From: Polaromonas sp. YR568
GTDB lineage: Bacteria; Pseudomonadota; Gammaproteobacteria; Burkholderiales; Burkholderiaceae_C
Length of the DNA: 64,000 bases
NCBI RefSeq assembly: GCF_900116715.1
Contig: NZ_FPBM01000003.1
Location: 62,001-126,000 of the forward strand
Direction: 5' to 3'
Part shown: positions 1-64,000 of the stretch, in pieces
How positions within the stretch are numbered: the first letter of the stretch is position 1
How the letters are laid out: each line of letters begins with the position of its first letter
Notes under the pieces: generated by a model
What the model saw: the letters and a program-made list of their open reading frames with translations, nothing else
The model's database searches: none
What the model was told of the DNA's origin: nothing
Position numbers and translations under genes: made by a program

Positions 1-9
1 TTGCTGGCC

Positions 10-652
10 GGGTCTTGCTTCCGGCGGCGCGCTCTCTGCTGAGGCTGCTGGCCGGGAGTGGCCCGGCGGCCAGTAACTTTCTTTTGCTTCGCCAAAAGAA
101 AGTCACCAAAGAAAAGGCGACCCGCAGTCTGGGTCCCTCCGCTTCGCTGCGGGCAACCTGCGGTGCTCGAGCCAAGCGGGGTCAAAAACAACTCGCTGCG
201 CTCAAACAAGTTTTTGCCCTGATCCGCTTGTCTCTGCGCTCCTCGGCCCAGCCAGGACGGGGCAATCGGGAGCGGGAACGGGGACAAATACCAAAGACAA
301 ATACCAACAAGGACTCGCCGTGGCGAGTCCTTGTTTCTTCAGGTATTCGGTATTGGTATTCGGCAGTTTGGTATTTGGCTGTTCGGTATTCCTGTTCCCA
401 CCCCCTTCTGTATGCGCCGAGGAGCGGAGGTCCAGACGGACAAGGGCAAAAACTTGTTTGAGCCGCAGGCGAGTTGTTTTTGACCCCGTCTGGACCGAGC
501 ACCGCAGGTTGCCCGCAGCGAAGCGGAGGGACGCAGACAGTAGGGTCGCCTTTCTTTTGCTTACTTTTCTTTGGCGAAGCAAAGAAAAGTGAGTCGCCGC
601 CGGGCGACCCCGGCCAGCAGCTCTCAGCAGCGAGCACAAGAGGCCGGAGCAA
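10..652. repeat. Long imperfect inverted repeat, arms about 240 bp
   Basis: The left arm (about 10-251) and right arm (about 408-652) are reverse complements over most of their length. Shared blocks include GGGTCAAAAACAACTCGC, CAAACAAGTTTTTGCCCT and CTCCGCTTCGCTGCGGGCAA. Each arm also carries its own short palindromes built from CTTTTGCTTCGCCAAAAG. Open frames on both strands here are arginine- and serine-rich, mirror each other and match no family, so I call no gene. Elements of this kind recur between genes in Comamonadaceae; that is from memory, not a search. A structured RNA or a decayed mobile element is possible. Confidence 0.75.
306..335. repeat. Perfect 14-bp hairpin at the centre of the long inverted repeat
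   Basis: AACAAGGACTCGCC is followed by GT and then its exact reverse complement. It lies in the spacer between the two long arms and is flanked by short ATACC / GGTAT repeats that also pair across the centre. No U-tract follows, so it is not a clear terminator. Confidence 0.8.
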
Positions 653-665
653 GACCGAACCTCAA

Positions 666-2036
666 TCAGGTCTTAAGAAACACCCCATCAAGCCTCTTAT
701 CCCACTTCGCCCCCGGCAACACATCCGCCAACTGCGAATCCCCAAACGCAAAAGCGCCTCTCAGCACCTGCGCCAGCACAGCGCGATAGTCATGATGCGC
801 AGGAAGATCCCGCCCTTCATTAAGCTGCGAAAGACCACTCCACTGCCCATGCCAGCGCCCGCCGGCAACCCGGCTCCCCATCAGCCACATCGCATTGCCA
901 AACCCATGATCCGTGCCGCGCGTGCCGTTCTCCGCGCTGGTGCGGCCGAACTCGCTCATCACCACGACCACATCGCCGAGCTCGGAAAAATCCTGGCGCA
1001 GCTGCGCAATGCCGCGCGCCAGGTTGCCCAGATTGTTGGCAAGCTGACCGGTCACAGCCCCCTGGTTGGCATGCGTGTCCCAGCCGCCAGCTGACAAAAA
1101 ACCCAGGCGCAGTTTGCGGTCGTTGCGCATCAGGGTGCCCAGGTGCTGAGCATCGAGCTGCAGGCCCACCGGGTCGGCCGCGCCGTTGCTGGCTGCGAGC
1201 ATTTGTGCTTTCAGGGCCTGGGCATTGGCGGGTGCGCCGTCGCGGTCCAGGCTTTTTTCGGCCATGCGCCTGGCGTCTTCCGCCATCTTTTCTGTCCTGG
1301 CGGTTCTTTGCTCGGTGAGTTCCTGAGCGCTCTGCATGCGGCTGCCGGCGCCTTGGCGGAAGGCTTCGCTGACCTTGTCGTCGCCGGCGTACAAGTCCAT
1401 CAGCGCCTGGCGCGTCCTGTCGTTGGCGAGCACGCCGGTGCGCTCGGCGGACTGGCCGCGCGGGATCAGCCGCACAGCGGAGGCCTGGCCGGCCAGTATG
1501 GCGGGATTGGCTTCGCCGACGCCCAGCGCGACCGCGCTTGTTGATGCGGTCTTGCCAATACCTGCGGTGGTATTAAGCCAGCCCGGCGCGCTGCTGGTCT
1601 TGCCGCCTTGCGCAATTTCCATCTGGTACTGCGCGTCGAAGTGCGATCGGTTGGGCGCGGGCAGGCCGGCCGCCGGCACAAAGCCCAACACGCCTTGCTG
1701 CCACAGCGGCATCAGCGGAGCCAGCGCGGGATGCAGCGCAAACGTCCTGTCGAGCTTGAGAGCGGTTTGCGCCGTGCCGTCGGGCGCCGCGATCGCGATG
1801 TTGGGGCGAAGCGCGTAGTAGTCCTTGTCGGCATAGGGCACAAAGGCCGACAGGCCGTCATAAGCGCCGCGCAGGAAAACGACGATGAGGCGCCCCCCAT
1901 CCAGGCCTGGGCGGCCTGCGGGCACAGCCTGCGCCCATACACCGGGCGCGGCCAGCGACAGGGCGGACAGCGCACCCAAGCCAAGCAGGCGCCGCCGTTG
2001 CGGCAAATTCAGCGATGAGAAATGGGATGAATCCAT
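666..2036 (-). CDS. DUF1501 family secreted protein, probable Tat substrate
   Basis: A 456-residue protein of the DUF1501 family, whose members are exported and belong to the wider alkaline phosphatase/sulfatase fold group; the substrate is unknown. The N-terminus has a twin-arginine-like stretch (RRRLLGLGALS, about residues 14-24), a hydrophobic core and an AQA cleavage site. Family-typical blocks are FLRGAYDGLSAFVPYADKDY near residue 55, the late MSEFGRTSAENGTRGTDHG, and WDTHANQG before it. GAGGA lies upstream of the ATG. It starts 18 nt after the DUF1800 gene stops, so the two form an operon, the usual arrangement for this pair. Family call strong, function unknown. Confidence 0.9.
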   Translation of the reverse strand: MDSSHFSSLNLPQRRRLLGLGALSALSLAAPGVWAQAVPAGRPGLDGGRLIVVFLRGAYDGLSAFVPYADKDYYALRPNIAIAAPDGTAQTALKLDRTFALHPALAPLMPLWQQGVLGFVPAAGLPAPNRSHFDAQYQMEIAQGGKTSSAPGWLNTTAGIGKTASTSAVALGVGEANPAILAGQASAVRLIPRGQSAERTGVLANDRTRQALMDLYAGDDKVSEAFRQGAGSRMQSAQELTEQRTARTEKMAEDARRMAEKSLDRDGAPANAQALKAQMLAASNGAADPVGLQLDAQHLGTLMRNDRKLRLGFLSAGGWDTHANQGAVTGQLANNLGNLARGIAQLRQDFSELGDVVVVMSEFGRTSAENGTRGTDHGFGNAMWLMGSRVAGGRWHGQWSGLSQLNEGRDLPAHHDYRAVLAQVLRGAFAFGDSQLADVLPGAKWDKRLDGVFLKT

Positions 2037-2054
2037 AGCAATCCTCGTACCGGT

Positions 2055-3506
2055 TTATTTGCGCATGAAGTCAGGGCTCGCCAACATCAAGCCCGCGCGC
2101 AGCTGCGCCGGCTCCTGCGCGATGCGCTCACGTGTCGCCACGCTGAAAAATGCATTGAGGTACGCCGGCTCGGCCATGCGCTGCGTCAGGCCCATGGCGT
2201 AGTCGGCGCGGCGCGTCAGCGCTTCGGGCGCCAGCCAGGTAGCGGCGTCGGTCTTGTAGCCGTCGGGCGTTTGCCAGCCGTGCATGGGCTGGCCGGCCTG
2301 CGCGAGAAAGCCCAGGGTCTGCACGATGTCGCGGCGCTCTTTCACGCCGCCGCTGGCCGTGAGCGCCGAGCAGGCGAAGTCCAGCGGGGTCTTGAACAGC
2401 TGGTTGTCTTTGGCCCAGAACTCCGGCGACTCGATCAGGGTGCGCATCACCGCCCGTATGTCACCCTGGGTGGAGGTGAAGGTGGCGGCCAGCCTGTCGA
2501 TCAGCGCGGCCGGCGGTTTGTCGGCCACAAAAAAGCTGGCGAGCCGTGTGGACACGCGCCGCGCCGTCTCGGGCCGGCGCGCGAGGTAGCGTATAGCCTC
2601 TTCGCCCTCGGTCACGCTCTCATTGCCGAAGGTGCGGCCCAGCACGACCTTGCCCTCCTTGTCGTGCAGGCGCTCGGCAAAACGAAAGCCTTCGCCGTCC
2701 TTGAGGTTGACCGTCCAGCCGGTGAGGACGCGCGCCAGTTCGTGCACGTCTTTTTGGGTGTAGCCGCTGTTCACGCCCAGCGTGTGCAGCTCCATCAGCT
2801 CGCGCGCGTAGTTTTCATTAAGGCCGCGGCTGTTGCTTTGCGCCTGGTCCAGGTAGAACAGCATGGCCGGGTGCTTTGCGCTGGCCAGCAGCAGGTCTTC
2901 AAAGCGGCCCAGCGCGTTGGCGCGAATCACGTTGACCACATAGTGGCCGACAAAAGGGCGCACCGGGCCCTTGCCGACAAACACATTGAGGTGGTTGAAC
3001 CAGAACTCGGTCATGCGCGCGAGCAGCGGGTTCTCCAGCGCCGGGTCGCTGCACGACATCAGCCGCCAGGCGGCCGCGTCCTGCGCCATGTCGCGGCTGA
3101 ATTTCTCGCCGCCGGCAGCTGCGGCAGCCGGCGCGCCGGGTTTGGCCGTCTCGCGCATGGTCTTGCGCGATTCGCGTTCGGCCTGAAAGCCGCGCACGAT
3201 GCTGCCCAGCGGTGCATTGATGCCGGCGAGTTCGGCGGGAAGTGCGGGAGGCCGCTTGCTGGCGGCATAGGCTACATCCAGCTGCTGCAACGCCCAGGCG
3301 CGGGGTGACGCCGCGGCGGCCTGCGCTGAATCCGGCGTGGGCGCATAGCCCAGGCGCGAGGTGGCTCGCCAGGTGGCGGCCAGATTGGCCGGGGGTTGTG
3401 CGGCATCGGTCTGGGCCTGTGCTGCCGGGCCGGCCAGGCACGCCACGAGGACGGATAAGCTCGGTAAGGCCGCCAGCCTGCGGGCCGTGGAGTTCACTGT
3501 GGGCAT
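2055..3506 (-). CDS. DUF1800 family secreted protein
   Basis: A 483-residue protein with a Sec-type signal peptide (hydrophobic segment ending AAQAQ, about residues 28-32) and DUF1800 hallmarks: RLGYAPTPDS near the start, MTEFWFNHLNVF in the middle, LNENYARELMELHTLGV, YTQKDVHELARVLTGW and a C-terminal LASPDFMRK. The start is supported by AGGAGACAACC before the ATG. It is the first gene of a two-gene operon with DUF1501. DUF1800/DUF1501 pairs occur widely in bacteria, but their biochemical role is unsettled, so I assign none. Confidence 0.9.
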   Translation of the reverse strand: MPTVNSTARRLAALPSLSVLVACLAGPAAQAQTDAAQPPANLAATWRATSRLGYAPTPDSAQAAAASPRAWALQQLDVAYAASKRPPALPAELAGINAPLGSIVRGFQAERESRKTMRETAKPGAPAAAAAGGEKFSRDMAQDAAAWRLMSCSDPALENPLLARMTEFWFNHLNVFVGKGPVRPFVGHYVVNVIRANALGRFEDLLLASAKHPAMLFYLDQAQSNSRGLNENYARELMELHTLGVNSGYTQKDVHELARVLTGWTVNLKDGEGFRFAERLHDKEGKVVLGRTFGNESVTEGEEAIRYLARRPETARRVSTRLASFFVADKPPAALIDRLAATFTSTQGDIRAVMRTLIESPEFWAKDNQLFKTPLDFACSALTASGGVKERRDIVQTLGFLAQAGQPMHGWQTPDGYKTDAATWLAPEALTRRADYAMGLTQRMAEPAYLNAFFSVATRERIAQEPAQLRAGLMLASPDFMRK

Positions 3507-3598
3507 GGTTGTCTCCTAGCCCTTTGTAACGCATCCCTTGCGGCTTGCGTTGAATGCGGCCGGCAGCTTTACACAGCTTTAACGCCCCGGGGCAGCGC

Positions 3599-4594
3599 TC
3601 AAACCGTCAGAACGGTGCATCCGGTGGTCTTGCGCGCCTCCAGCGCGCGGTGCGCCTCGGCCACATCAGCCAGCGAAAAATGCTGGTCAATCGGGATGTA
3701 GAGCTTGCCGCTGGTGAGCATGCCGAACAGCTCGTCGGCCATTTCCTGGGTGGTCTCACGCGTGGCGATGTGGGTGAAAAGCGTCGGCCTTGACACATAC
3801 AGCGAGCCCTTGGCGGCCAGCACCCCGATGTCCAGCGGCGGCGTTTTGCCCGAGGCATTGCCGAAATTGGCCAGCAGGCCGAAAGGCCGCAGGCAGTCCA
3901 ATGACTTCATAAAGGTGTCTTTACCCACCGAGTCGTACACCACCTTGACGCCCTTGCCGCCGGTGATCTCTTTCACGCGGGCCACGAAGTCTTCTTTTGC
4001 GTAATTGATGGCGAAGGCCGCGCCCTGCGACAGGGCCAGCGCGCACTTTTCATCGGAGCCCGCCGTGCCTATGAGTTGCAGGCCCATGGCCTTGGCCCAC
4101 TGGCAGGCGATCAGGCCCACGCCACCGGCCGCCGCATGAAACAGCACATGGTCACCGGGCTGCAGGCCGCCTTGCGGCTGCGTGCGGCGCAGCAGGTATT
4201 GCGCGGTCAGGCCCTTGAGCATCATGGCCGCGCCGGTCTCAAAGGAGATGACATCCGGCAGCTTGCACACGCTCTTGGCCGGCATTACGCGCAGCTCGCA
4301 ATAACTGCCCGGAGGCTGGCTGGCGTAGGCGGCGCGGTCGCCCGGCTTCAGGTGCGTGACGCCCTCACCCACGGCTTCGATGACGCCCGATCCCTCCATG
4401 CCGAGCTGCAGCGGCATGGCAAACGGGTAGACGCCGCTGCGCTGGTAGATGTCGATGTAGTTCAGGCCTATGGCCTTGTGGCGGATGCGGATCTCACCGG
4501 GCCCCGGCTCGCCCACCGTCACGTCTACCAGCATGAGTTCTTCGGGGCCGCCGTGCTGGTTGATGCGGACGGCTTTGGAGGGGAAGGAGGCCAT
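3599..4594 (-). CDS. Zinc-free NADPH:quinone oxidoreductase (zeta-crystallin type MDR)
   Basis: A 331-residue medium-chain dehydrogenase/reductase of the quinone oxidoreductase class, expected to reduce quinones with NADPH in the cytoplasm. Visible features are the GroES-like N-terminal domain (KAIGLNYIDIYQRSGVYP), the NADPH-binding AAAGGVGLIACQWAK and the QOR-like NFGNASGKTPPLDI. The cysteine zinc ligands of alcohol dehydrogenases are absent. The frame is open to 4708, but the ATG at 4594 is preferred: AAGGA lies about 8 nt upstream and the protein then begins at MASFPSKAV, as in homologues. It is divergent from the EamA gene, with about 134 bp between starts. Confidence 0.9.
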   Translation of the reverse strand: MASFPSKAVRINQHGGPEELMLVDVTVGEPGPGEIRIRHKAIGLNYIDIYQRSGVYPFAMPLQLGMEGSGVIEAVGEGVTHLKPGDRAAYASQPPGSYCELRVMPAKSVCKLPDVISFETGAAMMLKGLTAQYLLRRTQPQGGLQPGDHVLFHAAAGGVGLIACQWAKAMGLQLIGTAGSDEKCALALSQGAAFAINYAKEDFVARVKEITGGKGVKVVYDSVGKDTFMKSLDCLRPFGLLANFGNASGKTPPLDIGVLAAKGSLYVSRPTLFTHIATRETTQEMADELFGMLTSGKLYIPIDQHFSLADVAEAHRALEARKTTGCTVLTV

Positions 4595-4728
4595 GAGTGT
4601 GTTCCTTGCAGGTTGGTGAGGGCTGTGAGTGCCCGACATGGTGCCATGAATCGCAATGGGCCGCAGGCGCTGAGGGTTGAAGCCTGCCGTGCCGCAGGAA
4701 AACGGCATCGCTTGGTAAAGTCACCGCC

Positions 4729-5628
4729 ATGACCCAACGCCTCACGCCCGCCACCGCCTCGCTGCTGGTGATTCCGCCTATGCTCTGGGCCGGCAATGCC
4801 GTGGTCGGCCGCCTGGTCACCGGCCTGGTGCCGCCCATGACGCTCAATTTCATGCGCTGGGCGCTGGCCTTTGTGATTCTTCTGCCGCTGGCATGGCGCG
4901 TGTTGAAACCGGACAGCAGCCTGTGGCCGCTCTGGCGGCGCTTTGCGGTGCTGGGCCTGCTGGGCGTGGGCTGCTACAACGCGCTGCAATACCTGGCGCT
5001 GAAGACCTCGGCCCCGCTCAACGTCACGCTGGTGGCCTCCAGTGTGCCGATCTGGATGCTGATCGTGGGTGCGCTGTTTTTTGGCCAGCCCGTTTCGAAA
5101 CGCCAGATCGCCGGCGCCGTGCTATCGATTGCCGGCGTGCTGGTGGTGCTGTCGCGCGGCCAGTGGGAGCTCTTGATGCAGGTGCACCTGGTGCCCGGCG
5201 ATCTGTATGTGCTGCTGGCCACGCTGGCCTGGGCGTTTTACAGCTGGCTGCTCTCGCAACCCAAAGAGCCGAAAGAGATCCGCGGCGACTGGGCCGCCTT
5301 TTTGCTCGCGCAAATCGTGTTCGGCCTGGCCTGGTCGGGTGCGTTTGCCGCCGGTGAATGGACCTTGACGGACGCGCACATCAGCTGGGGCTGGCCGTTG
5401 GCAGCAGCCTTGCTATATGTGGCCGTCGGGCCCGCAGTGATCGCCTACCGCTGCTGGGGCATGGGCGTGCAACGCGTGGGGCCTGCGATTGCGGGCTTCT
5501 TTTCCAACCTCACGCCGCTGTTCGCCGCGCTGTTGTCGGCAGCCTTCCTCGGCGAGCTTCCGAACCTTTATCACGCGGTGGCCTTTGTGCTGATCGTGGG
5601 CGGCATCGTGGTGTCGTCACGGCGCTAA
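4729..5628 (+). CDS. EamA/DMT-family transporter
   Basis: A 299-residue inner-membrane protein with about ten hydrophobic segments in two EamA repeats, beginning LLVIPPMLWAGNAVVGRL and, in the second half, LLATLAWAFYSWLLS. Families of this type export amino acids, metabolites or drugs; the substrate cannot be read from sequence. The second repeat ends with PLFAALLSAAFLGE, typical of the group. It is divergent from the quinone oxidoreductase. No partner gene suggests a substrate. Confidence 0.88.
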   Translation: MTQRLTPATASLLVIPPMLWAGNAVVGRLVTGLVPPMTLNFMRWALAFVILLPLAWRVLKPDSSLWPLWRRFAVLGLLGVGCYNALQYLALKTSAPLNVTLVASSVPIWMLIVGALFFGQPVSKRQIAGAVLSIAGVLVVLSRGQWELLMQVHLVPGDLYVLLATLAWAFYSWLLSQPKEPKEIRGDWAAFLLAQIVFGLAWSGAFAAGEWTLTDAHISWGWPLAAALLYVAVGPAVIAYRCWGMGVQRVGPAIAGFFSNLTPLFAALLSAAFLGELPNLYHAVAFVLIVGGIVVSSRR

Positions 5629-5976
5629 GGCAATCAACAACACCAACCGCATTGCGCGGCAATGGTTTGATTTTCACCACACCTTGCGAAAAACCATCGC
5701 ATAAAACTTGCCAAGCTTGCACGGGCTCTTCAGAATCCGTTCCTTGCTTTGAGCCGCTGCGCAACGAATAACCTTGCGCAGTCAACCCTTGAAGCCACCA
5801 AGACCATGACTTTGTTCACTCACACCTGACGCACCGTCCACTGCCCCCGGCTGGATGTGGTGCCAACCATACCCAGCCCTGCGGGCAGTCGGTGCCGCGC
5901 CTTCACGTGTGAAGCGCGCTCCGCAAACCCCAGGCTGATTTTTTCGCCGGGGTTTTTGCTTTTTCGGAGCGTGCAC
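5629..5976. other. Non-coding stretch ahead of the small basic protein gene
   Basis: About 350 bp without a credible gene. It contains two inverted repeats just before the downstream gene: CTTCAC-GT-GTGAAG near 5900, and AACCCC...GGGGTT flanking a T-rich loop at about 5928-5957. The second resembles a terminator or a leader hairpin. I see no known riboswitch core. Confidence 0.4.
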
Positions 5977-6213
5977 ATGAGTGCCAAAACTTTTTCCCGT
6001 GACTTTGCCGCCGGCAAGGTCAAGCATTTGCGGCGCATGAAGCAGCCGCTGGCTTTGACCGTGCAGCTGCCAGCCCCGCGCAACCCCGTGGTGCAGGCGC
6101 TAGCTCGCCGTGCCATCACGTCCGGCGCGGGCAAACATATTCGCAGCACCGGCGCCAACCGCCGTGCTGAAACCGTGGCCTTGCACAAGGCCCTCAAAAA
6201 ATTGATTGATTGA
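5977..6213 (+). CDS. Small basic protein of unknown function
   Basis: A 78-residue Arg/Lys-rich protein with no signal peptide or membrane segment. I do not recognise a family. The frame extends upstream, but the ATG at 5977 follows CGGAG at suitable spacing and the upstream part lacks coding character. It ends 5 nt before the ATG of the AAA+/M41 gene and overlaps a possible TTG start of it, so the two are almost certainly co-transcribed. Its basic, soluble nature would fit an adaptor or nucleic-acid-binding partner, but that is speculation. Confidence 0.65.
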   Translation: MSAKTFSRDFAAGKVKHLRRMKQPLALTVQLPAPRNPVVQALARRAITSGAGKHIRSTGANRRAETVALHKALKKLID

Positions 6214-6218
6214 CTGAC

Positions 6219-8222
6219 ATGAAGAACGATATGACAACCGAGACGGCGGCCGCGACCCGCGTGCCGCCGGAGCTCATGCGCGAACGCAGCGCCCATCTGG
6301 CTGCGGTGGCTGCGGAGCTGAAGACCGAACTGTTCGGTATTGACGACATCATCGACCGGGTGATCGAGTCGATCCGCGCCTGGTATGTGCTGCCGCATAT
6401 CATCCGCCGCCCGGTGATTGTGTGCCTGTGGGGCCTGACCGGCACCGGCAAGACCCAGCTCACGCGCAGCCTGGCGCAAAAGCTGGGCTTTTACGACCGC
6501 TTTGTCGAAGTGCAGATGGACGGCTTCAGCAACGGCAGCAGCTGGCGCAGCGCCGATTCCATCAGCGCCATGCTGGCAGAATCCGGCGTCGCCGAGAGCG
6601 AGCCCGGCATTCTGGTGCTGGACGAGTTTCAGCGCTTTCGCACCGTCGACGAAAAAGGCAAGGACTTCGCCGTCAAACGCTACCAGGACGTCTGGCAACT
6701 GCTGTCCGACGGGCGCCTGCCGCCGTCGCTGTCTTTCCTGCAGGAACTGGAGTCGTCTCTGGCGTATTCGCAATACGAGCATGAACGCGAACACCCGGAT
6801 GAAGACAAACCTGCCGCGGACGCCACCCAGCCCAAAAAGCTGAAGTTCAAGCTCTCACCCTATCAGGCCCAGGAGTTCAAGCAAAGCCTCAAGCTCAAGG
6901 AGCCGCTGCAGGAAGTGATGACCTGGACGCCCCAGCAACTGCAGGAGCGCATGCTGGAGTTCAGGGCATCGACCGACTCGTGGGAGACGGATTACAGCCG
7001 CCTGCTCATCATCGTTTCGGGCAACCTGGATGAGATGTACGAAGGCACCGCCAGCCGTGTGGAAGACTGCGACACCGACGCCGACATCTTTCATGCCATG
7101 ACGAAGAAGCTCTCCGTCATCGACGTCAAGAAGGCACTGGGAGAGCGCTTCAAGCCCGAGCAGATTGCACGGCTGGGCAACAACCATGTGATCTACCCGT
7201 CGCTAAGCCAGGCCACGTATGAGCGGCTGATCCGCAGCACCTGCGGCAAATATGCCGATGAAATGCTGGCGAGCGCCGGTCTGGACTTTGTGCTGCATGA
7301 GTCAGTGTACGAAGGCATTTATGCCAATGCGGTGTTTCCGGCCCAGGGCACACGCCCGCTGTTCTCGTCTATCCATGCCATCCTGAGTGCGCCGCTGGTC
7401 AATGCCGCGCTGTGGGCGATTGAGCGTGGCATGCCGGAAGGCACCACGCTGCACGTCAGGCTGGATGCGGCCACGCAATCGCTGCGCGTCAGTTGCGGTG
7501 TCGACGGTGAAGGCCCCGGCATCGCCTACCCGGTGCCGCTGGACCTCAACCAGCTCAAGCAGCGCGCCAGTCCGGACTTCCGGGCGCTGCTGGCCGTGCA
7601 TGAAGCCGGCCACGGTCTGGTCTATGGCCGCCTGTTTGGCCATGCGCCGCAGGAGGTCAAGATCAATGTGGCGTCTTTCGAGGGCGGCTACAACAGCTAT
7701 GTGCGTATGAAGGCCGAATCACGGCAAAGCTGCCTGGACCGCATCTGCGTGGGCCTGGCCGGCCGCGCCGCCGAGGCCCTGGTGTTCGGCGACGATGCCT
7801 GCACCACCGGCAGCGAAAGCGACTTCAAGAACGCCACGGCTCTCGCGGCGCGTTTTGTGCGCCACTTCGGCTTCGGCAACCGGCTCAGCCGCACTGACGT
7901 GGCCGATGAAACGGAGGAAAACCTCAACACCGACGTCGAGCCGACCAATGCCGAGATCGAAGCCCTGCTGGCAGAGGCCTATGCACGCGCGCAGGAGATC
8001 CTTAAAGCCGATTCGGCCCTGCTGCTGCGCATCGTCGACGAACTGCTGGCGGATGGCCAGGTGAGCAAGGAAAAAATGGCCGACCTGCTGGGGGTGACCA
8101 TCGCGAAAGAAGAGCAAATGCTTGCGCCTTATGCGGAGCAGCTTCAGGTCTTTGGCCTGCAGCACGAGCTGATGCGGCGGGTTGGCAACGCGCCAGTGCC
8201 TTGCGAAGAGTCGCTGGTGTAA
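6219..8222 (+). CDS. Soluble AAA+ ATPase fused to an FtsH-type M41 zinc metallopeptidase
   Basis: A 667-residue predicted ATP-dependent protease. Walker A is GLTGTGKT (72-79), Walker B ILVLDE (131-136), a sensor-1-like LLIIVSGN lies near 270, and a GTRPLFSSIHAIL block near 385 resembles the sensor-2 region of Clp/HSP100 ATPases. The C-terminal third has the M41 site HEAGH (461-465) and a likely third zinc ligand Asp535 in GSESDFKNAT. FtsH normally has two N-terminal membrane helices and a GPPGTGKT-type AAA domain; both are missing. A charged, low-complexity insert (EHEREHPDEDKPAAD) lies near 190-205. A TTG at 6210 is an alternative start. It is downstream partner of the small basic protein. 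Confidence 0.85.
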   Translation: MKNDMTTETAAATRVPPELMRERSAHLAAVAAELKTELFGIDDIIDRVIESIRAWYVLPHIIRRPVIVCLWGLTGTGKTQLTRSLAQKLGFYDRFVEVQMDGFSNGSSWRSADSISAMLAESGVAESEPGILVLDEFQRFRTVDEKGKDFAVKRYQDVWQLLSDGRLPPSLSFLQELESSLAYSQYEHEREHPDEDKPAADATQPKKLKFKLSPYQAQEFKQSLKLKEPLQEVMTWTPQQLQERMLEFRASTDSWETDYSRLLIIVSGNLDEMYEGTASRVEDCDTDADIFHAMTKKLSVIDVKKALGERFKPEQIARLGNNHVIYPSLSQATYERLIRSTCGKYADEMLASAGLDFVLHESVYEGIYANAVFPAQGTRPLFSSIHAILSAPLVNAALWAIERGMPEGTTLHVRLDAATQSLRVSCGVDGEGPGIAYPVPLDLNQLKQRASPDFRALLAVHEAGHGLVYGRLFGHAPQEVKINVASFEGGYNSYVRMKAESRQSCLDRICVGLAGRAAEALVFGDDACTTGSESDFKNATALAARFVRHFGFGNRLSRTDVADETEENLNTDVEPTNAEIEALLAEAYARAQEILKADSALLLRIVDELLADGQVSKEKMADLLGVTIAKEEQMLAPYAEQLQVFGLQHELMRRVGNAPVPCEESLV

Positions 8223-8245
8223 GCCGGGTCACCGATTGCTCAGGC

Positions 8246-8284
8246 AAAAAAATGCACGGAGAGCAGCCCAGCTGCTTTCCGTGC
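8246..8284. terminator. Probable bidirectional intrinsic terminator
   Basis: The 13-bp stem GCACGGAGAGCAG (8254-8266) pairs with 8272-8284, with one G-U pair and a 5-nt loop. Read on the minus strand it is followed by a run of seven T, so it is a good terminator for the ABC operon. On the plus strand a weaker T-rich stretch follows, for the AAA+/M41 gene. It lies between convergent genes. Confidence 0.8.
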
Positions 8285-8342
8285 CCAATTTTCCACCAAC
8301 GGAAAATCTTTTCAGGCGCTTTTCAGCCTCATGTCCGGCTCG

Positions 8343-9209
8343 TCAGGCTTTGCCCGGGTGCTCCTTCACGCGACTCACCAGCTGCGTGGGGTTGACGAAG
8401 CGCAGCGCGATCAGCAGCCACAGCACCGTGATCGCCATGTAAATCATCGCCATCGCGTCCACCGACTGCCCGGCGCGCACGCCGGCGGCAAACACCGCGT
8501 AATAGAGCGCCACCACCAGCGTCTGCGTATCCGGCCCGGCCACCAGAAAGGTCAGCTCGAACATCGCCACCGTACGCACCAGCACCAGCAGGCCCGCCGC
8601 CAGCACACCGGGCGCCAGCAACGGCACCAGGGTGTAGAGAAACATCTGCCGTGTGTTGGCGCCGAAAACGCGCGCGGCCGACTCGATGTTGGTGTCCACC
8701 TGTTCGATGAAAGGCGTCATCACCAGGATCACGAAGGGCAGCGCAGGAATCATGTTGGCGATGATCACGCCCGGCAGCGTGCCGGCCAGGTGCAGCTGGT
8801 ACATCACCGTAGCCAGCGGAATACCGTAGGTAATCGGCGGCACCATCAGCGGCAGCAGAAAGAGCAGCGTGAGCAGCTTCTTGCCGCGAAAGTCTTTGCG
8901 CGCCAGCGTGTAGGCAGCAGGCACGCCAATCAGCAGCGACAAAAACACCACCGAGAACACCACCACCACGGTGACCACCAGCACATGGCCGAGCTGGAAC
9001 TCCTTCCAGGCCGAGACATACCAGCTGAGGGTGTAGGCCTCAGGCAGCCAGGTGCCCAGCCAGCGCGTGGCGACCGAGTTGGTAGCGACGGCGAGGATCA
9101 TCATGCCGACGTTGACCAGGAAGAAGGCGATCAGCCCCCAGACCAGCGCGCGCCAGGCGCGGTCGCGCAGCGGGTCTTTCTCATGCATCTGTGTGTGGGT
9201 CGCGCTCAT
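8343..9209 (-). CDS. ABC transporter permease (PotC-like)
   Basis: A 288-residue inner-membrane permease with about six transmembrane segments and a binding-protein-dependent transport EAA loop (SAARVFGANTRQMFLYTLVPLLAPG, shown as SAARVFGANTRQ then LVPLLAPG). Its start overlaps the end of the upstream permease by 4 nt (ATGA). It is the last gene of a receptor-ATPase-permease-permease set resembling spermidine/putrescine or iron importers. The substrate is not evident; the position downstream of gudD hints at a sugar acid or related organic acid. Confidence 0.88.
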   Translation of the reverse strand: MSATHTQMHEKDPLRDRAWRALVWGLIAFFLVNVGMMILAVATNSVATRWLGTWLPEAYTLSWYVSAWKEFQLGHVLVVTVVVVFSVVFLSLLIGVPAAYTLARKDFRGKKLLTLLFLLPLMVPPITYGIPLATVMYQLHLAGTLPGVIIANMIPALPFVILVMTPFIEQVDTNIESAARVFGANTRQMFLYTLVPLLAPGVLAAGLLVLVRTVAMFELTFLVAGPDTQTLVVALYYAVFAAGVRAGQSVDAMAMIYMAITVLWLLIALRFVNPTQLVSRVKEHPGKA

Positions 9210-10096
9210 CCCTTGCCTCCCGCCACCGGGCCGCGGTAGAAGAAGGACCGCAAACCCAGCGCCGCCACGACGATGGCCAGCTGGACCAGGCCCATGATCA
9301 TGGCGACGGCCGAGGCCAGCGAATAGTCGTATTGCTCAAAGGCCGCCTCATACGCGGCAATCGCGATCACCCGCGTGGTGCCGGCCGGGGAACCCAGCAG
9401 CACGGCCGAAGGAAAGACCGAGAAGGCCTGCACAAAACACAGACAGAAAGCCATGACCAGCCCCGGCGTGAGCAGCGGCAGGTAGATGTGGCGAAAGCGG
9501 TTCCAGCCGTCGGCCCCCAGCGTGGCGGCGGCGCGCGGCAGGGCCGGGTCTATGCCGGTGATGTAGGAGAGGATCAGCAGATACGCAAACGGAAAGCCGG
9601 TGATGATCAGCGAGATCAGCACGCCCCAGTAGTTGTGCGTGAGGCGTATCGAGCCCTCATACAGATGCAGCCAGCGCAGCGACTGCGCCAGCCAGCCCTG
9701 CGGGCCGAAGTAGGTCAGCATGCCTTCGGCAATCAGCACCGTGCCCAGGGTCAGCGGCACCACCAGCAGGGTCGACAGCAAACGCTGGTAAGGGCCCTTG
9801 CTGCGCGTGGCGTAGGCAATGCCGAGCGCGCAGGCGATGTTGATGACAGTGGCCGGCAGCGCCAGCTGCATGGTGTTGCCGATCGTCTTCCAGAGGTCTT
9901 GTGTCTGGAAGAAATGGATGTAGTTCTCAAACACCCCGCCCTGCTGCGGCTGGAAAGACAGCAGCAGACCGTAAGCAAAGGGGTAGACAAAGAACATCAC
10001 CATCAGCGCGGCGGCAGGCGCCACCAGCATGACGGCAGGGTCAAAGGGCGGGCGCCGTGCGGCGCCTTGTGGCGGCGGCAGGGTCATGGCGCTCAT
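9206..10096 (-). CDS. ABC transporter permease (PotB-like)
   Basis: An inner-membrane permease of 296 residues from the preferred ATG at 10096; the frame is open 36 codons further, but that part has no membrane-protein character. About six hydrophobic segments are visible and the EAA-type loop ALPRAAATLGADGWNRF is near residue 190. The start lies 1 nt after the stop of the ATPase gene (TGAAATG), indicating translational coupling. It pairs with the PotC-like permease to form the membrane channel of the importer. Confidence 0.88.
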   Translation of the reverse strand: MSAMTLPPPQGAARRPPFDPAVMLVAPAAALMVMFFVYPFAYGLLLSFQPQQGGVFENYIHFFQTQDLWKTIGNTMQLALPATVINIACALGIAYATRSKGPYQRLLSTLLVVPLTLGTVLIAEGMLTYFGPQGWLAQSLRWLHLYEGSIRLTHNYWGVLISLIITGFPFAYLLILSYITGIDPALPRAAATLGADGWNRFRHIYLPLLTPGLVMAFCLCFVQAFSVFPSAVLLGSPAGTTRVIAIAAYEAAFEQYDYSLASAVAMIMGLVQLAIVVAALGLRSFFYRGPVAGGKG

Positions 10097-10097
10097 T

Positions 10098-11192
10098 TCA
10101 GGCTTCCTCTGCGTAGACCAGCACGCGCTCGGGCGGAGCCGACAGCATGACGTGGTCGCCCGGCGTGACGACGCGTGATGAACGGACGTAAAGCAAGTCA
10201 TCAAATGCCGTCTTCACTTGCAGCAACCATTCGCGGCCACCGTATTCGGCGGTTTCGACCACACCGGCAAAAGCCTGCGGGCCGTCGCCGATGATCAGCT
10301 CGTCGGGCCGTATCGCTGCCATCGCCGGGCCGGCCTGCAGCGTGTGCATGGCGGTGCCGGCCAGGTTTACGCCATCGGGACCTTCCAGTGTGAGGCCTGC
10401 GCCATTGGCCTGGGCCACCCGCACCGGCAGCACATTGCGGTAACCCATAAAGCGCGCAATATCCAGCGTTGCCGGCCGCGCAAAGACTTCCTGCGGCGTG
10501 CCGATCTGCTGCACCACACCCAGCTTCATCACCACAATGCGGTCGGCCATGGCCAGGGCTTCGTCCTGGTCATGCGTCACGTAGACGGTGGAGCAACCCT
10601 GGGCGCGGTGGATGCGGCGTATCTCGGAACGCATTTCAATGCGCAGCTTGGCGTCCAGGTTGGACAAGGGCTCGTCCATCAGGATCAGCGGCGGCTCGAT
10701 CACGATGGCACGCGCAATGGCCACGCGCTGCTGCTGTCCGCCCGAGAGTTGCCCGGGTAGCTTGCCGGCATGTGCCTGCAGCTGCACGGTGTCCAGCGCA
10801 GCGGCAACGCGCTGGTCGATCTCGGACGCGGGCACGCCGCGCATCTTCAGGCCAAAACCCACATTGCGGCTGACCGACAGATGCGGAAAGAGCGCGTAGT
10901 TCTGGAACACCATGCCGAAGCCGCGCTTCTCGGGCGGCAGGGTGTCTATGCGCCGCTCGTCCAGCCAGATGCTGCCGTCCGACAGCGGCATCAGGCCGGC
11001 CATGCAGTTAAGCGCGGTCGACTTGCCGCAACCCGAGGGGCCGAGCAGCGCGATGAATTCGCCGCGCTCTATGGTCAGCGAGAGTTTTTCGAGCGCGTGG
11101 GCGCCGCCGAAGCTGCGGCTCACGCCGTCCAGGCGCAACTGCCTGAACTCGTTTTTCGCCGCGGGCCGTCCCGCGGTGTTGGGCATCACCAT
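10098..11192 (-). CDS. ABC transporter ATP-binding protein (PotA/FbpC-like)
   Basis: A 364-residue nucleotide-binding subunit. Walker [10 protein letters not shown] is near residue 52, followed by Q-loop [11 protein letters not shown], signature [14 protein letters not shown], Walker [13 protein letters not shown] and switch-loop histidine in [10 protein letters not shown]-terminal TOBE-type regulatory domain follows (about 250-364), as in PotA, FbpC and MalK relatives. It sits between the solute receptor and the two permeases in one minus-strand operon. Two close in-frame starts exist (11192 and 11186); the choice changes only two residues. Confidence 0.92.
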
Positions 11193-11244
11193 GTCAAAAC
11201 CTTTTACGCCCGCAGCGCGGGCTTGCTTGTTATTTAGAGCGCGC

Positions 11245-12417
11245 TTACTTGGCTTTGCCGGAGCCGATTTCCTGATCCCACTTCTTGAAAGCGGCTACAA
11301 GAGCCTTGTCTTCCAGCGGCTGGGCGTGCGGGTTTTTGGTGATCCAGTCGGCGTACTCAGCGCGGCCGAACTCCTTGATCACGTCCTGGCTTTTCTGCGG
11401 TGCGGCAGTCAACGGCACGTCTTTCACGGCGGGGCCGGGGTAGAAGTAGCCGGCGTCATAGGTCAGCGCCTGCTGCGCGGGTTGCAGCAAAAAGGCCATC
11501 AGCTGCAGCACCACGGCCTGGCGGTTGGCGGGCAGGCCTTTGGGCATGACCATGTAGTGCGCGTCATCGACCCAGGTGAAATTGTTGAAAGCCGCCACCT
11601 TGAACTGCTTGGGCACCACGCCCAATGCGCGCGGGTTGATGTCCCAGCCGGTCATGGTCACGGTCATGTCGCGCGAGCCTTCGCCGAGCTCTTTGAACAC
11701 GGCGCCGGTGCCGGTGGGGTAGTACTCGATGCAGCTGTTGAGCTCTTTCAGGTAGGCCCAGGTTTTGTCCCAACCGGCAATCGGGTCCTTGGGGTTGCTG
11801 TCGCCCAGCATATAGGGCAGGCCCATCAGAAAGGTGCGACCCGGGCCGGAGTTGGCGGGGCGCGCATAGATCAGCTTGTTGGGGTTGGCCTTGCACCAGC
11901 TGAGCAACTCGGCGGGCGTTTTCGGCGGGGTCTTGACTTTGTCTGGGTTGTACTCGAGCAGCGGACCGGCCGGCGTGTAGGTCACCATGACGCCCTGGCC
12001 GCTCGACAGATCCTGCATCTTGCGCGCGGCCGGCAGGTAGTTGTCCATCAGGTTCGGGAACTTCGCCGCATGCGCCGGCAGCAGCGGCTCCCAGAGGCTG
12101 AGTGCGATGCCCGCGGCCAGCGCATCGGTGCCGGTGAGCACCAGGTCGATGTCGGTGCGGCCGGCGGCCTGCATGGCGCGTATCTTCCCAGGCAGCTCGG
12201 GCGACGGCGCCTTGGTGAAGGTGATGCGCGAAACCAGCGTGGGGTTCTTCGCGGCGAAGGACTCCAGCGCTTCCTGCGTGAGCGCCAGGTTGCCGGCCAC
12301 GTCGACGACGTTGAGCGTCACGGGCTGCGCATGCGCCGCCCCCATGAACGCGGCCAGGAATCCCGCGGCGCAGAGGCCCCGAGCCAGACGGGACATCAAA
12401 TGCTCGAACTTGATCAT
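11245..12417 (-). CDS. ABC transporter extracellular solute-binding protein
   Basis: A 390-residue periplasmic receptor with a cleavable signal peptide (LCAAGFLAAFMGAAHA, cleavage near residue 31). The mature part has a type-2 periplasmic-binding fold character with a DIDLVLTGTDALAAG block and a YMLGDSNPKDP region. GGAG upstream of the ATG at 12417 supports the start. It heads the ATPase-permease-permease set and lies about 90 bp after gudD, which suggests a sugar-acid-related substrate; this is inference from position only. An MSRL start at residue 8 is possible. Confidence 0.88.
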   Translation of the reverse strand: MIKFEHLMSRLARGLCAAGFLAAFMGAAHAQPVTLNVVDVAGNLALTQEALESFAAKNPTLVSRITFTKAPSPELPGKIRAMQAAGRTDIDLVLTGTDALAAGIALSLWEPLLPAHAAKFPNLMDNYLPAARKMQDLSSGQGVMVTYTPAGPLLEYNPDKVKTPPKTPAELLSWCKANPNKLIYARPANSGPGRTFLMGLPYMLGDSNPKDPIAGWDKTWAYLKELNSCIEYYPTGTGAVFKELGEGSRDMTVTMTGWDINPRALGVVPKQFKVAAFNNFTWVDDAHYMVMPKGLPANRQAVVLQLMAFLLQPAQQALTYDAGYFYPGPAVKDVPLTAAPQKSQDVIKEFGRAEYADWITKNPHAQPLEDKALVAAFKKWDQEIGSGKAK

Positions 12418-12509
12418 GATCTTGTCTCCTTCATTGTTGGTGTGAAAAGCGAAAAACGGAAAGCAAACGGTGAACTGTCAAACGTGAATCCGGGGCTGCT
12501 GCCAGCTCC

Positions 12510-13790
12510 TTAAAAACGCGGGCTGACGCCGGAAAAATCCGGCTGGTACTTGCGCATCTGCGCGAGGTCGTTGCGGTTGCGGATACCGCAATCGAGGTAT
12601 TGCTGGTGCAAGACGGCCAACCGGGCCGGGTCGAGCGTGACGCCCAGGCCGGGCACCGTCGGCACCTTGACGGTGCCCTGGTCGAACTGGATGCGGCCGC
12701 CCTTGATGACTTCTTCTTCCTGCCACGGGTAGTGCGTGTCGCAGGCATAAGTCAGGTTGGGAATCGCGGCAGCGGCGTGCGTCATCGCCATCAGGCTGAT
12801 GCCCAGATGCGAATTCGAATGCATGGACATGCCCATGCCGAAGACCTCGCACATGCGCGCCAGTGATGCTGTTGCGCGCAGGCCGCCCCAGTAGTGATGG
12901 TCCGACAGCAGAATTTTCACCGCCTTGAGCGACGCATTGCGGCGGAACTCGTCCATGGTGGTGACGACCATGTTGGTGGCCAGTGGGCTGCGGCAGTGCG
13001 CGGCAAGCTGGGCCATGCCTTCCAGGCCCGGTGTCGGGTCTTCGTAGTATTCGAGCAATTCATCCAGCTCGGGCGCGGCGTCTATGCTGGTCTGCAGTGA
13101 CCAGTTGGCGTTCGGGTCCAGCCGCAGCGGATGATCAGGAAAGGCTTTGCGCAAAGCCTTGATGCCGGCGATTTCTTCAGCGGGCGTGAACACGCCGCCC
13201 TTGAGCTTGATGCTTTTGAAGCCGTATTGGCTCACCATGGCCTGGGCCTGTTTGACGAGCTGCTCGGGCGTCACCGCTTCGCCCCAGGCGTCGGGCGCAT
13301 AGGGTTTTTCGGCGTGCTCGGCATATTTGTAGAACAGGTAGGCGCTGTAAGGCACGGCGTCGCGCACCGCGCCGCCCAGCAGATCGCAGATGGGCAGGCC
13401 CAGCACCTGGCCCTGCAAGTCGAGCATCGCCACTTCCAGTGCGCTGATGACTTTTTCGGCGTTTTTGGCGGTGTGGGAGCCGGGCGCGAGTTCAAACTGC
13501 ACGCCGCCGCCCTGCCCCGGCTTGATGCTGGCACGTACGCGCTGCTCCATGGCATTGAGGTCAAAAGGCGAAAGGCCTGTGACCAGCGGGCGTGCCTGCT
13601 CCAACGCCACCAGCATGGGCGCGTCGCCATAGGTTTCGGCAATGCCCAGCCGGCCGTCGGAGGTCTCCAGCTCGATGATGCTGCGCAGGGCCCAGGGCTC
13701 ATGGATGCCGCTGGCATTGAGCAGCGGTGCGTCGCGAAACGCGATGGGCGTGACGCGGGCGTGCGTGATGCGGATGTCGTTGTTTCTCAT
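12510..13790 (-). CDS. gudD: Glucarate dehydratase-type enolase superfamily enzyme
   Basis: A 426-residue protein closely resembling glucarate dehydratase, which dehydrates D-glucarate (often also L-idarate) to 5-keto-4-deoxyglucarate. Conserved features are the KLK catalytic pair (Lys195, Lys197), metal ligands in LRLDPNANW (Asp225, Asn227) and YYEDPT (Glu250), then LLSDHHYWGG (Asp297) and the catalytic-His block HSNSHLGIS (324-332). It starts 2 nt after the Bug gene stops. Glucarate-related galactarate or other aldarate activity is possible, because enolase specificity drifts. No downstream ketodeoxyglucarate dehydratase lies in the window. Confidence 0.85.
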   Translation of the reverse strand: MRNNDIRITHARVTPIAFRDAPLLNASGIHEPWALRSIIELETSDGRLGIAETYGDAPMLVALEQARPLVTGLSPFDLNAMEQRVRASIKPGQGGGVQFELAPGSHTAKNAEKVISALEVAMLDLQGQVLGLPICDLLGGAVRDAVPYSAYLFYKYAEHAEKPYAPDAWGEAVTPEQLVKQAQAMVSQYGFKSIKLKGGVFTPAEEIAGIKALRKAFPDHPLRLDPNANWSLQTSIDAAPELDELLEYYEDPTPGLEGMAQLAAHCRSPLATNMVVTTMDEFRRNASLKAVKILLSDHHYWGGLRATASLARMCEVFGMGMSMHSNSHLGISLMAMTHAAAAIPNLTYACDTHYPWQEEEVIKGGRIQFDQGTVKVPTVPGLGVTLDPARLAVLHQQYLDCGIRNRNDLAQMRKYQPDFSGVSPRF

Positions 13791-13792
13791 TG

Positions 13793-14806
13793 TCAGCTTG
13801 CCGTGGCTCCGGATTTTTTGACCAGTTCGGCCCAGCGGGTGATTTCGGTTTTCATATGGGCGGCCAGCTCACTGGGTGTGCTGGCGATGATTTCCATGCC
13901 GAGCTGGTCGTGCAGCTTGGCGATGACGTCGGGCATCTTCAAAATCTTGGTGATCTCGGCATTGAGGCGCTGCACGATGGGCGCCGGCGTGCCCTTGGGC
14001 GCGTAGACCGCCTGCCAGGAAGACATTTCGAACTTCGCGATGCCCGACTCCATCATGGTCGGCAGCTCAGGCGCAAGCGTGATGCGCTTGGCGGTGGTCA
14101 CAGCCAGCAGCTTGAGCTTGCCGGCCTGCACCAGCGAGACGGCGGCGGTCATCTGGTCGAACATGAAAGGCACCTGCCCGGCCACCACATCCATCATCGC
14201 GGGCGGTGTGCCCTTGTAGGCCACGTGCGTGAGCGGCACGCCGATCAGCTCGGCAAACATTTCGCCGGCCAGGTGGGTGGATGTGCCCGCGCCCGAGGAG
14301 GCGAAGTAGCGCTTGGACGGGTCGCGCTTGAGCAGCGCCACCAGGTCGGCCACCGAATTGAGCCCCAGCGCCGGATTGACGACGAGCACATTGGGCAGCA
14401 TGGCCACCAGCGAGACGGGCTCGAAATCCTTCACCGGGTCATAAGGCAGGTTTTTGTAGAGGCTGGCATTGATGGCGTGCGTGCTGATGGTGCCGCCGAA
14501 CAGCGTGTAGCCGTCGGGCTTGGCTTTGGCCACATAGGTCGCGCCCACGGCGCCGGCCGCGCCGGGCTTGTTGTCGACGACAACCGGCTGGCCCAGCACA
14601 TCCTGCAGTTTTTGCGACAGGGTGCGGCCAATGACGTCAGTGGAGCCGCCGGGTGTGAAGGGCACGATGTAGGCAATGGGCTTGGCGGGCCAGCCCGGCG
14701 TGGCGATGTCGGCCGCCAGCGCGCGCAGCGGTGCAGCGGCAAGCGCCGAGAGGCCCAGGCCGCCAAGGCCGCCCAGCGCTTTGCGGCGCGTGAAATACAT
14801 GCTCAT
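13793..14806 (-). CDS. Bug/TctC-family periplasmic receptor
   Basis: A 337-residue tripartite tricarboxylate transporter receptor. The twin-arginine-like FTRRKALGGLG signal is followed by the family block AYIVPFTPGGSTDVIGR, DNKPGAAGAVGA and GKLKLLAVTT. The frame opens at 14824, but GGAGAC lies inside that extension, 6 nt before the ATG at 14806, so the later start is chosen. No TctA/TctB genes are adjacent; orphan Bug receptors are common in Burkholderiales. It is the first gene behind the LacI-type operator, so it is probably the first gene of the glucarate operon. Confidence 0.9.
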   Translation of the reverse strand: MSMYFTRRKALGGLGGLGLSALAAAPLRALAADIATPGWPAKPIAYIVPFTPGGSTDVIGRTLSQKLQDVLGQPVVVDNKPGAAGAVGATYVAKAKPDGYTLFGGTISTHAINASLYKNLPYDPVKDFEPVSLVAMLPNVLVVNPALGLNSVADLVALLKRDPSKRYFASSGAGTSTHLAGEMFAELIGVPLTHVAYKGTPPAMMDVVAGQVPFMFDQMTAAVSLVQAGKLKLLAVTTAKRITLAPELPTMMESGIAKFEMSSWQAVYAPKGTPAPIVQRLNAEITKILKMPDVIAKLHDQLGMEIIASTPSELAAHMKTEITRWAELVKKSGATAS

Positions 14807-14914
14807 TCTTTTGTCTCCTGGCATTTGCCGTTTGTCCGTTTGGGTTTGTTGTTGCTTGTTGTCGTCTGCCGCGGCCTGCCCGTTGGGCCTGCTGCGGTTT
14901 TTGATCCGGCGCTT

Positions 14915-14943
14915 ATGTTAGCGCTAACAAATGAGAATGTTAA
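14915..14943 (-). promoter_or_regulatory. Predicted promoter with LacI-family operator for the glucarate operon
   Basis: The perfect 14-bp palindrome TGTTAGCGCTAACA lies at 14916-14929. On the minus strand TTAACA (14943-14938) and TAACAT (14920-14915), 17 nt apart, form a plausible -35/-10 pair, so the palindrome covers the -10 box. A near copy lies upstream of the adjacent lacI-type gene, which points to that regulator as the repressor. Confidence 0.75.
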
Positions 14944-14966
14944 TGAGCAAAACCAGGCCCGTCAAG

Positions 14967-16010
14967 TCAGGCGCTGGCTCTTTCGATTATGGAAAACCCG
15001 AGGTCGCGCACCTTGGGGCCCGGGTCCAGGCCCTCGACGCGATCGAGGATAAAACGCGCCGCCTGACGGCCTATGGAGGTGCCGTCTATGCGCACCGTGC
15101 TGAGCGCGGGATGGGTGTGCGCCGCAAACGGCATGTCGCCAAAACCCATGACGGCCACATCCTTGGGAACGGTCATACCCATGGCCTGCATTTCGGTGAT
15201 CACGCCCTGCGCAATCACGTCCGAGCCGCAGAACACCACGTCGGTTTCAGGCTGGTCCGCCCACAGCTGCGCAAAGCCCGAGCGCCCATTGGCCAGCGAC
15301 GAGGGTGCGGGCACCATGCAGGCCGGGATGGCGGGCACGCCCAGCGCGGCAAAACGCTGCTCAAAGCCCGAGCGCCGCAGCATGGCGCGCTGGTCGTCGG
15401 CGGTGATGAGCGCCGGCCGGCGGTAGCCCTTGCGGTAGAGGTAGTCGGCCACTTCGGCGCCGGCTTTCTCCTGTGAAAACCCCACAATCATGTCGATGGG
15501 CGTGGGCGTGATGTCCCAGGTCTCGACGATGGGAATGCCCGAGGCCAGCAGGCGCTTTCGCCCTTCGGGTGAATGCATGATGCCGGTCAGGACAATGCCG
15601 TCGGGCCGCCGGCCCACGATGGCGTCGATGAGTGCGTCTTCGCGCGCGCCGCCATAGCCGCTCTGGCCCAAAATCAGCTGGCAGCCGGCCTCGGCCAATG
15701 CGTCGGTCAGCGCCTGTATGGTTTCCAGAAACACCGGGCCGGCAATGGTGGGCACCAGCGCCGCCACCAGGCGGCTGCGGTTGGAAGCCAGGCCGCCGGC
15801 GATGAGGTTGGGCACGTAGCCGCTGCGTGCAATTGCGCTGCGCACACGCTCCAGCGTTTCGGGCGAGACGGCTGCGGGCGTGTTGAGCGCACGAGATACC
15901 GTGATGGCAGAAACGCCAGCCAGGCTGGCCACATCGCTGAGCGTGATGCCGCCGGTTCCGGGGCGCGGGGCGCGCTTGGCTTTTCGCAGCGTCTCTGAGG
16001 GTGACTTCAT
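14967..16010 (-). CDS. LacI-family transcriptional regulator
   Basis: A 347-residue repressor. The helix-turn-helix is visible as TLSDVASLAGVSAITVSRAL (about residues 23-42), with a hinge around SGYVPNLIAGGLASNRS, followed by a periplasmic-binding-like effector domain ending STVRIDGTSIGRQAARFIL. It lies directly upstream of the Bug-gudD-ABC genes, and palindromic operators flank it on both sides. The likely role is repression of aldarate uptake and catabolism, relieved by a sugar acid, and autoregulation. The effector is inferred, not seen. Confidence 0.92.
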   Translation of the reverse strand: MKSPSETLRKAKRAPRPGTGGITLSDVASLAGVSAITVSRALNTPAAVSPETLERVRSAIARSGYVPNLIAGGLASNRSRLVAALVPTIAGPVFLETIQALTDALAEAGCQLILGQSGYGGAREDALIDAIVGRRPDGIVLTGIMHSPEGRKRLLASGIPIVETWDITPTPIDMIVGFSQEKAGAEVADYLYRKGYRRPALITADDQRAMLRRSGFEQRFAALGVPAIPACMVPAPSSLANGRSGFAQLWADQPETDVVFCGSDVIAQGVITEMQAMGMTVPKDVAVMGFGDMPFAAHTHPALSTVRIDGTSIGRQAARFILDRVEGLDPGPKVRDLGFSIIERASA

Positions 16011-16017
16011 GCTTGAA

Positions 16018-16031
16018 TGTTAACGCTAACT
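16018..16031 (-). promoter_or_regulatory. LacI-type operator upstream of the regulator gene
   Basis: TGTTAACGCTAACT matches the glucarate-operon palindrome at 12 of 14 positions. It lies 8-21 nt before the regulator's ATG, where a bound repressor would block initiation. This suggests autorepression. Confidence 0.7.
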
Positions 16032-16074
16032 TGTGGTTTAAAACACCTGTTCGGTACGCCGTTCAGCACGCTAT

Positions 16075-16455
16075 TCAATCGGCGTTCAGGCCAAACTGCT
16101 GGATGAACGCCTCGCAAAACACGGGCGTTCCGCTCAGCGAGAGCGTCAATGTATGCCGCGGCTTGCCGGCCGGGCCGGCTTCCACGCTGATCTGGCGCGT
16201 GACTTCGTCATAGTGCACGGCCTCGGGCGCCGTTATCTCGCGCAGGCCGTGCAGGTCGTAATCCCAGTCAAAGCCTTCATCGAGCGGACCGCGCCGCCCG
16301 GGGAATTCGGCATGGGCCCACGTCAGCACCTTGGCGATCTCGGCGTGCACGGCCGGCGTCTGCTCCGGCCAGATGGAGGCCATCGCCTCCAGCGTGCCCG
16401 TGCCGTCGGTTCCTTCCGCGTAATCGAAATTGAGGTAGCGCAGGCTCAAGGGCAA
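16075..16455 (-). CDS. Small hypothetical protein with probable TTG start
   Basis: About 126 residues, family not recognised. The coding character begins at (M)PLSLRYLNFDYAEGTDGTG and the protein has no signal or membrane segment. The upstream in-frame extension overlaps the SDR gene and reads as shadow, so a TTG at 16455, 5 nt after the SDR stop, is the best start. It is probably co-transcribed with the SDR gene. The alternative ATG inside (MASIWPEQ) would remove about 25 residues. Confidence 0.6.
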   Translation of the reverse strand: MPLSLRYLNFDYAEGTDGTGTLEAMASIWPEQTPAVHAEIAKVLTWAHAEFPGRRGPLDEGFDWDYDLHGLREITAPEAVHYDEVTRQISVEAGPAGKPRHTLTLSLSGTPVFCEAFIQQFGLNAD

Positions 16456-16460
16456 TGCGC

Positions 16461-17255
16461 TCAGTAGCTGCCCGGATAGGCCCCGCCGTCGGTCAGTACG
16501 TTTTGCCCTGTCATGTAGCCGGCCTGCATGCTGCACAGGAAAGCGCAGATGCCGCCAAACTCCTCGGGCGTGCCGAAGCGCTGCGCCGGAATGTTTTTGC
16601 GGCGCGCGTCCATGATGGCCTCGAGCGGCTGGCCGGTCTTTTGCGCCGCGCCGCTCATGGTGCCGCGCAGGCGGTCGGTGTCAAAGGCGCCGGGCAACAG
16701 GTTGTTGATGGTGACGCCCTGCGCCGCCAGCTTGCTGCGCGCCACGCCGGCCACAAAACCGGTGAGGCCGCTGCGCGCACCGTTGGAGAGGCCAAGGATG
16801 TCGATGGGCGCCTTGACGGCGCTGGAGGTGATGTTGACGATGCGCCCGAAGCCGCGCGCGGCCATGCCGTCGACAGTCGCCTTGATGAGCTCGATCGGGG
16901 TCAGCATGTTGGCGTCCACCGCCTTGATCCAGGCATCGCGGTCCCAGTCGCGGAAGTCGCCGGGCGGCGGGCCACCCGCATTGGTGACCACGATGTCGAA
17001 GTCCTTGCGCACCGCGAACACGGCGGCGCGGCCTTCCACGGTGGTGATGTCTGCCGCGATGAACTGCACGTTGGTGCCGGCAGGGAGGGCGCTGTCGGCC
17101 TCCAGTCTGGCGGCTGCGGCCTTCAGGGCTTCAGCGCCGCGCGCCACGATCAGCACATGAACGCCTTCGCGCACCAGCGCCTGCGCGCAACCCAGTCCCA
17201 GACCCTTGCTGGCGCCGCACACCAGCGCCCATTTGCCTGCAATACCCAAATCCAT
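16461..17255 (-). CDS. Short-chain dehydrogenase/reductase
   Basis: A 264-residue SDR. The N-terminal nucleotide-binding motif CGASKGLGLG is near residue 14, NAGGPPP replaces the NNAG block, and the C-terminal region ends with GQNVLTDGGAYPGSY. The usual catalytic Tyr-x-x-x-Lys is replaced by a region reading LSNGARSGLTGFVAGVA after SSAVKAP, so the canonical Tyr/Lys pair is not obvious. That atypical site is common in the 3-oxoacyl-ACP-reductase-like group annotated near aldarate and aromatic genes. The substrate is unknown. It is divergent from the SH3 gene with only about 40 bp between starts. Confidence 0.85.
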   Translation of the reverse strand: MDLGIAGKWALVCGASKGLGLGCAQALVREGVHVLIVARGAEALKAAAARLEADSALPAGTNVQFIAADITTVEGRAAVFAVRKDFDIVVTNAGGPPPGDFRDWDRDAWIKAVDANMLTPIELIKATVDGMAARGFGRIVNITSSAVKAPIDILGLSNGARSGLTGFVAGVARSKLAAQGVTINNLLPGAFDTDRLRGTMSGAAQKTGQPLEAIMDARRKNIPAQRFGTPEEFGGICAFLCSMQAGYMTGQNVLTDGGAYPGSY

Positions 17256-17294
17256 AATAATTCCTTGATGACAACCACGGGAGGAGAGCGGCTC

Positions 17295-17888
17295 ATGATA
17301 CTGAGTAAATCAAAATTTCAGGCGGGGATGGTTATCTCTGCCCTGCTGGTGTTCAGCGCCGTGGCGCAGGCCCAGCCGCAAGGCGAAGCCGCATTGATCA
17401 AACGCGAAGCTCAGCTGCGCGATGCGCCGGGCGATGCCTCGCGCAGCCTGGCACCGTTGCCGGTGCAAACACCGGTGACGCGGCTGGGCGACCGCCAGGG
17501 CGCGTGGATCAAGGTCCGCACGGCCGACGGTGCCACCGGCTGGGTGCACATGTTTGACATCACCTCCGCCAGCGCGCAAAGCTCCAGCACAGGCGCCGGT
17601 GCGCTGCGCAGCCTCTCCAGCTTTTTCAACAAGGGCAGCGCACAGGCGCCGGGCAGCACCGTCGCCACCTCCACCGTGGGCATACGCGGCCTGGGCGCCG
17701 AAGACCTCGCCAATGCGCAGCCCAATCTGGCCGCCGTGGCGCAAGCCGACGCCAACCGCGCCAATGCCGCGCAAGCCCGGCAGTTTGCCGGCAGCGCCTC
17801 GCTGAACAGCCGCCAGGTCGACCCTCTGCCCACGCCCGCACCACCGGCCGCGGCGCCCAGCGCTGCCACCGAGCAATACGGCCGCTGA
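17295..17888 (+). CDS. Secreted SH3-domain protein
   Basis: A 197-residue exported protein: the signal peptide ends near AQAQP (about residue 25), followed by a bacterial SH3 domain (REAQLRDAPGD to GWVHMFDI, about 35-95) and a low-complexity Ala/Pro/Ser-rich C-terminal tail. GGGAGGAG upstream of the ATG at 17295 fixes the start within a longer open frame. It lies about 40 bp before the M48 protease gene, and this SH3-M48 pairing suggests a joint envelope or cell-wall quality-control role, which is inferred. Confidence 0.85.
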   Translation: MILSKSKFQAGMVISALLVFSAVAQAQPQGEAALIKREAQLRDAPGDASRSLAPLPVQTPVTRLGDRQGAWIKVRTADGATGWVHMFDITSASAQSSSTGAGALRSLSSFFNKGSAQAPGSTVATSTVGIRGLGAEDLANAQPNLAAVAQADANRANAAQARQFAGSASLNSRQVDPLPTPAPPAAAPSAATEQYGR

Positions 17889-17927
17889 TAAAAGCAAGTA
17901 CAAAAACACAAGACAAGAGGCACTGCC

Positions 17928-18980
17928 ATGAATCTTCACGCCCTCCAAACGCTGGGAACGCCCGCACGCCAAGCGGTTTTTGCATTGGCTTTGCTGGCCG
18001 GCCTCAGCCCCCTCACCGCCCAGGCCCAGGACGCGGCCAAGGCGCTGGGCGGCCTGTTCCAGTCACTGATAAAGCCCAACCAGCCTGCGCAACCGGCACA
18101 ACAACCCAATTCAGCCTCGGGCCTGGCAGGCGCGTTGCTGGGTGCGAGCCTGGCGCCTGCGGGCAGCCAGGCGGCGCAGGGCGGTGACCTGTTCCAGTTG
18201 CTGTCGCAATCGCTGGACCAGATCGATGAGCCGCGTGAAGTCCAGATCGGCCAGCAACTGGCCGCTGTGTTGCTGGGTAGCAAGCCGCTCTACCCCGACA
18301 TGGCCATGCAGCGCTACGTCAACCAGCTGGGCCGCTGGATCAGCCTGCAATCGTCCCGCCCCGACCTGCCCTGGACCTTCGCCGTCCTCGACGACCCCGG
18401 CTTCAATGCTTTTGCCACGCCGGGCGGCTACGTGTTCGTCACCAAGGGCCTGATGGACCGCGTGGCGGACGAAGGCGAGCTGGCCGGCATCCTGGCGCAT
18501 GAGATCACCCACGTCACGGCCAAGCACCACCTGATCGCCATGAACAAGGCAGCCCGTGCCGGCCTGCTGACGCAGGTGATCAGCTCACAGCTGAAGAATG
18601 ACCTGGGCGGCATGGTGTCGTCGCAGCTGCTGGCGCTGGGCAAAAACATGTACACCAAGGGCCTGGACCAGCAAGACGAATTTGACGCCGACCGCACCGG
18701 CGTGGCCCTGGCTGCACGCGCGGGGTTTGACCCCTACGGCCTGGTCGCCGTGCTGCAGCAACTGCGCACCGCCGCGCCGGATGATGCGCTCTTTGCCCTG
18801 TCGCTGAGCACCCATCCCCCCGCCCAGACACGCCTGAACCAGCTCGAGCAAGCCATGGGCAACCGGCTGGACGCCTATGCGGGCCAGCCGTCCGTGACGG
18901 TGGCACAGCGCATGAGCGGGGCAAACCGCCGGCCGACGGCGCAGGCGCCTGCACGACCACCCGCCAAAAAGACGAACTGA
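17928..18980 (+). CDS. M48-family periplasmic zinc metalloprotease
   Basis: A 350-residue protease with a signal peptide (ALALLAGLSPLTAQAQ, cleavage near residue 34). The zinc site HEITH is at 191-195 and the third ligand Glu251 in EFDAD. The fold matches the BepA/LoiP/YfgC-like M48 group, which degrades misfolded envelope proteins. An extra Gln/Pro/Ala-rich segment (about 50-85) precedes the catalytic domain. A PPAKKTN tail ends the protein. It follows the SH3 protein on the same strand. Confidence 0.9.
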   Translation: MNLHALQTLGTPARQAVFALALLAGLSPLTAQAQDAAKALGGLFQSLIKPNQPAQPAQQPNSASGLAGALLGASLAPAGSQAAQGGDLFQLLSQSLDQIDEPREVQIGQQLAAVLLGSKPLYPDMAMQRYVNQLGRWISLQSSRPDLPWTFAVLDDPGFNAFATPGGYVFVTKGLMDRVADEGELAGILAHEITHVTAKHHLIAMNKAARAGLLTQVISSQLKNDLGGMVSSQLLALGKNMYTKGLDQQDEFDADRTGVALAARAGFDPYGLVAVLQQLRTAAPDDALFALSLSTHPPAQTRLNQLEQAMGNRLDAYAGQPSVTVAQRMSGANRRPTAQAPARPPAKKTN

Positions 18981-19112
18981 GAAAGCAGGGAATCCGGCCC
19001 AGGTGGTGAATCCGCGTGAGGGCCGGTTCTGAGCTCGTATGGAGGCCAAAAGAGGCCTCATCCAGACAAGGCGCCCAACGGCACGGCGCCGCTTTGCGTC
19101 ACGACGGCAGCG
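18981..19112. other. Intergenic hairpins between convergent genes
   Basis: Two inverted repeats lie here: CCGGCCC...GGGCCGG (about 18994-19026) and GAGGCC-AAAAGA-GGCCTC (19042-19059). Neither is followed by a convincing T-run, so termination is only possible, not shown. Confidence 0.4.
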
Positions 19113-20075
19113 TTAACGTCCTTTGGTGAAAACGAAAATCCCGGCAATCACCAGCACCGTTCCGGCCGCCACCCAGGCCGTAAACGGCTCACCCAGAATC
19201 AGCACCCCCATCAAGATGGTCGACATCGGGCCCACCATGCCGGTCTGCGCGGCCATGCCGGCGCCTATGCGTTCAATCGCCATCATTACCATCAGCACCG
19301 GCACGGCCGTGCACAGCGTGGCATTGAGCAGCGACAGCCAGATCACCTCGGGCGCCACGGCAACGGCGGCGCTCATGGGCCGCAGCAGGACAAACTGCAG
19401 CAGGCAAAGCAGGCAGGCCACGGAGGTGGCCAGGCCCACCAGGCGCAGCGAGCCGAGCCGCCTGACCATCTCGCCGCTGTACACCAGGTAAAGCGCATAG
19501 CTGACGGCGCTGAGGAACACCAGCAGCGCGCCCCAGGCAGCGTCGGCGCCCTGCAGCGTGATCTCATGGCCGAACACCAGCACCACGCCGCAGTAGCTGA
19601 TGGCCATGCCGATGATCTGCGGCGGGCTGACGCGGCGCTTGTACATCACCAGGCCCAGCAGCAACACCACGGTGGGGTTGAGGTAAAGAATCAGCCGCTC
19701 AAGGGATGCACTGATGAACGCCAGCCCCGCAAAGTCCAGGAAGCTGGAGAGGTAATAGCCGGTAAAGCCCAGCCAGAGCACGCCCAGCCAGTCCTTGCGG
19801 GTAAGCGGCGCCTTGCCGCGGCTGGCCCACCACGCCATCGCCGCGAAGATGGGCAGCGCAAACAGCATGCGGTACATGATCAGCGTGACAGCGTCGACGC
19901 CGTAGCGGTAAGCCAGCTTGACGATGATGGCCTTGCCGCTGAAAGCGATGGCGCCGAAGGTGGCTAGCAACAGGCCGGGCGCCAGGCTTTTGGTCGCCGC
20001 TTGTGCCGCTGCTTGCGCCCGTCCGTCCTGCCCTGAGGGGGCTGGTGGTTTGGGAGTATCGGTTTCGCCGGTCAA
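19113..20075 (-). CDS. EamA/DMT-family transporter
   Basis: A 320-residue inner-membrane protein with about ten hydrophobic segments after a hydrophilic Pro/Ala/Gln-rich N-terminal tail (about 30 residues). The first membrane segment begins LAPGLLLATFGAIAFSGKAI. The start codon is a TTG 10 nt after the GGT gene; no better ATG is available before the first helix. It is probably co-transcribed with the gamma-glutamyltransferase gene, which may hint at export or uptake of an amino acid or peptide product, but this is inference. Confidence 0.85.
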   Translation of the reverse strand: MTGETDTPKPPAPSGQDGRAQAAAQAATKSLAPGLLLATFGAIAFSGKAIIVKLAYRYGVDAVTLIMYRMLFALPIFAAMAWWASRGKAPLTRKDWLGVLWLGFTGYYLSSFLDFAGLAFISASLERLILYLNPTVVLLLGLVMYKRRVSPPQIIGMAISYCGVVLVFGHEITLQGADAAWGALLVFLSAVSYALYLVYSGEMVRRLGSLRLVGLATSVACLLCLLQFVLLRPMSAAVAVAPEVIWLSLLNATLCTAVPVLMVMMAIERIGAGMAAQTGMVGPMSTILMGVLILGEPFTAWVAAGTVLVIAGIFVFTKGR

Positions 20076-20084
20076 GGTGCTTGC

Positions 20085-21695
20085 TTAAAAACCCACGGCC
20101 TGGCCGTCGCGCCGCGCATCGCTGGCGGCCACGTAACCTTCGGTCTTGGGGTTGCCGGCGCGCCAGATGAACTGGCCGGCGCCGAAATCCTGGTAAGAGT
20201 CGTTGATCACCTCCATGCGGTGGCCGCGTTCGGCCAGGCCCTGCACGGTGCCCGCGTCCATGCCAGCTTCGACGTTGATCTCCATGCCCGCGTTGTAGCG
20301 CCAGCGCGGTGCGTCGCAGGCAACCTGCGGGCTTTGGCCGTAGTCCAGCATGCGCACCAGCGTTTGCATGTGGCCTTGCGGCTGCATGTTGGCGCCCATC
20401 ACGCCATAGCTCATCACCGGCTGGCCGTCTTTGGTGAGGAAGGCCGGGATGATGGTGTGGAAAGGCCGCTTGCCCGGCGCGACCTGGTTGACGCCCGGCT
20501 GCAGGCTGAAGCCGTGGCCGCGGTTTTGCAGGCTGATGCCGAATTCTGGCTCGACACAGCCCGAGCCGAAGCCCATGTAATTGCTCTGGATAAAGCTCAC
20601 CATCATGCCGTCTTCATCGGCCGCGGTGAGGTAAATCGTGCCGCCTTTGACGGGGTTGCCCGCGCCAAAGTCCTGTGCCTTTTTCATGTCTATCAGTTTG
20701 GCACGGGATGCGAGGTAGCTGTCATCGAGCATTTGCTCGGCCGTCACCTCCATTGACGAGGGCTCGGCCACGTACTTGTAAATATCGGCAAACGCCAGCT
20801 TCATGGCCTCAATCTGCAAATGCTGCGAGTCCACGCCGTCAACGGGCAAACCGGCCACATCAAATTTGTCGAGGATGCCCAGCGCGATCAGCGCGGCAAT
20901 GCCTTGCCCGTTGGGCGGGATCTCATGCAGTGTGTAGCCCCGGTAATCCTTGGCGATGGGTTTGACCCACTCGGGCTGGTAGTTGGCGAAGTCTTTGGCG
21001 GTGATGCTGCCGCCGTTTTGTGCGGAGAACTTTTCAATCGCCTGGGCGATGGCGCCGCCGTAGTAAGCGTCGCCTTTTGTTTCAGCGATGGCGCGCAGCG
21101 CTCTGGCCGCGGCCTTGAACTGGAACAGCTCACCCACATTGGGCGCGCGGCCCCAGGGCAGGAAAGACTGCGCAAAGCCCGGCAGCGATTGCAGCTCTGC
21201 CGTGGCGGCCGCCCACTTTTGCTGAACCACGGGGGGCAACAGGTAGCCGCGCTCGGCGATCTCAATCGCCGGCTCCATCAGGTCGGCAAAAGGCAGCTTG
21301 CCAAAACGTTTGCTCAGCGCCACCCAGCTGGCGACCGCACCGGGCACCGTGACGGAATCCATCCCGCGCTTGGGCGGCGTCTGCGCATCGGCGCCGTATT
21401 TGCGGCTGAAATACTCGGGCGTCCAGCTTTGTGGCGCGCGGCCCGAGGCGTTGAGTCCATGCAGCTCCTTGCCGTCCCACAGGATGCAAAAGGCATCGCT
21501 ACCCAGGCCGTTGCTGACGGGCTCGACGATGGTCATGGCCGCAGCGGCGGCAATCGCGGCATCCACCGCATTGCCGCCCTTGAGCATCATGCGCAGGCCG
21601 GCTTGTGCACCCAGCGGGTGCGAGGTCGACACCACATTGCGCGCAAACAGCGGCAGGCGGGTGGAGGTGTAGGGGTTGCTGTAATTGAAGTTCAT
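20085..21695 (-). CDS. Gamma-glutamyltransferase family protein
   Basis: A 536-residue Ntn-hydrolase of the GGT family, which cleaves gamma-glutamyl bonds in glutathione-type compounds. The family signature NVVSTSHPLGAQAGL is at the N-terminus, GGNAVDAAIAA follows, and the likely autoprocessing threonine is in KGGTIYLTAADEDG. There is no clear signal peptide, unlike E. coli Ggt, so a cytoplasmic or divergent role is possible. AGGTGA lies 7 nt before the ATG at 21695, so that start is preferred to the GTG four codons upstream. The substrate is not certain. Confidence 0.87.
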   Translation of the reverse strand: MNFNYSNPYTSTRLPLFARNVVSTSHPLGAQAGLRMMLKGGNAVDAAIAAAAAMTIVEPVSNGLGSDAFCILWDGKELHGLNASGRAPQSWTPEYFSRKYGADAQTPPKRGMDSVTVPGAVASWVALSKRFGKLPFADLMEPAIEIAERGYLLPPVVQQKWAAATAELQSLPGFAQSFLPWGRAPNVGELFQFKAAARALRAIAETKGDAYYGGAIAQAIEKFSAQNGGSITAKDFANYQPEWVKPIAKDYRGYTLHEIPPNGQGIAALIALGILDKFDVAGLPVDGVDSQHLQIEAMKLAFADIYKYVAEPSSMEVTAEQMLDDSYLASRAKLIDMKKAQDFGAGNPVKGGTIYLTAADEDGMMVSFIQSNYMGFGSGCVEPEFGISLQNRGHGFSLQPGVNQVAPGKRPFHTIIPAFLTKDGQPVMSYGVMGANMQPQGHMQTLVRMLDYGQSPQVACDAPRWRYNAGMEINVEAGMDAGTVQGLAERGHRMEVINDSYQDFGAGQFIWRAGNPKTEGYVAASDARRDGQAVGF

Positions 21696-21864
21696 GAAGT
21701 GAGTCACCTGTTAACAGTCAGGGAGATCAGGGAAAGCGGAGAAGACAAGCAGGAAGATACGCGAAGAGGCGCGCCCGCGCAGGCAGTGAAATCAGTGCAA
21801 ATCGGCCGTTGGTGTTTGCTTGTCCAACCAGGTCACGCCGCGCGGCCATGACCATCGAAGGATA

Positions 21865-22845
21865 TCAATCGGCGGTGATTTTCCGCTCTGCAATGATTTT
21901 CTTCCACTTGGCGGTGTCGGCCTTGACCATGGCCGCAAAGGCCGGCGGCGTGCTGCCCGTGGGCTCCGCGCCCAGCCGGGCGAAGCGGTCTTTCACGTCG
22001 GCATCGGCCAGGGCGGCATTGATTGCCTGGTTGACCTTGCCCACCAGCTCGGGCGGCATGCCCTTGGGGCCGTACACGCCGAACCAGGTGACCGACTCGA
22101 AGCCGGGCAAGACTTCCGACACGGTCGGCATGTCGGGCGCGAGCGCCGTGCGTTTGAGGGTGGTGACCGCCAGCGCGCGCAGCTTGCCGTCCTTCACATG
22201 CGGCATGCCGGTGACAAAGGAATCAAACAGCACGTCGATCTTGCCGCTGATCAGATCCGGCATGGCCAGCGCGGTACCGCGATAAGGAATGTGCAGGATG
22301 AAGGTTTCCGACTGCGCCTTGAAGTATTCACTCGTCAAATGAACGATGGTGCCGTTGCCGCTGGAGGCGTAGTTCAAGCGCCCCGGGTTCTTGCGCGCGT
22401 AATCAATGAACTCGCGCATGGTTTTGGAGGGCGACGAATTGGGCACCAGCACGATATTGGGCGAGCTCGCCACATAGGCAATCGGCGTGAAGTCGGTCTC
22501 AGCGTTGTACGGGATCTTCGGGTTGATGGCCGGGCCTATGCTGTGCGTGCTCGACGTGGCCAGCAGCAGCGTGTAGCCGTCTGCAGGTGACTTGGAGGCC
22601 GCATCGGCGCCAATGGTGCCGCCTGCGCCCGGACGGTTGTCGACCACCACCGTCTGGCCGATTTTCTCACCCAGCTTTTGCGACAGCGCGCGCGCCAGGA
22701 TGTCGGTCGCACCGCCCGCCGGGAAGGGCACGATCATGCGGATGGGTTTGGAGGGGTAGCTCTGGGCCAGGGCAGGCCCTGCGAACACCAGAGAGAAAGC
22801 GGCGGCAAAAGACGCGGCCCAGGAAATCATATGTTTACGTTGCAT
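21865..22845 (-). CDS. tctC: Bug/TctC-family periplasmic receptor
   Basis: A 326-residue receptor with a signal peptide ending AGPALAQ (about residue 28) and Bug hallmarks IRMIVPFPAGGATDILAR, DNRPGAGGTIGADA and GKLRALAVTT. The frame is open for another 190 codons upstream, but that part is a shadow of tctA and of the terminator. The ATG at 22845 is chosen; no strong ribosome binding site is visible. It lies just downstream of tctB-tctA, so it is the probable receptor of that transporter, possibly for a di- or tricarboxylate. Confidence 0.88.
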   Translation of the reverse strand: MQRKHMISWAASFAAAFSLVFAGPALAQSYPSKPIRMIVPFPAGGATDILARALSQKLGEKIGQTVVVDNRPGAGGTIGADAASKSPADGYTLLLATSSTHSIGPAINPKIPYNAETDFTPIAYVASSPNIVLVPNSSPSKTMREFIDYARKNPGRLNYASSGNGTIVHLTSEYFKAQSETFILHIPYRGTALAMPDLISGKIDVLFDSFVTGMPHVKDGKLRALAVTTLKRTALAPDMPTVSEVLPGFESVTWFGVYGPKGMPPELVGKVNQAINAALADADVKDRFARLGAEPTGSTPPAFAAMVKADTAKWKKIIAERKITAD

Positions 22846-22927
22846 TGGGTCATTGTGCAACGATTTTTGCGCGCGACTATGCGGCAAATAAGCAAAATAG
22901 GCCAAACAAAAGCCATGTAAAAGCCAA

Positions 22928-22956
22928 ATAAAAAGGCACCCGAAGGTGCCTTTTTT
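22928..22956. terminator. Bidirectional intrinsic terminator between tctA and tctC
   Basis: GGCACC-CGAA-GGTGCC, flanked by A-runs on one side and T-runs on the other. Read on either strand it gives a GC stem with a poly-U tail. It sits inside the apparent tct gene set. Confidence 0.85.
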
Positions 22957-23006
22957 ATTTTGATTCACAGGGCGTCTTCGCACCTTTGTGAAATCTCTCG
23001 CGTCGT

Positions 23007-24521
23007 TTAATCCGCCTCGACGAAGGCCTCTTCCCGTTTGTTCTTGACCGCCGGCAACAGCACGATGACCAGCAACAGGAGAGCGGCGCCCAGCAGGCCT
23101 GCCGACAGCGGACGCGTGACAAACACGCTCCAGTCGCCACGCGACAGTAGCAGCGCACGGCGCAGGTTTTCCTCCATCATCGGGCCCAGGATGAAGCCCA
23201 GCAGCAGCGGAGCAGGCTCGGCGCCCAGCTTGATGAACAGGTAACCGATGCAGCCGAAAATCGCCACCATCCAGATGTCCCAGGTGTTGTTGTTGGTCGA
23301 GTACACGCCGATGGCGCAGAACAACACAATCGCGGGGAACAGCAGGCGGTAGGGAATCGTCAGCAGCTTGATCCAGATGCCGATCAGCGGCAGGTTCAGG
23401 ATCACCAGCATCGCATTGCCGATCCACATCGAGGCGATCAGGCCCCAGAACAGTTCGGGGTTGCTGGTCATGACCTGCGGGCCGGGCTGGATGTTGTGGA
23501 TGGTCATCGCTCCCACCATCAGCGCCATCACGGCGTTGGGGGGGATACCAAGTGTCAGCAGCGGAATGAAGGAGGTTTGCGAACCGGCGTTGTTGGCCGA
23601 CTCAGGCGCCGCCACACCGCGGATATTGCCCTTGCCGAAAGGCACTTCGCCCGGCCGCATCTTGATTTTCTTTTCCAGTGCGTAAGCGGCAAAAGCAGCC
23701 AGAAGTGCGCCACCGCCCGGCAAAATGCCCAGCGCCGAACCCAGCAGGGTGCCGCGCAGCACGGCGGGCGTCATGTTCTTGAAGTCTTCCTTGGTGGGGA
23801 ACAGGCCCGTCACCTTGGCCGTGAACACCTCGCGCTCATGCTCGGGTTGCGCCAGGTTGCTGATGATTTCACCGTAACCGAACACGCCCATGGCGATCAC
23901 CACGAAGCCGATGCCGTCGGTCAGTTCAGGCACGTCGAAGCTGAAGCGTGCGACGCCGGAGTTCACGTCGGTGCCGACCAGGCCGAGCAGCAGGCCCAGC
24001 ACAATCATGGCCACCGCCTTGAGCAGCGAACCCGAAGCCAGCACCACAGCGCCGATCAGGCCCAGCACCATCAGTGCGAAGTATTCGGCGGGGCCGAACT
24101 TGAAGGCCAGCTCGGTCAGAGGGGGAGCAAAGGCCGCCAGAATCAGCGTGCCGACGCAACCCGCGAAGAAAGAGCCAAGGCCCGCAGCGGCAAGCGCAGG
24201 GCCCGCTCGCCCCTTTCTCGCCATCTGGTAGCCGTCGATACAAGTGACCACCGATGAAGACTCACCCGGCAGGTTCACCAAAATGGCGGTGGTGGAGCCG
24301 CCGTACTGCGCGCCGTAGTAAATACCGGCCAGCATGATCAGCGCGGACACCGGCGGCAAGGCATAGGTGGCCGGCAGCAGCATGGCGATGGTGGCAACCG
24401 GGCCGATGCCGGGCAGCACACCGATCAGCGTGCCCAGCACGCAACCGATGAAGGCGTAAAGCAGGTTGATGGGCGTGAACGCAACGCCGAAACCCAGGGA
24501 CAAGTTAGCAATGAGATCCAT
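23007..24521 (-). CDS. tctA: Tripartite tricarboxylate transporter large membrane subunit TctA
   Basis: A 504-residue integral membrane subunit with about ten to twelve hydrophobic segments. The TctA signatures GTLIGVLPGIGPVATIAML (near residue 35), GIYYGAQYGGSTTAILVNLPGE and GSALGILPGGGALLAAFAAY (near 280) are clear. It forms the channel of a secondary carboxylate transporter together with TctB and a periplasmic TctC. It starts 9 nt after tctB stops. The substrate is not readable. Confidence 0.93.
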   Translation of the reverse strand: MDLIANLSLGFGVAFTPINLLYAFIGCVLGTLIGVLPGIGPVATIAMLLPATYALPPVSALIMLAGIYYGAQYGGSTTAILVNLPGESSSVVTCIDGYQMARKGRAGPALAAAGLGSFFAGCVGTLILAAFAPPLTELAFKFGPAEYFALMVLGLIGAVVLASGSLLKAVAMIVLGLLLGLVGTDVNSGVARFSFDVPELTDGIGFVVIAMGVFGYGEIISNLAQPEHEREVFTAKVTGLFPTKEDFKNMTPAVLRGTLLGSALGILPGGGALLAAFAAYALEKKIKMRPGEVPFGKGNIRGVAAPESANNAGSQTSFIPLLTLGIPPNAVMALMVGAMTIHNIQPGPQVMTSNPELFWGLIASMWIGNAMLVILNLPLIGIWIKLLTIPYRLLFPAIVLFCAIGVYSTNNNTWDIWMVAIFGCIGYLFIKLGAEPAPLLLGFILGPMMEENLRRALLLSRGDWSVFVTRPLSAGLLGAALLLLVIVLLPAVKNKREEAFVEAD

Positions 24522-24530
24522 TTTTTATCC

Positions 24531-25019
24531 TTAGCCTGTGATGAATTCAGGCCAAACCGGGAATTGCAGTTTGAGCGCCACGACGAAGGCAAGGTAGCTG
24601 CCGATCGCCAGCACGGTGGCAAGAATGAAGGTGGTTTTGAACTTCCAGCCGGTTTCGGCCATGCTGGCGATGAAGGTCAGGGCGTAGATGGCGACGATCA
24701 TGCCCATGGCCGGCAGCTTGATGCTGGGCAGGCCGGCCAGCAAAATGCCGAACACCACGTTGGCCAGGATGATGAAAAACAGGGGCTTCCAGGCCCATTT
24801 GCCGATTTTTCCGCCGCCTTCGGCTTCAACCACCAGCGAGGTGAAAGTGATGGCAGCCCCGATCAGGGCCAGCAAAATCCCCAGCATGAGCGGGAAGTAG
24901 CCGGGACCCATGCGGGCGCCCTCTCCCACGTTGTAGGTGGTGGCGCCCCATGCGAACGCCCCGCCGACGCCCATGAACATGAGGCCGGAGAAGAAGTCTT
25001 TTTGACTCTTGATATTCAC
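24531..25019 (-). CDS. tctB: Tripartite tricarboxylate transporter small subunit TctB
   Basis: A 162-residue membrane protein with four hydrophobic segments and the typical FFSGLMFMGVGGAFAW and MGPGYFPLMLGILLALIG blocks. The frame is open 16 codons further, but AGGAGAC lies 6 nt before a GTG at 25019 giving MNIKSQKDF, so the GTG start is preferred. It is the first gene of tctBA. Confidence 0.88.
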   Translation of the reverse strand: MNIKSQKDFFSGLMFMGVGGAFAWGATTYNVGEGARMGPGYFPLMLGILLALIGAAITFTSLVVEAEGGGKIGKWAWKPLFFIILANVVFGILLAGLPSIKLPAMGMIVAIYALTFIASMAETGWKFKTTFILATVLAIGSYLAFVVALKLQFPVWPEFITG

Positions 25020-25181
25020 GGCTTTGTCTCCTCTATACAAGTAAGAATGAATCGGTGGATTGTGCATTTATTCATGGGAATTCAGCATGTGGCTTTCACT
25101 TACCTTTCGTCAACTATTTTCTTACCCATCACTGACGGGAAGGCGAAGGCACCGTGAAGTTGGTAGAAACCCTTGGAGGGT

Positions 25182-26984
25182 TCAGGAAAGGGGCGGGGTA
25201 GATGCGAGTATTTCCTCTATCGTCGTCAGGCCTTCGGCCACTTTGAGCGCGCCCGCCAGCCGCAGTGGGCGCATACCCTCGCTGATCGACTGGCGGCGCA
25301 GTGCATCAATATTGGGCTCTTTGGAGACCTTTTCCTTGAAGCCCTCGGTCACCGTCAGCAACTCATAAAGACCCATGCGGCCACGGAAACCCGTCATGCG
25401 GCAGTCCACGCAGCCGACGGGTTTGTAGGGCCGGTAGCCCCCGTTGATCTGCCAGGGCTTGACCATTGCGGCCAGCGTTTCACGCTGCGCGGCCTCATCG
25501 GGCTCGCGGCAATTGCTGCACAGTGATCGCACCAGCCGCTGCGCCAGCACGCCCAGCACCGTGGCATTGATCAAATAAGAAGGCACGCCCAGCTCCATCA
25601 GGCGGGATACCGCCGAAGGCGCATCGTTGGTGTGCAGCGTGCTGAAGACCAGGTGGCCCGTGAGCGCAGCCTGCACGGCCATCTCGGCGGTCTGCAGGTC
25701 TCGGATTTCGCCCACCATGATGATGTCCGGGTCCTGCCGCATCAGCGCGCGCAGGCCTTCGGGGAAATCAAAGTCCAGGTGCGGCTGCACCTGCGTCTGG
25801 TTAAAGGCCGGCTCGATCATTTCGATCGGGTCTTCAATCGTGCTGACGTTGACTTCTTCCGTCGCCAGGCGCTTGAGGGTGGAATACAGCGTGGTGGTTT
25901 TGCCAGAGCCGGTCGGGCCGGTCACCAGCACAATGCCGTAAGGCCGCTTGACGAGTTGCTCCCAGCGGTCGGCGTCATGCTGTGAAAAGCCCAGCGCATC
26001 GAGATTTTTGACGGTGGTGTCCGGGTCAAAAATACGCATGACCATCTTCTCGCCGAAGGCCGTGGGCAAGGTCGACAGGCGCATTTCAATTTCGTCGCCG
26101 CGCGGGTTGCGGGTCTTGATACGGCCGTCCTGCGGGCGGCGTTTTTCCACCACGTCCATGCGGCCCAGCAGCTTGATGCGGGCCGTCATGGCGTTGTGCA
26201 CGCCCATGGGTAACTGGTACACCGGGTGCAGCACGCCGTCGATGCGAAAGCGGATCACGCCCTGCTCGCGCCGGGGCTCCAGATGGATATCGCTGGCGCG
26301 CTGGTCAAAGGCGTACTGCCAGAGCCAGTCCACCACCTGCACCACGCCCTGGTCGTTGGCGTCCAGCTGTTTGTTGCTCTTGTTGAGCTCCACCAGTTGT
26401 TCAAAGCTCGCCGTCGTCGACCCGCTGCCTGACTTGACAGCTGCCTTGACGGATTTGGCCAGCGCAAAAAACTCGGCGGTGAACTTGGTGATCTCCAGCG
26501 GGCTGGCCACCACCAGGCGCACGCTGCGCTTGGCCTGCCGTTCGACTTCCTGCACCCAGTCGGTGATAAAGGGTTCGGAGGTGGCGATCACCACCTCGCT
26601 AGGCGTGACCTGCACCGGCAGCACCTTGTGCCGCTCGGCATACATGGCCGACATGGTGTCGGCAACCTTGCCCACATCGACCTTGAGCGGATCGATCCGC
26701 ATATAGGCCAGGTTCGCGCGGCCGGCCAGCCACTGCGCCATGGTTTCGATGTCCAGTGGCTTGCCATCGGCCACGCGGGTCATGCCCACGCTGGCCAGAC
26801 GGGTCAGCGGCGGCTGCGCGCTTTGCACCTGCGAGCAGCGCGCGATGGTGCGCTGCGCCTCGGCGGCGCTGATCACACCGTCTTCACTGAGCCACTCCAC
26901 CAGCGTGCGCCAGTCCAGCGGGCCGACATGGCCTTTTTTCGGGTGCGGCTCGCGGTGGGGTTTGGGGTGGGTCACAGCGCTCAT
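25182..26984 (-). CDS. GspE/PulE/PilB-type secretion ATPase, orphan
   Basis: A 600-residue AAA-type ATPase. An N-terminal GspE-N-like domain is followed by the ATPase with AASDIHLEPRREQGVIRFRID-like block (QRASDIHLEPRRE), Walker A GPTGSGKTT, Walker B IIMVGEIRD, the His-box TLHTNDAPSA, and a zinc-binding CSNC...CVDC pair near residues 510-545. It powers type II secretion or type IV pilus-like assembly in relatives. No secretion-system genes are adjacent; it follows the TatD-glycosylase-spermidine-synthase-like genes on the same strand. The ATG at 26984 (MSAVT) is chosen over a start three codons upstream; either is possible. Confidence 0.92.
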   Translation of the reverse strand: MSAVTHPKPHREPHPKKGHVGPLDWRTLVEWLSEDGVISAAEAQRTIARCSQVQSAQPPLTRLASVGMTRVADGKPLDIETMAQWLAGRANLAYMRIDPLKVDVGKVADTMSAMYAERHKVLPVQVTPSEVVIATSEPFITDWVQEVERQAKRSVRLVVASPLEITKFTAEFFALAKSVKAAVKSGSGSTTASFEQLVELNKSNKQLDANDQGVVQVVDWLWQYAFDQRASDIHLEPRREQGVIRFRIDGVLHPVYQLPMGVHNAMTARIKLLGRMDVVEKRRPQDGRIKTRNPRGDEIEMRLSTLPTAFGEKMVMRIFDPDTTVKNLDALGFSQHDADRWEQLVKRPYGIVLVTGPTGSGKTTTLYSTLKRLATEEVNVSTIEDPIEMIEPAFNQTQVQPHLDFDFPEGLRALMRQDPDIIMVGEIRDLQTAEMAVQAALTGHLVFSTLHTNDAPSAVSRLMELGVPSYLINATVLGVLAQRLVRSLCSNCREPDEAAQRETLAAMVKPWQINGGYRPYKPVGCVDCRMTGFRGRMGLYELLTVTEGFKEKVSKEPNIDALRRQSISEGMRPLRLAGALKVAEGLTTIEEILASTPPLS

Positions 26985-27055
26985 GGGTGGCACTGTACCC
27001 CATCCACCCTTAGCTTAGAACCCGTTCTTCGCCACCTTGCCGCCAAGCGTCGGCA

Positions 27056-27835
27056 TCACACCACAGGCTTGAAAAGCCGCATCCATTTTTTGGCGGGCAG
27101 GTCCCAGCGCGATTCAATCACGCCGGCCTGCTGCAGGAGTTCGGCGCGTTCGGGCCGCGTGGGCTCGCGCTGGGCCAGCACCACGGTGTTGCCTTCGCGC
27201 GTCGGCGTGAAGGCCCACACCGCCTCGGGGCCAAAGGCCTCGGCGATTTTTGTCAGGGACTGCACATAACTCGAATCGCGGCCGAAGAGATTCACCGTCA
27301 TCACCCCGTCTTCAGCCAGCAGGTCGCGGCAGTCCTCATAAAACTCCGCACTGTCCAGCACCGGCGCAGCCGCTTCGTGGTCGTACAGGTCGACGTGCAG
27401 CAAGTCCACCGTGCCCTGGTGCACCGCCTTTTTGATTTCAACGGCGGCATCGGCGTTGATCACATGCAGGCGCAAGTCGTCACGCGGCAGCTTGAACCAG
27501 AGCCGGCAGGCGCTAATCACCTGCGGGTTGATTTCAATCGCCGTGGTTTTCATGCGCAGCTTTTTGTAGCAAAACTTGGTAAGCGCCGCCGAGCCCAGGC
27601 CCAGTTGCATGGCGTGCTTCTTTGAGATGCCCGCCGCGTCCATAAACAGCAAGCCGGCCATCATGCGCTGCACATACTCCAGCTCGATGTCGTAGGGCGC
27701 ATCGCGCAGCATGGAGCCCTGCACCCATTCGGTGCCTAAATGCAGAAAGCGCACATCGCCGTAGTCGGAGAAATTGACTTCCGGCAACTCGGCCACTTCT
27801 TTCGCGATCTCTTTCGCTGTTTCTTTTTTTTGCAT
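27056..27835 (-). CDS. Spermidine-synthase-like class I methyltransferase-fold protein
   Basis: A 259-residue protein with the AdoMet-binding Rossmann fold of the spermidine synthase family: QLGLGSAALTKFCYKKL, then TTAIEINPQVISACR and DLLHVDLYDHEAAAP. The N-terminal beta domain typical of SpeE is short, so substrate specificity is doubtful. Its ATG shares the A of the preceding TGA stop (TGATG), indicating translational coupling with the glycosylase gene. A TTG one codon upstream is in frame but unlikely. It is probably not a true polyamine synthase. Confidence 0.8.
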   Translation of the reverse strand: MQKKETAKEIAKEVAELPEVNFSDYGDVRFLHLGTEWVQGSMLRDAPYDIELEYVQRMMAGLLFMDAAGISKKHAMQLGLGSAALTKFCYKKLRMKTTAIEINPQVISACRLWFKLPRDDLRLHVINADAAVEIKKAVHQGTVDLLHVDLYDHEAAAPVLDSAEFYEDCRDLLAEDGVMTVNLFGRDSSYVQSLTKIAEAFGPEAVWAFTPTREGNTVVLAQREPTRPERAELLQQAGVIESRWDLPAKKWMRLFKPVV

Positions 27836-28350
27836 CAAACCAGTCCATGTTTCTCAAAAACTTCCCGCCAGGCCGCGAGTTTGCGCTCAAAACTCCACGA
27901 CGCATTGGCCGGGCTGGTTGACGGTAACTTGTAGACCGGCAAACCCAGCAGCAGCGTGTGCTTTGAATGTTTGAAGCTTTCCCCGCCGTTGTGCGCTATC
28001 GCCTCCAGCCTGGGGCAGGCTTGCTTCAAGCCTGCAAAATCATTCACCACCGCGTTGCGGATATTGCTGTCCAGGCTGCCTTCGCGCTCGCACGCGGCAT
28101 ACACGTCCCACACGCCCAGACCCCTGGCCAGCAACCACTCGCTGCGATCTTGATAGCTGCCTGCGCCCGTCTTCATTGGGCTGTCGGGCCACATCGCTTG
28201 CAAGATCTTCCAGAAGTGATTCTGCGGATGCCCGTAGTACTGCTGCGCCGCCAGCGAGGCCACACCGGGAAAGCTGCCCAGAATCAACAGCCGCGTGGCG
28301 CTGGAGACCAGGGGCGGCAAACCCGTCAACGCCGATGAGTTTGCCGTCAC
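27835..28350 (-). CDS. Family 6 DNA glycosylase (hypoxanthine-DNA glycosylase type)
   Basis: A 171-residue member of the uracil-DNA glycosylase superfamily, excising deoxyinosine-type damage in characterised relatives. The motifs are LILGSFPG (22-29), YYGHPQNHFW with the likely catalytic Asn44, and the C-terminal LPSTSPANA near 142. It overlaps the TatD gene by 4 nt and is coupled to the spermidine-synthase-like gene, so the three are one operon. Exact substrate is inferred from family 6. Confidence 0.85.
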   Translation of the reverse strand: MTANSSALTGLPPLVSSATRLLILGSFPGVASLAAQQYYGHPQNHFWKILQAMWPDSPMKTGAGSYQDRSEWLLARGLGVWDVYAACEREGSLDSNIRNAVVNDFAGLKQACPRLEAIAHNGGESFKHSKHTLLLGLPVYKLPSTSPANASWSFERKLAAWREVFEKHGLV

Positions 28351-29192
28351 GGCACCAGGGCCTTCAACCCAGGCAGCGCGTGCAGCGCATTGGCCGTGGT
28401 GGCAGCGGCCAGCGCGTCCACCGTCATGCCGCGCAAGGCTGCCACCTGCTGTGCGATGCGCGGCAGCTCGCCGGGCTCATTGCGGCCTTGCGCCTGGCCG
28501 GCTTCGCGCTCGGCGGCGGTCTTGTAGATCCAGTGCGGCGGAATGTCGGGCGAATCCGTCTCCATCACCAGCGCGTCCAGCGGCAGCTCGGCCGCAAGGC
28601 GCCTGAGCTGCAGCGCCGGCTCAAACGTGACCGCGCCGCCAAAGCCCAGCTTGAAGCCGAGCTTGATGAATTCCATGGCCTGCTGATCGCTGCCATTGAA
28701 GGCGTGGCCAATGCCATGCCAGCCGCCTTCGGGCGCCAGCTCGCGCAGGTGTTTGAGCAGCTTGTCGGCCGAACGGCGCACATGCAGGATCACCGGCAGC
28801 CCGTGTTTGCGCGCCAGCTTGAGTTGTTCACGGTAAAAATATTCCTGGCGCTCGCGCATCGGGCTTTCAATCAACGCGGGCACAAAATAATCCAGCCCGA
28901 TCTCGCCGACCGCCACCAGCCGCGGGTCAGACTTTCTGAGCGCCAGTTCTTCATCCAGGGCCTTCAGGTCAGCGTCTTGCGCCTGCGGCACGCACAGCGG
29001 GTGGATGCCCAGCGCATAGCTGTCTGAAAACCGGTGCGCCAGCACCCGCACCGCCTCGAAATTGAAGACCCCCACCGCCGGCAGCACGCAGTGCGCCACG
29101 CCGTTGGTCCGCGCCCGCGCACGCACGTCGGCCACATCGGCGGACAACTCTTCCGCGTCCAGGTGGCAATGCGTGTCTATCCAGAAAGTCAT
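28347..29192 (-). CDS. TatD-family metal-dependent hydrolase/DNase
   Basis: A 281-residue TIM-barrel hydrolase. Metal-binding residues are visible in DTHCHLD (6-12), GEIGLDY, ILHVRRS and METDSPD near the C-terminus. TatD relatives act as 3'-5' DNA exonucleases. Its start overlaps nothing upstream, and the stop overlaps the glycosylase start (ATGA). Together with the glycosylase it suggests a DNA-repair context for the operon. Confidence 0.93.
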   Translation of the reverse strand: MTFWIDTHCHLDAEELSADVADVRARARTNGVAHCVLPAVGVFNFEAVRVLAHRFSDSYALGIHPLCVPQAQDADLKALDEELALRKSDPRLVAVGEIGLDYFVPALIESPMRERQEYFYREQLKLARKHGLPVILHVRRSADKLLKHLRELAPEGGWHGIGHAFNGSDQQAMEFIKLGFKLGFGGAVTFEPALQLRRLAAELPLDALVMETDSPDIPPHWIYKTAAEREAGQAQGRNEPGELPRIAQQVAALRGMTVDALAAATTANALHALPGLKALVP

Positions 29193-29507
29193 GCGATGAA
29201 GTTACCGGGTGTTATCGAGTGAAGCGACGGGAAAGAAGTCGAACAGAAAGGAAGAAGGAAGAGAGGGAAACCCCCTGTGCACCAGGCCGGGAGGGGCAAA
29301 AAACAAAACCGGCCAAGCCTGCTGAAGATGTTGACACAGAAATGAAATCGGGACACGCTATGCTTTTTTTGGGAAATGCTGTTTGCATTTTCGCCGCCCG
29401 TTTTCGTTTTCCCGTTTGACCCTGTTCGTTCTGGTTCGTTTTCAAACGAGCCTTCTTCTCGCCAATTCCCGTCAATCTCGTCAACCCGACAAAACAAGGA
29501 AAGCCAA
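29193..29507. other. Intergenic region upstream of the Pot-like importer
   Basis: About 315 bp without a gene. A perfect TTGACA is at 29331-29336 on the plus strand, but the nearest -10-like TATGCT (29359-29364) is 22 nt away, longer than usual, so any promoter call is weak. AAGGA at 29497-29501 is the ribosome binding site of the next gene. No structured leader is recognisable. Confidence 0.4.
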
Positions 29508-30584
29508 ATGAAATTATCCCGCCTGATGAGCCAGATTTTCGGCGCCGGTCTCGTTGCTGCAAGCCTTTCCGGCGCCGCCTGGGCGCAAGACAATAAGCTG
29601 CGCCTGATCACCTGGGCCGACTACGTGCCGGCCGATGTCGTGGCGCAGTTCAAGAAGGAAACCGGCATCGACGTCGAACTCACCCTCTCGAACAACGAAG
29701 AGATGATTTCCAAGCTGCGCGCCACCGGCGGCGCGGGTTTTGACCTGGCACAACCTTCGCAAGACCGCATCACCGGCCCGCAGCAGGAGTTCGGCATCTA
29801 CAAGCCCATGGACCTGAGCAAGATCAAGTCCGAGCTCTTCATCCCCTCCATGCTGGACGCCACCAAAAAGAACACCACACTGGACGGCAAGGTCTACGGC
29901 CTGCCGCACATCTGGGGCACTGACGGCCTGGTCGTCAACACCAAGCTGGCCAAGATGGCCGATTACCCTGACCTCTGCAAGGCCGACGTGAAGGGCAAGA
30001 CCGCCGTGCGCCTCAAGCGCCCCACGCTGCTGGCCTTTGCTTTCGCTTCCGGCAAAGATCCGTTTGCCCTCTACAAAGACCCGAAAGCCTATGGTGCGCT
30101 GATGGACGAAGTCGGCAAGACCATGATCGCCTGCAAGAGCAACATCAAGTTCTACTGGGATAACAAAGACCAGCTGCTCAACGGCATGCGCGCCGGTGAA
30201 GTGGTGGGCGCAATGATGTGGGACACCGGCGGCTGGAAGCTCAACGCCGAGAAACCTGAAATCCAGTTCATCGCCCCCAAATCGGGCGCACTCGGCTGGA
30301 TAGACACTTTCGCCATTCCCGCCAAGGGCCGCAACGACGCCGCCGCTTACGCCTGGATCAACTTCAACATGCGCCCTGAAATCGCCGCCAAGGTCGCGGG
30401 TTCTGCCGGCAACTTCACTGCCTCCAAGGGCGCTGACCAGCTGGCTGACCCCAAGCTGAAGGCCCAGTTCGCCGCCAGCTTCCCTGAAGCTGCGTTGAAG
30501 AATGTGAAGTGGTATCCCGCAGTGCCAGCCGGCATCGAAGACATCGAAGGCCGCGTGCTCGACCGCGTCAAGGCCGCACAGTAA
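29508..30584 (+). CDS. Extracellular solute-binding protein, PotF/PotD-like
   Basis: A 358-residue periplasmic receptor. The signal peptide (SQIFGAGLVAASLSGAAWAQ, cleavage near residue 26) is followed by LRLITWADYVPADVVAQFKK, the hallmark start of polyamine-type binding proteins. The receptor has ITGPQ and MMWDTGGWKL blocks and is followed by its ATPase and two permeases. AAGGA lies 6 nt upstream of the ATG at 29508. A polyamine, amine or related amino compound is the likely ligand, from the family only. Confidence 0.9.
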   Translation: MKLSRLMSQIFGAGLVAASLSGAAWAQDNKLRLITWADYVPADVVAQFKKETGIDVELTLSNNEEMISKLRATGGAGFDLAQPSQDRITGPQQEFGIYKPMDLSKIKSELFIPSMLDATKKNTTLDGKVYGLPHIWGTDGLVVNTKLAKMADYPDLCKADVKGKTAVRLKRPTLLAFAFASGKDPFALYKDPKAYGALMDEVGKTMIACKSNIKFYWDNKDQLLNGMRAGEVVGAMMWDTGGWKLNAEKPEIQFIAPKSGALGWIDTFAIPAKGRNDAAAYAWINFNMRPEIAAKVAGSAGNFTASKGADQLADPKLKAQFAASFPEAALKNVKWYPAVPAGIEDIEGRVLDRVKAAQ

Positions 30585-30605
30585 ACGGCAACCGGCCCAT
30601 CACCG

Positions 30606-31706
<1,101 letters not shown>

Positions 31707-31715
31707 CGGCGCACC

Positions 31716-32621
31716 ATGCAGGCTGCAGTCGCGCTACCCGCAACGGGCTCCGGCTCCACCTCGGCGCAGGCCCGGCTGATATTGCTTTTGCTGCTGGCGC
31801 CGGCCCTCATCTGGCTGGTCGGCCTGATCGTGCTGCCGCACATCGACCTGGCTGTGCTGTCGCTGCGCGAACGCATCGCGCCCCGGCAGTACGCGCCCAG
31901 CTTCGCGCAATACCGCACCTTTGTTGAGGAGCCGCTGTACTGGCACACCTTTGTGCGCACCGCCCTCATGTCCATCCTGGCCACCGGCATCACCTTGCTG
32001 TTGGCCTTTCCCATCGCGTGGACGATTGCCAAGCTGGTGCGCGGGCGGGCCAAGTCGCTGCTGCTGGTGATGTGCCTGATCCCGTTCTGGGTCAGCGAAA
32101 CCGTGCGCACCCTGGGCTGGATGATTCTGCTGCGCGAATCCGGCGTGATGCCTGCGGTGCTGGTGCAACTGGGCATCACTGCCGCACCGGTCGAGCTGCT
32201 CTACCGCGACGCCACCATCCTGGTCGGCCTGGTCTATACCTCCATGCTGTTTATGGTGGTGCCGCTGATCAGCGCGCTCGAAAGCCTGGACGACACCCTG
32301 ATAGAAGCCGCCTACGACCTGGGCGGCAACGGCCCGTCCATCCTGCGGCAAATCGTGATTCCGCACGCCGCGCCCGGCATCCTGGCCGGCTGCATCGTCG
32401 TCTTTATGCTGACGCTGGGCAACTACCTCACGCCCACTTTGCTGGGCGGCAAGAACTCGCTGTGGTTTACCGAGCAGATCTACACGCAGTTCATCACGCG
32501 CTTTAACTGGGAGCAAGGGGCAGCGTTTGGCTTCTTGCTGCTGGGTTTGTCGACCGCCATTGTGTGGATAGGCCTCAAACTAACTGGCCAGAAGTTCGGC
32601 GAAGTCATGAGGCGCTCATGA
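31716..32621 (+). CDS. Polyamine-type ABC transporter permease (PotB/PotH-like)
   Basis: A 301-residue permease with six hydrophobic segments, from LILLLLLAPALIWLVGLIVL to the C-terminal ALGFLLLGLSTAIVWIGL-like helix. The EAA loop IEAAYDLGGNGPSILRQ is near residue 200. It pairs with the following permease. It lies 9 nt after the ATPase gene. Confidence 0.9.
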   Translation: MQAAVALPATGSGSTSAQARLILLLLLAPALIWLVGLIVLPHIDLAVLSLRERIAPRQYAPSFAQYRTFVEEPLYWHTFVRTALMSILATGITLLLAFPIAWTIAKLVRGRAKSLLLVMCLIPFWVSETVRTLGWMILLRESGVMPAVLVQLGITAAPVELLYRDATILVGLVYTSMLFMVVPLISALESLDDTLIEAAYDLGGNGPSILRQIVIPHAAPGILAGCIVVFMLTLGNYLTPTLLGGKNSLWFTEQIYTQFITRFNWEQGAAFGFLLLGLSTAIVWIGLKLTGQKFGEVMRRS

Positions 32622-32634
32622 AGAAAGCAAGCGC

Positions 32635-33495
32635 ATGATCGCCTCCCTGCCCCGCCCCGCCTGGCTGCGCGCCGGCACGGTGGTCTATGCCCTGGCCTTC
32701 TTCGCCTTCCTCTTCCTGCCGCTGGTGGTGGTGGCAGTGTTTGCCTTTAACGATGCGCCTTATCCCGCGCCGCCCTGGCGCGGCTTCACGCTGGACTGGT
32801 TCTTTGGCAGCAAGGGAGGGCGCACCGGCCTGTTTTCCGACGGGCCCATGCTGGCCAGCCTCTGGACCAGCGTGGTGGTGGCCGGCTGGGTCACCTTGCT
32901 GGCGGTGCTGGTCGGCACCACCAACGCCTTTTTGATTGAACGCGGCCGCTTCCCCGGCAAACAGGTGCTGTCCATGCTCATGCTGGCGCCGCTGGTGATT
33001 CCGGGTGTCATCCTGGGCATCTCCATCCTGGCCTTTGCCAGCCGGATGGCGCAGTTTGCCGACGACATGTGGGGGCTTGAGCTTGAGTTCCTGCGGCCCG
33101 GCCTGCCGCTGGTGGTGATAGGCCAGTTTTCTTATATCGTCTCCATTGCCACCCTCATCATCACCGCGCGCCTCAAACGTTTTGACATCACGCTGGAAGA
33201 AGCCGCCTACAACCTGGGCGCCTCGCGGGCGGCGGTCTTCACCACCATCACGTTGCCCTACCTGAAACCCGCGCTCGTAGGCGCGGGCGCCATCTCGTTT
33301 TTGATGTCGTTTGAGAACTTCAACACCACGCTGATGCTGGTCGGTTCGGACGCGCCGCTGACCGTGATGATGTACGGCCGCATGCGCGAGGGCGCCACGC
33401 CGGTGCTCAATGCCGTGAGCCTCTTCCTGATGCTGGCCTCGGCCGCATTGGCATTAACCCTGCTGCGCAAGCCCGCCGACGACGCCGGGCGCTGA
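32635..33495 (+). CDS. Polyamine-type ABC transporter permease (PotC/PotI-like)
   Basis: A 286-residue permease with about six membrane segments and the EAA loop LEEAAYNLGASRAAVFTTI. It closes the importer operon. It is followed by a REP-like repeat at 33514-33627 that may limit read-through. The stop is close to the repeat and no dedicated terminator is visible. Confidence 0.9.
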   Translation: MIASLPRPAWLRAGTVVYALAFFAFLFLPLVVVAVFAFNDAPYPAPPWRGFTLDWFFGSKGGRTGLFSDGPMLASLWTSVVVAGWVTLLAVLVGTTNAFLIERGRFPGKQVLSMLMLAPLVIPGVILGISILAFASRMAQFADDMWGLELEFLRPGLPLVVIGQFSYIVSIATLIITARLKRFDITLEEAAYNLGASRAAVFTTITLPYLKPALVGAGAISFLMSFENFNTTLMLVGSDAPLTVMMYGRMREGATPVLNAVSLFLMLASAALALTLLRKPADDAGR

Positions 33496-33513
33496 GAATC
33501 CCGTGCAGGTTTT

Positions 33514-33627
33514 GCCCCCTCTCCCTCTGGGAGAGGGCGGGGGTGAGGGCCACGGCCCGTGCACGAAAAAGTGGCGTGGTTACCGCCGCTGGCCCTCACC
33601 CCAACCCTCTCCCAGCGGGAGAGGGAG
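33514..33627. repeat. REP-like pair of palindromic units
   Basis: Two copies of the unit CCCTCTCCC...GGGAGAGGG with GGGTGAGGG lie at 33514-33551 and 33592-33627, in inverted orientation, separated by about 40 bp. The two units can pair with each other and each folds by itself. It fills the space after the Pot-like operon. Such repeats are dispersed extragenic elements in many proteobacteria; that identification is from memory. Confidence 0.75.
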
Positions 33628-33752
33628 TGAAAACCAGTACCGCTTTACAAACCGCTCCAGCCCGATACCCAAATCGCGTGCATGGAGTCAGAAATCGTGA
33701 TACGGTGGCGCTGTATCAGCCCGGTTTTGACATTGACCTCACAGGTGAACGG

Positions 33753-34703
33753 ATGCGCAGGCCAGCCCTCTACAGCAGTTCAAACCGTCCGGCGCAGGCC
33801 GCGGATGATTCCGGCGCGCAGCCGCCCGGCCAGGCCGCCGACACGGCGGACCCTTCTTCCGCACCTTCCCCCCCTTCTCGTTTCCCCCGCGCCGCCCGCC
33901 TGGCCAAACGCCTGGCCAAAAACCAGCTGTATTTGCTCTGGTCGGTCGTCGGCCTGCTGGCCCTGCTGCTGGCCATCAGCTTTTCGTCACCGCTGCGCAA
34001 CCCCGCCCGCAAGCTGACGCAGGAAGACATCAACGCCGCCGTACTCAAAACGCTGGAAACGACGGTCCTGCCCTCACCCGGCACACGGGCTTACGACACC
34101 ATCATCCCGTCTGTCGTGCGCATCACCGGGCTGGGCAAAGACAAGGACGGCAAGGATGACAACGAACGCACCAGCGTGGGTACCGGCGTGGTCATCGTCG
34201 ACAAGGGCGTCATCCTGACCAACCTGCATGTGGTGCAGGGCGCTCAGACCATCAAGATCACCTTTGCCGACGGGCTGGAGTCCACCGCCAGCATCACCGG
34301 TGTGCAGCCTGAAAACGACCTGGCCGTGCTGCAGGCCCACAAGATTCCCGACGATCTGATCGCCGCCACCATGCGCTCCACCGCAGACCTGGCGCCCGGC
34401 GACCAGGTCATGGCCGTGGGTTACCCCTTCGGCATAGGCCCCTCGGCCTCCCAGGGCGTGATCTCCGGGCTCAAGCGCAACTTCCGCTCGCCCGAAGGCA
34501 AGCAGATGATGAGCAACCTGATCCAGTTCGACGCCGCCGCCAACCCCGGCAACTCGGGCGGCCCGCTGGTCACCATGGACGGCGAAGTGATAGGCATCGT
34601 GACCGCGATCTTCAACCCCAACCAGCAGCGCACCTTTGTCGGCATAGGTTTTGCGGTGCCGATTGAAAACGCTGCCTCGGCCGCCGGCATGCCGCCTTTC
34701 TGA
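33753..34703 (+). CDS. Membrane-anchored trypsin-like serine protease (DegP-like, no PDZ)
   Basis: A 316-residue protein: a Pro/Ala/Ser-rich cytoplasmic segment, one transmembrane helix (LYLLWSVVGLLALLLAISF, 59-77), then a trypsin-like domain with triad His159 (TNLHVV), Asp189 (ENDLAVL) and Ser268 (GNSGGPL). No PDZ domain follows, and the protein ends at about the end of the protease domain. The start at 33753 has AGGTGA upstream; the longer frame reads through the repeat. It lies 30 nt before moxR, so it may be co-expressed with it. Substrates unknown. Confidence 0.88.
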   Translation: MRRPALYSSSNRPAQAADDSGAQPPGQAADTADPSSAPSPPSRFPRAARLAKRLAKNQLYLLWSVVGLLALLLAISFSSPLRNPARKLTQEDINAAVLKTLETTVLPSPGTRAYDTIIPSVVRITGLGKDKDGKDDNERTSVGTGVVIVDKGVILTNLHVVQGAQTIKITFADGLESTASITGVQPENDLAVLQAHKIPDDLIAATMRSTADLAPGDQVMAVGYPFGIGPSASQGVISGLKRNFRSPEGKQMMSNLIQFDAAANPGNSGGPLVTMDGEVIGIVTAIFNPNQQRTFVGIGFAVPIENAASAAGMPPF

Positions 34704-34733
34704 CACCACATCCCTTCCCAAGGAAATCGACGC

Positions 34734-35759
34734 ATGGAACAGACCGCCTCCGCCCCCGTGAACACCAATGCCAACCAGGACACCGCGCAGCTCATGGAGC
34801 AGATCCTCTATGAGGTCAAACGTGTGGTGGTAGGGCAAGACCGCTTTCTGGAGCGCGTCATGGTCGCCATACTGGCGCAGGGCCATTTGCTGGTTGAAGG
34901 CGTGCCGGGTCTCGCCAAAACGCTGACCATCAAGACCCTGGCCAACACGGTGCAGGGCAACTTCAAGCGCATCCAGTTCACGCCCGACCTGGTGCCGGCC
35001 GACCTGGTGGGCACCCGCATCTACAACCAGAAGACCGGCGAATTCAGCACCTCGCTTGGCCCGGTCTTCACCAACCTGCTGCTGGCGGATGAAATCAACC
35101 GCGCACCGGCCAAGGTGCAGAGCGCGCTACTCGAAGTGATGCAGGAGCGCCAGGTGACGATTGCCGGCACCACGCACAAGGTGCCCGAGCCCTTCCTCGT
35201 CATGGCCACGCAGAACCCGATTGAAACCGAAGGCACCTACCCGCTGCCCGAAGCGCAGGTCGACCGCTTCATGATGAAAGTGCTGGTGGACTACCCCACC
35301 GACGAAGAAGAGTTCGTCATCGTGCAGCGCGTGACAGGCCCGGCCGTGGCCGTGAGCGCCGTGGCCACCACCGAGCAACTGGCCGCGTTGCAGGCCGAGT
35401 GCCGCCGCATTTATGTGGACCCGTCCCTTGTGCAGTACGCCGTGCGCCTGGTCTCGGCCACCCGCAACCCGACCAAACACGGGCTGAAAGACTTGCAGCG
35501 TTTCATCACCTTCGGCGCCAGCCCGCGCGCCACCATCAACCTGACCGAGGGCGCCCGCGCCCTGGCCTTGCTGCGCGGACGCAGCTATGCGCTGCCTGAA
35601 GACATGACGGACCTGGTGCCCGATGTGCTGCGCCACCGGCTGGTGCTGTCGTATGAAGCCCTGTCTGAAGGTCTCTCCGCGGATGGCCTGGTTGCGAAGA
35701 TCATGGCCAAGATTCCGCCGCCCGCTAAACCACTCGAGCATGAAAAACTCGCCGCCTGA
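34734..35759 (+). CDS. MoxR-family AAA+ ATPase
   Basis: A 341-residue ATPase with Walker A GVPGLAKT (near residue 58), Walker B LLLADEINRAPAKVQ and the family block ATQNPIETEGTYPLPEAQVDRF. MoxR proteins act as chaperones in assembly of VWA-protein complexes. It is followed by DUF58 and VWA genes with tight spacing, the usual operon. The ATG at 34734 has AAGGAAAT upstream. Confidence 0.94.
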   Translation: MEQTASAPVNTNANQDTAQLMEQILYEVKRVVVGQDRFLERVMVAILAQGHLLVEGVPGLAKTLTIKTLANTVQGNFKRIQFTPDLVPADLVGTRIYNQKTGEFSTSLGPVFTNLLLADEINRAPAKVQSALLEVMQERQVTIAGTTHKVPEPFLVMATQNPIETEGTYPLPEAQVDRFMMKVLVDYPTDEEEFVIVQRVTGPAVAVSAVATTEQLAALQAECRRIYVDPSLVQYAVRLVSATRNPTKHGLKDLQRFITFGASPRATINLTEGARALALLRGRSYALPEDMTDLVPDVLRHRLVLSYEALSEGLSADGLVAKIMAKIPPPAKPLEHEKLAA

Positions 35760-36705
35760 ACCAGTCAAATCCGCAGCCGCCAGCGCAGAACAACTCCTGC
35801 GCCGGCTGGAGTGGACTGTCCTGCGCCGGCTCGACGGCTTGCTGCAGGGCGACTACCGCACGCTGCTGCGCGGCGCTGGCATGGATCTGGCCGACCTGCG
35901 CGAATACCAGCACCACGACGACGTGCGCCACATCGACTGGAACGTCACGGCGCGGCTGCAGCAGCCCCACGTGCGCGTCTTCACCGAAGACCGCGAAATG
36001 AGCGCCTGGTTTCTGCTCGACCTGAGCCCGTCTATGGACTTCGGCTCCAGCGAGCTGCGCAAGCGCAATGTCTCGGCAGAATTTGTCGCCGTGCTGGCGC
36101 GCATGCTGACTCGCCACGGCAACCGTGTGGGCGCCATGCTCTACGGCTCCGGAGTGGATGCCGTCATCCCGGCGCGCGGCGGCCGCCATCATGTGCTGCA
36201 TTTGCTGCACACCCTGCAGGCCCGGCCCGAAACCAGCATCCTCGGCCCCACACGACTGCACGAGCTGCTCGAATCCGCCGCCAATCTGGTGCGCCGGCGT
36301 TCCACCGTGTTTGTGGTGTCCGACTTCATCACCGAGCCTGGCTGGGAAAAGCCCCTGGGCCAGCTCGCCCGCCGGCATGAAGTAGTGGCCGTGCGCCTGC
36401 TCGACCCACTGGAGCTGGACCTACCCGACCTCGGCCTCATCCCTATCCGCGACGCCGAAACCGGCGAGCAGTTGCTGGTCGACACGCACGACGCGGGCTT
36501 TCGCAAACGTTTTGCCCGCATCGCGGCCCAGCGCGAGTCCGAGCTGCGGCAGTCACTGGCGCGCGCCGGCGTCGACACGCTGGAGCTCTCGACCGACGAC
36601 AATCTGGTCGACGCCATCATGCGCTTCACCGATCTGCGCAAGCGCCGCAGCCGCCTCTCCGGTGGAGCCGGCGCCTTGCCCTCCCACCTGAAGCACGCGG
36701 CCTGA
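35740..36705 (+). CDS. DUF58 domain protein
   Basis: A 321-residue protein whose start overlaps moxR by 20 nt. The DUF58 signature DLREYQHHDDVRHIDWNVTAR is at about 55-75 (shown here as DLREYQHHDDVRHIDW), followed by a VWA-like fold with DLSPSMDFGS. It is thought to work with MoxR and VWA proteins in envelope or enzyme-complex maturation; the exact role here is unknown. Its Arg-rich C-terminal stretch RKRRSRLSGG ends before the next gene. Confidence 0.9.
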   Translation: MKNSPPEPVKSAAASAEQLLRRLEWTVLRRLDGLLQGDYRTLLRGAGMDLADLREYQHHDDVRHIDWNVTARLQQPHVRVFTEDREMSAWFLLDLSPSMDFGSSELRKRNVSAEFVAVLARMLTRHGNRVGAMLYGSGVDAVIPARGGRHHVLHLLHTLQARPETSILGPTRLHELLESAANLVRRRSTVFVVSDFITEPGWEKPLGQLARRHEVVAVRLLDPLELDLPDLGLIPIRDAETGEQLLVDTHDAGFRKRFARIAAQRESELRQSLARAGVDTLELSTDDNLVDAIMRFTDLRKRRSRLSGGAGALPSHLKHAA

Positions 36706-36726
36706 CGCTGCCAAGGACTTTTCACC

Positions 36727-37824
36727 ATGAACTTCAGCTGGCTCACCACTCCGATGTCCAAACTGCCTTTGCCGACCTTTCTGTGGCCGGAATTTTTGTG
36801 GCTGCTGCTGGCCATTCCGCTGCTGGTGCTGATCTATATCTGGCTGCTGCGCCGCAAAAAGAAAAACGTGCTGCGCTACGCCAGCCTCTCCATCGTGCGC
36901 GAGGCCATGGGCCGCGGCCAGGGTTTCCGCCGGCATGTGCCGCCGCTGCTGTTTTTGCTGTCCATAGCCGCCATGCTGATAGCCGCCGCCCGCCCCTTTG
37001 CCGTGATCAGCCTGCCCTCGCAACGCGAGACCATCATCCTGGCGATGGATGTATCCGGCAGCATGCGCGCCAGCGACGTGCTGCCCAACCGCCTGGTCGC
37101 CGCGCAAAACGCCGCCAAGGCTTTTCTCGCCGATTTGCCGCGCAATGTGCGCGTGGGCATCGTCGCTTTTGCGGGCACTGCCTCCGTCGTGCAGCAGCCC
37201 ACGCTGAGCCGCGAAGACCTGGTCGTCGCCATCGACAAATTCCAGCTGCAGCGCGGCACGGCGATTGGCAACGGCATTGTGGTTTCGCTGGCCGAACTCT
37301 TCCCCGACGCCGGCATTGACCTGGCCTCCATGCAATACGGCCGCGAAAAACCGCGCGGCACCTCCATCGACCAGGCCCTGAACCCCGACAAAGACGCCAA
37401 GAAAGAGTTCGTTCCCGTCGCCCCCGGCTCCTACACCTCGGGCGCCATCATCCTGCTGACCGACGGCCAGCGAACCACCGGCGTTGATTCGTTAGACGCC
37501 GCCAAAGCGGCCGCTGACCGCGGCGTGCGCGTCTACACCGTCGGCGTCGGCACGGTAGACGGCGAAACCATCGGCTTTGAAGGATGGTCCATGCGTGTCA
37601 AGCTTGACGAGGAAACCCTCAAAGGCATCGCCCGCACCACCCAGGCCGAGTACTTTTATGCCGGCACTGCAGCGGATTTGAAGAAGGTCTACGAAACGCT
37701 CAGCTCACGCCTGGCCATCGAGAAAAAAGAAACCGAAATCTCCGGCTTGCTTGCATTGGTTGCCGCAGCCTTCGCGCTGGTGTCGGCGAGCTTGTCGCTG
37801 CTGTGGTTTAACCGGATTCTTTGA
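36727..37824 (+). CDS. VWA domain membrane protein (BatA/BatB-like)
   Basis: A 365-residue membrane protein: two N-terminal helices (FLWLLLAIPLLVLIYIWLL and PLLFLLSIAAMLIAAARP), a von Willebrand A domain with the MIDAS sequence DVSGSMRASD, and a C-terminal helix (LLALVAAAFALVSASLSLLW). An Asp/Lys insertion (PDKDAKKEF) lies in the domain. It completes the MoxR-DUF58-VWA set; BatD- and tetratricopeptide-type members of larger Bat operons are absent. Confidence 0.92.
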   Translation: MNFSWLTTPMSKLPLPTFLWPEFLWLLLAIPLLVLIYIWLLRRKKKNVLRYASLSIVREAMGRGQGFRRHVPPLLFLLSIAAMLIAAARPFAVISLPSQRETIILAMDVSGSMRASDVLPNRLVAAQNAAKAFLADLPRNVRVGIVAFAGTASVVQQPTLSREDLVVAIDKFQLQRGTAIGNGIVVSLAELFPDAGIDLASMQYGREKPRGTSIDQALNPDKDAKKEFVPVAPGSYTSGAIILLTDGQRTTGVDSLDAAKAAADRGVRVYTVGVGTVDGETIGFEGWSMRVKLDEETLKGIARTTQAEYFYAGTAADLKKVYETLSSRLAIEKKETEISGLLALVAAAFALVSASLSLLWFNRIL

Positions 37825-37912
37825 AGCGCCTTCTTCGACGCTTTTTTCCGCGCCCTTGTCACGGGGCCTTGTCATCGGGCGTCTGCCCGCCAGTTTTTAC
37901 CAAGGGAGTCTT

Positions 37913-38299
37913 ATGAAAATCACGTTCGCCACCATCACCCTCGCCAGCCTGCTGGCGCTCAGTAGCGCCACTGCCGGCGCGGCAACGCCTTCGGCCGCCT
38001 GCGAGGCCAAGCGCGCCAGCATTGAAACCGAGATTACGCAGGCCAAGGCCAATGGCCATCCTGAGAAGGTGAAAGGGCTGGAGCGGGCGCTGAAAGCCAA
38101 CAAGGCCGGTTGCACCGACGCTTCGCTGGCGGCCGCGCGTGACGCCGACATCCGCAAGGCCGAGCACAAAGTCAAGGCGCTGGAAAAAGACCTGGCCCGC
38201 GCCGAGAAAAAAGGCAAGGCAGACAAGATCGCTCGCCAGAAGGCCAAGCTCGAAGCCGCCAAAACTGAACTTGAAGCGGCGAAAAAACCCGTTTCCTGA
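37913..38299 (+). CDS. DUF1090 family periplasmic protein (YqjC-like)
   Basis: A 128-residue exported protein with a signal peptide ending AGAATP (about residue 24) and the DUF1090 helical core: ACEAKRASIETEITQAKA, then a Lys/Ala/Glu-rich coiled-coil (KAEHKVKALEKDLARAEKK). The ATG at 37913 follows AAGGGAGTCTT. Related E. coli YqjC is of unknown function. It is separated from the VWA gene by about 90 bp and may be independently expressed. Confidence 0.87.
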   Translation: MKITFATITLASLLALSSATAGAATPSAACEAKRASIETEITQAKANGHPEKVKGLERALKANKAGCTDASLAAARDADIRKAEHKVKALEKDLARAEKKGKADKIARQKAKLEAAKTELEAAKKPVS

Positions 38300-38587
38300 T
38301 GCCACGCTGCGGCCAGGCTTCCTCGGGCCCTGGCCCAAAAAGCCGCAAAATTGGGAGTCAAGTGGCTCCAAGCCAATGAGATAGAGCGGAATTAGCTACC
38401 CTTTTGATAGCAAATCAACTCCGTCATCGCCCCTCACTGCGGCGCGATTTGGCTTCTACGGTGCTTTCCTGCTTGTCCGGCACGGTGTACCTCCTTCATT
38501 TGCAGGATATTTTTGTAGGCCGCCGCCGAAGTAAGAAAAAGGTGTCTGCCGACACCGTGCCGCATGCCGGCTTTGAAGATGTATCGC
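38300..38587. other. Intergenic region with inverted repeats
   Basis: It contains GGCACGGTGT (38479-38488) and its exact complement ACACCGTGCC (38552-38561), with an inner GGTGT...ACACC hairpin at 38541-38556. A TAGCTA...TGATAGCA motif lies near 38393-38409, similar to short repeats seen between genes in Comamonadaceae. No credible gene is visible. Confidence 0.5.
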
Positions 38588-38767
38588 ATGAATACATCCA
38601 TCCACATCCCCCTTGAGCTCGAGTCCACCCGCGACGAAACGCCGGCTGAATCGAGCACCCGCGAGCTGCTGCTCGGTTTGCTGCTGGGCGCAGGCGCGCT
38701 GGTGTCCGTGCACCTTGTGTGGCGCATCGTGCTGCTGGCCCTGCACTGGCTCGGCCTGCTGCCGTAG
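38588..38767 (+). CDS. Small single-pass membrane protein, hypothetical
   Basis: A 59-residue protein with a hydrophilic N-terminus and one long hydrophobic helix (LLLGLLLGAGALVSVHLVW plus a second hydrophobic stretch). No family is recognised. The start is uncertain: an ATG at 38564 gives eight more residues. A perfect GATGTAT/ATACATC inverted repeat spans the chosen start (38578-38598). There is no strong ribosome binding site. Confidence 0.45.
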   Translation: MNTSIHIPLELESTRDETPAESSTRELLLGLLLGAGALVSVHLVWRIVLLALHWLGLLP

Positions 38768-38842
38768 CGGGGCCTTGCCCGGCGTTCGCCCGGTGCCGGC
38801 CGGGCCGGCGGTTTGCGGCCTGCATGTTTTGCTTCAATGATG

Positions 38843-38863
38843 TATGATATGCATCATGCGAAA
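38843..38863. promoter_or_regulatory. Putative TetR operator copy 1
   Basis: TATGATATGCATCATGCGAA matches the motif at 39532 at 18 of 21 positions when extended by one base. It lies within an imperfect palindrome TGATG...CATCA (38838-38856) and overlaps the -10-like TATGAT and the start codon of the TetR gene. This suggests autorepression. Confidence 0.65.
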
Positions 38864-39482
38864 CGCAGCATACACCAAAATCAATGCCAGAGCAGCCGCC
38901 AAAGAGGCCTCACACGAGCGCATCGTGTCCGTCGCCGCGCGGGCGATACGCCGCAGCGGCTACGACGGCACAGGTGTGGCCGACATCATGAAAGAAGCCG
39001 GCCTGACGCATGGCGCGTTTTACGCCCATTTCGCCTCGCGCGAGGCCATGCTGGCCGAGGCCGCGAGCCGGGCCTGCGCCGAGGCGTCTGCCGTCACGGC
39101 GGGCGTTGTGGCTCGCGCGCCCTCGGACCAGGTGCTGGAATCCATGCTCCGCGGTTACCTCTCGCGCGAGCACATTGAGCAGGTTGAGACCGGCTGCCCC
39201 CTGGTGGCGCTGGGCTCGGAAACGCCGCGCCAGGCGCCTGAAGTACGCCGGGCCACCACCCGGCACATCAAGGAAACCATTGACTTGGTCGCCCGCCAGT
39301 CGCCAGACTGGGGCCAGCCCGGCGCGCATGAAAAAGCGCTGGTGACGGTGGCCACCATGGTCGGTGCCTTGCTGCTGGCCCGCGCCGTCGACGAGCCCGC
39401 GCTGGCAGACAGCCTGTGCGAAGCGGCGGTCAAGCACCTGACGCCAGCGCCGGCGGCTCCCGCGTCTTCTACGGCCGCCTGA
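38856..39482 (+). CDS. TetR/AcrR-family transcriptional regulator
   Basis: A 208-residue regulator. The N-terminal helix-turn-helix reads IVSVAARAIRRSGYDGTGVADIMKEAG then LTHGAFYAHFASREAMLAEA (about 20-65), characteristic of TetR. The effector domain is Ala-rich. No Shine-Dalgarno is seen before the ATG at 38856; TATGAT ends 7 nt earlier, so a leaderless transcript is possible. A repeat of the motif at its start lies upstream of the next gene, the SDR. It likely represses itself and the SDR. Confidence 0.9.
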   Translation: MRNAAYTKINARAAAKEASHERIVSVAARAIRRSGYDGTGVADIMKEAGLTHGAFYAHFASREAMLAEAASRACAEASAVTAGVVARAPSDQVLESMLRGYLSREHIEQVETGCPLVALGSETPRQAPEVRRATTRHIKETIDLVARQSPDWGQPGAHEKALVTVATMVGALLLARAVDEPALADSLCEAAVKHLTPAPAAPASSTAA

Positions 39483-39531
39483 ATTCATCGAAATACAAGC
39501 ACCACTCTTGTTTTTTCCGTTCACCTCTACA

Positions 39532-39552
39532 TATGACATACATCATACGAAA
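39532..39552. promoter_or_regulatory. Putative TetR operator copy 2
   Basis: TATGACATACATCATACGAA, a close copy of the element at 38843, about 120 bp before the SDR start. It would place the SDR under control of the adjacent TetR regulator. Confidence 0.65.
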
Positions 39553-39673
39553 TCAAAGAAAACGCAAAAATCATGAAACTGCCCGTTCCGCCTGAAATCC
39601 GCTGTTGACCCCCGTCAGCTCCATTCACCCATTTTCCCAAACCTGTTTATTTCTTCCCAACCTGGAGATCCTT

Positions 39674-40378
39674 ATGAAAATCAAAAATGCTGTTGTCCTC
39701 GTCACCGGCGCCAATCGCGGCATCGGCCTGGCTTTTGCCCGTGAGCTGCTGGCCCGCGGCGCCAGCAAGGTCTACGCCGGCGCGCGCGACCCCGCCACCG
39801 TCAAGCTGCCCGGCGTGCAGGCCTTGAAGCTTGACGTCACCAAGCCCGAAGAAGTGGCCGCCGCCGCCAAGCTGGCGTCCGATGTCACCCTGGTCATCAA
39901 CAACGCCGGCGTCGGCCAGCCCGGCGGCTTCCTCGCTGCCGACAGCGAAGCCGTCGCCCACCGCATGCTGGAGACCAATTTCTTCGGCGTGCTGCGCATG
40001 AGCAAGGCCTTCGCGCCCGTGCTCAAGGCCAACGGCGGCGGCGGTCTGCTCAATGTGCTGTCTATCGTTTCGTGGGTGAACGGCGGTGAACTGGCGGCCT
40101 ACTCGGCCAGCAAGTCCGCAGCCTGGTCGCTGACCAATTCGCTGCGGCATGAACTTGCAAGCCAAAAGACGCAGGTGCTGGGCTTGCACATGGGCTATGT
40201 GGATACCGACTTGATCCGTGAGTTCGACGTGCAGAAGTCCAGCCCGGAAGACATCGTCAAGCGCGCGCTCGACGGCCTCGAAGCAGGTGCGGACGAAGTG
40301 CTGGGCGACGAACCTACCCAGCAAGTGAAGGCCGGGTTGACTGCCGCAAGGCCCAGCTACCTGCCGCAGTTGGCGTGA
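39674..40378 (+). CDS. Short-chain dehydrogenase/reductase
   Basis: A 234-residue SDR with VTGANRGIGLAFARELLARG (N-terminal NAD(P)-binding motif near residue 10), the NNAGVGQPGG block and catalytic YSASKSAAW. The ATG at 39674 has GGAG upstream. It follows TetR and is preceded by the second copy of the putative operator, so it may be the target enzyme, for example detoxifying a carbonyl compound; the substrate is inferred only. Confidence 0.9.
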   Translation: MKIKNAVVLVTGANRGIGLAFARELLARGASKVYAGARDPATVKLPGVQALKLDVTKPEEVAAAAKLASDVTLVINNAGVGQPGGFLAADSEAVAHRMLETNFFGVLRMSKAFAPVLKANGGGGLLNVLSIVSWVNGGELAAYSASKSAAWSLTNSLRHELASQKTQVLGLHMGYVDTDLIREFDVQKSSPEDIVKRALDGLEAGADEVLGDEPTQQVKAGLTAARPSYLPQLA

Positions 40379-40430
40379 GCTTCAAGGGCTAGTACTGACC
40401 AGTCAAAACCAGCCAGTCAAGAAGGGAAGA

Positions 40431-40461
40431 AGGGCGGCCCGCGAAAGGGCCGCCCTTTTTT
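40431..40461 (+). terminator. Strong intrinsic terminator after the SDR gene
   Basis: AGGGCGGCCC-GCGAAA-GGGCCGCCCT is a perfect 10-bp stem followed by a T-run. It ends the plus-strand SDR transcript. It could also stop the minus-strand lipoprotein transcript, but the T-run there is weak. Confidence 0.9.
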
Positions 40462-40469
40462 AATTCAGC

Positions 40470-40694
40470 TTACCGTTTCGGCTTGCTGATCTCATGCCCG
40501 ATGACGCCGCCGGCTGCGGCGCCGCCAATGGTGCCCAGAGCGCTACCGCCCGTCAGGGCCGAGCCGGCTACGCCGCCCACACCTGCGCCGATCGCGGTGT
40601 TTCGTTCCTGCGTCGTCATGCCGCTACAACCGGCCAGGCCTGCAAAGCCCGCCACTACCACCGCATAAAGCGCGCTACGTTGGATGGTGATCAT
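40470..40694 (-). CDS. Glycine-zipper 2TM-type lipoprotein
   Basis: A 74-residue lipoprotein with lipobox LAGC (Cys near residue 23) and a glycine-zipper repeat IGAGVGGVAGSALTGGSALG followed by GAAAGGVIGHEISKPKR. Related small proteins (glycine-zipper 2TM / SlyB-like) sit in the outer membrane. The upstream sequence has AAGGAGATTGAC-like ribosome binding site. Function unknown. Confidence 0.85.
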   Translation of the reverse strand: MITIQRSALYAVVVAGFAGLAGCSGMTTQERNTAIGAGVGGVAGSALTGGSALGTIGGAAAGGVIGHEISKPKR

Positions 40695-41005
40695 GTCAAT
40701 CTCCTTAAGACAGTTGATGAAGGTGTGAAGAGCAAATGCCGCTGTATCACGCCATCCAACCCTTCTTCACGAGAATGAAATGCCACCGTTGGGAGATGAG
40801 TCCACTGTGGCGGCTTTTCATTGCTGGTGTCTTCATGCTAGGCCGCTGACTCTTCGCAGGTGTAGGACGATGGCCCGTATCGCTGAGTACTCAGTCCGAT
40901 CCGCACCGCAGTGAACGCCGGATGCGAAACGCTTCTTTCCCCGGCCAGACACTCAGGAGTTTGAGTGCCTTGGTACAGTCCTCCTGTTCAAAGGGAGGAA
41001 CACGA
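40695..41005. other. Intergenic region with a small hairpin
   Basis: About 310 bp. CACTCA-GGAGTT-TGAGTG (40950-40967) can form a short hairpin shortly before the next gene, which has GGGAGG at about 40994. No T-run follows. No other structure or gene is supported. Confidence 0.4.
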
Positions 41006-41362
41006 ATGGAAACACCAATAGAAACGGCAACACTCAAACAAGTCAAAAAAGCCACCGTGCCAGACAACATTCGCAGCATGAGCGCGCACATCGGGCTCGG
41101 CGTTCTCTACGCTGTGATCGGTCTCGGGTTTATTGCTATTTTTGGCAGCAACTCAGCGTCCGTCATGGGGACGATTCTGTTCATCCTGATGCTCGGCATC
41201 GCCCATGGTGTGATCGCGTTTGGCGCCGCCCGCGCAGCGCCCTGGGCGCGAACGTCTTCCATGGTGATTGGCTGCTTGATGTTGCTCGGCTTTCCCATCG
41301 GAACAATCATCGGGGTCTACCTGCTCGTCAACCTCAAGTGGCCCCCACCGACCACGCAGTGA
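41006..41362 (+). CDS. Small inner-membrane protein, hypothetical
   Basis: A 118-residue protein with about three hydrophobic segments (IGLGVLYAVIGLGFIAIFG, GTILFILMLGIAHGVIAFGA, MVIGCLMLLGFPIGTIIGVY). The N-terminus is hydrophilic. The ATG at 41006 follows GGGAGGAACAC. No family is recognised; the shape resembles small conserved membrane proteins annotated as hypothetical in many Burkholderiales. Confidence 0.75.
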   Translation: METPIETATLKQVKKATVPDNIRSMSAHIGLGVLYAVIGLGFIAIFGSNSASVMGTILFILMLGIAHGVIAFGAARAAPWARTSSMVIGCLMLLGFPIGTIIGVYLLVNLKWPPPTTQ

Positions 41363-41363
41363 C

Positions 41364-41396
41364 AAAAAAAACGGCCTCCAGGGGCCGTTTTTTATT
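41364..41396. terminator. Bidirectional intrinsic terminator
   Basis: A(n)ACGGCC-TCCAGG-GGCCGT-T(n) lies between the convergent membrane-protein and VOC genes, with A-runs and T-runs on both flanks. It can work on both strands. Confidence 0.88.
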
Positions 41397-41441
41397 TGCG
41401 GGCGAAGCGCCGCGCCCAGTCAGGGCAGCCGGAAGGCCGGT

Positions 41442-41921
41442 TCAGCCCTTGCGCGCAGCCTCAATCGTAGCGACGTCGATCTTCCGCATCGTCATCATCG
41501 CGTCGAACACGCGCTTGGCCACCTTGGGGTCGGGGTCCGCAATGCCATCAGTTAGCACACGCGGCGTGATCTGCCATGACACGCCCCATTTGTCTTTGCA
41601 CCAGCCGCACTCGCTTTCCTGGCCGCCGTTGTTGACGATGGCGTTCCACAAGCGGTCGGTCTCGGCCTGGTCGTCCGTCGCGATCTGGAAAGAGAAGGCT
41701 TCGGTCTGCTTGAAGGCTGGGCCGCCGTTCAACCCCATGCAGGGAATACCTGCGACGGTGAACAAGACCGTCAGGACATCCCCTTGCTTGCCGGAAGGAT
41801 AGTCACCCGGCGCATGGAATATCGCGCCGACCGAGCTGTCGGGAAACGTCTTGGCATAGAAGGTCGCGGCCTCAAGGGCGTCACGGTCGTACCACAGGCA
41901 AATTGTGTTCTTGCTGGTCAT
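41442..41921 (-). CDS. VOC-family protein, PhnB-like
   Basis: A 159-residue metal-fold VOC protein of the group often annotated as 3-demethylubiquinone-9 3-methyltransferase-like. The signature MGLNGGPAFKQTEAFSFQI is visible, plus CGWCKDKWGVSWQITP. The start at 41921 is preceded by AGGAGAT at good spacing. Despite the old name PhnB, it is distant from the phosphonate island here and probably unrelated. The substrate is not known. Confidence 0.85.
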   Translation of the reverse strand: MTSKNTICLWYDRDALEAATFYAKTFPDSSVGAIFHAPGDYPSGKQGDVLTVLFTVAGIPCMGLNGGPAFKQTEAFSFQIATDDQAETDRLWNAIVNNGGQESECGWCKDKWGVSWQITPRVLTDGIADPDPKVAKRVFDAMMTMRKIDVATIEAARKG

Positions 41922-42208
41922 GTCATATCTCCTGAACGTTGGAAGCTTGCACCCGGCATCGCCGGACGCAAAAGCGCTTATCGTATTCACCAAAGCGGGG
42001 CTTGGGTGCCGAACTAACCCTCGGATGTGGACAGGTCTGCCGAACTTGAATGGGTTCGATCTTCCTTAAATTCCCCGTAGTCCATGTGATCCGCTGGACA
42101 AGAAAAATCGTAGGGCGCACTTCCGCGTTGGAGATGTAGGACAGCTTCCAGGATTGGTCGGCGCGAAGCCGACACCCGGGCTTCGGGTGCCGGCAACCCC
42201 GGCTTGTT

Positions 42209-42616
42209 TTATGACTTTCGCGAACGCAAGGCGTCCACACTCCAGGCGCCACCGCCGGCCACGGCAAGATAAAGAAAGACAAAGCAAAACAACACCGCCG
42301 ACTCACCTCCATTAAGCATGGGGGCCAGGAAGAAGCCCTTGGACGCGTGGCCAATGAAATAAGCGCACGCCAGCAGGCCCGACAGCACAAAAGCCACAGG
42401 CTGCGTGAACAAGCCAATCAGCAACAGGGCGCCACCCGCCACCTCCAGCATGCCGGCGACACCGATCAGCGAGAAAAACTGCAGGTTGTCAAAGAACGCC
42501 ACATGGGGAAACTTGAATAACTTTGCCGAGCCATGCTCCAGCAGCAAAAAAGCCGACACGATGCGCAGCACGGAAAGAACGCGTTCGTTCAGAAAGGAGT
42601 TATTGATCAGGTTCAT
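42209..42616 (-). CDS. DoxX-family membrane protein
   Basis: A 135-residue membrane protein with four hydrophobic segments and the DoxX pattern ILRIVSAFLLLEHGSAKLF (here RIVSAFLLLEHGSAKLF), IGVAGMLEVAGGALLLIG, GLLACAYFIGHA. DoxX proteins take part in redox or thiosulfate-related membrane chemistry in some organisms; here the role is unclear. It stands alone, about 290 bp downstream of the VOC gene start. Confidence 0.88.
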   Translation of the reverse strand: MNLINNSFLNERVLSVLRIVSAFLLLEHGSAKLFKFPHVAFFDNLQFFSLIGVAGMLEVAGGALLLIGLFTQPVAFVLSGLLACAYFIGHASKGFFLAPMLNGGESAVLFCFVFLYLAVAGGGAWSVDALRSRKS

Positions 42617-43010
42617 AAGTGTTTGTAGATGTGTAGGTATGAAAAGTTAAAAAGAAATGGTCGAAATAAAAGTTTGAAATCGTCTTTGGCCCCGTATCCC
42701 ATACGCCTCCCTGAAGGGGCCATAGCCCTCGCTCTGCAAGGGTTTCAGAGAGTTGGTCGCATTACAGCCCCGCCCTCCCTCTCATCACAAGCGACTTTTT
42801 TTGAACGATTTATCAGCGCCTCTTAACAGTCATCTTTCACCTATAAAACACATCTGGACCGGCCAGACCGCAAGCCACCAGACCCGTGTTGCAAACGAGT
42901 GCCAAAGCGCCTGTGCAGGCCGAGGGCATAATCGTTGTAACCATCAGTTGCGCCATTGACGCTGACGCTCCAGAGCTGTTCTGGCTGCTGGCCATTCAAG
43001 AGGTGCGCCC
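42617..43010. other. AT-richer intergenic region
   Basis: About 390 bp with no credible gene on either strand; the short frames lack ribosome binding sites and family character. Base composition is lower in GC than the surrounding genes. Confidence 0.4.
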
Positions 43011-43682
43011 ATGGAAGAACCTTTCGCAATCGACCTGGCCGGCATCCCGCCCGCCATCCAGCAGGTCATTGCCAATCATTTGCTGAGCGAGCGGCCTTCC
43101 CGGGCGCCGGACTACAAATCCGAGGTGGAAGCCACCTCCGAAGTCATCAAGGCGTTGAGGGAAACCCCTGGCTCCGTCCTGACCACCCTGTCGTATGCCG
43201 TCAAACGGCTCACCGGCGCCGATTCCGCCGGCGTAAGTTTGTCGGGGCGCGACGACGGTAACCGGATCCTGCTTTGGCAAGCAGCAGTGGGCCTCTTCGA
43301 AAAATACCTCGGCAGTGTCGTGCCTCACGCTGAGAGCCCCTGCGGCACGGTGCTGGAGACGGACAAGATCATCCTGATGGTGGACCCGGCGAAAGCGTAT
43401 AAAACCGCCGCGCAGATTGACCCGCCCATGCGCGAAGTCTTGCTCGTGCCCTTTCACGTCGACGGACGTGTCGCGGGCACCGTCTGGCTGATTTCCCAAA
43501 GCGCCAAGACCTTCGACGCCGAAGACGCGCGGCTTGCCACCAATATCTCCGAACTCGCGGCACTGGCCTACCAGGTGCTGACCCGGCTCGGCGATATGGA
43601 GCTCCTGAGCCGCACGGTGCAGCTCGCTGCTGACAGCCATTTCATGCAACGCCCGCTGGCCACGTCGCGCCTGGCCTCCTGA
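43011..43682 (+). CDS. GAF-domain protein
   Basis: A 223-residue soluble protein. A GAF-like domain covers about 45-195, with SVLTTLSYAVKRLTGADSAGVSLSG and PCGTVLETDKIILMVDP, then VLLVPFHVDGRVAGTVWLIS. GAF domains bind small ligands and regulate enzymes or transcription. No output domain is fused, so it may be a stand-alone sensor or partner protein. The N-terminus may contain a short helical segment. Confidence 0.8.
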   Translation: MEEPFAIDLAGIPPAIQQVIANHLLSERPSRAPDYKSEVEATSEVIKALRETPGSVLTTLSYAVKRLTGADSAGVSLSGRDDGNRILLWQAAVGLFEKYLGSVVPHAESPCGTVLETDKIILMVDPAKAYKTAAQIDPPMREVLLVPFHVDGRVAGTVWLISQSAKTFDAEDARLATNISELAALAYQVLTRLGDMELLSRTVQLAADSHFMQRPLATSRLAS

Positions 43683-43749
43683 GGGCCCGCGTCCGTTGCG
43701 CGAGCAAACCGTCACGCGCCAAGGCCAGTGCCGTACTTCCTGAGCCCCC

Positions 43750-44040
43750 ATGGATAAAGCCTATTTCGCCTGGATCTTGCTGATAGCGGGCGGTGCGGTT
43801 GCAGGGCTCTTTGTCAGGCCCCGCACCCTGCTCATTTGCGCAGTCGCCGCCTTTGCCATTGCCGGCGCGGGGCTGGCAGTGGGGGCGATGCAGAACAATG
43901 AGAACCTCGTCGTGTTGTCGGGCTTAGCGCTCATGATGGTTCCGGTTGGTGGTGGGCTGATCGTGCTGGGTGCCGGGCTGACCGGCGAAGCGCGCAGGAT
44001 CGTGGCCAAGCGAAAAAAGCAGCAGGAAAGTGAAGAGTAG
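43750..44040 (+). CDS. Small membrane protein, hypothetical
   Basis: A 96-residue protein with about three hydrophobic segments (AWILLIAGGAVAGLFV, LLICAVAAFAIAGAGLAVGAM, LSGLALMMVPVGGGLIVLGAGL) and a basic C-terminus ending KRKKQQESEE. It follows the GAF gene by about 70 bp on the same strand. No family is recognised. Confidence 0.65.
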   Translation: MDKAYFAWILLIAGGAVAGLFVRPRTLLICAVAAFAIAGAGLAVGAMQNNENLVVLSGLALMMVPVGGGLIVLGAGLTGEARRIVAKRKKQQESEE

Positions 44041-44150
44041 ATGTAAGGCCCAGCCGGCCTGCGGAGCCTAAGCGTCAAACTATGGGCGGCTTAAGCGCTT
44101 CATCGCCTGATCGGGTTGATACTCCAACTGACATGTTATTAACTCACCCC

Positions 44151-44495
44151 ATGGAACCCCATCGCGTCAACATCATCAACACGTTGCAGTTGATTGCATC
44201 TGCGGCGGATCAACTTGACTACCAGCGGCAAGTACCAGCCGTCAACGTGGCGACAGAGCTGGTCAATCAATGGTTTGATGATTTTTACCATCCGGGCGAT
44301 GCAAGGTTTGAGGCCGACTTTTCATCCGGCGAGCTCAAAGCCCTGGTTGAATTCAATGCGTTCTACGATGTGCGGGTATCGCAGCTTCCCGATGATCTTT
44401 CCGAGATGCTTGAATCGCCCGTGTGGCTCGAGGTCATGGCCGCGGCGGACAAGGCACTGGGGGCGAACAACTGGTACGCCGTGGATGCACGATAG
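44151..44495 (+). CDS. Hypothetical acidic protein
   Basis: A 114-residue soluble acidic protein from the ATG at 44151 (MEPHRVNIIN); an ATG at 44133 would add six residues. No signal peptide, membrane segment or recognised family. Blocks such as LVNQWFDDFYHPGDARFEADF and ELKALVEFNAFYD are visible. It stands in a stretch of small genes with moderate GC content. Confidence 0.6.
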   Translation: MEPHRVNIINTLQLIASAADQLDYQRQVPAVNVATELVNQWFDDFYHPGDARFEADFSSGELKALVEFNAFYDVRVSQLPDDLSEMLESPVWLEVMAAADKALGANNWYAVDAR

Positions 44496-44555
44496 AACCA
44501 GCCCCTATTTTCGACCAGTCAATAAAAACTCTGTTCCCCGTTATTCAGGTCAAAC

Positions 44556-45020
44556 ATGAAATTCCTTGCGCTGCTTTTGCTGATCTTTTCCGGTGTGTTC
44601 TACCTCTTTGGCTCTGAAGAAAAAGAGCGGATCGAAACCATGACCTCGGTTGCCAGCTCACCGGGCTTTGCTCCTGCCACCATGGACGGTATGAGCAAAA
44701 TATCGAGCAAGCGCGGAGACTCATACCGGGTGCACTTCAAATATGTGGTGAACGGCGTGACGTATCGCACAAGCACTACTTCAACCAACGAAACCGGCGC
44801 CCTGCAATACGCTTCTCAACCCACTGTAGAAGTGGCTTACGACACGCGAAAACCATCAGTCGCCACGTTGCGGCGCTACTATGACTTGCGCGACAAACGC
44901 GAAACTGTGGGGCGCGCGCTGTTCGTGTCGGGCATTCTTTCGCTGGGCATCGCTTTGCCTATTGCCTTCGGCTTTGCCTGGCCCCTGGGGTGGCTGCGCC
45001 GCAAGAAGAAGGTATCCTGA
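44556..45020 (+). CDS. DUF3592-like membrane protein
   Basis: A 154-residue protein with an N-terminal hydrophobic segment (LALLLLIFSGVFYLFG), an extracytoplasmic beta-rich region containing YRVHFKYVVNGVTYRTST and VEVAYDTRKPSVATLR, and a C-terminal helix. This pattern fits DUF3592. It ends 3 nt before the ATG of the next gene, suggesting coupling with the small exported protein there. Confidence 0.75.
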   Translation: MKFLALLLLIFSGVFYLFGSEEKERIETMTSVASSPGFAPATMDGMSKISSKRGDSYRVHFKYVVNGVTYRTSTTSTNETGALQYASQPTVEVAYDTRKPSVATLRRYYDLRDKRETVGRALFVSGILSLGIALPIAFGFAWPLGWLRRKKKVS

Positions 45021-45022
45021 TC

Positions 45023-45580
45023 ATGAAATACCGCCCATACGTGGCCTTTGCAGCCCTGCTGCTAGTTTGTTCCTCCGCCATTCACGCCACAGAGCCTGCC
45101 AGCGACGCAGTGAAGTATCTGCAAGATCGCATCTTGTGGGTTACGGCAAGCGATCTCCGGGATGGATTTTCTACGAAGTCTCTCGAGTCAAAACTCAACA
45201 TCGCGTTTAGCAAGCCGGTGGAACTCAAGGGGCCTGACGGGACGATCAATTTTGCTAGTGTGGCGTCTGCTCCGCCATTTCTGGAGGCCGCGGGGGTCAA
45301 ACTGATTCATACCCAAACACCAGCAGGCAAGCCACTCAGGTCGCTGCACATCATGTTCGGCAGCAAGGAGCCGTGCGTCCCTCTGCAGGCAGCTGTCTCG
45401 TCGCCGCGGTGCACATTCGCAAAGCCCTACATGGCAGCCGCCATCACCATGCCCGGAACTCCACAGACCTTCAGCCTGCAAGGAATGGTGTGCCCCAAAG
45501 AGGGAAACCGTGACGTTGTCGTCAGGCTGACCGCACCGGATCAAAAATGTATTCGCGTCGTCAGTCTGAGCGAGGACTAG
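45023..45580 (+). CDS. Exported hypothetical protein
   Basis: A 185-residue protein with a signal peptide (VAFAALLLVCSSAIHA, about 7-22). The mature part contains four cysteines and the block PCVPLQAAVSSPRCTFAKPYM, suggesting disulphides. No family is recognised. The start is at an ATG 3 nt after the upstream stop, so it is coupled to the DUF3592-like gene. Confidence 0.7.
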   Translation: MKYRPYVAFAALLLVCSSAIHATEPASDAVKYLQDRILWVTASDLRDGFSTKSLESKLNIAFSKPVELKGPDGTINFASVASAPPFLEAAGVKLIHTQTPAGKPLRSLHIMFGSKEPCVPLQAAVSSPRCTFAKPYMAAAITMPGTPQTFSLQGMVCPKEGNRDVVVRLTAPDQKCIRVVSLSED

Positions 45581-45956
45581 CAAACACGACGGCCACGGCC
45601 TCAACTCCGCTGCGGCGCTGGTCTAAATCGCTGTCCGCAAAGCGGAGCGTCCACCCTGCGAGCCCGCACAAACGCAGTGCCGGCAACGCACAGCATGAAG
45701 GCCACCCCTCCATTCGAAGGAGAACCGTCATACACCTAAGACCCCCGACCAATTTCGGCGAAGCATTCTAGTAAAGCTCTCGGTTGTTGGCTCGCAGCAT
45801 GAGAAATGCCTGACTGGCCGCATGTGTCGTCAAAAAACTTAGCACCCTATGCAATGATCGCCGCGCGCGCATTCTTCGCTGGTGCGCGCAGCAAACGCAG
45901 ATGTCATACGTTTGATGTATCTGCCTGTAGCGATTTAATAATAAAGAGGGATTTGC
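45581..45956 (+). promoter_or_regulatory. Non-coding region with a probable promoter for the autotransporter
   Basis: About 375 bp without a gene. Near its end TTGATG (45912-45917) and TTAATA (45935-45940) lie 17 nt apart, a reasonable sigma-70-type -35/-10 pair; AGAGGG at 45945-45950 is the ribosome binding site for the autotransporter ATG at 45957. Upstream of that nothing structured is evident. Confidence 0.5.
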
Positions 45957-48887
45957 ATGAACAATTCTTACCGGGTGATCTGGAACCTGGCCCATCAATC
46001 GTGGATGGCAGTGCCCGAAACGGCGGCAGGCAGGGGCAAGAGCTCCGTCAAATTGCCCGGTCTGCAAGCGCCCTCTCATGCTCTCACATCATCACGGCGC
46101 TATCTGGCGGTCTGGCTTTCACCGTTGGCGGCGGCGCTGCTCGTCGTCTTTGCCGGCGGTGCGCTGCGCGAAGCGCGTGCGGCCACTTACACCGCGTCGA
46201 CGCAGGCCGAGCTCATCACGGCCATCAACCAGGCCAATGCGGATGGTGACCCTTCGTCAACCATCAACCTGACCGGCAATCTGGCAATTGCCGCGCCTGG
46301 GCTCATCCCCGCAGTGACCAAGGCGCTGACGATTGCACCCGGCGCTTTCACGCTGTCGACCACCGGCACCGGCAACTTCAATACCTCGGCACTTCTGACC
46401 ATCAATGGCAGGGTGACCAGCGCCGGCGCGTTCACCAAGGACGGCGCAGGCACCACCGTGCTGACCGGTACCGGCAGCACCGTCGCCAACAACATCAACG
46501 TCACGGCGGGCGCCTTGCGTGTGGAAGGCGGCGGCCAGATCACCTTCGGCGGCGCCGCCGGCGGGCTAACCCTGTTAGGCGACAACACGAGTGCAACCGT
46601 CACCGGCGCCGGCTCCCTGATGAACGCCATCACAGGAGCGACCTTAATTGGCTCAGTGGCGGGCAGCACCCTGAACATCGAGAACGGCGGCTTTTTCAAC
46701 ACCGCCGGCACCTTCAGCCTGGCGGGGGTGGCAGGCACCACAGGCACGCTCAACGTCACGGGCGCCAATTCACGGTTCACCATCACCAATCCCATTAACG
46801 TCGCCAGGGGACGTGCCTTTATCAACGTCACCAACGGCGGAAGAATACAAAGCGACAGCGCGACCCTGGGTGGCATCCCGGCGACTTCGCAGGGCGGAAT
46901 AACCACGGTACTGATCTCCGGTGCGGGTTCGCGCTGGGACGTTACAGGCCTCTACGTCTTGCACGGCGGCAGCACGTCGATTCTGGACGGCGGGGTTCTG
47001 CGCGCCAACATCGTGAATATCGCGACGGCGGCCACATCAGCCTCCAGCGCGCTGGTGTCGGGTGCGGGTTCCCAGCTGATCGCCAACGTCACCCTGGCAC
47101 TGGGAACGTCGGGCAACGGCGAGCTGACGATTGCCAACGGCGGCACAGTCACATCCACCACCGGCACGCTCAGCATCGCGGCCAATGCGGCCGGCAGGGG
47201 CACGCTCAGCATTGGCGGCGCCAGAGGCCAGGCGGCCACGGCAGCCGGTACGCTCAATGCAACGACGGTGCAGTTCGGCGCGGGCACAGGTATCGTCAAC
47301 TTCAACCACACCGACGCGAGCTATACCTTCAACCCCGTCATCGCCGGCAACGGTTCGGTGGAGTTGAATGGCCCGGGCACCACGCTGTTTGGCGCGGTCA
47401 ACACTTATACCGGCACCACCACCATCAACGGCGGCACCTTGCGGGCCAGCGGCCTGAACCGTCTTGCCGCGGCTTCCGCTCACATCGTAGGTGCAGGCGG
47501 CACGCTGGACCTGGCGGGCTTCAGCCACACGCTGCCATCACTGAACAACAGCGGCCTCGTGTCAACTGTTGGCGCCGCCCCCGGCACCAATTTGACGGTG
47601 ACGGGCGCCTATGTAGGCACCGGCGGCACCGTGCGACTGGGTACGGCGCTGGGCGCGAGCAACAGCGTCAGCGACCGGCTGATCCTGAACGGTGCGGGCG
47701 CAAGCGCCACCGGCAACACCAATATCCAGATCATCAACCTCGGCGGCCTGGGCGCGCTCACCACCGGCAACGGCATTGAGGTGGTGACCGCGCAGGGCGG
47801 CGCCACCACGGCCGCCACCGCCTTCGCGCTGACCAATGGCCACGTGGACGCCGGCATTTACGAATACAACATCTTCCGGGGCACCGCCGACCAGAACTGG
47901 TACCTGCGCTCCGCAGTGGGCGCCATCCCGACCTACCGTGCCGAAGTGCCGATGGTGTCGGCCCTGCCCACACATATCCGCCTGGCCGATACCGCGATGC
48001 TGGGCAACCGCAGCATGCGCAGCGGCGACGCCGCAGCGGACCCCAGCGAGAAAGCCGCCATCGCGCGCCATGGCTGGGGCCGCGTGATCACGACCGACAT
48101 CGACGTGACGCAGCAGGGCTTTGCCAGCCCAAAAAGCGCTGGCCGTTTATATGGCTTCCAGACGGGTACGGATTTGCTTGCCGATTCAAGCTGGCGTGCA
48201 GGTGTGTATGTAGGCGCGCTTGACGGCACTGTGGACGTCAGCGGTTTTGCGCGCGGCGTACAAGGCCCTGTAGGCGGCAACAAGCTGCGCGCCCGTTACC
48301 TGGGCGGCTACGCCACCTGGGATACAGGCACAGGCTTTTACGCTGATGCCGTGCTGCAGGCCGGCTACCAGGACTACACACTGCGACCCACAGGCAACGC
48401 AATTTCGGCGTCCAGGAGCGACAGCTTGCTCACGTCCGTGGAAATTGGCCAGGCCTTTGAAGTGGGCAGCGGCTGGAGCATCGAGCCGCAGCTGCAGCTG
48501 GTTCACCAGCACATCAAGCTCAACGACCTAGCCCTGCCCAACGCCGGCGTGCAGCAAGACAGCCCCGACAGCCTGACCACACGCATCGGCGTGCGTGTGA
48601 AAACCGAGATGACCACCAGCATGGGTGTGCTCAAACCCTATGGCCGGCTGAACTTTTACCGCGCCTCCAGCGGCCTGGACACCGCACGCTTCGGCAGTGG
48701 CGCTGCCATCACAGACATCACCACGCGCAACGGCGGCAGCTGGACGGAAGCAGCCGTGGGCATGACGCTGGCCATCGACAAGACCTGGAGCGTCTATGGC
48801 GAAGCCGGGCGCTACTTTGCCAATGGCGGCGATGTGAGCGTGCGCAGTGATGTAAGTGCATCGCTGGGGGTGATTGCGCGCTGGTAA
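45957..48887 (+). CDS. Type V autotransporter with ESPR signal and PATR-type passenger
   Basis: A 976-residue autotransporter. The N-terminus MNNSYRVIWNLAHQSWMAV is an extended signal peptide region (ESPR), followed by a hydrophobic core near 49-75. The passenger (about 77-690) is rich in Gly, Thr, Ser and Asn and carries an autotransporter-associated repeat NTYTGTTTINGGTLRASG near 480. The C-terminal part (about 700-976) is a beta-barrel autotransporter domain ending in VIARW, a terminal aromatic residue as expected. It is predicted to be surface exposed. No adhesin or protease active-site residues are obvious. Confidence 0.9.
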   Translation: MNNSYRVIWNLAHQSWMAVPETAAGRGKSSVKLPGLQAPSHALTSSRRYLAVWLSPLAAALLVVFAGGALREARAATYTASTQAELITAINQANADGDPSSTINLTGNLAIAAPGLIPAVTKALTIAPGAFTLSTTGTGNFNTSALLTINGRVTSAGAFTKDGAGTTVLTGTGSTVANNINVTAGALRVEGGGQITFGGAAGGLTLLGDNTSATVTGAGSLMNAITGATLIGSVAGSTLNIENGGFFNTAGTFSLAGVAGTTGTLNVTGANSRFTITNPINVARGRAFINVTNGGRIQSDSATLGGIPATSQGGITTVLISGAGSRWDVTGLYVLHGGSTSILDGGVLRANIVNIATAATSASSALVSGAGSQLIANVTLALGTSGNGELTIANGGTVTSTTGTLSIAANAAGRGTLSIGGARGQAATAAGTLNATTVQFGAGTGIVNFNHTDASYTFNPVIAGNGSVELNGPGTTLFGAVNTYTGTTTINGGTLRASGLNRLAAASAHIVGAGGTLDLAGFSHTLPSLNNSGLVSTVGAAPGTNLTVTGAYVGTGGTVRLGTALGASNSVSDRLILNGAGASATGNTNIQIINLGGLGALTTGNGIEVVTAQGGATTAATAFALTNGHVDAGIYEYNIFRGTADQNWYLRSAVGAIPTYRAEVPMVSALPTHIRLADTAMLGNRSMRSGDAAADPSEKAAIARHGWGRVITTDIDVTQQGFASPKSAGRLYGFQTGTDLLADSSWRAGVYVGALDGTVDVSGFARGVQGPVGGNKLRARYLGGYATWDTGTGFYADAVLQAGYQDYTLRPTGNAISASRSDSLLTSVEIGQAFEVGSGWSIEPQLQLVHQHIKLNDLALPNAGVQQDSPDSLTTRIGVRVKTEMTTSMGVLKPYGRLNFYRASSGLDTARFGSGAAITDITTRNGGSWTEAAVGMTLAIDKTWSVYGEAGRYFANGGDVSVRSDVSASLGVIARW

Positions 48888-48917
48888 GGAGGCTCCCCGG
48901 CCCCTGGAACCTTCTGG

Positions 48918-48944
48918 GGGCTTTGGCAGCTCTAGCCAAAGCCC
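48918..48944 (+). other. Hairpin after the autotransporter, not a typical terminator
   Basis: GGGCTTTGGC-AGCTCTA-GCCAAAGCCC forms a 10-bp stem, but it is followed by A and G, not T. It may aid mRNA stability or act in a factor-dependent way. Confidence 0.55.
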
Positions 48945-49101
48945 AAAAAAAGGGGGGGAGAAAATTCTGTGAGCACTTCAAGCCGGATGTAGCGCCAGGC
49001 CTGGGCAAGACCGTTGTTTAATGTGGCGCAAGCGGTCACCCCTATTTGCAGGAGCCCGCAGCAATGATCGCCATCCGGCTTCGCGTGCGACACTCCGGCA
49101 C

Positions 49102-50166
49102 ATGAAATTATCCAGCGTACTTCTTAGGGAAAACAATAACCTTGACCTGTTTCGGTTGCTGGCTGCCGGGATGGTGATATACAGGCACGCCTATGGACTT
49201 GTGTCGCAGGGAGGACAGAAGGACCTTGTAGAGCGAATGCTGGTCTTTGATACGGCGGGTTCATTAGCCGTGAAGGTATTTTTCTTTTTAAGCGGACTGG
49301 TGGTGGCAAACAGCTTGCTCCAAAAGCGCGATCCAGTTGATTTCCTGGTAGCAAGGGCATTCCGGGTGTGGCCGGCCCTGATCTTTGTTGTACTTTCAAC
49401 AATCCTGTTTATAGGGCCACTGGTCACCGATTTGTCACTCGGGGAATACTTCTCGAGTCCGCAGATTTATTTCTATTTTTTTGAAAATATCCGTCTTGAT
49501 ACGGTCTACGGATTACCGGGAGTGTTTGCCAATCTTCCACACCCTTTGGTTGTCAACGGTTCTTTGTGGACCTTGCAGTATGAGGTCGCGGCCTATTTAA
49601 CTTTGCTAGCCCTCTTTATGCTGGGCGTTTTCAAATCCCGGTTGCTGGTTGTGCTCATTTTTCTTGTTGTGGCATTGGATCCACTTACGGGGAACAAGCT
49701 GCTTTTCACCTGGAGAGCCAGCAACCCGCACATTGACTTTCTGGCGCCGTGTTTTGGGATGGGGGTGCTGGCCGCAGTATTCAAGGAAGATATAGCCCTG
49801 ACTTTCAGGGTAGTGGTGAGTCTTCTGGTTTTGTATCTGCTATTTCAAACCTCTATCCTCGGCCCCTACCTTTTTTATGCATTGATCTTCTCGTCAATGC
49901 TGTATTTGTCAGCTCAAAGCTGGATGATCAAATTCAAACCTGGTGCTGATGTTTCGTACGGCGTCTATCTCTGGGGATTCCCGATTCAGCAGACGATGAT
50001 CTATTTCTTTCCGCACGAGGGGATTCTTTTCAATCTGATCTCTTCATTGGTGCTCGCACTTGGATTCGGCTGGTTGTCCTGGACGCTCGTTGAGAAGCGG
50101 GGCATTCTCTTCGGCCAGCGCTTGATCAGTTCGAATCTCTTCCGTGGCGGGATGGTCAAACCTTAG
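49102..50166 (+). CDS. Acyltransferase family 3 (OafA/YrhL-like) membrane protein
   Basis: A 354-residue integral membrane acyltransferase with about ten hydrophobic segments. The conserved NNLDLFRLLAAGMVIYRHAYGL (here NLDLFRLLAAGMVIYRHAYG, with R and H at the active-site position), FFFLSGLVVANSL and FLVARAFRVWPAL are typical of O-acetyltransferases acting on polysaccharides or lipids. It has a lower GC content and more AT-rich codons than neighbours, so transfer is possible. The ATG at 49102 is chosen over an upstream one; no adjacent polysaccharide genes. Confidence 0.85.
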   Translation: MKLSSVLLRENNNLDLFRLLAAGMVIYRHAYGLVSQGGQKDLVERMLVFDTAGSLAVKVFFFLSGLVVANSLLQKRDPVDFLVARAFRVWPALIFVVLSTILFIGPLVTDLSLGEYFSSPQIYFYFFENIRLDTVYGLPGVFANLPHPLVVNGSLWTLQYEVAAYLTLLALFMLGVFKSRLLVVLIFLVVALDPLTGNKLLFTWRASNPHIDFLAPCFGMGVLAAVFKEDIALTFRVVVSLLVLYLLFQTSILGPYLFYALIFSSMLYLSAQSWMIKFKPGADVSYGVYLWGFPIQQTMIYFFPHEGILFNLISSLVLALGFGWLSWTLVEKRGILFGQRLISSNLFRGGMVKP

Positions 50167-50290
50167 CGCCATTGGCCACTACGCTCGAAAAACGGATCAT
50201 GCGCGTACGCAGTGATGTGAGCAGGCAAAGGGAGCAGGGACCTTGCGGTATACATTACCTTGCCCCTCACATAATGAGTCCAGAAATTCA

Positions 50291-50896
50291 ATGAGCCGCA
50301 TCGAGCAACCTCAACCCGCACCATCTTCAGAACAAGCCGGCCCGCGGCTTGAGACTGCCCGGCTGATACTGAGGAGCTGGCATCCATCAGACATCCCGGC
50401 GCTGCTTGAAGGACTGAATGACTTCAGCGTTGCAAAATGGCTTGCCTTTGTTCCGCACCCCTACACGCTTGAAGATGCCGGGCGATGGGTAGAACATTGC
50501 AAAAGCGCAGCTGGCAAACCGGGAAGCCCGGCCGGTTATGAATTCGCCATTGAACTGAAATCCGAACGCAAGGCCATCGGCGGTGTGAGCCTCAGGCAGA
50601 TCAGCCCGGTTCACGGAACTGCCGGCGGAGGCATCTGGCTCAGCGCCAGGTACCACGGCCATGGGTATGGCAGTGAAGCCTTTGGCGAGAAGATCAGATT
50701 CGCCTTTGAAGACCTCCAGCTCAGGCGGCTGGATAACGGCTTTTTCAAAGGGAACGGCGCGTCTCTCGCGATGCAGCAACGGTTCGGCTACAAGGTCGAA
50801 GGCGAAAGGCGGCAAGCCTATCGCTGCGTGGCCGATGGGGAGCTGAAGGATGAAGTCCTTACCGGGCTTATCAAGGATGAGTGGAAAAAGGGATAA
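50291..50896 (+). CDS. GNAT-family N-acetyltransferase (RimJ/RimL-like)
   Basis: A 201-residue acetyltransferase. Motifs are LETARLILRSWHPSDIPALL (N-terminal), IELKSERKAIGGVSL, YHGHGYGSEAFGEKIRFAFE (acetyl-CoA binding) and KGNGASLAMQQRFGYKVEGE. The ATG at 50291 gives MSRIEQPQPA; earlier in-frame codons lack coding character. The substrate may be a ribosomal protein terminus or small molecule. It is convergent with the LysR gene of the phosphonate island. Confidence 0.88.
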   Translation: MSRIEQPQPAPSSEQAGPRLETARLILRSWHPSDIPALLEGLNDFSVAKWLAFVPHPYTLEDAGRWVEHCKSAAGKPGSPAGYEFAIELKSERKAIGGVSLRQISPVHGTAGGGIWLSARYHGHGYGSEAFGEKIRFAFEDLQLRRLDNGFFKGNGASLAMQQRFGYKVEGERRQAYRCVADGELKDEVLTGLIKDEWKKG

Positions 50897-50926
50897 CACC
50901 CAGTCCCTGCAAGTCCGACGGTCTCC

Positions 50927-51811
50927 TCAACGCCCCGACTTGCGAACCTGCACATCCGGCACGATGGTGTCAAAGAATGCCCGGATCATGCGCATCTCGC
51001 GGCGCTCGGCCAGACACACGACGTGGGCATAGGTATAGAGTTCGGCGTCACTGATCTGCACCATGTGCAGGCCCGGCCCAGGCACATATTCGACAGCCGA
51101 CACAGCCGCAATGCCGATCCCCTGAATCACAGCCTCGCGGATCACTTCGCGGCTGGCGATCTCCATCACCACCTCGGGCTTGACCTTGGCCTTTTCCAGC
51201 GCTGAATCAAAGGCCTTGCGGGTGGTGGAACCCTGTTCGCGAAAGATCATGCGCTCGCCCTGCAACTCTGCCAGGCGTATGCTGCGCCGGCGCGCAAAGC
51301 GGTGGCTTGAGGGCGTGAAGATGACGATCGGATGCCTTGAAAACGGCACCGAGACAAAACGGTCGTCACGCACCAGCTGCGCCAACACGCCCACATCAGC
51401 GCTGTAGTCCAGCAGGCGGTCCAGCACGTCTTGTGAATTGCCGGTGGTGACCGACACCTTGATGCCGGGGAACTGCTGGTTGAAGTTCACCAGCACCTTG
51501 GTTACGTGGTAAGGGCCCACGGCCGCTACGCGCAGATGGCCCGAGCGCAACTCCCCCGCATCGTCCAGCAGCAGCACCGCGTCGGCCTCCAGGCTGAAGA
51601 TGGGCTGGGCCAGCTGCATCAATTGTTCACCGAGCTCCGTCAGCTTGACGCTGCGGCCGCGCCGGTGAAACAGCTCGACGCCGTAACGCTCTTCCAGAAA
51701 TTTGACCTGTGTCGTGATGGTGGGCTGGCTCACGTGAAGGTGCTCGGCGGCACCCGTGAAGCTGCCCATCCGGGCCACGGCATAAAAGGAACGCAGTTGT
51801 GTCAGGCGCAT
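50927..51811 (-). CDS. LysR-family regulator of the phosphonate island
   Basis: A 294-residue LysR-type regulator. Its N-terminal helix-turn-helix is clear (FYAVARMGSFTGAAEHLHVSQPTITTQVKFLE, about 9-40) and the substrate-binding domain contains LRVAAVGPYHVTKVLV and GIGIAAVSAVEYV. It is divergent from phnD with about 245 bp between starts, the usual arrangement for a LysR activator. The likely effector is a phosphonate or phosphonate metabolite; this is inferred from position. Confidence 0.92.
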   Translation of the reverse strand: MRLTQLRSFYAVARMGSFTGAAEHLHVSQPTITTQVKFLEERYGVELFHRRGRSVKLTELGEQLMQLAQPIFSLEADAVLLLDDAGELRSGHLRVAAVGPYHVTKVLVNFNQQFPGIKVSVTTGNSQDVLDRLLDYSADVGVLAQLVRDDRFVSVPFSRHPIVIFTPSSHRFARRRSIRLAELQGERMIFREQGSTTRKAFDSALEKAKVKPEVVMEIASREVIREAVIQGIGIAAVSAVEYVPGPGLHMVQISDAELYTYAHVVCLAERREMRMIRAFFDTIVPDVQVRKSGR

Positions 51812-51828
51812 GGGTTAACCCTGTGGTC

Positions 51829-51895
51829 GTATAGATAAATTGTATAGAACACGGAAAAACTTTGAATTGGACGAATACATCGCTCCGATGATGTA
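51829..51895. promoter_or_regulatory. Candidate LysR binding sites in the phn divergent region
   Basis: Two copies of GTATAGA lie 13 nt apart (51829 and 51842), and TACATC...GATGTA (51876-51881 and 51890-51895) is an inverted repeat with an 8-nt gap. Both sit between the regulator and phnD. LysR sites usually follow T-N11-A symmetry; the match is suggestive only. Confidence 0.45.
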
Positions 51896-52057
51896 CTGGC
51901 GTCCAGAGCAGGAAACGTGTCATCAGAACGCGGCGCCGGCTCCCGATTCATTTTTGTCATCAGCGTTTCATACTGGTCGTGAAAACTCCTCACGGGCAGT
52001 TTCGCCCTGAAAAAAATGGAGATTTTTATGCACCACCTACATAACGGAGACAAACAC

Positions 52058-52927
52058 ATGATGAATCGCAGAAAGGTGTTGATCAGCACCGCGGCCGCTG
52101 TGGCCGGCACCGTGGCACTACCCGCGATCGCGCAGCAACAGGTCCTGACGGTGGGCCTGATTCCATCCGAAGATTCCCGCGCCATGATCGCCAACAGCCA
52201 GGCCATGATGGACATGCTGTCCAAAGCGCTGGGCATGCCGGTCAAACCCTTTGTGGCGGCCGACTATAACGGCGTGATCGAGGCGCTGCGCTCCAAACGT
52301 CTGGATGTGGCTTACCTGGGCCCCTTCTCATATGTGCTGGGCACGACCGTCGCCGAGATCGAGGCGTTTGCCGTGGCCGAGACCAAGAAGGCCGGGCGCA
52401 CCTTCTATCACAGCCAGATCATTGCGCACAAAGACAGCGGCATCAAAACCGTGAACGACCTCAAGGGCAAGAACTTTGCGTTTGTGGACCCCAGCTCGAC
52501 GTCCGGCCACCTGTTCCCCAAGGCAGGCCTGATGAAAATGGGCTTCAACCCTGAAAAGGATTTCGGCCGCGTCATCTTCTCCGGCTCGCACGATTCCAAT
52601 GCGATTGCGGTGCAAAACAAAAAGGTAGACGCCGCCGCGATTGCCGACCGCATCCTGGACGCCGCCATTGCCAAGGGGCTTGCCAAGCGCGAAGACATCA
52701 CGGTGGTCTGGCGTTCCGACCCCATCCCTGAATCCCCCACGGTGTGGCGCAAGGACTTGCCTGCGGATCTGAAAAAACGCGTGCAGGCCGCCTTCCTGGA
52801 GGTGAAAGACATTCCCTGGTCTGACCAGGGCGTGCTCAACGGCTTCAAGCCGACCACGGATGCGGACTACAACATCATCCGCGACACAGCCAAGCTGCTC
52901 AATCTTGACCTGAAGAAAATGAAATGA
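52058..52927 (+). CDS. phnD: Phosphonate ABC transporter substrate-binding protein PhnD
   Basis: A 289-residue receptor of the phosphate/phosphite/phosphonate family. The N-terminus MMNRRKVLISTAAAVAGTV is Tat-like. Blocks LTVGLIPSEDSRAMI, YNGVIEALRSKRLDVAYLGPFSY and FVDPSSTSGHLFPKAG are diagnostic. GGAGAC lies 6 nt before the ATG at 52058. It begins the operon and its stop overlaps phnC (ATGA). It captures phosphonates in the periplasm for import by PhnCE. Confidence 0.92.
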   Translation: MMNRRKVLISTAAAVAGTVALPAIAQQQVLTVGLIPSEDSRAMIANSQAMMDMLSKALGMPVKPFVAADYNGVIEALRSKRLDVAYLGPFSYVLGTTVAEIEAFAVAETKKAGRTFYHSQIIAHKDSGIKTVNDLKGKNFAFVDPSSTSGHLFPKAGLMKMGFNPEKDFGRVIFSGSHDSNAIAVQNKKVDAAAIADRILDAAIAKGLAKREDITVVWRSDPIPESPTVWRKDLPADLKKRVQAAFLEVKDIPWSDQGVLNGFKPTTDADYNIIRDTAKLLNLDLKKMK

Positions 52928-53780
52928 TCAACATACGCAATCTCTCCAAGCGCTACGGCGACTTCGAAGCGCTGCACCACATCGACCTCTCCGTCAGCAA
53001 GGGGGAGTTCGTGGTCATCCTCGGCGCCTCGGGTGCGGGCAAGTCCACCTTGCTGCGCTGCATCAACCACCTGACCGAGCCGACCACCGGCGAGATCCAG
53101 GTGGACGGCGTGCAGTCGCGTGGCGACCGCGCGGGCCTGCGCCGCGTGCGGCGCGACGTGGCCATGATCTTTCAGCACTACAACGTGGTGCCCCGCCTCT
53201 CGGTGCTGAAGAACGTGCTGACCGGTCGCCTGTCGGCCATGCCGGCTGTGCTGTCGTGGTTCCAGATGTTTCCGCAGGAAGACATCAAGATTGCCCGCGA
53301 AAGCCTGCGCCGGGTGGGCCTGGAGGCCAAGGCCGATGTGCGCACCGACACGCTGTCGGGCGGGCAGAAGCAGCGTGTGGGCATTGCGCGCGCGCTGGCC
53401 CAGCGCCCCAAGGTGATTCTGGCGGACGAGCCGGTCGCCAGCCTGGACCCCAAGACCTCCCGCAGCGTACTCAGCTGCCTGCGCGAGGCCAGCCGCGAAA
53501 GCGGCATCACCGTGATCTGCAACCTGCACCAGGTCGACTACGCCCTGGAATTCGGCGAACGGATCATCGGCGTGGCGGGCGGCCGCATTGTGTTTGAGGG
53601 CCGGCCCGACGAGCTGACCGAAGAGGCCCTGCACCGCATCTACCCTGAAGGCGTTGACACGCCCGCGCAGGTCAAACAACCGGGCACTGCGCCTCACGCG
53701 GCGGTCACCGCAGCAGTAGCCACGGCCCGCCCCGCCCCGCCGCTGCTGCCTTCACAACAAGCTTTCACCCTGGAGAAATC

Positions 53781-53784
<4 letters not shown>
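52924..53784 (+). CDS. phnC: Phosphonate ABC transporter ATP-binding protein PhnC
   Basis: A 286-residue ATPase. Walker A GASGAGKST (34-42), signature LSGGQKQRVGIARA and Walker B VILADEPVASLDPK are present. The C-terminal 40 residues are Ala/Pro/Thr-rich and longer than typical PhnC. Its start overlaps phnD by 4 nt and its end overlaps phnE by 4 nt, so translation is coupled. It energises phosphonate import. Confidence 0.93.
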
Positions 53785-55843
<2,059 letters not shown>

Positions 55844-55853
55844 AGAGAGATTC

Positions 55854-56957
55854 ATGACCGTCAATTACCATAACCCCGTGCACAGCGTGTACGGGCCGGG
55901 GGCCCTGTTGTCTCTGCCTTCCTTGCTGGCCGGCCGCAAGGCAGTGCTGGTGACCTTTCCGGAGGCTCGCGACATCGGCCTGCTGGGCCGCCTGCAAGAA
56001 GTGCTGAAGGACCAGCTGGCCGGCGTGATCGACCAGGTGCGCCCCAACCCCGATGTGGTGGAGCTCGCCCCGATGTGGGAGCGCTTCTGGCGCGAACATG
56101 CCGACACGGAAGTCATCATCGCCGTCGGCGGCGGCAGCGCCATCGACACGGCCAAGGCGTTGATGGTGGGCAACAGCAACAACCGCTTTGACGAACTGCT
56201 CGCCGGCCTGGCGGGCGAGGCCGCATTTGCGCCCACGCGCTTCAAGACCCTGATTGCCGTTCCCACCACCGCCGGAACCGGCAGCGAGGTCACGCCCTGG
56301 GCCACCATCTGGGACAGGGAGCAGAAGAAAAAATACTCGCTCCACCTGCCGCAGACCTGGCCGGCCTTTGCCGTGATCGACCCCGAGCTGATGCTCTCGT
56401 TGCCGGCCGCGGTCACGCTGCAAAGCGGGCTGGATGCACTGTCGCACGCCCTCGAATCGATCTGGAACGTCAACGCCAACCCGGTCTCCGACACCTTTGC
56501 CGTGGCTGCCGTGCGCGACACGCTGGAGGTGCTGCCCAAACTCATGCAGCAGCCCACCAACCTGGCGCTGCGCGGCCGCATGGCACTGGCCGCGCTGAAA
56601 GCGGGCATGGCGTTTTCCAACACCAAGACGGCGCTGGCGCATTCGATTTCTTATGAGATGACTTTGCGCCACGGGCTTCCCCACGGCATTGCCTGCTCGT
56701 TCCCGCTGCCTATGGTGCTGGAGCTGGCGATAGGCCAGCGCGCCGACCGTGACCAGGTGCTGGAGCAGGCCCTGGGCGCACCGCTGGCCGACGCGCCGCG
56801 GCGCCTGTCGGCCTTTATCGAAAGCCTGGGCGTGAAAACCCGCTTTGCCGATTACGGCGTGGGCGAAGAAGAAGCCCGCAAGATGGTGCTGCATGCCCAG
56901 GGCGGCGCACGCGGCAAGAATTTCATTGGCACCCTGAACACGGGGATAGCCGCATGA
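55854..56957 (+). CDS. Phosphonate-associated iron-containing alcohol dehydrogenase
   Basis: A 367-residue group III (iron) alcohol dehydrogenase, of the type found in phosphonate clusters and related to phosphonoacetaldehyde reductases. The NAD(P)-binding GGGSAIDTAKA (near residue 92), PTTAGTGSEVTPWA, metal-ligand region GLDALSHALE and RHGLPHGIACS are visible. It lies between phnA and the SGNH gene, with an ATGA overlap to the latter. In this operon it probably interconverts 2-hydroxyethylphosphonate and phosphonoacetaldehyde; the direction is inferred. Confidence 0.88.
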   Translation: MTVNYHNPVHSVYGPGALLSLPSLLAGRKAVLVTFPEARDIGLLGRLQEVLKDQLAGVIDQVRPNPDVVELAPMWERFWREHADTEVIIAVGGGSAIDTAKALMVGNSNNRFDELLAGLAGEAAFAPTRFKTLIAVPTTAGTGSEVTPWATIWDREQKKKYSLHLPQTWPAFAVIDPELMLSLPAAVTLQSGLDALSHALESIWNVNANPVSDTFAVAAVRDTLEVLPKLMQQPTNLALRGRMALAALKAGMAFSNTKTALAHSISYEMTLRHGLPHGIACSFPLPMVLELAIGQRADRDQVLEQALGAPLADAPRRLSAFIESLGVKTRFADYGVGEEEARKMVLHAQGGARGKNFIGTLNTGIAA

Positions 56958-57748
56958 CCTCCATGTTCAACCTCAAAGCGCCTTTGCGTTCCGCGCTGCT
57001 GATCCTGGTGCTTGCGTTCGGCGTGGCCTCCTGTGGCACCGCTCCCCAGACGCAGCCGTCCAGGAACCTGGGCCACGTATTGCTTCTGGGCGACTCCATT
57101 ACCCAGGCCGCCGTGGGCAACAAAGGCTATCGATACCCGCTCTGGAAGCATCTCGTCGACGGCGGCTATCAGTTCGATTTCATCGGGTCACTGACGCATA
57201 ACTTCGATGCAAACAACACGGCAAGCACCACGTCAGTCTCGCCCTATCCGGATTACGCCGGCCGCAAATTTGACACCCGCAACGAAGGCCATTGGGGCTG
57301 GAAGACGACCGATATTTTGGGTAAGACCGCGCCAACACGCACACCCGGCACCGGCGCCGGCAAGCTACCCGACTGGCTGGCCGGCTACACGCCGGACACG
57401 GTGGTCATCTTGCTTGGAATCAACGACATACGCGTGGCGAGCGCACAGAGCGTTGCAGCCACAAAGGCCAACATGAAGATGATTCTTGATGCACTCAAAG
57501 CCGACAACCCGAAAGTCCTGATCTATCTCGCTTCGGTCCTTTCGACCAAGGCGGACTTCGCAGAGCCGCAAAAGATCAGGGAACTCAATGAAGCCTACAA
57601 GGAACTTGCCGGGCAGTACGCTGCTATCCGATACATCAACATCTACCCGAAATTCGACCCGGCGATCCACTCCTATGACGGTGTACACCCCAACTCCCAA
57701 GGGGAACAGGTTCTTGCCGACGCCATCTACGAGGCTATGAAGCGGTAG
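56954..57748 (+). CDS. SGNH/GDSL-hydrolase lipoprotein
   Basis: A 264-residue predicted lipoprotein: signal peptide with lipobox FGVASC (Cys near residue 27), then an SGNH hydrolase domain with block I LLLGDSITQ, the Gly in GHWGWKT, Asn in LLGINDIR and block V DGVHPNSQG. It is translationally coupled to the iron alcohol dehydrogenase and precedes phnY. SGNH enzymes cleave carboxyl esters of lipids or polysaccharides. The role in a phosphonate operon is unknown; release of a phosphonate-carrying precursor outside the cell is a hypothesis. Confidence 0.87.
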   Translation: MTSMFNLKAPLRSALLILVLAFGVASCGTAPQTQPSRNLGHVLLLGDSITQAAVGNKGYRYPLWKHLVDGGYQFDFIGSLTHNFDANNTASTTSVSPYPDYAGRKFDTRNEGHWGWKTTDILGKTAPTRTPGTGAGKLPDWLAGYTPDTVVILLGINDIRVASAQSVAATKANMKMILDALKADNPKVLIYLASVLSTKADFAEPQKIRELNEAYKELAGQYAAIRYINIYPKFDPAIHSYDGVHPNSQGEQVLADAIYEAMKR

Positions 57749-57851
57749 CAGAGAAATTCAGTCATCCCCAGCGCCCCAGCATTGAACTCCCTTCGGCGAC
57801 ATCAGCTCGCGGCAAAAAAACTTAATCGCCCCTCAACACGGAGATAGCAAC

Positions 57852-59306
57852 ATGACCACCAATCCATCCCTGAAAGACAGCCCCCTGTTTCGCGAAGAAG
57901 CCCTGCGCATAGGCGGCGAACGCCTGCTGCGCGAGCGCACCATCGCCATCCACAACCCCTTCAACCGCGAGCGCATAGGCACCGTGCCCATGGCCACCCT
58001 CGCCGACGTGCGGCAGGCTTATCGCATCGCGCAGGCTTACCGGCCGACGCTGTCGCGTTATGAGCGCTCCAACATCCTGAACCGCGCATCGGCGTTGTTG
58101 CGCGCCCGCGCCGACGAGGCTTCCACATTGATCACACTGGAATCGGGGCTGTGCAAGAAGGACTCGATGTATGAAATCGGCCGTGTGGCCGACGTGCTGG
58201 TCTTCGGCGCCAATGAGGCTTTGCGCGACGACGGGCAGGTGTTCTCTTGCGACCTGACACCGCACGGCAAAAAACGCAAAGTCATCACCACACGCGAACC
58301 GCTGCTGGGCGTGATCACCGCCATCACCCCCTTTAACCACCCGATGAACCAGGTGGCGCACAAGGTGGTTCCCAGCATTGCGACCAACAACCGCATGGTG
58401 CTCAAGCCGTCTGAGAAAGTGCCGCTGTCGGCCCTCTTCCTGGCCGACATCCTGTATGAGGCCGGCCTGCCGCCCGAGATGTTCCAGGTCGTCACCGGCG
58501 ACCCGCGCGAGATTGCCGACGAAATGCTCACCAATGAGCATGTGGACCTGATCACCTTCACCGGCGGTGTCTCCATCGGCAAATACATCGCCGGCAAGGC
58601 CGGCTACCGCCGCATCGTGCTGGAGCTGGGCGGCAACGACCCGCTGATCGTGATGGACGACGCCGACCTCAACAAAGCGTCTGACCTGGCGGTGCAAGGC
58701 AGCTACAAAAACTCAGGCCAGCGCTGTACCGCCGTCAAACGCATGCTGGTGCATGAAAAAGTGGCCGCCGACTTTACCGACCTGGTGGTCGAGAAAACCC
58801 GCAACTGGCGCCACGGCAACCCGATGGATGCCGGCAACGACATTGGCACCGTGATCGACGAAGCGGCGGCAAGGTTGTTTGAAACCCGCGTGAACGAAGC
58901 CGTGGCTCAAGGCGCACGCCTGCTGGTGGGTAACCAGCGCGACGGCGCGTTGTACTCCCCCACCGTGCTCGACAAGGTGCGGCCCGAGATGACTCTGGTG
59001 CGCGAAGAGACCTTCGGCCCCGTCTCGCCCATCATCACCTTCAGCAACATCGACGAAGCCATCCAGATATCCAACGGCACCGCGTTTGGTTTGTCCTCAG
59101 GCATCTGCACCAACCGCATGGACGACGTGACGCGCTTCGCCAAAGAACTCGTGGTGGGCACGGTGAACCTGTGGGAGGTGCCCGGCTACCGCATCGAGCT
59201 GACGCCGTTTGGCGGCATCAAGGATTCAGGCCTGGGCTACAAGGAAGGCGTGCAGGAAGCCATGAAGTCCTTCTGCAACGGCAAGACATTTACCATGCCC
59301 TGGTAA
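57852..59306 (+). CDS. phnY: Phosphonoacetaldehyde dehydrogenase
   Basis: A 484-residue aldehyde dehydrogenase of the PhnY type, oxidising phosphonoacetaldehyde to phosphonoacetate with NAD. The catalytic Cys292 (SGQRCTAVK) and general-base Glu258 (LELGGND) are present, with the NAD-binding FTGGVSIG near 236. It feeds phnA. A 100-bp gap with ribosome binding site GGAGA separates it from the SGNH gene, so a local promoter is possible. Close relatives act on other aldehydes, but the operon makes PhnY the best call. Confidence 0.93.
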   Translation: MTTNPSLKDSPLFREEALRIGGERLLRERTIAIHNPFNRERIGTVPMATLADVRQAYRIAQAYRPTLSRYERSNILNRASALLRARADEASTLITLESGLCKKDSMYEIGRVADVLVFGANEALRDDGQVFSCDLTPHGKKRKVITTREPLLGVITAITPFNHPMNQVAHKVVPSIATNNRMVLKPSEKVPLSALFLADILYEAGLPPEMFQVVTGDPREIADEMLTNEHVDLITFTGGVSIGKYIAGKAGYRRIVLELGGNDPLIVMDDADLNKASDLAVQGSYKNSGQRCTAVKRMLVHEKVAADFTDLVVEKTRNWRHGNPMDAGNDIGTVIDEAAARLFETRVNEAVAQGARLLVGNQRDGALYSPTVLDKVRPEMTLVREETFGPVSPIITFSNIDEAIQISNGTAFGLSSGICTNRMDDVTRFAKELVVGTVNLWEVPGYRIELTPFGGIKDSGLGYKEGVQEAMKSFCNGKTFTMPW

Positions 59307-59347
59307 TCATCAGGTGCGCCGCCCGAACCGGTATTTCCAGGCGCGTC

Positions 59348-60319
59348 ATGCTCCAAGGGGGAATGGCGCTGGCCATTCCGCTGCCAGGCCAGGCGGCAGA
59401 GCCCGCGGGGCTCACCCTTGGCCTCATCGCACCGACCTCTGAAGAACAGACGATCACCGGCTGGCGGCCTCTGGCCGATGCGCTGGGGCAAGAGCTCAGG
59501 ATGCCCGTGAAGATGGTGGCCTCCAAGAACTATGCACAAATCTCCGACGCGCTGATGGAGGGCCGTGTACAGGTGGCCTGGCTCAACAACGTACTGGCGA
59601 TCAACGCGGTGGAAAAAGACGAATCGCAGATCTTTGCGCAGATGGTTCGCCTGGACGGGCAGAACGGCTACAAATCTGTGCTGCTTGCCCGCAAGGACGG
59701 CCCGCTCCGCGCCCTGGAAGGCGTGCTCTCGAAACCGGGGGCCTACAGCCTCGGCCTTGCGGACAGGAAATCCACCTCGGGCTTTCTGGTGCCGAGCTAC
59801 TACATCTTCTCAAAGAACAAGATAGACCCCGACAAACACTTTTCCCGCATCGTGCATGGCAGCCACCGCGACAACTTTCTGGCGGTAGCAGAAGGCAAAG
59901 TTGACCTGGCCATCAACAACACGGAAGACATGGCCCTGTTCCGTGCCGAGTTCCCCGAGAAGTATGCGGCGCTGCGCGTCATCTGGGAGTCGCCGCTGAT
60001 TCCCGGCGACCCGCTCCTCATGCGCAAAGACCTGCCTGCAGTCACCAAAGAAAAGATCCGCAAATTCATCCTCGCCTATGGGCGTAACGACACGGAAAAG
60101 TCCACCCTCAAGGCGATCAAGATGCTTTCGGGCTTCAAGGCTTCATCCAATTACCAGCTGCGCCCCGTCGCAGACCTGGTTCTCTTTGAAAACCTCAGCA
60201 AGGCCATGGGCGCACAAAAGTCCGACCCCGAAAAGTTCGCCGCGACCATGGATGGCTTGCAAAAGCGGGCGGCTCGGCTGGATGCAGTGTTGAATGCGAG
60301 CCGGCTGGGGACGCCTTAG
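59348..60319 (+). CDS. Second PhnD-like phosphonate receptor, start uncertain
   Basis: A PhnD-family protein of 323 residues from the first in-frame ATG. Blocks are LTLGLIAPTSEEQTITGW, NYAQISDALMEGRVQVAWLNN, KSTSGFLVPSYYIFSKN and VHGSHRDNFLAVAEGKVDLAI. The ATG at 59348 gives a signal peptide without basic residues. In frame just upstream the code reads SRRVMLQGG, a Tat-like start, which would need a non-standard codon such as ATT at 59333. It lies right after phnY, so it is the second receptor of the island. Confidence 0.85.
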   Translation: MLQGGMALAIPLPGQAAEPAGLTLGLIAPTSEEQTITGWRPLADALGQELRMPVKMVASKNYAQISDALMEGRVQVAWLNNVLAINAVEKDESQIFAQMVRLDGQNGYKSVLLARKDGPLRALEGVLSKPGAYSLGLADRKSTSGFLVPSYYIFSKNKIDPDKHFSRIVHGSHRDNFLAVAEGKVDLAINNTEDMALFRAEFPEKYAALRVIWESPLIPGDPLLMRKDLPAVTKEKIRKFILAYGRNDTEKSTLKAIKMLSGFKASSNYQLRPVADLVLFENLSKAMGAQKSDPEKFAATMDGLQKRAARLDAVLNASRLGTP

Positions 60320-60600
60320 AGTCTGGTCTTCATGGCTGGTGTTTAGCTGAACAAGCGAGCGACTCTTAGCAAAGTGCTGTAAGTGGCCAGCCTGCCGGAG
60401 GAAGCGCCACCCACATTGCAACGCGGCGGCGACCCAGCGCGAGCGTAACTAGCCCGCATTCGAGCTATCGAGATTCACAGCTAGGCGCCACCAAACCAGT
60501 TCATAAACAGTCCATCCGCTCACTGCAGCAGCGTTGCGGAAACCACATTGAGGTTGTAACCGCAAAACGCTCCATCTATTCACTGGGCGCACAATAAGCT
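60320..60600. other. Intergenic region with a spaced direct repeat
   Basis: TCCATCCGCTCACTG (60511-60525) and TCCATCTATTCACTG (60571-60585) are near copies exactly 60 bp apart. No terminator for the phn operon is evident. The following gene lacks a clear ribosome binding site. Confidence 0.45.
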
Positions 60601-61440
60601 ATGGCAATGACAATCGCACCAAATGGAATCGGTGGATACAGCATCACTCAAAAATTGGTGCGACCTGTGGTGTATCTGGATCATTGGGCCGTCCGCCTTT
60701 TTGCGGACGATGGTTCAATGCAAAAGCGATTCATTGAAGCCTTGCATCGATCACAAGGTACATGGCTGTTCTCCAACGCGAACATCATGGAGTTCATCGC
60801 CATGACCGATCTGCAACAAGCTGCGAGTGGTGAAAGGTTGCTACTTCGAGCGATGCCCGCGCTGTACGTCGCAGATACGACTCTCGATAAAGGCTTTCTT
60901 TTTGTTGAAGGAGTCGCTGAGCACCCTGATGCTCCGGATCAGCATTGGCTACTACATGATCTTGGTGCGCGAGCTGCTATTGTGGGAGGCACATGGAACA
61001 CGCACAGGTTTCTTCAGGACGCTATTAACGCCAAAGAGCAACTATTACCGCTCTTCGTCGCCATGAAGGCCGGGGTATCGAAAGCGGTTATGGCCCTCAC
61101 AAAGGATGAGAGGCGGCATCACAATGCGGTTCGATTCAGACCTGCGCCTGGAATGACCTTGCGCGATGCATTGAGCGCGGAGTTAATACGTGACCCTCAC
61201 ATTGACACTCGCTACGTCTTTGATGACAACGATGCAATGGACTTTATCCATGCGGTGCCCGCCGCCGTAGTGGCTGACTTGATATTGCTGGACGCTGGGT
61301 GGTGTCACAAGATTGAGAGGGCAACGAAGCGATTGCGGCGAGGTGGTGTAACGGGAAAGCTCGCCACTTGTTATTCAAAGAGGTCAATTGACGAATTCTT
61401 GGGTGCGCTGGAATCTTGGAAGATGCCATCTAGTGGGTGA
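60601..61440 (+). CDS. PIN-domain-like predicted nuclease, hypothetical
   Basis: A 279-residue protein. Acidic residues match the PIN-nuclease pattern: Asp27 (VYLDHWA), Glu64 (NIMEF), Asp214 (DDNDAMDF) and Asp231 (LLDAGWC). No small antitoxin is adjacent. It is AT-richer than the phn genes and starts a three-gene plus-strand cassette. The family call is by pattern, not by alignment; function unknown, with an RNA-cleaving role possible. Start may be the ATG at 60601 or 60607. Confidence 0.65.
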   Translation: MAMTIAPNGIGGYSITQKLVRPVVYLDHWAVRLFADDGSMQKRFIEALHRSQGTWLFSNANIMEFIAMTDLQQAASGERLLLRAMPALYVADTTLDKGFLFVEGVAEHPDAPDQHWLLHDLGARAAIVGGTWNTHRFLQDAINAKEQLLPLFVAMKAGVSKAVMALTKDERRHHNAVRFRPAPGMTLRDALSAELIRDPHIDTRYVFDDNDAMDFIHAVPAAVVADLILLDAGWCHKIERATKRLRRGGVTGKLATCYSKRSIDEFLGALESWKMPSSG

Positions 61441-61476
61441 GAGATTGAAAGGCAGTGCTTAATCAAAGGAGTAGGC

Positions 61477-62400
61477 GTGCTTCAAGCTTTTGTGGATGAC
61501 TCGGGAAGTGCGGACGCATCGCGACTGTATTTGGCAGGGTATATACACCGCACAGAGACTTGGAGGGATTTCAGTGCAGACTGGCAGGAAGCGCTTAACG
61601 AAGCGCCTCACCTCAAGTCCTTGCACATGACTTCTTCTTTTCGCGGCTGGACGCATGACCAGCGGGAGGCGAAGTTGCTTCGGCTCGCAGCAGTTATCGG
61701 CAAGCACAAACCTCTCTCGTTGACCTGCTCGATCAACAAGAGCGACTATAAAGCGCTTGTAACCCCAAACGCGCCTTACGATCTGCGAGACCCGTACGGC
61801 GTTTGCTTTCAAGCATTCGTCGTTACGGCCGTACGATTGGCAAGTCACTTCAATATCAAGGAGCAGATAGATTTCGTTTTTGACTGCCAAGGCAGCTCTG
61901 GGAGCAATGCCGCTCTTTGGTATCCGCTAATAAAACAACTCCAAGAGACGTGGATCAAAGAAATGATGGGGGCAACCCCGATTTTTCGCTCTGACGACGA
62001 TGTTCTGCCACTGCAAGCAGCAGACATGCTTGCTTGGCATAGGCGAATTCTTTTTGATCCACACTGCAACGCCTTCAATCGGAAGATTGCCAACGCAATC
62101 GTTTTCAATCATGCCGAGCTTGAGGTTCCCCTTGAGATGATGCAGTCATGGGGGAAAGCATTTGCAGCTACACCGGGAATCGAGCGGGTTAAATCCAAAC
62201 GTGGGTCAGTCAAGCGTGACATTGCCAGGATCATCCAAGAGGTTCCAGAAGATCAATTAGTTCCGTACATGAATCGCATGCACGAGCGCGGTATGCGCAC
62301 GCATCGACTAAAGAAATTCTTGAACAGGCTTGACCTCGAGAGTTCTAAGAAAGGGCTTCGAAAACTAGCTGCTCGACTGAGCCGGTTTCTTGGTTTTTAA
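61477..62400 (+). CDS. DUF3800 family protein
   Basis: A 307-residue protein with the DUF3800 pattern: FVDDSGSADASRLYLAGYI at the N-terminus, VFDCQGSSGSN in the centre and LPLQAADMLAWHRR. The family is RNase H-fold-like with conserved acidic residues (Asp7, Asp8 and Asp of QAADM). It starts at a GTG with AAAGGAG upstream, 36 nt after the PIN-like gene stops. DUF3800 proteins are often found in phage and defence contexts; here the function is unknown. Confidence 0.82.
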   Translation: MLQAFVDDSGSADASRLYLAGYIHRTETWRDFSADWQEALNEAPHLKSLHMTSSFRGWTHDQREAKLLRLAAVIGKHKPLSLTCSINKSDYKALVTPNAPYDLRDPYGVCFQAFVVTAVRLASHFNIKEQIDFVFDCQGSSGSNAALWYPLIKQLQETWIKEMMGATPIFRSDDDVLPLQAADMLAWHRRILFDPHCNAFNRKIANAIVFNHAELEVPLEMMQSWGKAFAATPGIERVKSKRGSVKRDIARIIQEVPEDQLVPYMNRMHERGMRTHRLKKFLNRLDLESSKKGLRKLAARLSRFLGF

Positions 62401-62596
62401 TAAAGGTAATAGCACCTTAACGACGCTCTAGTTTTTTCGCCCGTTGCTGCACTCAGCACCCAGGTCTTTGATAGTGAGTTTAGGGTTGCAGAGAGCCTGA
62501 ACTCATTAGGCTGACCAGCGTCTGCCATCTCCAGGAATTGAGAATCGAGATGCTGATGGTGATTGTCATTTTCGATCAAAACGTTACATTCAATAC

Positions 62597-63382
62597 ATGC
62601 CTAAATATGCCCGTGATGTGAAGCTAAAGAACTTGTCGATTTCCATCGACAACCTGGAAGCACTTGGCCAGGCTGTGCAAGCGTGCGTGGCGAACTGCGC
62701 TCCTGACAGCTTGGGAACACCGAACCGCCTTTCATTCATTCTTCGAACGGAAACGCTTGGAGTTCGCTTAGATACTGTTGGTGAGTTTACTCAAGCCTTT
62801 TTAGCCGCTCCACGTGTTGACTGGATAACCGCAAACTTTGAAAGTGGGCTGCTGCAAGACACATATAAAAAGGAGGGAAGTTCGTTTGATGTGAGACTCG
62901 ATAGGACAGATGCGAGCATGTGCTTCATCGCAGTGGCATCGGACAATGAGCAGTGGGCAGCCTCAACGTTCCTAATGATGCAAGAAGCGGTGAAGCCATT
63001 ACGCAATCGGCACTATTTAATTCGGAACGCATTCACCCAGATGCTGATTCAAGTTGCCGGCGTAATTGCCGGCGTAGGGTTGAGCTTGTGGGGAGCCTTA
63101 AAGTTAGAACCTTGGCTAAAGTTGCCAAATGCGTTCGTTTTCGTTTTTGTAATATTTCTACTACTCTTCTCCAACATCTGGGGACCACTTAACCATCTGA
63201 TACTTCGTTTGGTTGATCGAGGATTCCCGAACGTGCGATTTATCCAAAAGGGTAAGGAGCATTGGCATTGGGTCCCTCAAGCGCTGGTCGGGGGAACGAT
63301 TGCTGCAATTCTCTGGGCCGCAGCGACTGCAGGTAGCTCAGTTGTCACCGAAGGCATCAAGTCCATTCTTAAAGGCGCTTGA
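62597..63382 (+). CDS. Membrane protein of unknown function in accessory cassette
   Basis: A 261-residue protein. The N-terminal half (1-145) is soluble; three hydrophobic segments follow (about 150-172 LIQVAGVIAGVGLSLWGAL, 178-198 AFVFVFVIFLLLFSNIWG and 231-253 VGGTIAAILWAAATAG). No family is recognised. It is the third gene of the AT-richer cassette, on the same strand, about 200 bp after DUF3800. A membrane effector is one possibility. Confidence 0.65.
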   Translation: MPKYARDVKLKNLSISIDNLEALGQAVQACVANCAPDSLGTPNRLSFILRTETLGVRLDTVGEFTQAFLAAPRVDWITANFESGLLQDTYKKEGSSFDVRLDRTDASMCFIAVASDNEQWAASTFLMMQEAVKPLRNRHYLIRNAFTQMLIQVAGVIAGVGLSLWGALKLEPWLKLPNAFVFVFVIFLLLFSNIWGPLNHLILRLVDRGFPNVRFIQKGKEHWHWVPQALVGGTIAAILWAAATAGSSVVTEGIKSILKGA

Positions 63383-63390
63383 TTAGTTGG

Positions 63391-63894
63391 TCACAAAACT
63401 CTCTGCGCCCGCCACTCGCTCCACCGAGCAGCAATATCCGCAGCGATTTTCGCCGTCGGCTCGGTTGAATCAACAGTCATGTCGTAACGACAGAAGCCGT
63501 GCGTACGCAGATGAAACTCTGCTTCCCCCACATCCCGGTTGCCGCGGGCCAGCTCGCGGCGCTTGAGTTCTTCGACGGGTGCATGCACACCGACCCAAAA
63601 CACGGCATGGCCGGCGAGCAGTTGTTGCAGTGTGTCTGCCCAGGACTGGGCCTCGACGATGTGTTCTACCAGGAGCTGGTTGCCCGCATCGGCAAAGGCC
63701 GCGATGGAACGGTGGAATCCGTCGAAGAAGCGCTCGCGCTCCCTGGGATTGCGCGCGCGGGGGCGAAAACCCGCCTCAGCCAGCTGGTCGGAAGCGTAGT
63801 AACAAAAGGGTTGGGGTAGCGCGGCGCGCAGTGCGTGTGCGATGGTGGTTTTGCCGGCGCTTGATGTGCCGTTTAAGAAGATGATGTCGCTCAT
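63391..63894 (-). CDS. Chloramphenicol phosphotransferase-like P-loop kinase
   Basis: A 167-residue P-loop protein. Walker A GTSSAGKTT (near 9-17), followed by ALRAALPQPFCYYASDQLAEAG, resembling the CPT family, which phosphorylates chloramphenicol in Streptomyces. Motifs WVGVHAPVEELKRRELARGNR and YDMTVDSTEPTAKIAADIAAR also fit. The ATG at 63894 is preferred over the longer frame. Real antibiotic resistance cannot be claimed; homologues include other small-molecule kinases. Confidence 0.85.
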   Translation of the reverse strand: MSDIIFLNGTSSAGKTTIAHALRAALPQPFCYYASDQLAEAGFRPRARNPRERERFFDGFHRSIAAFADAGNQLLVEHIVEAQSWADTLQQLLAGHAVFWVGVHAPVEELKRRELARGNRDVGEAEFHLRTHGFCRYDMTVDSTEPTAKIAADIAARWSEWRAQRVL

Positions 63895-64000
63895 CGCCTG
63901 GGTTCTCCGGAAGGGTGGAACGTCCGGCGCAGCGCTTGCCTTGCATAGGCAGAGAACTTGCGAGCAGCTACAAGAACTATTACCAGAAACCCCAACCACG

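Follow-up and report, generated by a model that had tools for sequence, protein, structure and literature searches.

In trp-type attenuators, a short uORF senses the position of the ribosome and sets alternative RNA structures, and the tnaC and speF leaders respond when a ribosome stalls at the uORF end. Termination is slowed by a Pro-X-stop or X-Pro-stop context. Among the described leaders closest to the one reported here, PMC12218461 presents the duf1127_1 leader of S. meliloti, located 5' of a small gene of the DUF1127 family, in which uORF-dependent transcription attenuation is interpreted as monitoring translation efficiency and the stop is probably Rho-dependent, with C-rich uORF codons. 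The E. coli toiL-topAI leader is described in PMC12121999 as sensing poor translation via a uORF.

Here we describe a protease locus of Polaromonas sp. YR568 (assembly GCF_900116715.1, contig NZ_FPBM01000003.1, positions 62,001-126,000, forward strand). The window denotes the whole 64,000-nt stretch of DNA that was analyzed, and all coordinates are positions in it (position 1 = contig 62,001). Both ORFs lie where the first-pass annotation of this DNA had placed them (5977-8222), and a leader at 5708-5964 lies outside those coordinates and is absent from its feature list. Co-occurrence and leaders were surveyed in 299 genomes of the host family; leader statistics refer to 28 dereplicated leaders, and the RNAalifold consensus to 22 leaders.

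Table 1. Features of the leader and of the two genes in the window
Feature	Position	Strand	Basis
Sigma-70-type promoter-like site, TTGCCA-17-CAGAAT	5708..5736	+	motif scan, predicted
uORF, leader peptide MTLFTHT, UGA stop	5806..5829	+	fixed distance to loop motif
Hairpin A, directly 3' of the uORF stop, loop presents CCCCGGC	5831..5863	+	fold, swap test
CCCCGGC motif, exact complement of terminator 3' arm GCCGGGG	5845..5851	+	predicted antiterminator pairing
Hairpin B core, GGCTGG (5849-5854):CCAGCC (5873-5878)	5849..5878	+	RNAalifold, swap test
Intrinsic terminator, AAACCCC...GCCGGGG then TTTTTGCTTTTT, between uORF and small gene	5925..5964	+	fold, T-run, RNAalifold
Small basic protein gene P0002, 78 aa	5977..6213	+	ORF; kept in relatives
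Soluble AAA+/M41 chimeric protease gene P0001, 667 aa	6219..8222	+	ORF, profile and structure matches
HSP100/Clp-like AAA+ module, residues 15-442	6261..7544	+	ClpB alignment, PDB profile matches, model
Walker A, GLTGTGKT	6432-6455	+	within AAA+ module
M41 zinc peptidase domain, residues 454-622	7578..8084	+	Pfam, hhalign, structure match
HEAGH zinc motif, residues 461-465	7599-7613	+	M41 domain
Asp535, downstream Asp ligand	7821-7823	+	M41 domain

The protease P0001 and its small neighbor P0002

The C-terminal part of P0001 is matched by Pfam Peptidase_M41 (79.2 bits against a cut-off of 29.9, residues 454-622), and H461, E462, H465 and D535 are invariant across 19 aligned sequences, P0001 included; one of the 19 carries the variant HESGH, which leaves the His, Glu and Asp positions unaffected. 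This part also aligned with the FtsH of the same genome (hhalign probability 96.9, 167 columns), and the P0001 model matched the M41 fold of AFG3L2 (Z 19.1, rmsd 2.5, 175 residues). The maximum 19-residue Kyte-Doolittle mean in P0001 is 1.41, and thus the protein has no membrane helix by this hydropathy measure. Both the M41 assignment, made by the first-pass annotation from HEAGH and an Asp-containing segment, and its claim that membrane helices are absent are therefore supported. The same annotation had considered an ordinary FtsH with mis-annotated N-terminal helices, which was not borne out: the NCBIfam FtsH_fam match is confined to residues 451-619, where it reaches 69.1 of the 600 bits required, and what precedes the P0001 start is the small gene with its stop codon. 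An ordinary FtsH is also encoded in the Polaromonas genome.

In the motor part, Pfam AAA (PF00004) matched residues 68-153 (34.1 bits against a cut-off of 21.2). The motor aligned over 288 columns (probability 78.6) with the protein of the same genome that we take by eye to be ClpB, versus only 64 columns with FtsH, corresponding to the Walker A-B core, which agrees with the initial description of this ATPase as Clp/HSP100-like and not of the FtsH type. The hhalign probabilities of the motor for FtsH (63.3) and ClpA (61.5) are alike. Walker A and B, the Arg-finger-like segment RFxPEQxARLGN and the sensor-2-like segment QGTRP align with ClpB, and the profile matches in PDB outside the M41 part are ClpE and ClpB NBD2. 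Moreover, residues ~21-288 resemble ClpX (Z 11.7, rmsd 3.7, 159 residues) and ClpA (Z 11.5, rmsd 3.5, 158 residues) in a low-confidence model; both AlphaFold models, of P0001 and of the small protein, have a mean pLDDT of 64.7. The kinship of the motor with Clp is distant, since a profile of the motor alone found no second protein in its own genome at E up to 10, ClpB included. ClpB_D2-small falls at the expected place on P0001 though below its cut-off (14.5 versus 21.9 bits), and the equivalog cut-offs of ClpA (39.7 of 993.15 bits) and ClpB (34.8 of 1232.1 bits) are missed.

Judged by its domain architecture, P0001 is a putative soluble AAA+ metalloprotease, in which the Clp/HSP100-type motor would feed the FtsH-type zinc peptidase to which it is fused and which would presumably be proteolytic. 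No match to P0001 was found in phage records, and four plasmid records match it in the M41 part only. Identity as a defense system was rejected: PADLOC gave weak AAA matches only (best E 6e-6).

P0002 contains 17 Lys/Arg and 3 Asp/Glu among its 78 residues (pI 12.0), and its stop codon (6211-6213) is separated by a 5-nt gap from the ATG of P0001 (6219), just as expected for the tightly coupled small basic protein of the initial description. The small gene lies just 5' of the protease gene in 26 of 32 homologous loci. The protease is present in 31 of the 299 family genomes; strong small-gene matches (E up to 1e-14) lie just upstream of it in 25 of these 31, versus 3 of the 268 genomes without the protease with a match at the same level, which contradicts the suspicion that the small gene might not be conserved. 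Spacing from small gene to protease in the 25 genomes ranges from overlap to 830 nt, always on the same strand. Domain content, absence of membrane helices and this co-conserved pairing can be read from the sequences directly, and the view of the system as poorly described fits the open-licence literature searched.

Twelve of the 21 P0002 codons changed between the window and locus L003 are synonymous. P0002 had no family match in Pfam, NCBIfam or PADLOC. Shorter relatives occur at other sites, including one in the same genome (G000:C17), and 6 of 200 genomes across the phylum had a small-family match at E up to 0.01; besides that in its own genome, there were five such matches, all at E 6e-4 or weaker, which makes a broader distribution of the family doubtful. 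Homology to ArfA, an idea formed by eye, was rejected: Pfam PF03889 misses P0002 and seven relatives, and the small-family profile returned a single row against PDB chains, Hsp15 at E 0.91. P0002, for which the first-pass annotation had conjectured a role as adaptor or substrate, would most likely act together with the protease as an adaptor that brings it targets, and these targets would probably be RNA- or ribosome-associated in view of its charge.

Elements and distribution of the leader RNA

The promoter-like site is the only one in a scan of positions 5500-8500 and is weak by itself, since shuffled sequences average 0.6 such sites; across the dereplicated leaders, 17 of 28 have promoter-like sites against 1.6 expected from mononucleotide shuffles. 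Transcription would start near 5743. The uORF stop lies 16-21 nt 5' of the loop motif in all 28 leaders, where 0.25 would be expected from dinucleotide shuffles, and uORF length varies from 7 to 11 codons, with 7 in the window. The window uORF has no recognizable Shine-Dalgarno sequence (score 0), in which most relatives differ. Several leader peptides terminate in Pro-X-stop or X-Pro-stop. The stop codon varies (UAA in L065 and L071/L072, UAG in L024), which rules out sensing of RF2 through a conserved UGA.

The segment from the stop to past the motif, which forms hairpin A, folds in all 28 leaders (z -0.3 to -3.9, at or below -2 in 17 of them), with -16.0 kcal/mol and z -1.6 in the window; in the swap test, native arms reached -13.4 versus -8.5 kcal/mol for swapped arms. 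Hairpin B, whose helix is predicted in the RNAalifold consensus, gave -19.5 versus -15.5 kcal/mol in the same test, and the two hairpins are mutually exclusive. Pairing between the motif and the 3' arm of the terminator also outdoes swapped partners: the window has a perfect duplex of 7 nt (p 0.09 against shuffles), the 28 leaders have duplexes of 6-11 nt, with p at or below 0.05 for 18 of them, and the two sides covary (GTCCCGGC:GCCGGGAC, ACCGGC:GCCGGT, CCCTGG:CCAGGG). The terminator helix, likewise in the RNAalifold consensus, has -15.8 kcal/mol in the window with T at 8 of the 10 bases after the stem. At least six T follow the stem in 22 of the 28 leaders; fewer are found in L021, L045, L063, L064 and L066, of which L063 and L066 lack the T-run, and in L032 the script chose another place for the terminator/motif pairing. 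A generic terminator scan missed 5925-5964, probably because of the uneven stem, and listed four other sites against 3.4 expected. Terminator, uORF and alternative helices alike can be read from the sequence itself.

When a covariance model of the leader was searched against the 299 genomes, there were 26 matches at E < 1e-8 among the matches listed, each of which immediately precedes a small gene. The leader precedes the protease alone in one locus (L024), and in six genomes leader and small gene have no protease beside them: G147, G230 and G265 have no protease at all, and G122, G215 and G285 carry a variant small gene with the leader away from the protease. Because the same leader precedes either gene alone, both genes appear to share one control signal, and the leader is tied more closely to the small gene than to the protease. 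With stricter filters, weak matches at E up to 0.1 were found in at least 191 of the 299 genomes; from E 1.8e-6 downward, those of G018 and G147 precede small genes, and the remaining weak matches are tentatively taken for common GC-rich terminators, not for a wider regulon. Small gene and uORF are both present in G218, G086 and G263, with no leader match there among the matches listed.

In eight loci, no Rfam match to the leader was above the cut-off; matches far below it (E 0.27-0.9) were confined to two stretches, and one of them, CRISPR-DR21 (E 0.9), overlies the window terminator. The leader may accordingly represent a new RNA family. A motif 'Burkholderiales-1', listed without an Rfam number in PMC2864571, may be the same leader.

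A proposed switch and rival explanations

Tentatively, we favor a model in which a ribosome-gated attenuator would respond to impaired uORF translation by inducing the operon, and the small protein would work with the soluble protease; we infer both the direction of the switch and its trigger. Transcription from the predicted start would first yield the leader with its seven-codon uORF. In the off state, a ribosome at the uORF stop would cover the 5' arm of hairpin A, so that hairpin B forms, masks CCCCGGC and leaves the terminator to halt transcription. In the on state, with uORF translation left incomplete by a block of initiation or early elongation, hairpin A would form first, and its CCCCGGC loop would pair with the terminator 3' arm and break the terminator. 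The two genes would form a stress operon that, once on, yields the small basic protein together with a cytosolic AAA+ protease. A further step, that the leader senses poor translation and the small protein would hand troubled ribosomes or their products to the protease, separately from tmRNA, ArfA/ArfB and RqcH, appears rather improbable.

Equilibrium folding, which is blind to the on-state pseudoknot, gives no clear switch. In such pseudoknot-free folding, terminator probability is at least 0.8 in 20 of the 28 leaders, and removal of the first 15 nt as a ribosome mimic lifts the terminator by more than 0.1 in three (L014, L026, L064), which fits the favored model, and cuts it by more than 0.1 in two (L008, L065), which fits the opposite sense. 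At equilibrium, hairpin A hardly forms (probability 0.31 at most), and hence the favored model requires folding during transcription. The lack of a clear Shine-Dalgarno sequence at the window uORF and the two leaders devoid of a T-run speak against it, as do the occurrence of the small gene alone and the closer association of the leader with that gene than with the protease.

An attenuator of opposite sense is doubtful. In it, stalling at the uORF stop, as in the tnaC and speF leaders, would prevent hairpin A, leave the motif free for the terminator 3' arm and turn the operon on. It would account for the constant stop-motif distance, which is about that at which a ribosome in termination would shield no more than the 5' arm of hairpin A, for the Pro-containing ends of several leader peptides and for the two leaders with a lowered terminator. 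However, hairpin B, whose native arms beat swapped ones, would mask the motif and shares GGC with the motif-terminator pairing, and stalling at the stop as the on signal was ranked behind the favored logic once folding had revealed this hairpin. Since UAA and UAG also occur, no single release factor would be sensed. This reading is compatible with a separate proposal on function, that P0002 acts alone as an RNA- or ribosome-binding stress protein and is degraded by the protease as a substrate instead of serving as its adaptor. We consider the latter unlikely: the genomes with leader and small gene and no protease, the variant genes located away from it and the shorter relatives elsewhere are in its favor, but linkage to the protease is strong and spacing close, and retention of a protease for one small protein alone would be unusual. 

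Very unlikely is a role of P0002 in ArfA-like rescue, in which it would bring a release factor to stalled ribosomes and the protease would clear the released chains. The likeness, seen by eye, lies in size, charge and a G-A-G-K-H-type segment; the regulation looks ribosome-linked, and PF03889 is above cut-off in none of 41 related genomes. Nevertheless, P0002 itself has no PF03889 match, and the small-family profile, searched against PDB at E up to 10, hit no ArfA chain. Least credible of all is an ordinary FtsH paralogue that has lost its membrane anchor. Pfam AAA plus M41 is the FtsH domain pair, FtsH chains are top-ranked by Foldseek and VIA, and the motor does not separate FtsH from ClpA by hhalign probability; against this stand the restriction of the FtsH_fam match to M41, the far longer motor alignment with ClpB and the ClpE and ClpB matches outside M41.

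Comparison with known systems

A Clp-type motor and an FtsH-type peptidase on one soluble chain suggest natural recombination of motors and peptidases, and P0001 would offer a cytosolic M41 enzyme without the membrane problem. The conserved leader, which looks like a translation monitor, hints at when the cell needs the operon; if true, the operon would be a ready way to study how translation trouble is coupled to proteolysis.

P0001 shares with FtsH, m-AAA and i-AAA proteases an AAA+ motor followed by M41 on one chain, with HExxH and an Asp ligand. Unlike them, it lacks a transmembrane helix, has a motor nearer to Clp/HSP100 with an insert of ~100 residues between Walker B and sensor 1, and has the gene of a small basic protein as its neighbor. 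With the HSP100/Clp proteins (ClpB NBD2, ClpE, ClpA, ClpX) it has in common the Walker, Arg-finger and sensor-2 regions that align with ClpB, whereas it has a single AAA+ ring, scores far under the ClpA/ClpB cut-offs and carries its peptidase fused on the chain, where Clp uses a separate ClpP. P0002 resembles ArfA and BrfA by eye in being small and very basic with a Gly-Lys/His-rich stretch, but has no detectable sequence homology to them; having no Pfam match at all, it also falls outside the DUF1127 family. The leader would share with duf1127_1 (PMC12218461) a uORF-dependent attenuation 5' of a small gene, and differs from it in its intrinsic terminator and alternative hairpins. Similarly, the short uORF, through which ribosome position would set alternative RNA structures, resembles toiL-topAI as presented in PMC12121999; in contrast to toiL-topAI and trp-type leaders, the Polaromonas uORF has no run of one amino acid, its target is a protease operon, and a loop is predicted to pair with the terminator.

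Domain composition of the protease

The window comes from a genome close to Polaromonas (4.83-Mb assembly, contig 19), and its small gene and protease gene are separated by 5 nt. The protease of the L003 locus (Polaromonas sp. CF318) is 88% identical to the window protein.

Positions of the gene pair and of its leader in the window
Feature	Position	Strand	Product
Leader	5708-5964		
CCCCGGC motif	5845-5851		
Small gene	5977-6213	plus	78 aa
Protease gene	6219-8222	plus	667 aa

The first-pass annotation had placed the C-terminal part of the protease in the M41 family and had seen no membrane helix. The former was borne out by a Pfam M41 match at residues 454-622, above the curated cut-off, and the latter by hydropathy. 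The NCBIfam FtsH_fam match is confined to the M41 part and lies far under its cut-off. M41 matches in the own genome are two in number, this protease and an FtsH of 641 aa; profile comparison aligned the peptidase with that FtsH over 167 columns (probability 96.9). When a profile of 19 protease sequences was compared with PDB chains, FtsH structures were placed at model positions ~437-617, ClpE at 14-95 and ClpB NBD2 at 289-402. All 19 sequences conserve Walker A, Walker B, HExxH and Asp535. In a low-confidence structure model (mean pLDDT 64.7), 175 residues of the stretch 449-631 superimposed on AFG3L2 at rmsd 2.5 (Z 19.1), and 159 residues of the stretch 21-288 on ClpX at rmsd 3.7 (Z 11.7). 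The structure ranking is headed by whole FtsH chains, with rmsd of ~13-18 A for rows spanning both domains.

The motor contains a generic Pfam AAA core (residues 68-153, above the curated cut-off), and its NCBIfam ClpA and ClpB matches are partial and far under their cut-offs. Profile comparison with proteins of the own genome, named from length and sequence, gave 288 columns for ClpB (probability 78.6), 69 for ClpX (85.3), 65 for ClpA (61.5) and 64 for FtsH (63.3). Since these probabilities are moderate for all four, the assignment to the HSP100 type is based on how far the ClpB alignment extends and on its motifs. The kinship is distant, because a motor profile search of the own genome found nothing besides the protease itself at E up to 10, and the ClpB_D2-small domain, at its expected place, scored 14.5 bits, under the cut-off of 21.9.

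Distribution and linkage of the two genes

A contig search revealed 32 homologous protease loci; the named organisms are Burkholderiales, and the remaining loci are MAGs labelled betaproteobacterial, Comamonadaceae, Burkholderiales or Pseudomonadota. The protease is present in 31 of 299 family genomes including the own genome (E up to 1e-60) and in 2 of 398 genomes across the phylum (E up to 1e-40), namely the own genome and G122 from the same family. Phage records gave no protease match; two IMG/VR contigs matched. In Ottowia sp. GY511 (L031:5943-7927; G146:C22) the gene is split over two frames, which reflects either gene disruption or an error in sequencing, and in genome G269 it is present in pieces only.

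The small gene, which had been proposed to be coupled to the protease, is indeed conserved, lying directly 5' of it in 26 of the 32 loci. It is recognised over only 40 residues in L013 and L032, was not seen 5' of the protease in L004, L005 and L033, and is absent from the L024 locus, where the leader is retained directly 5' of the protease; L007 and L009 offer little or no sequence 5' of the protease. Strong small-gene matches (E up to 1e-14, a threshold chosen for this analysis) were found in 28 of 299 family genomes. They occur in 25 of the 31 protease genomes, where the small gene always lies 5' of the protease and on its strand, with spacing from overlap to 830 nt, and in 3 of the 268 other genomes (G147, G230 and G265). 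Weaker matches appeared in ten further family genomes; in the protease genomes G122, G215 and G285 such a diverged small gene lies on a separate contig. No small-gene match of any kind was found in the protease genomes G173, G239 and G269.

Codon changes in the small gene are mostly synonymous between relatives: 12 of 21 changed codons between the window and L003, and 29 of 34, 21 of 27 and 15 of 26 between L014 and, respectively, the loci L021, L010 and L006. Wider relatives of 53-69 aa (starts chosen manually), one of them on contig 17 of the own genome, have only the C-terminal half in common (PRNPLVxA...AGxHRKS..A.RR..K.AL), and the family is unnamed in the libraries tried, among them Pfam, NCBIfam and PADLOC.

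Several neighbouring features were also observed. An EamA transporter gene lies 5' of the leader in the window (4729-5628) and in L032 (4142-5050), and in L076 (stretch 2832-3943), L081, L082 and L085 short relatives of the small protein likewise follow an EamA-looking gene (by eye). Proteases without leader and small gene have varied surroundings (L005:646-5858, L033:101-5557 and L004:1384-9855): a WYL regulator, two GmrSD_N proteins and a PP2C phosphatase in L005, two GmrSD_N proteins, an FtsZ-like protein and, by eye, a nearby integrase-like gene in L033, and neighbours judged by eye only in L004. A palindrome, TGCGTCA-n-TGACGCA, precedes the L005 protease gene, with similar ones in L033 and L004.

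A conserved leader with competing helices

Aligning the sequence 5' of the small gene revealed a conserved block. In 65 of 66 stretches retrieved by small-gene match below 1e-14 (some places twice), a uORF terminates ahead of a CCCCGGC-type motif; the exception, L002, begins within the small gene. Removal of near-identical leaders left 28, and in every one the uORF stop lies 16-21 nt 5' of the motif; shuffling the sequence 5' of the motif, with the motif held fixed, predicts 0.25. The peptides vary by clade (MTLFTHT, MFVPLFAPT, MSSLFISTID, MTLFLIHTTQP and others) and contain no single-amino-acid run. A covariance model of 22 leaders found 26 places at E below 1e-8 in the 299 genomes, all directly 5' of a small gene, including the variant small genes of G122, G215 and G285, which are outside the training set. 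The leader also precedes the gene pair on IMG/VR contigs L071 and L072. On L072 (402-7292 and 7703-10257), leader and pair adjoin phage-tail-like genes (by eye) and an HU gene, and the pair may therefore travel with prophages. Eight of the 28 leaders have a second conserved hairpin-like element, with CAACGA..ACCTTG, 5' of the uORF (window:5756-5783), as have, by eye, L071 and L072.

Hairpin A, which begins at the uORF stop codon, presents the motif in its loop. This fold is predicted in all 28 leaders (z -0.3 to -3.9; 17 at -2 or below). Hairpin B pairs GGCTGG and the following bases with a downstream CCAGCC, the arms being 18 nt apart in the window. The two hairpins are mutually exclusive, one arm being common to both, and the motif is exposed in hairpin A only. 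RNAalifold on 22 leaders recovered hairpin B and the terminator, with double changes in only 2 of 13 pairs. The terminator 3' arm exactly complements the motif over 6-11 nt (p up to 0.05 against shuffles in 18 of 28 leaders, in L032 at a different position), and motif and arm change together in L063, L064, L066, L032 and L013. In a swap test, each arm was fitted to its own partner and to partners from dissimilar leaders: hairpin A gave -13.4 versus -8.5 kcal/mol swapped (in 19 of 28 leaders the native pair outdid 90% or more of the swaps), hairpin B -19.5 versus -15.5 (16 of 28), and the motif-terminator pairing -17.9 versus -9.4 (26 of 28, most motifs being identical and divergent swap partners thus few). 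In the L063/L064/L066 clade, which retains the uORF, the long-range pairing and hairpin A, the T-run is short in L064 and missing from L063 and L066, so control there may act on translation.

Proposed switch and comparison with known systems

A ribosome positioned at the uORF stop would mask the 5' arm of hairpin A, and hairpin B and the terminator would then form, turning expression off. With no ribosome at the uORF end, hairpin A and an antiterminator would form, turning it on; the pairing of the hairpin A loop with the terminator would be a hairpin-loop pseudoknot. We infer this direction from the mutual exclusion of the hairpins, from the exposure of the motif in A alone and from the expected position of the ribosome over the A 5' arm. 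Equilibrium folding, which cannot represent pseudoknots, has hairpin B and the terminator dominant in most leaders. Under a ribosome mimic the terminator rose by over 0.1 in L014, L026 and L064, which fits the proposed direction, and fell in L008 and L065, which fits the opposite one. An attenuator of opposite sense, in which a ribosome at the uORF end turns expression on, is a possible alternative.

The operon is most economically read as encoding a putative soluble protease, induced by stress, and a small basic partner protein, for which adaptor, substrate and independent ribosome-binding protein are candidate roles. Titles and abstracts found in searches of open-licence literature describe neither a soluble or Clp-type M41 protease nor such a leader in this bacterial group. 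As far as searched, the putative protease joins an AAA+ motor and a peptidase in a new combination, and the leader is new in sequence and known in principle. Published leaders of comparable type sense poor translation: in E. coli, ribosome-targeting antibiotics of at least five classes elicit a response of the toiL leader (PMC12121999), and in S. meliloti the DUF1127 leader has been proposed to monitor ribosome availability (PMC12218461).
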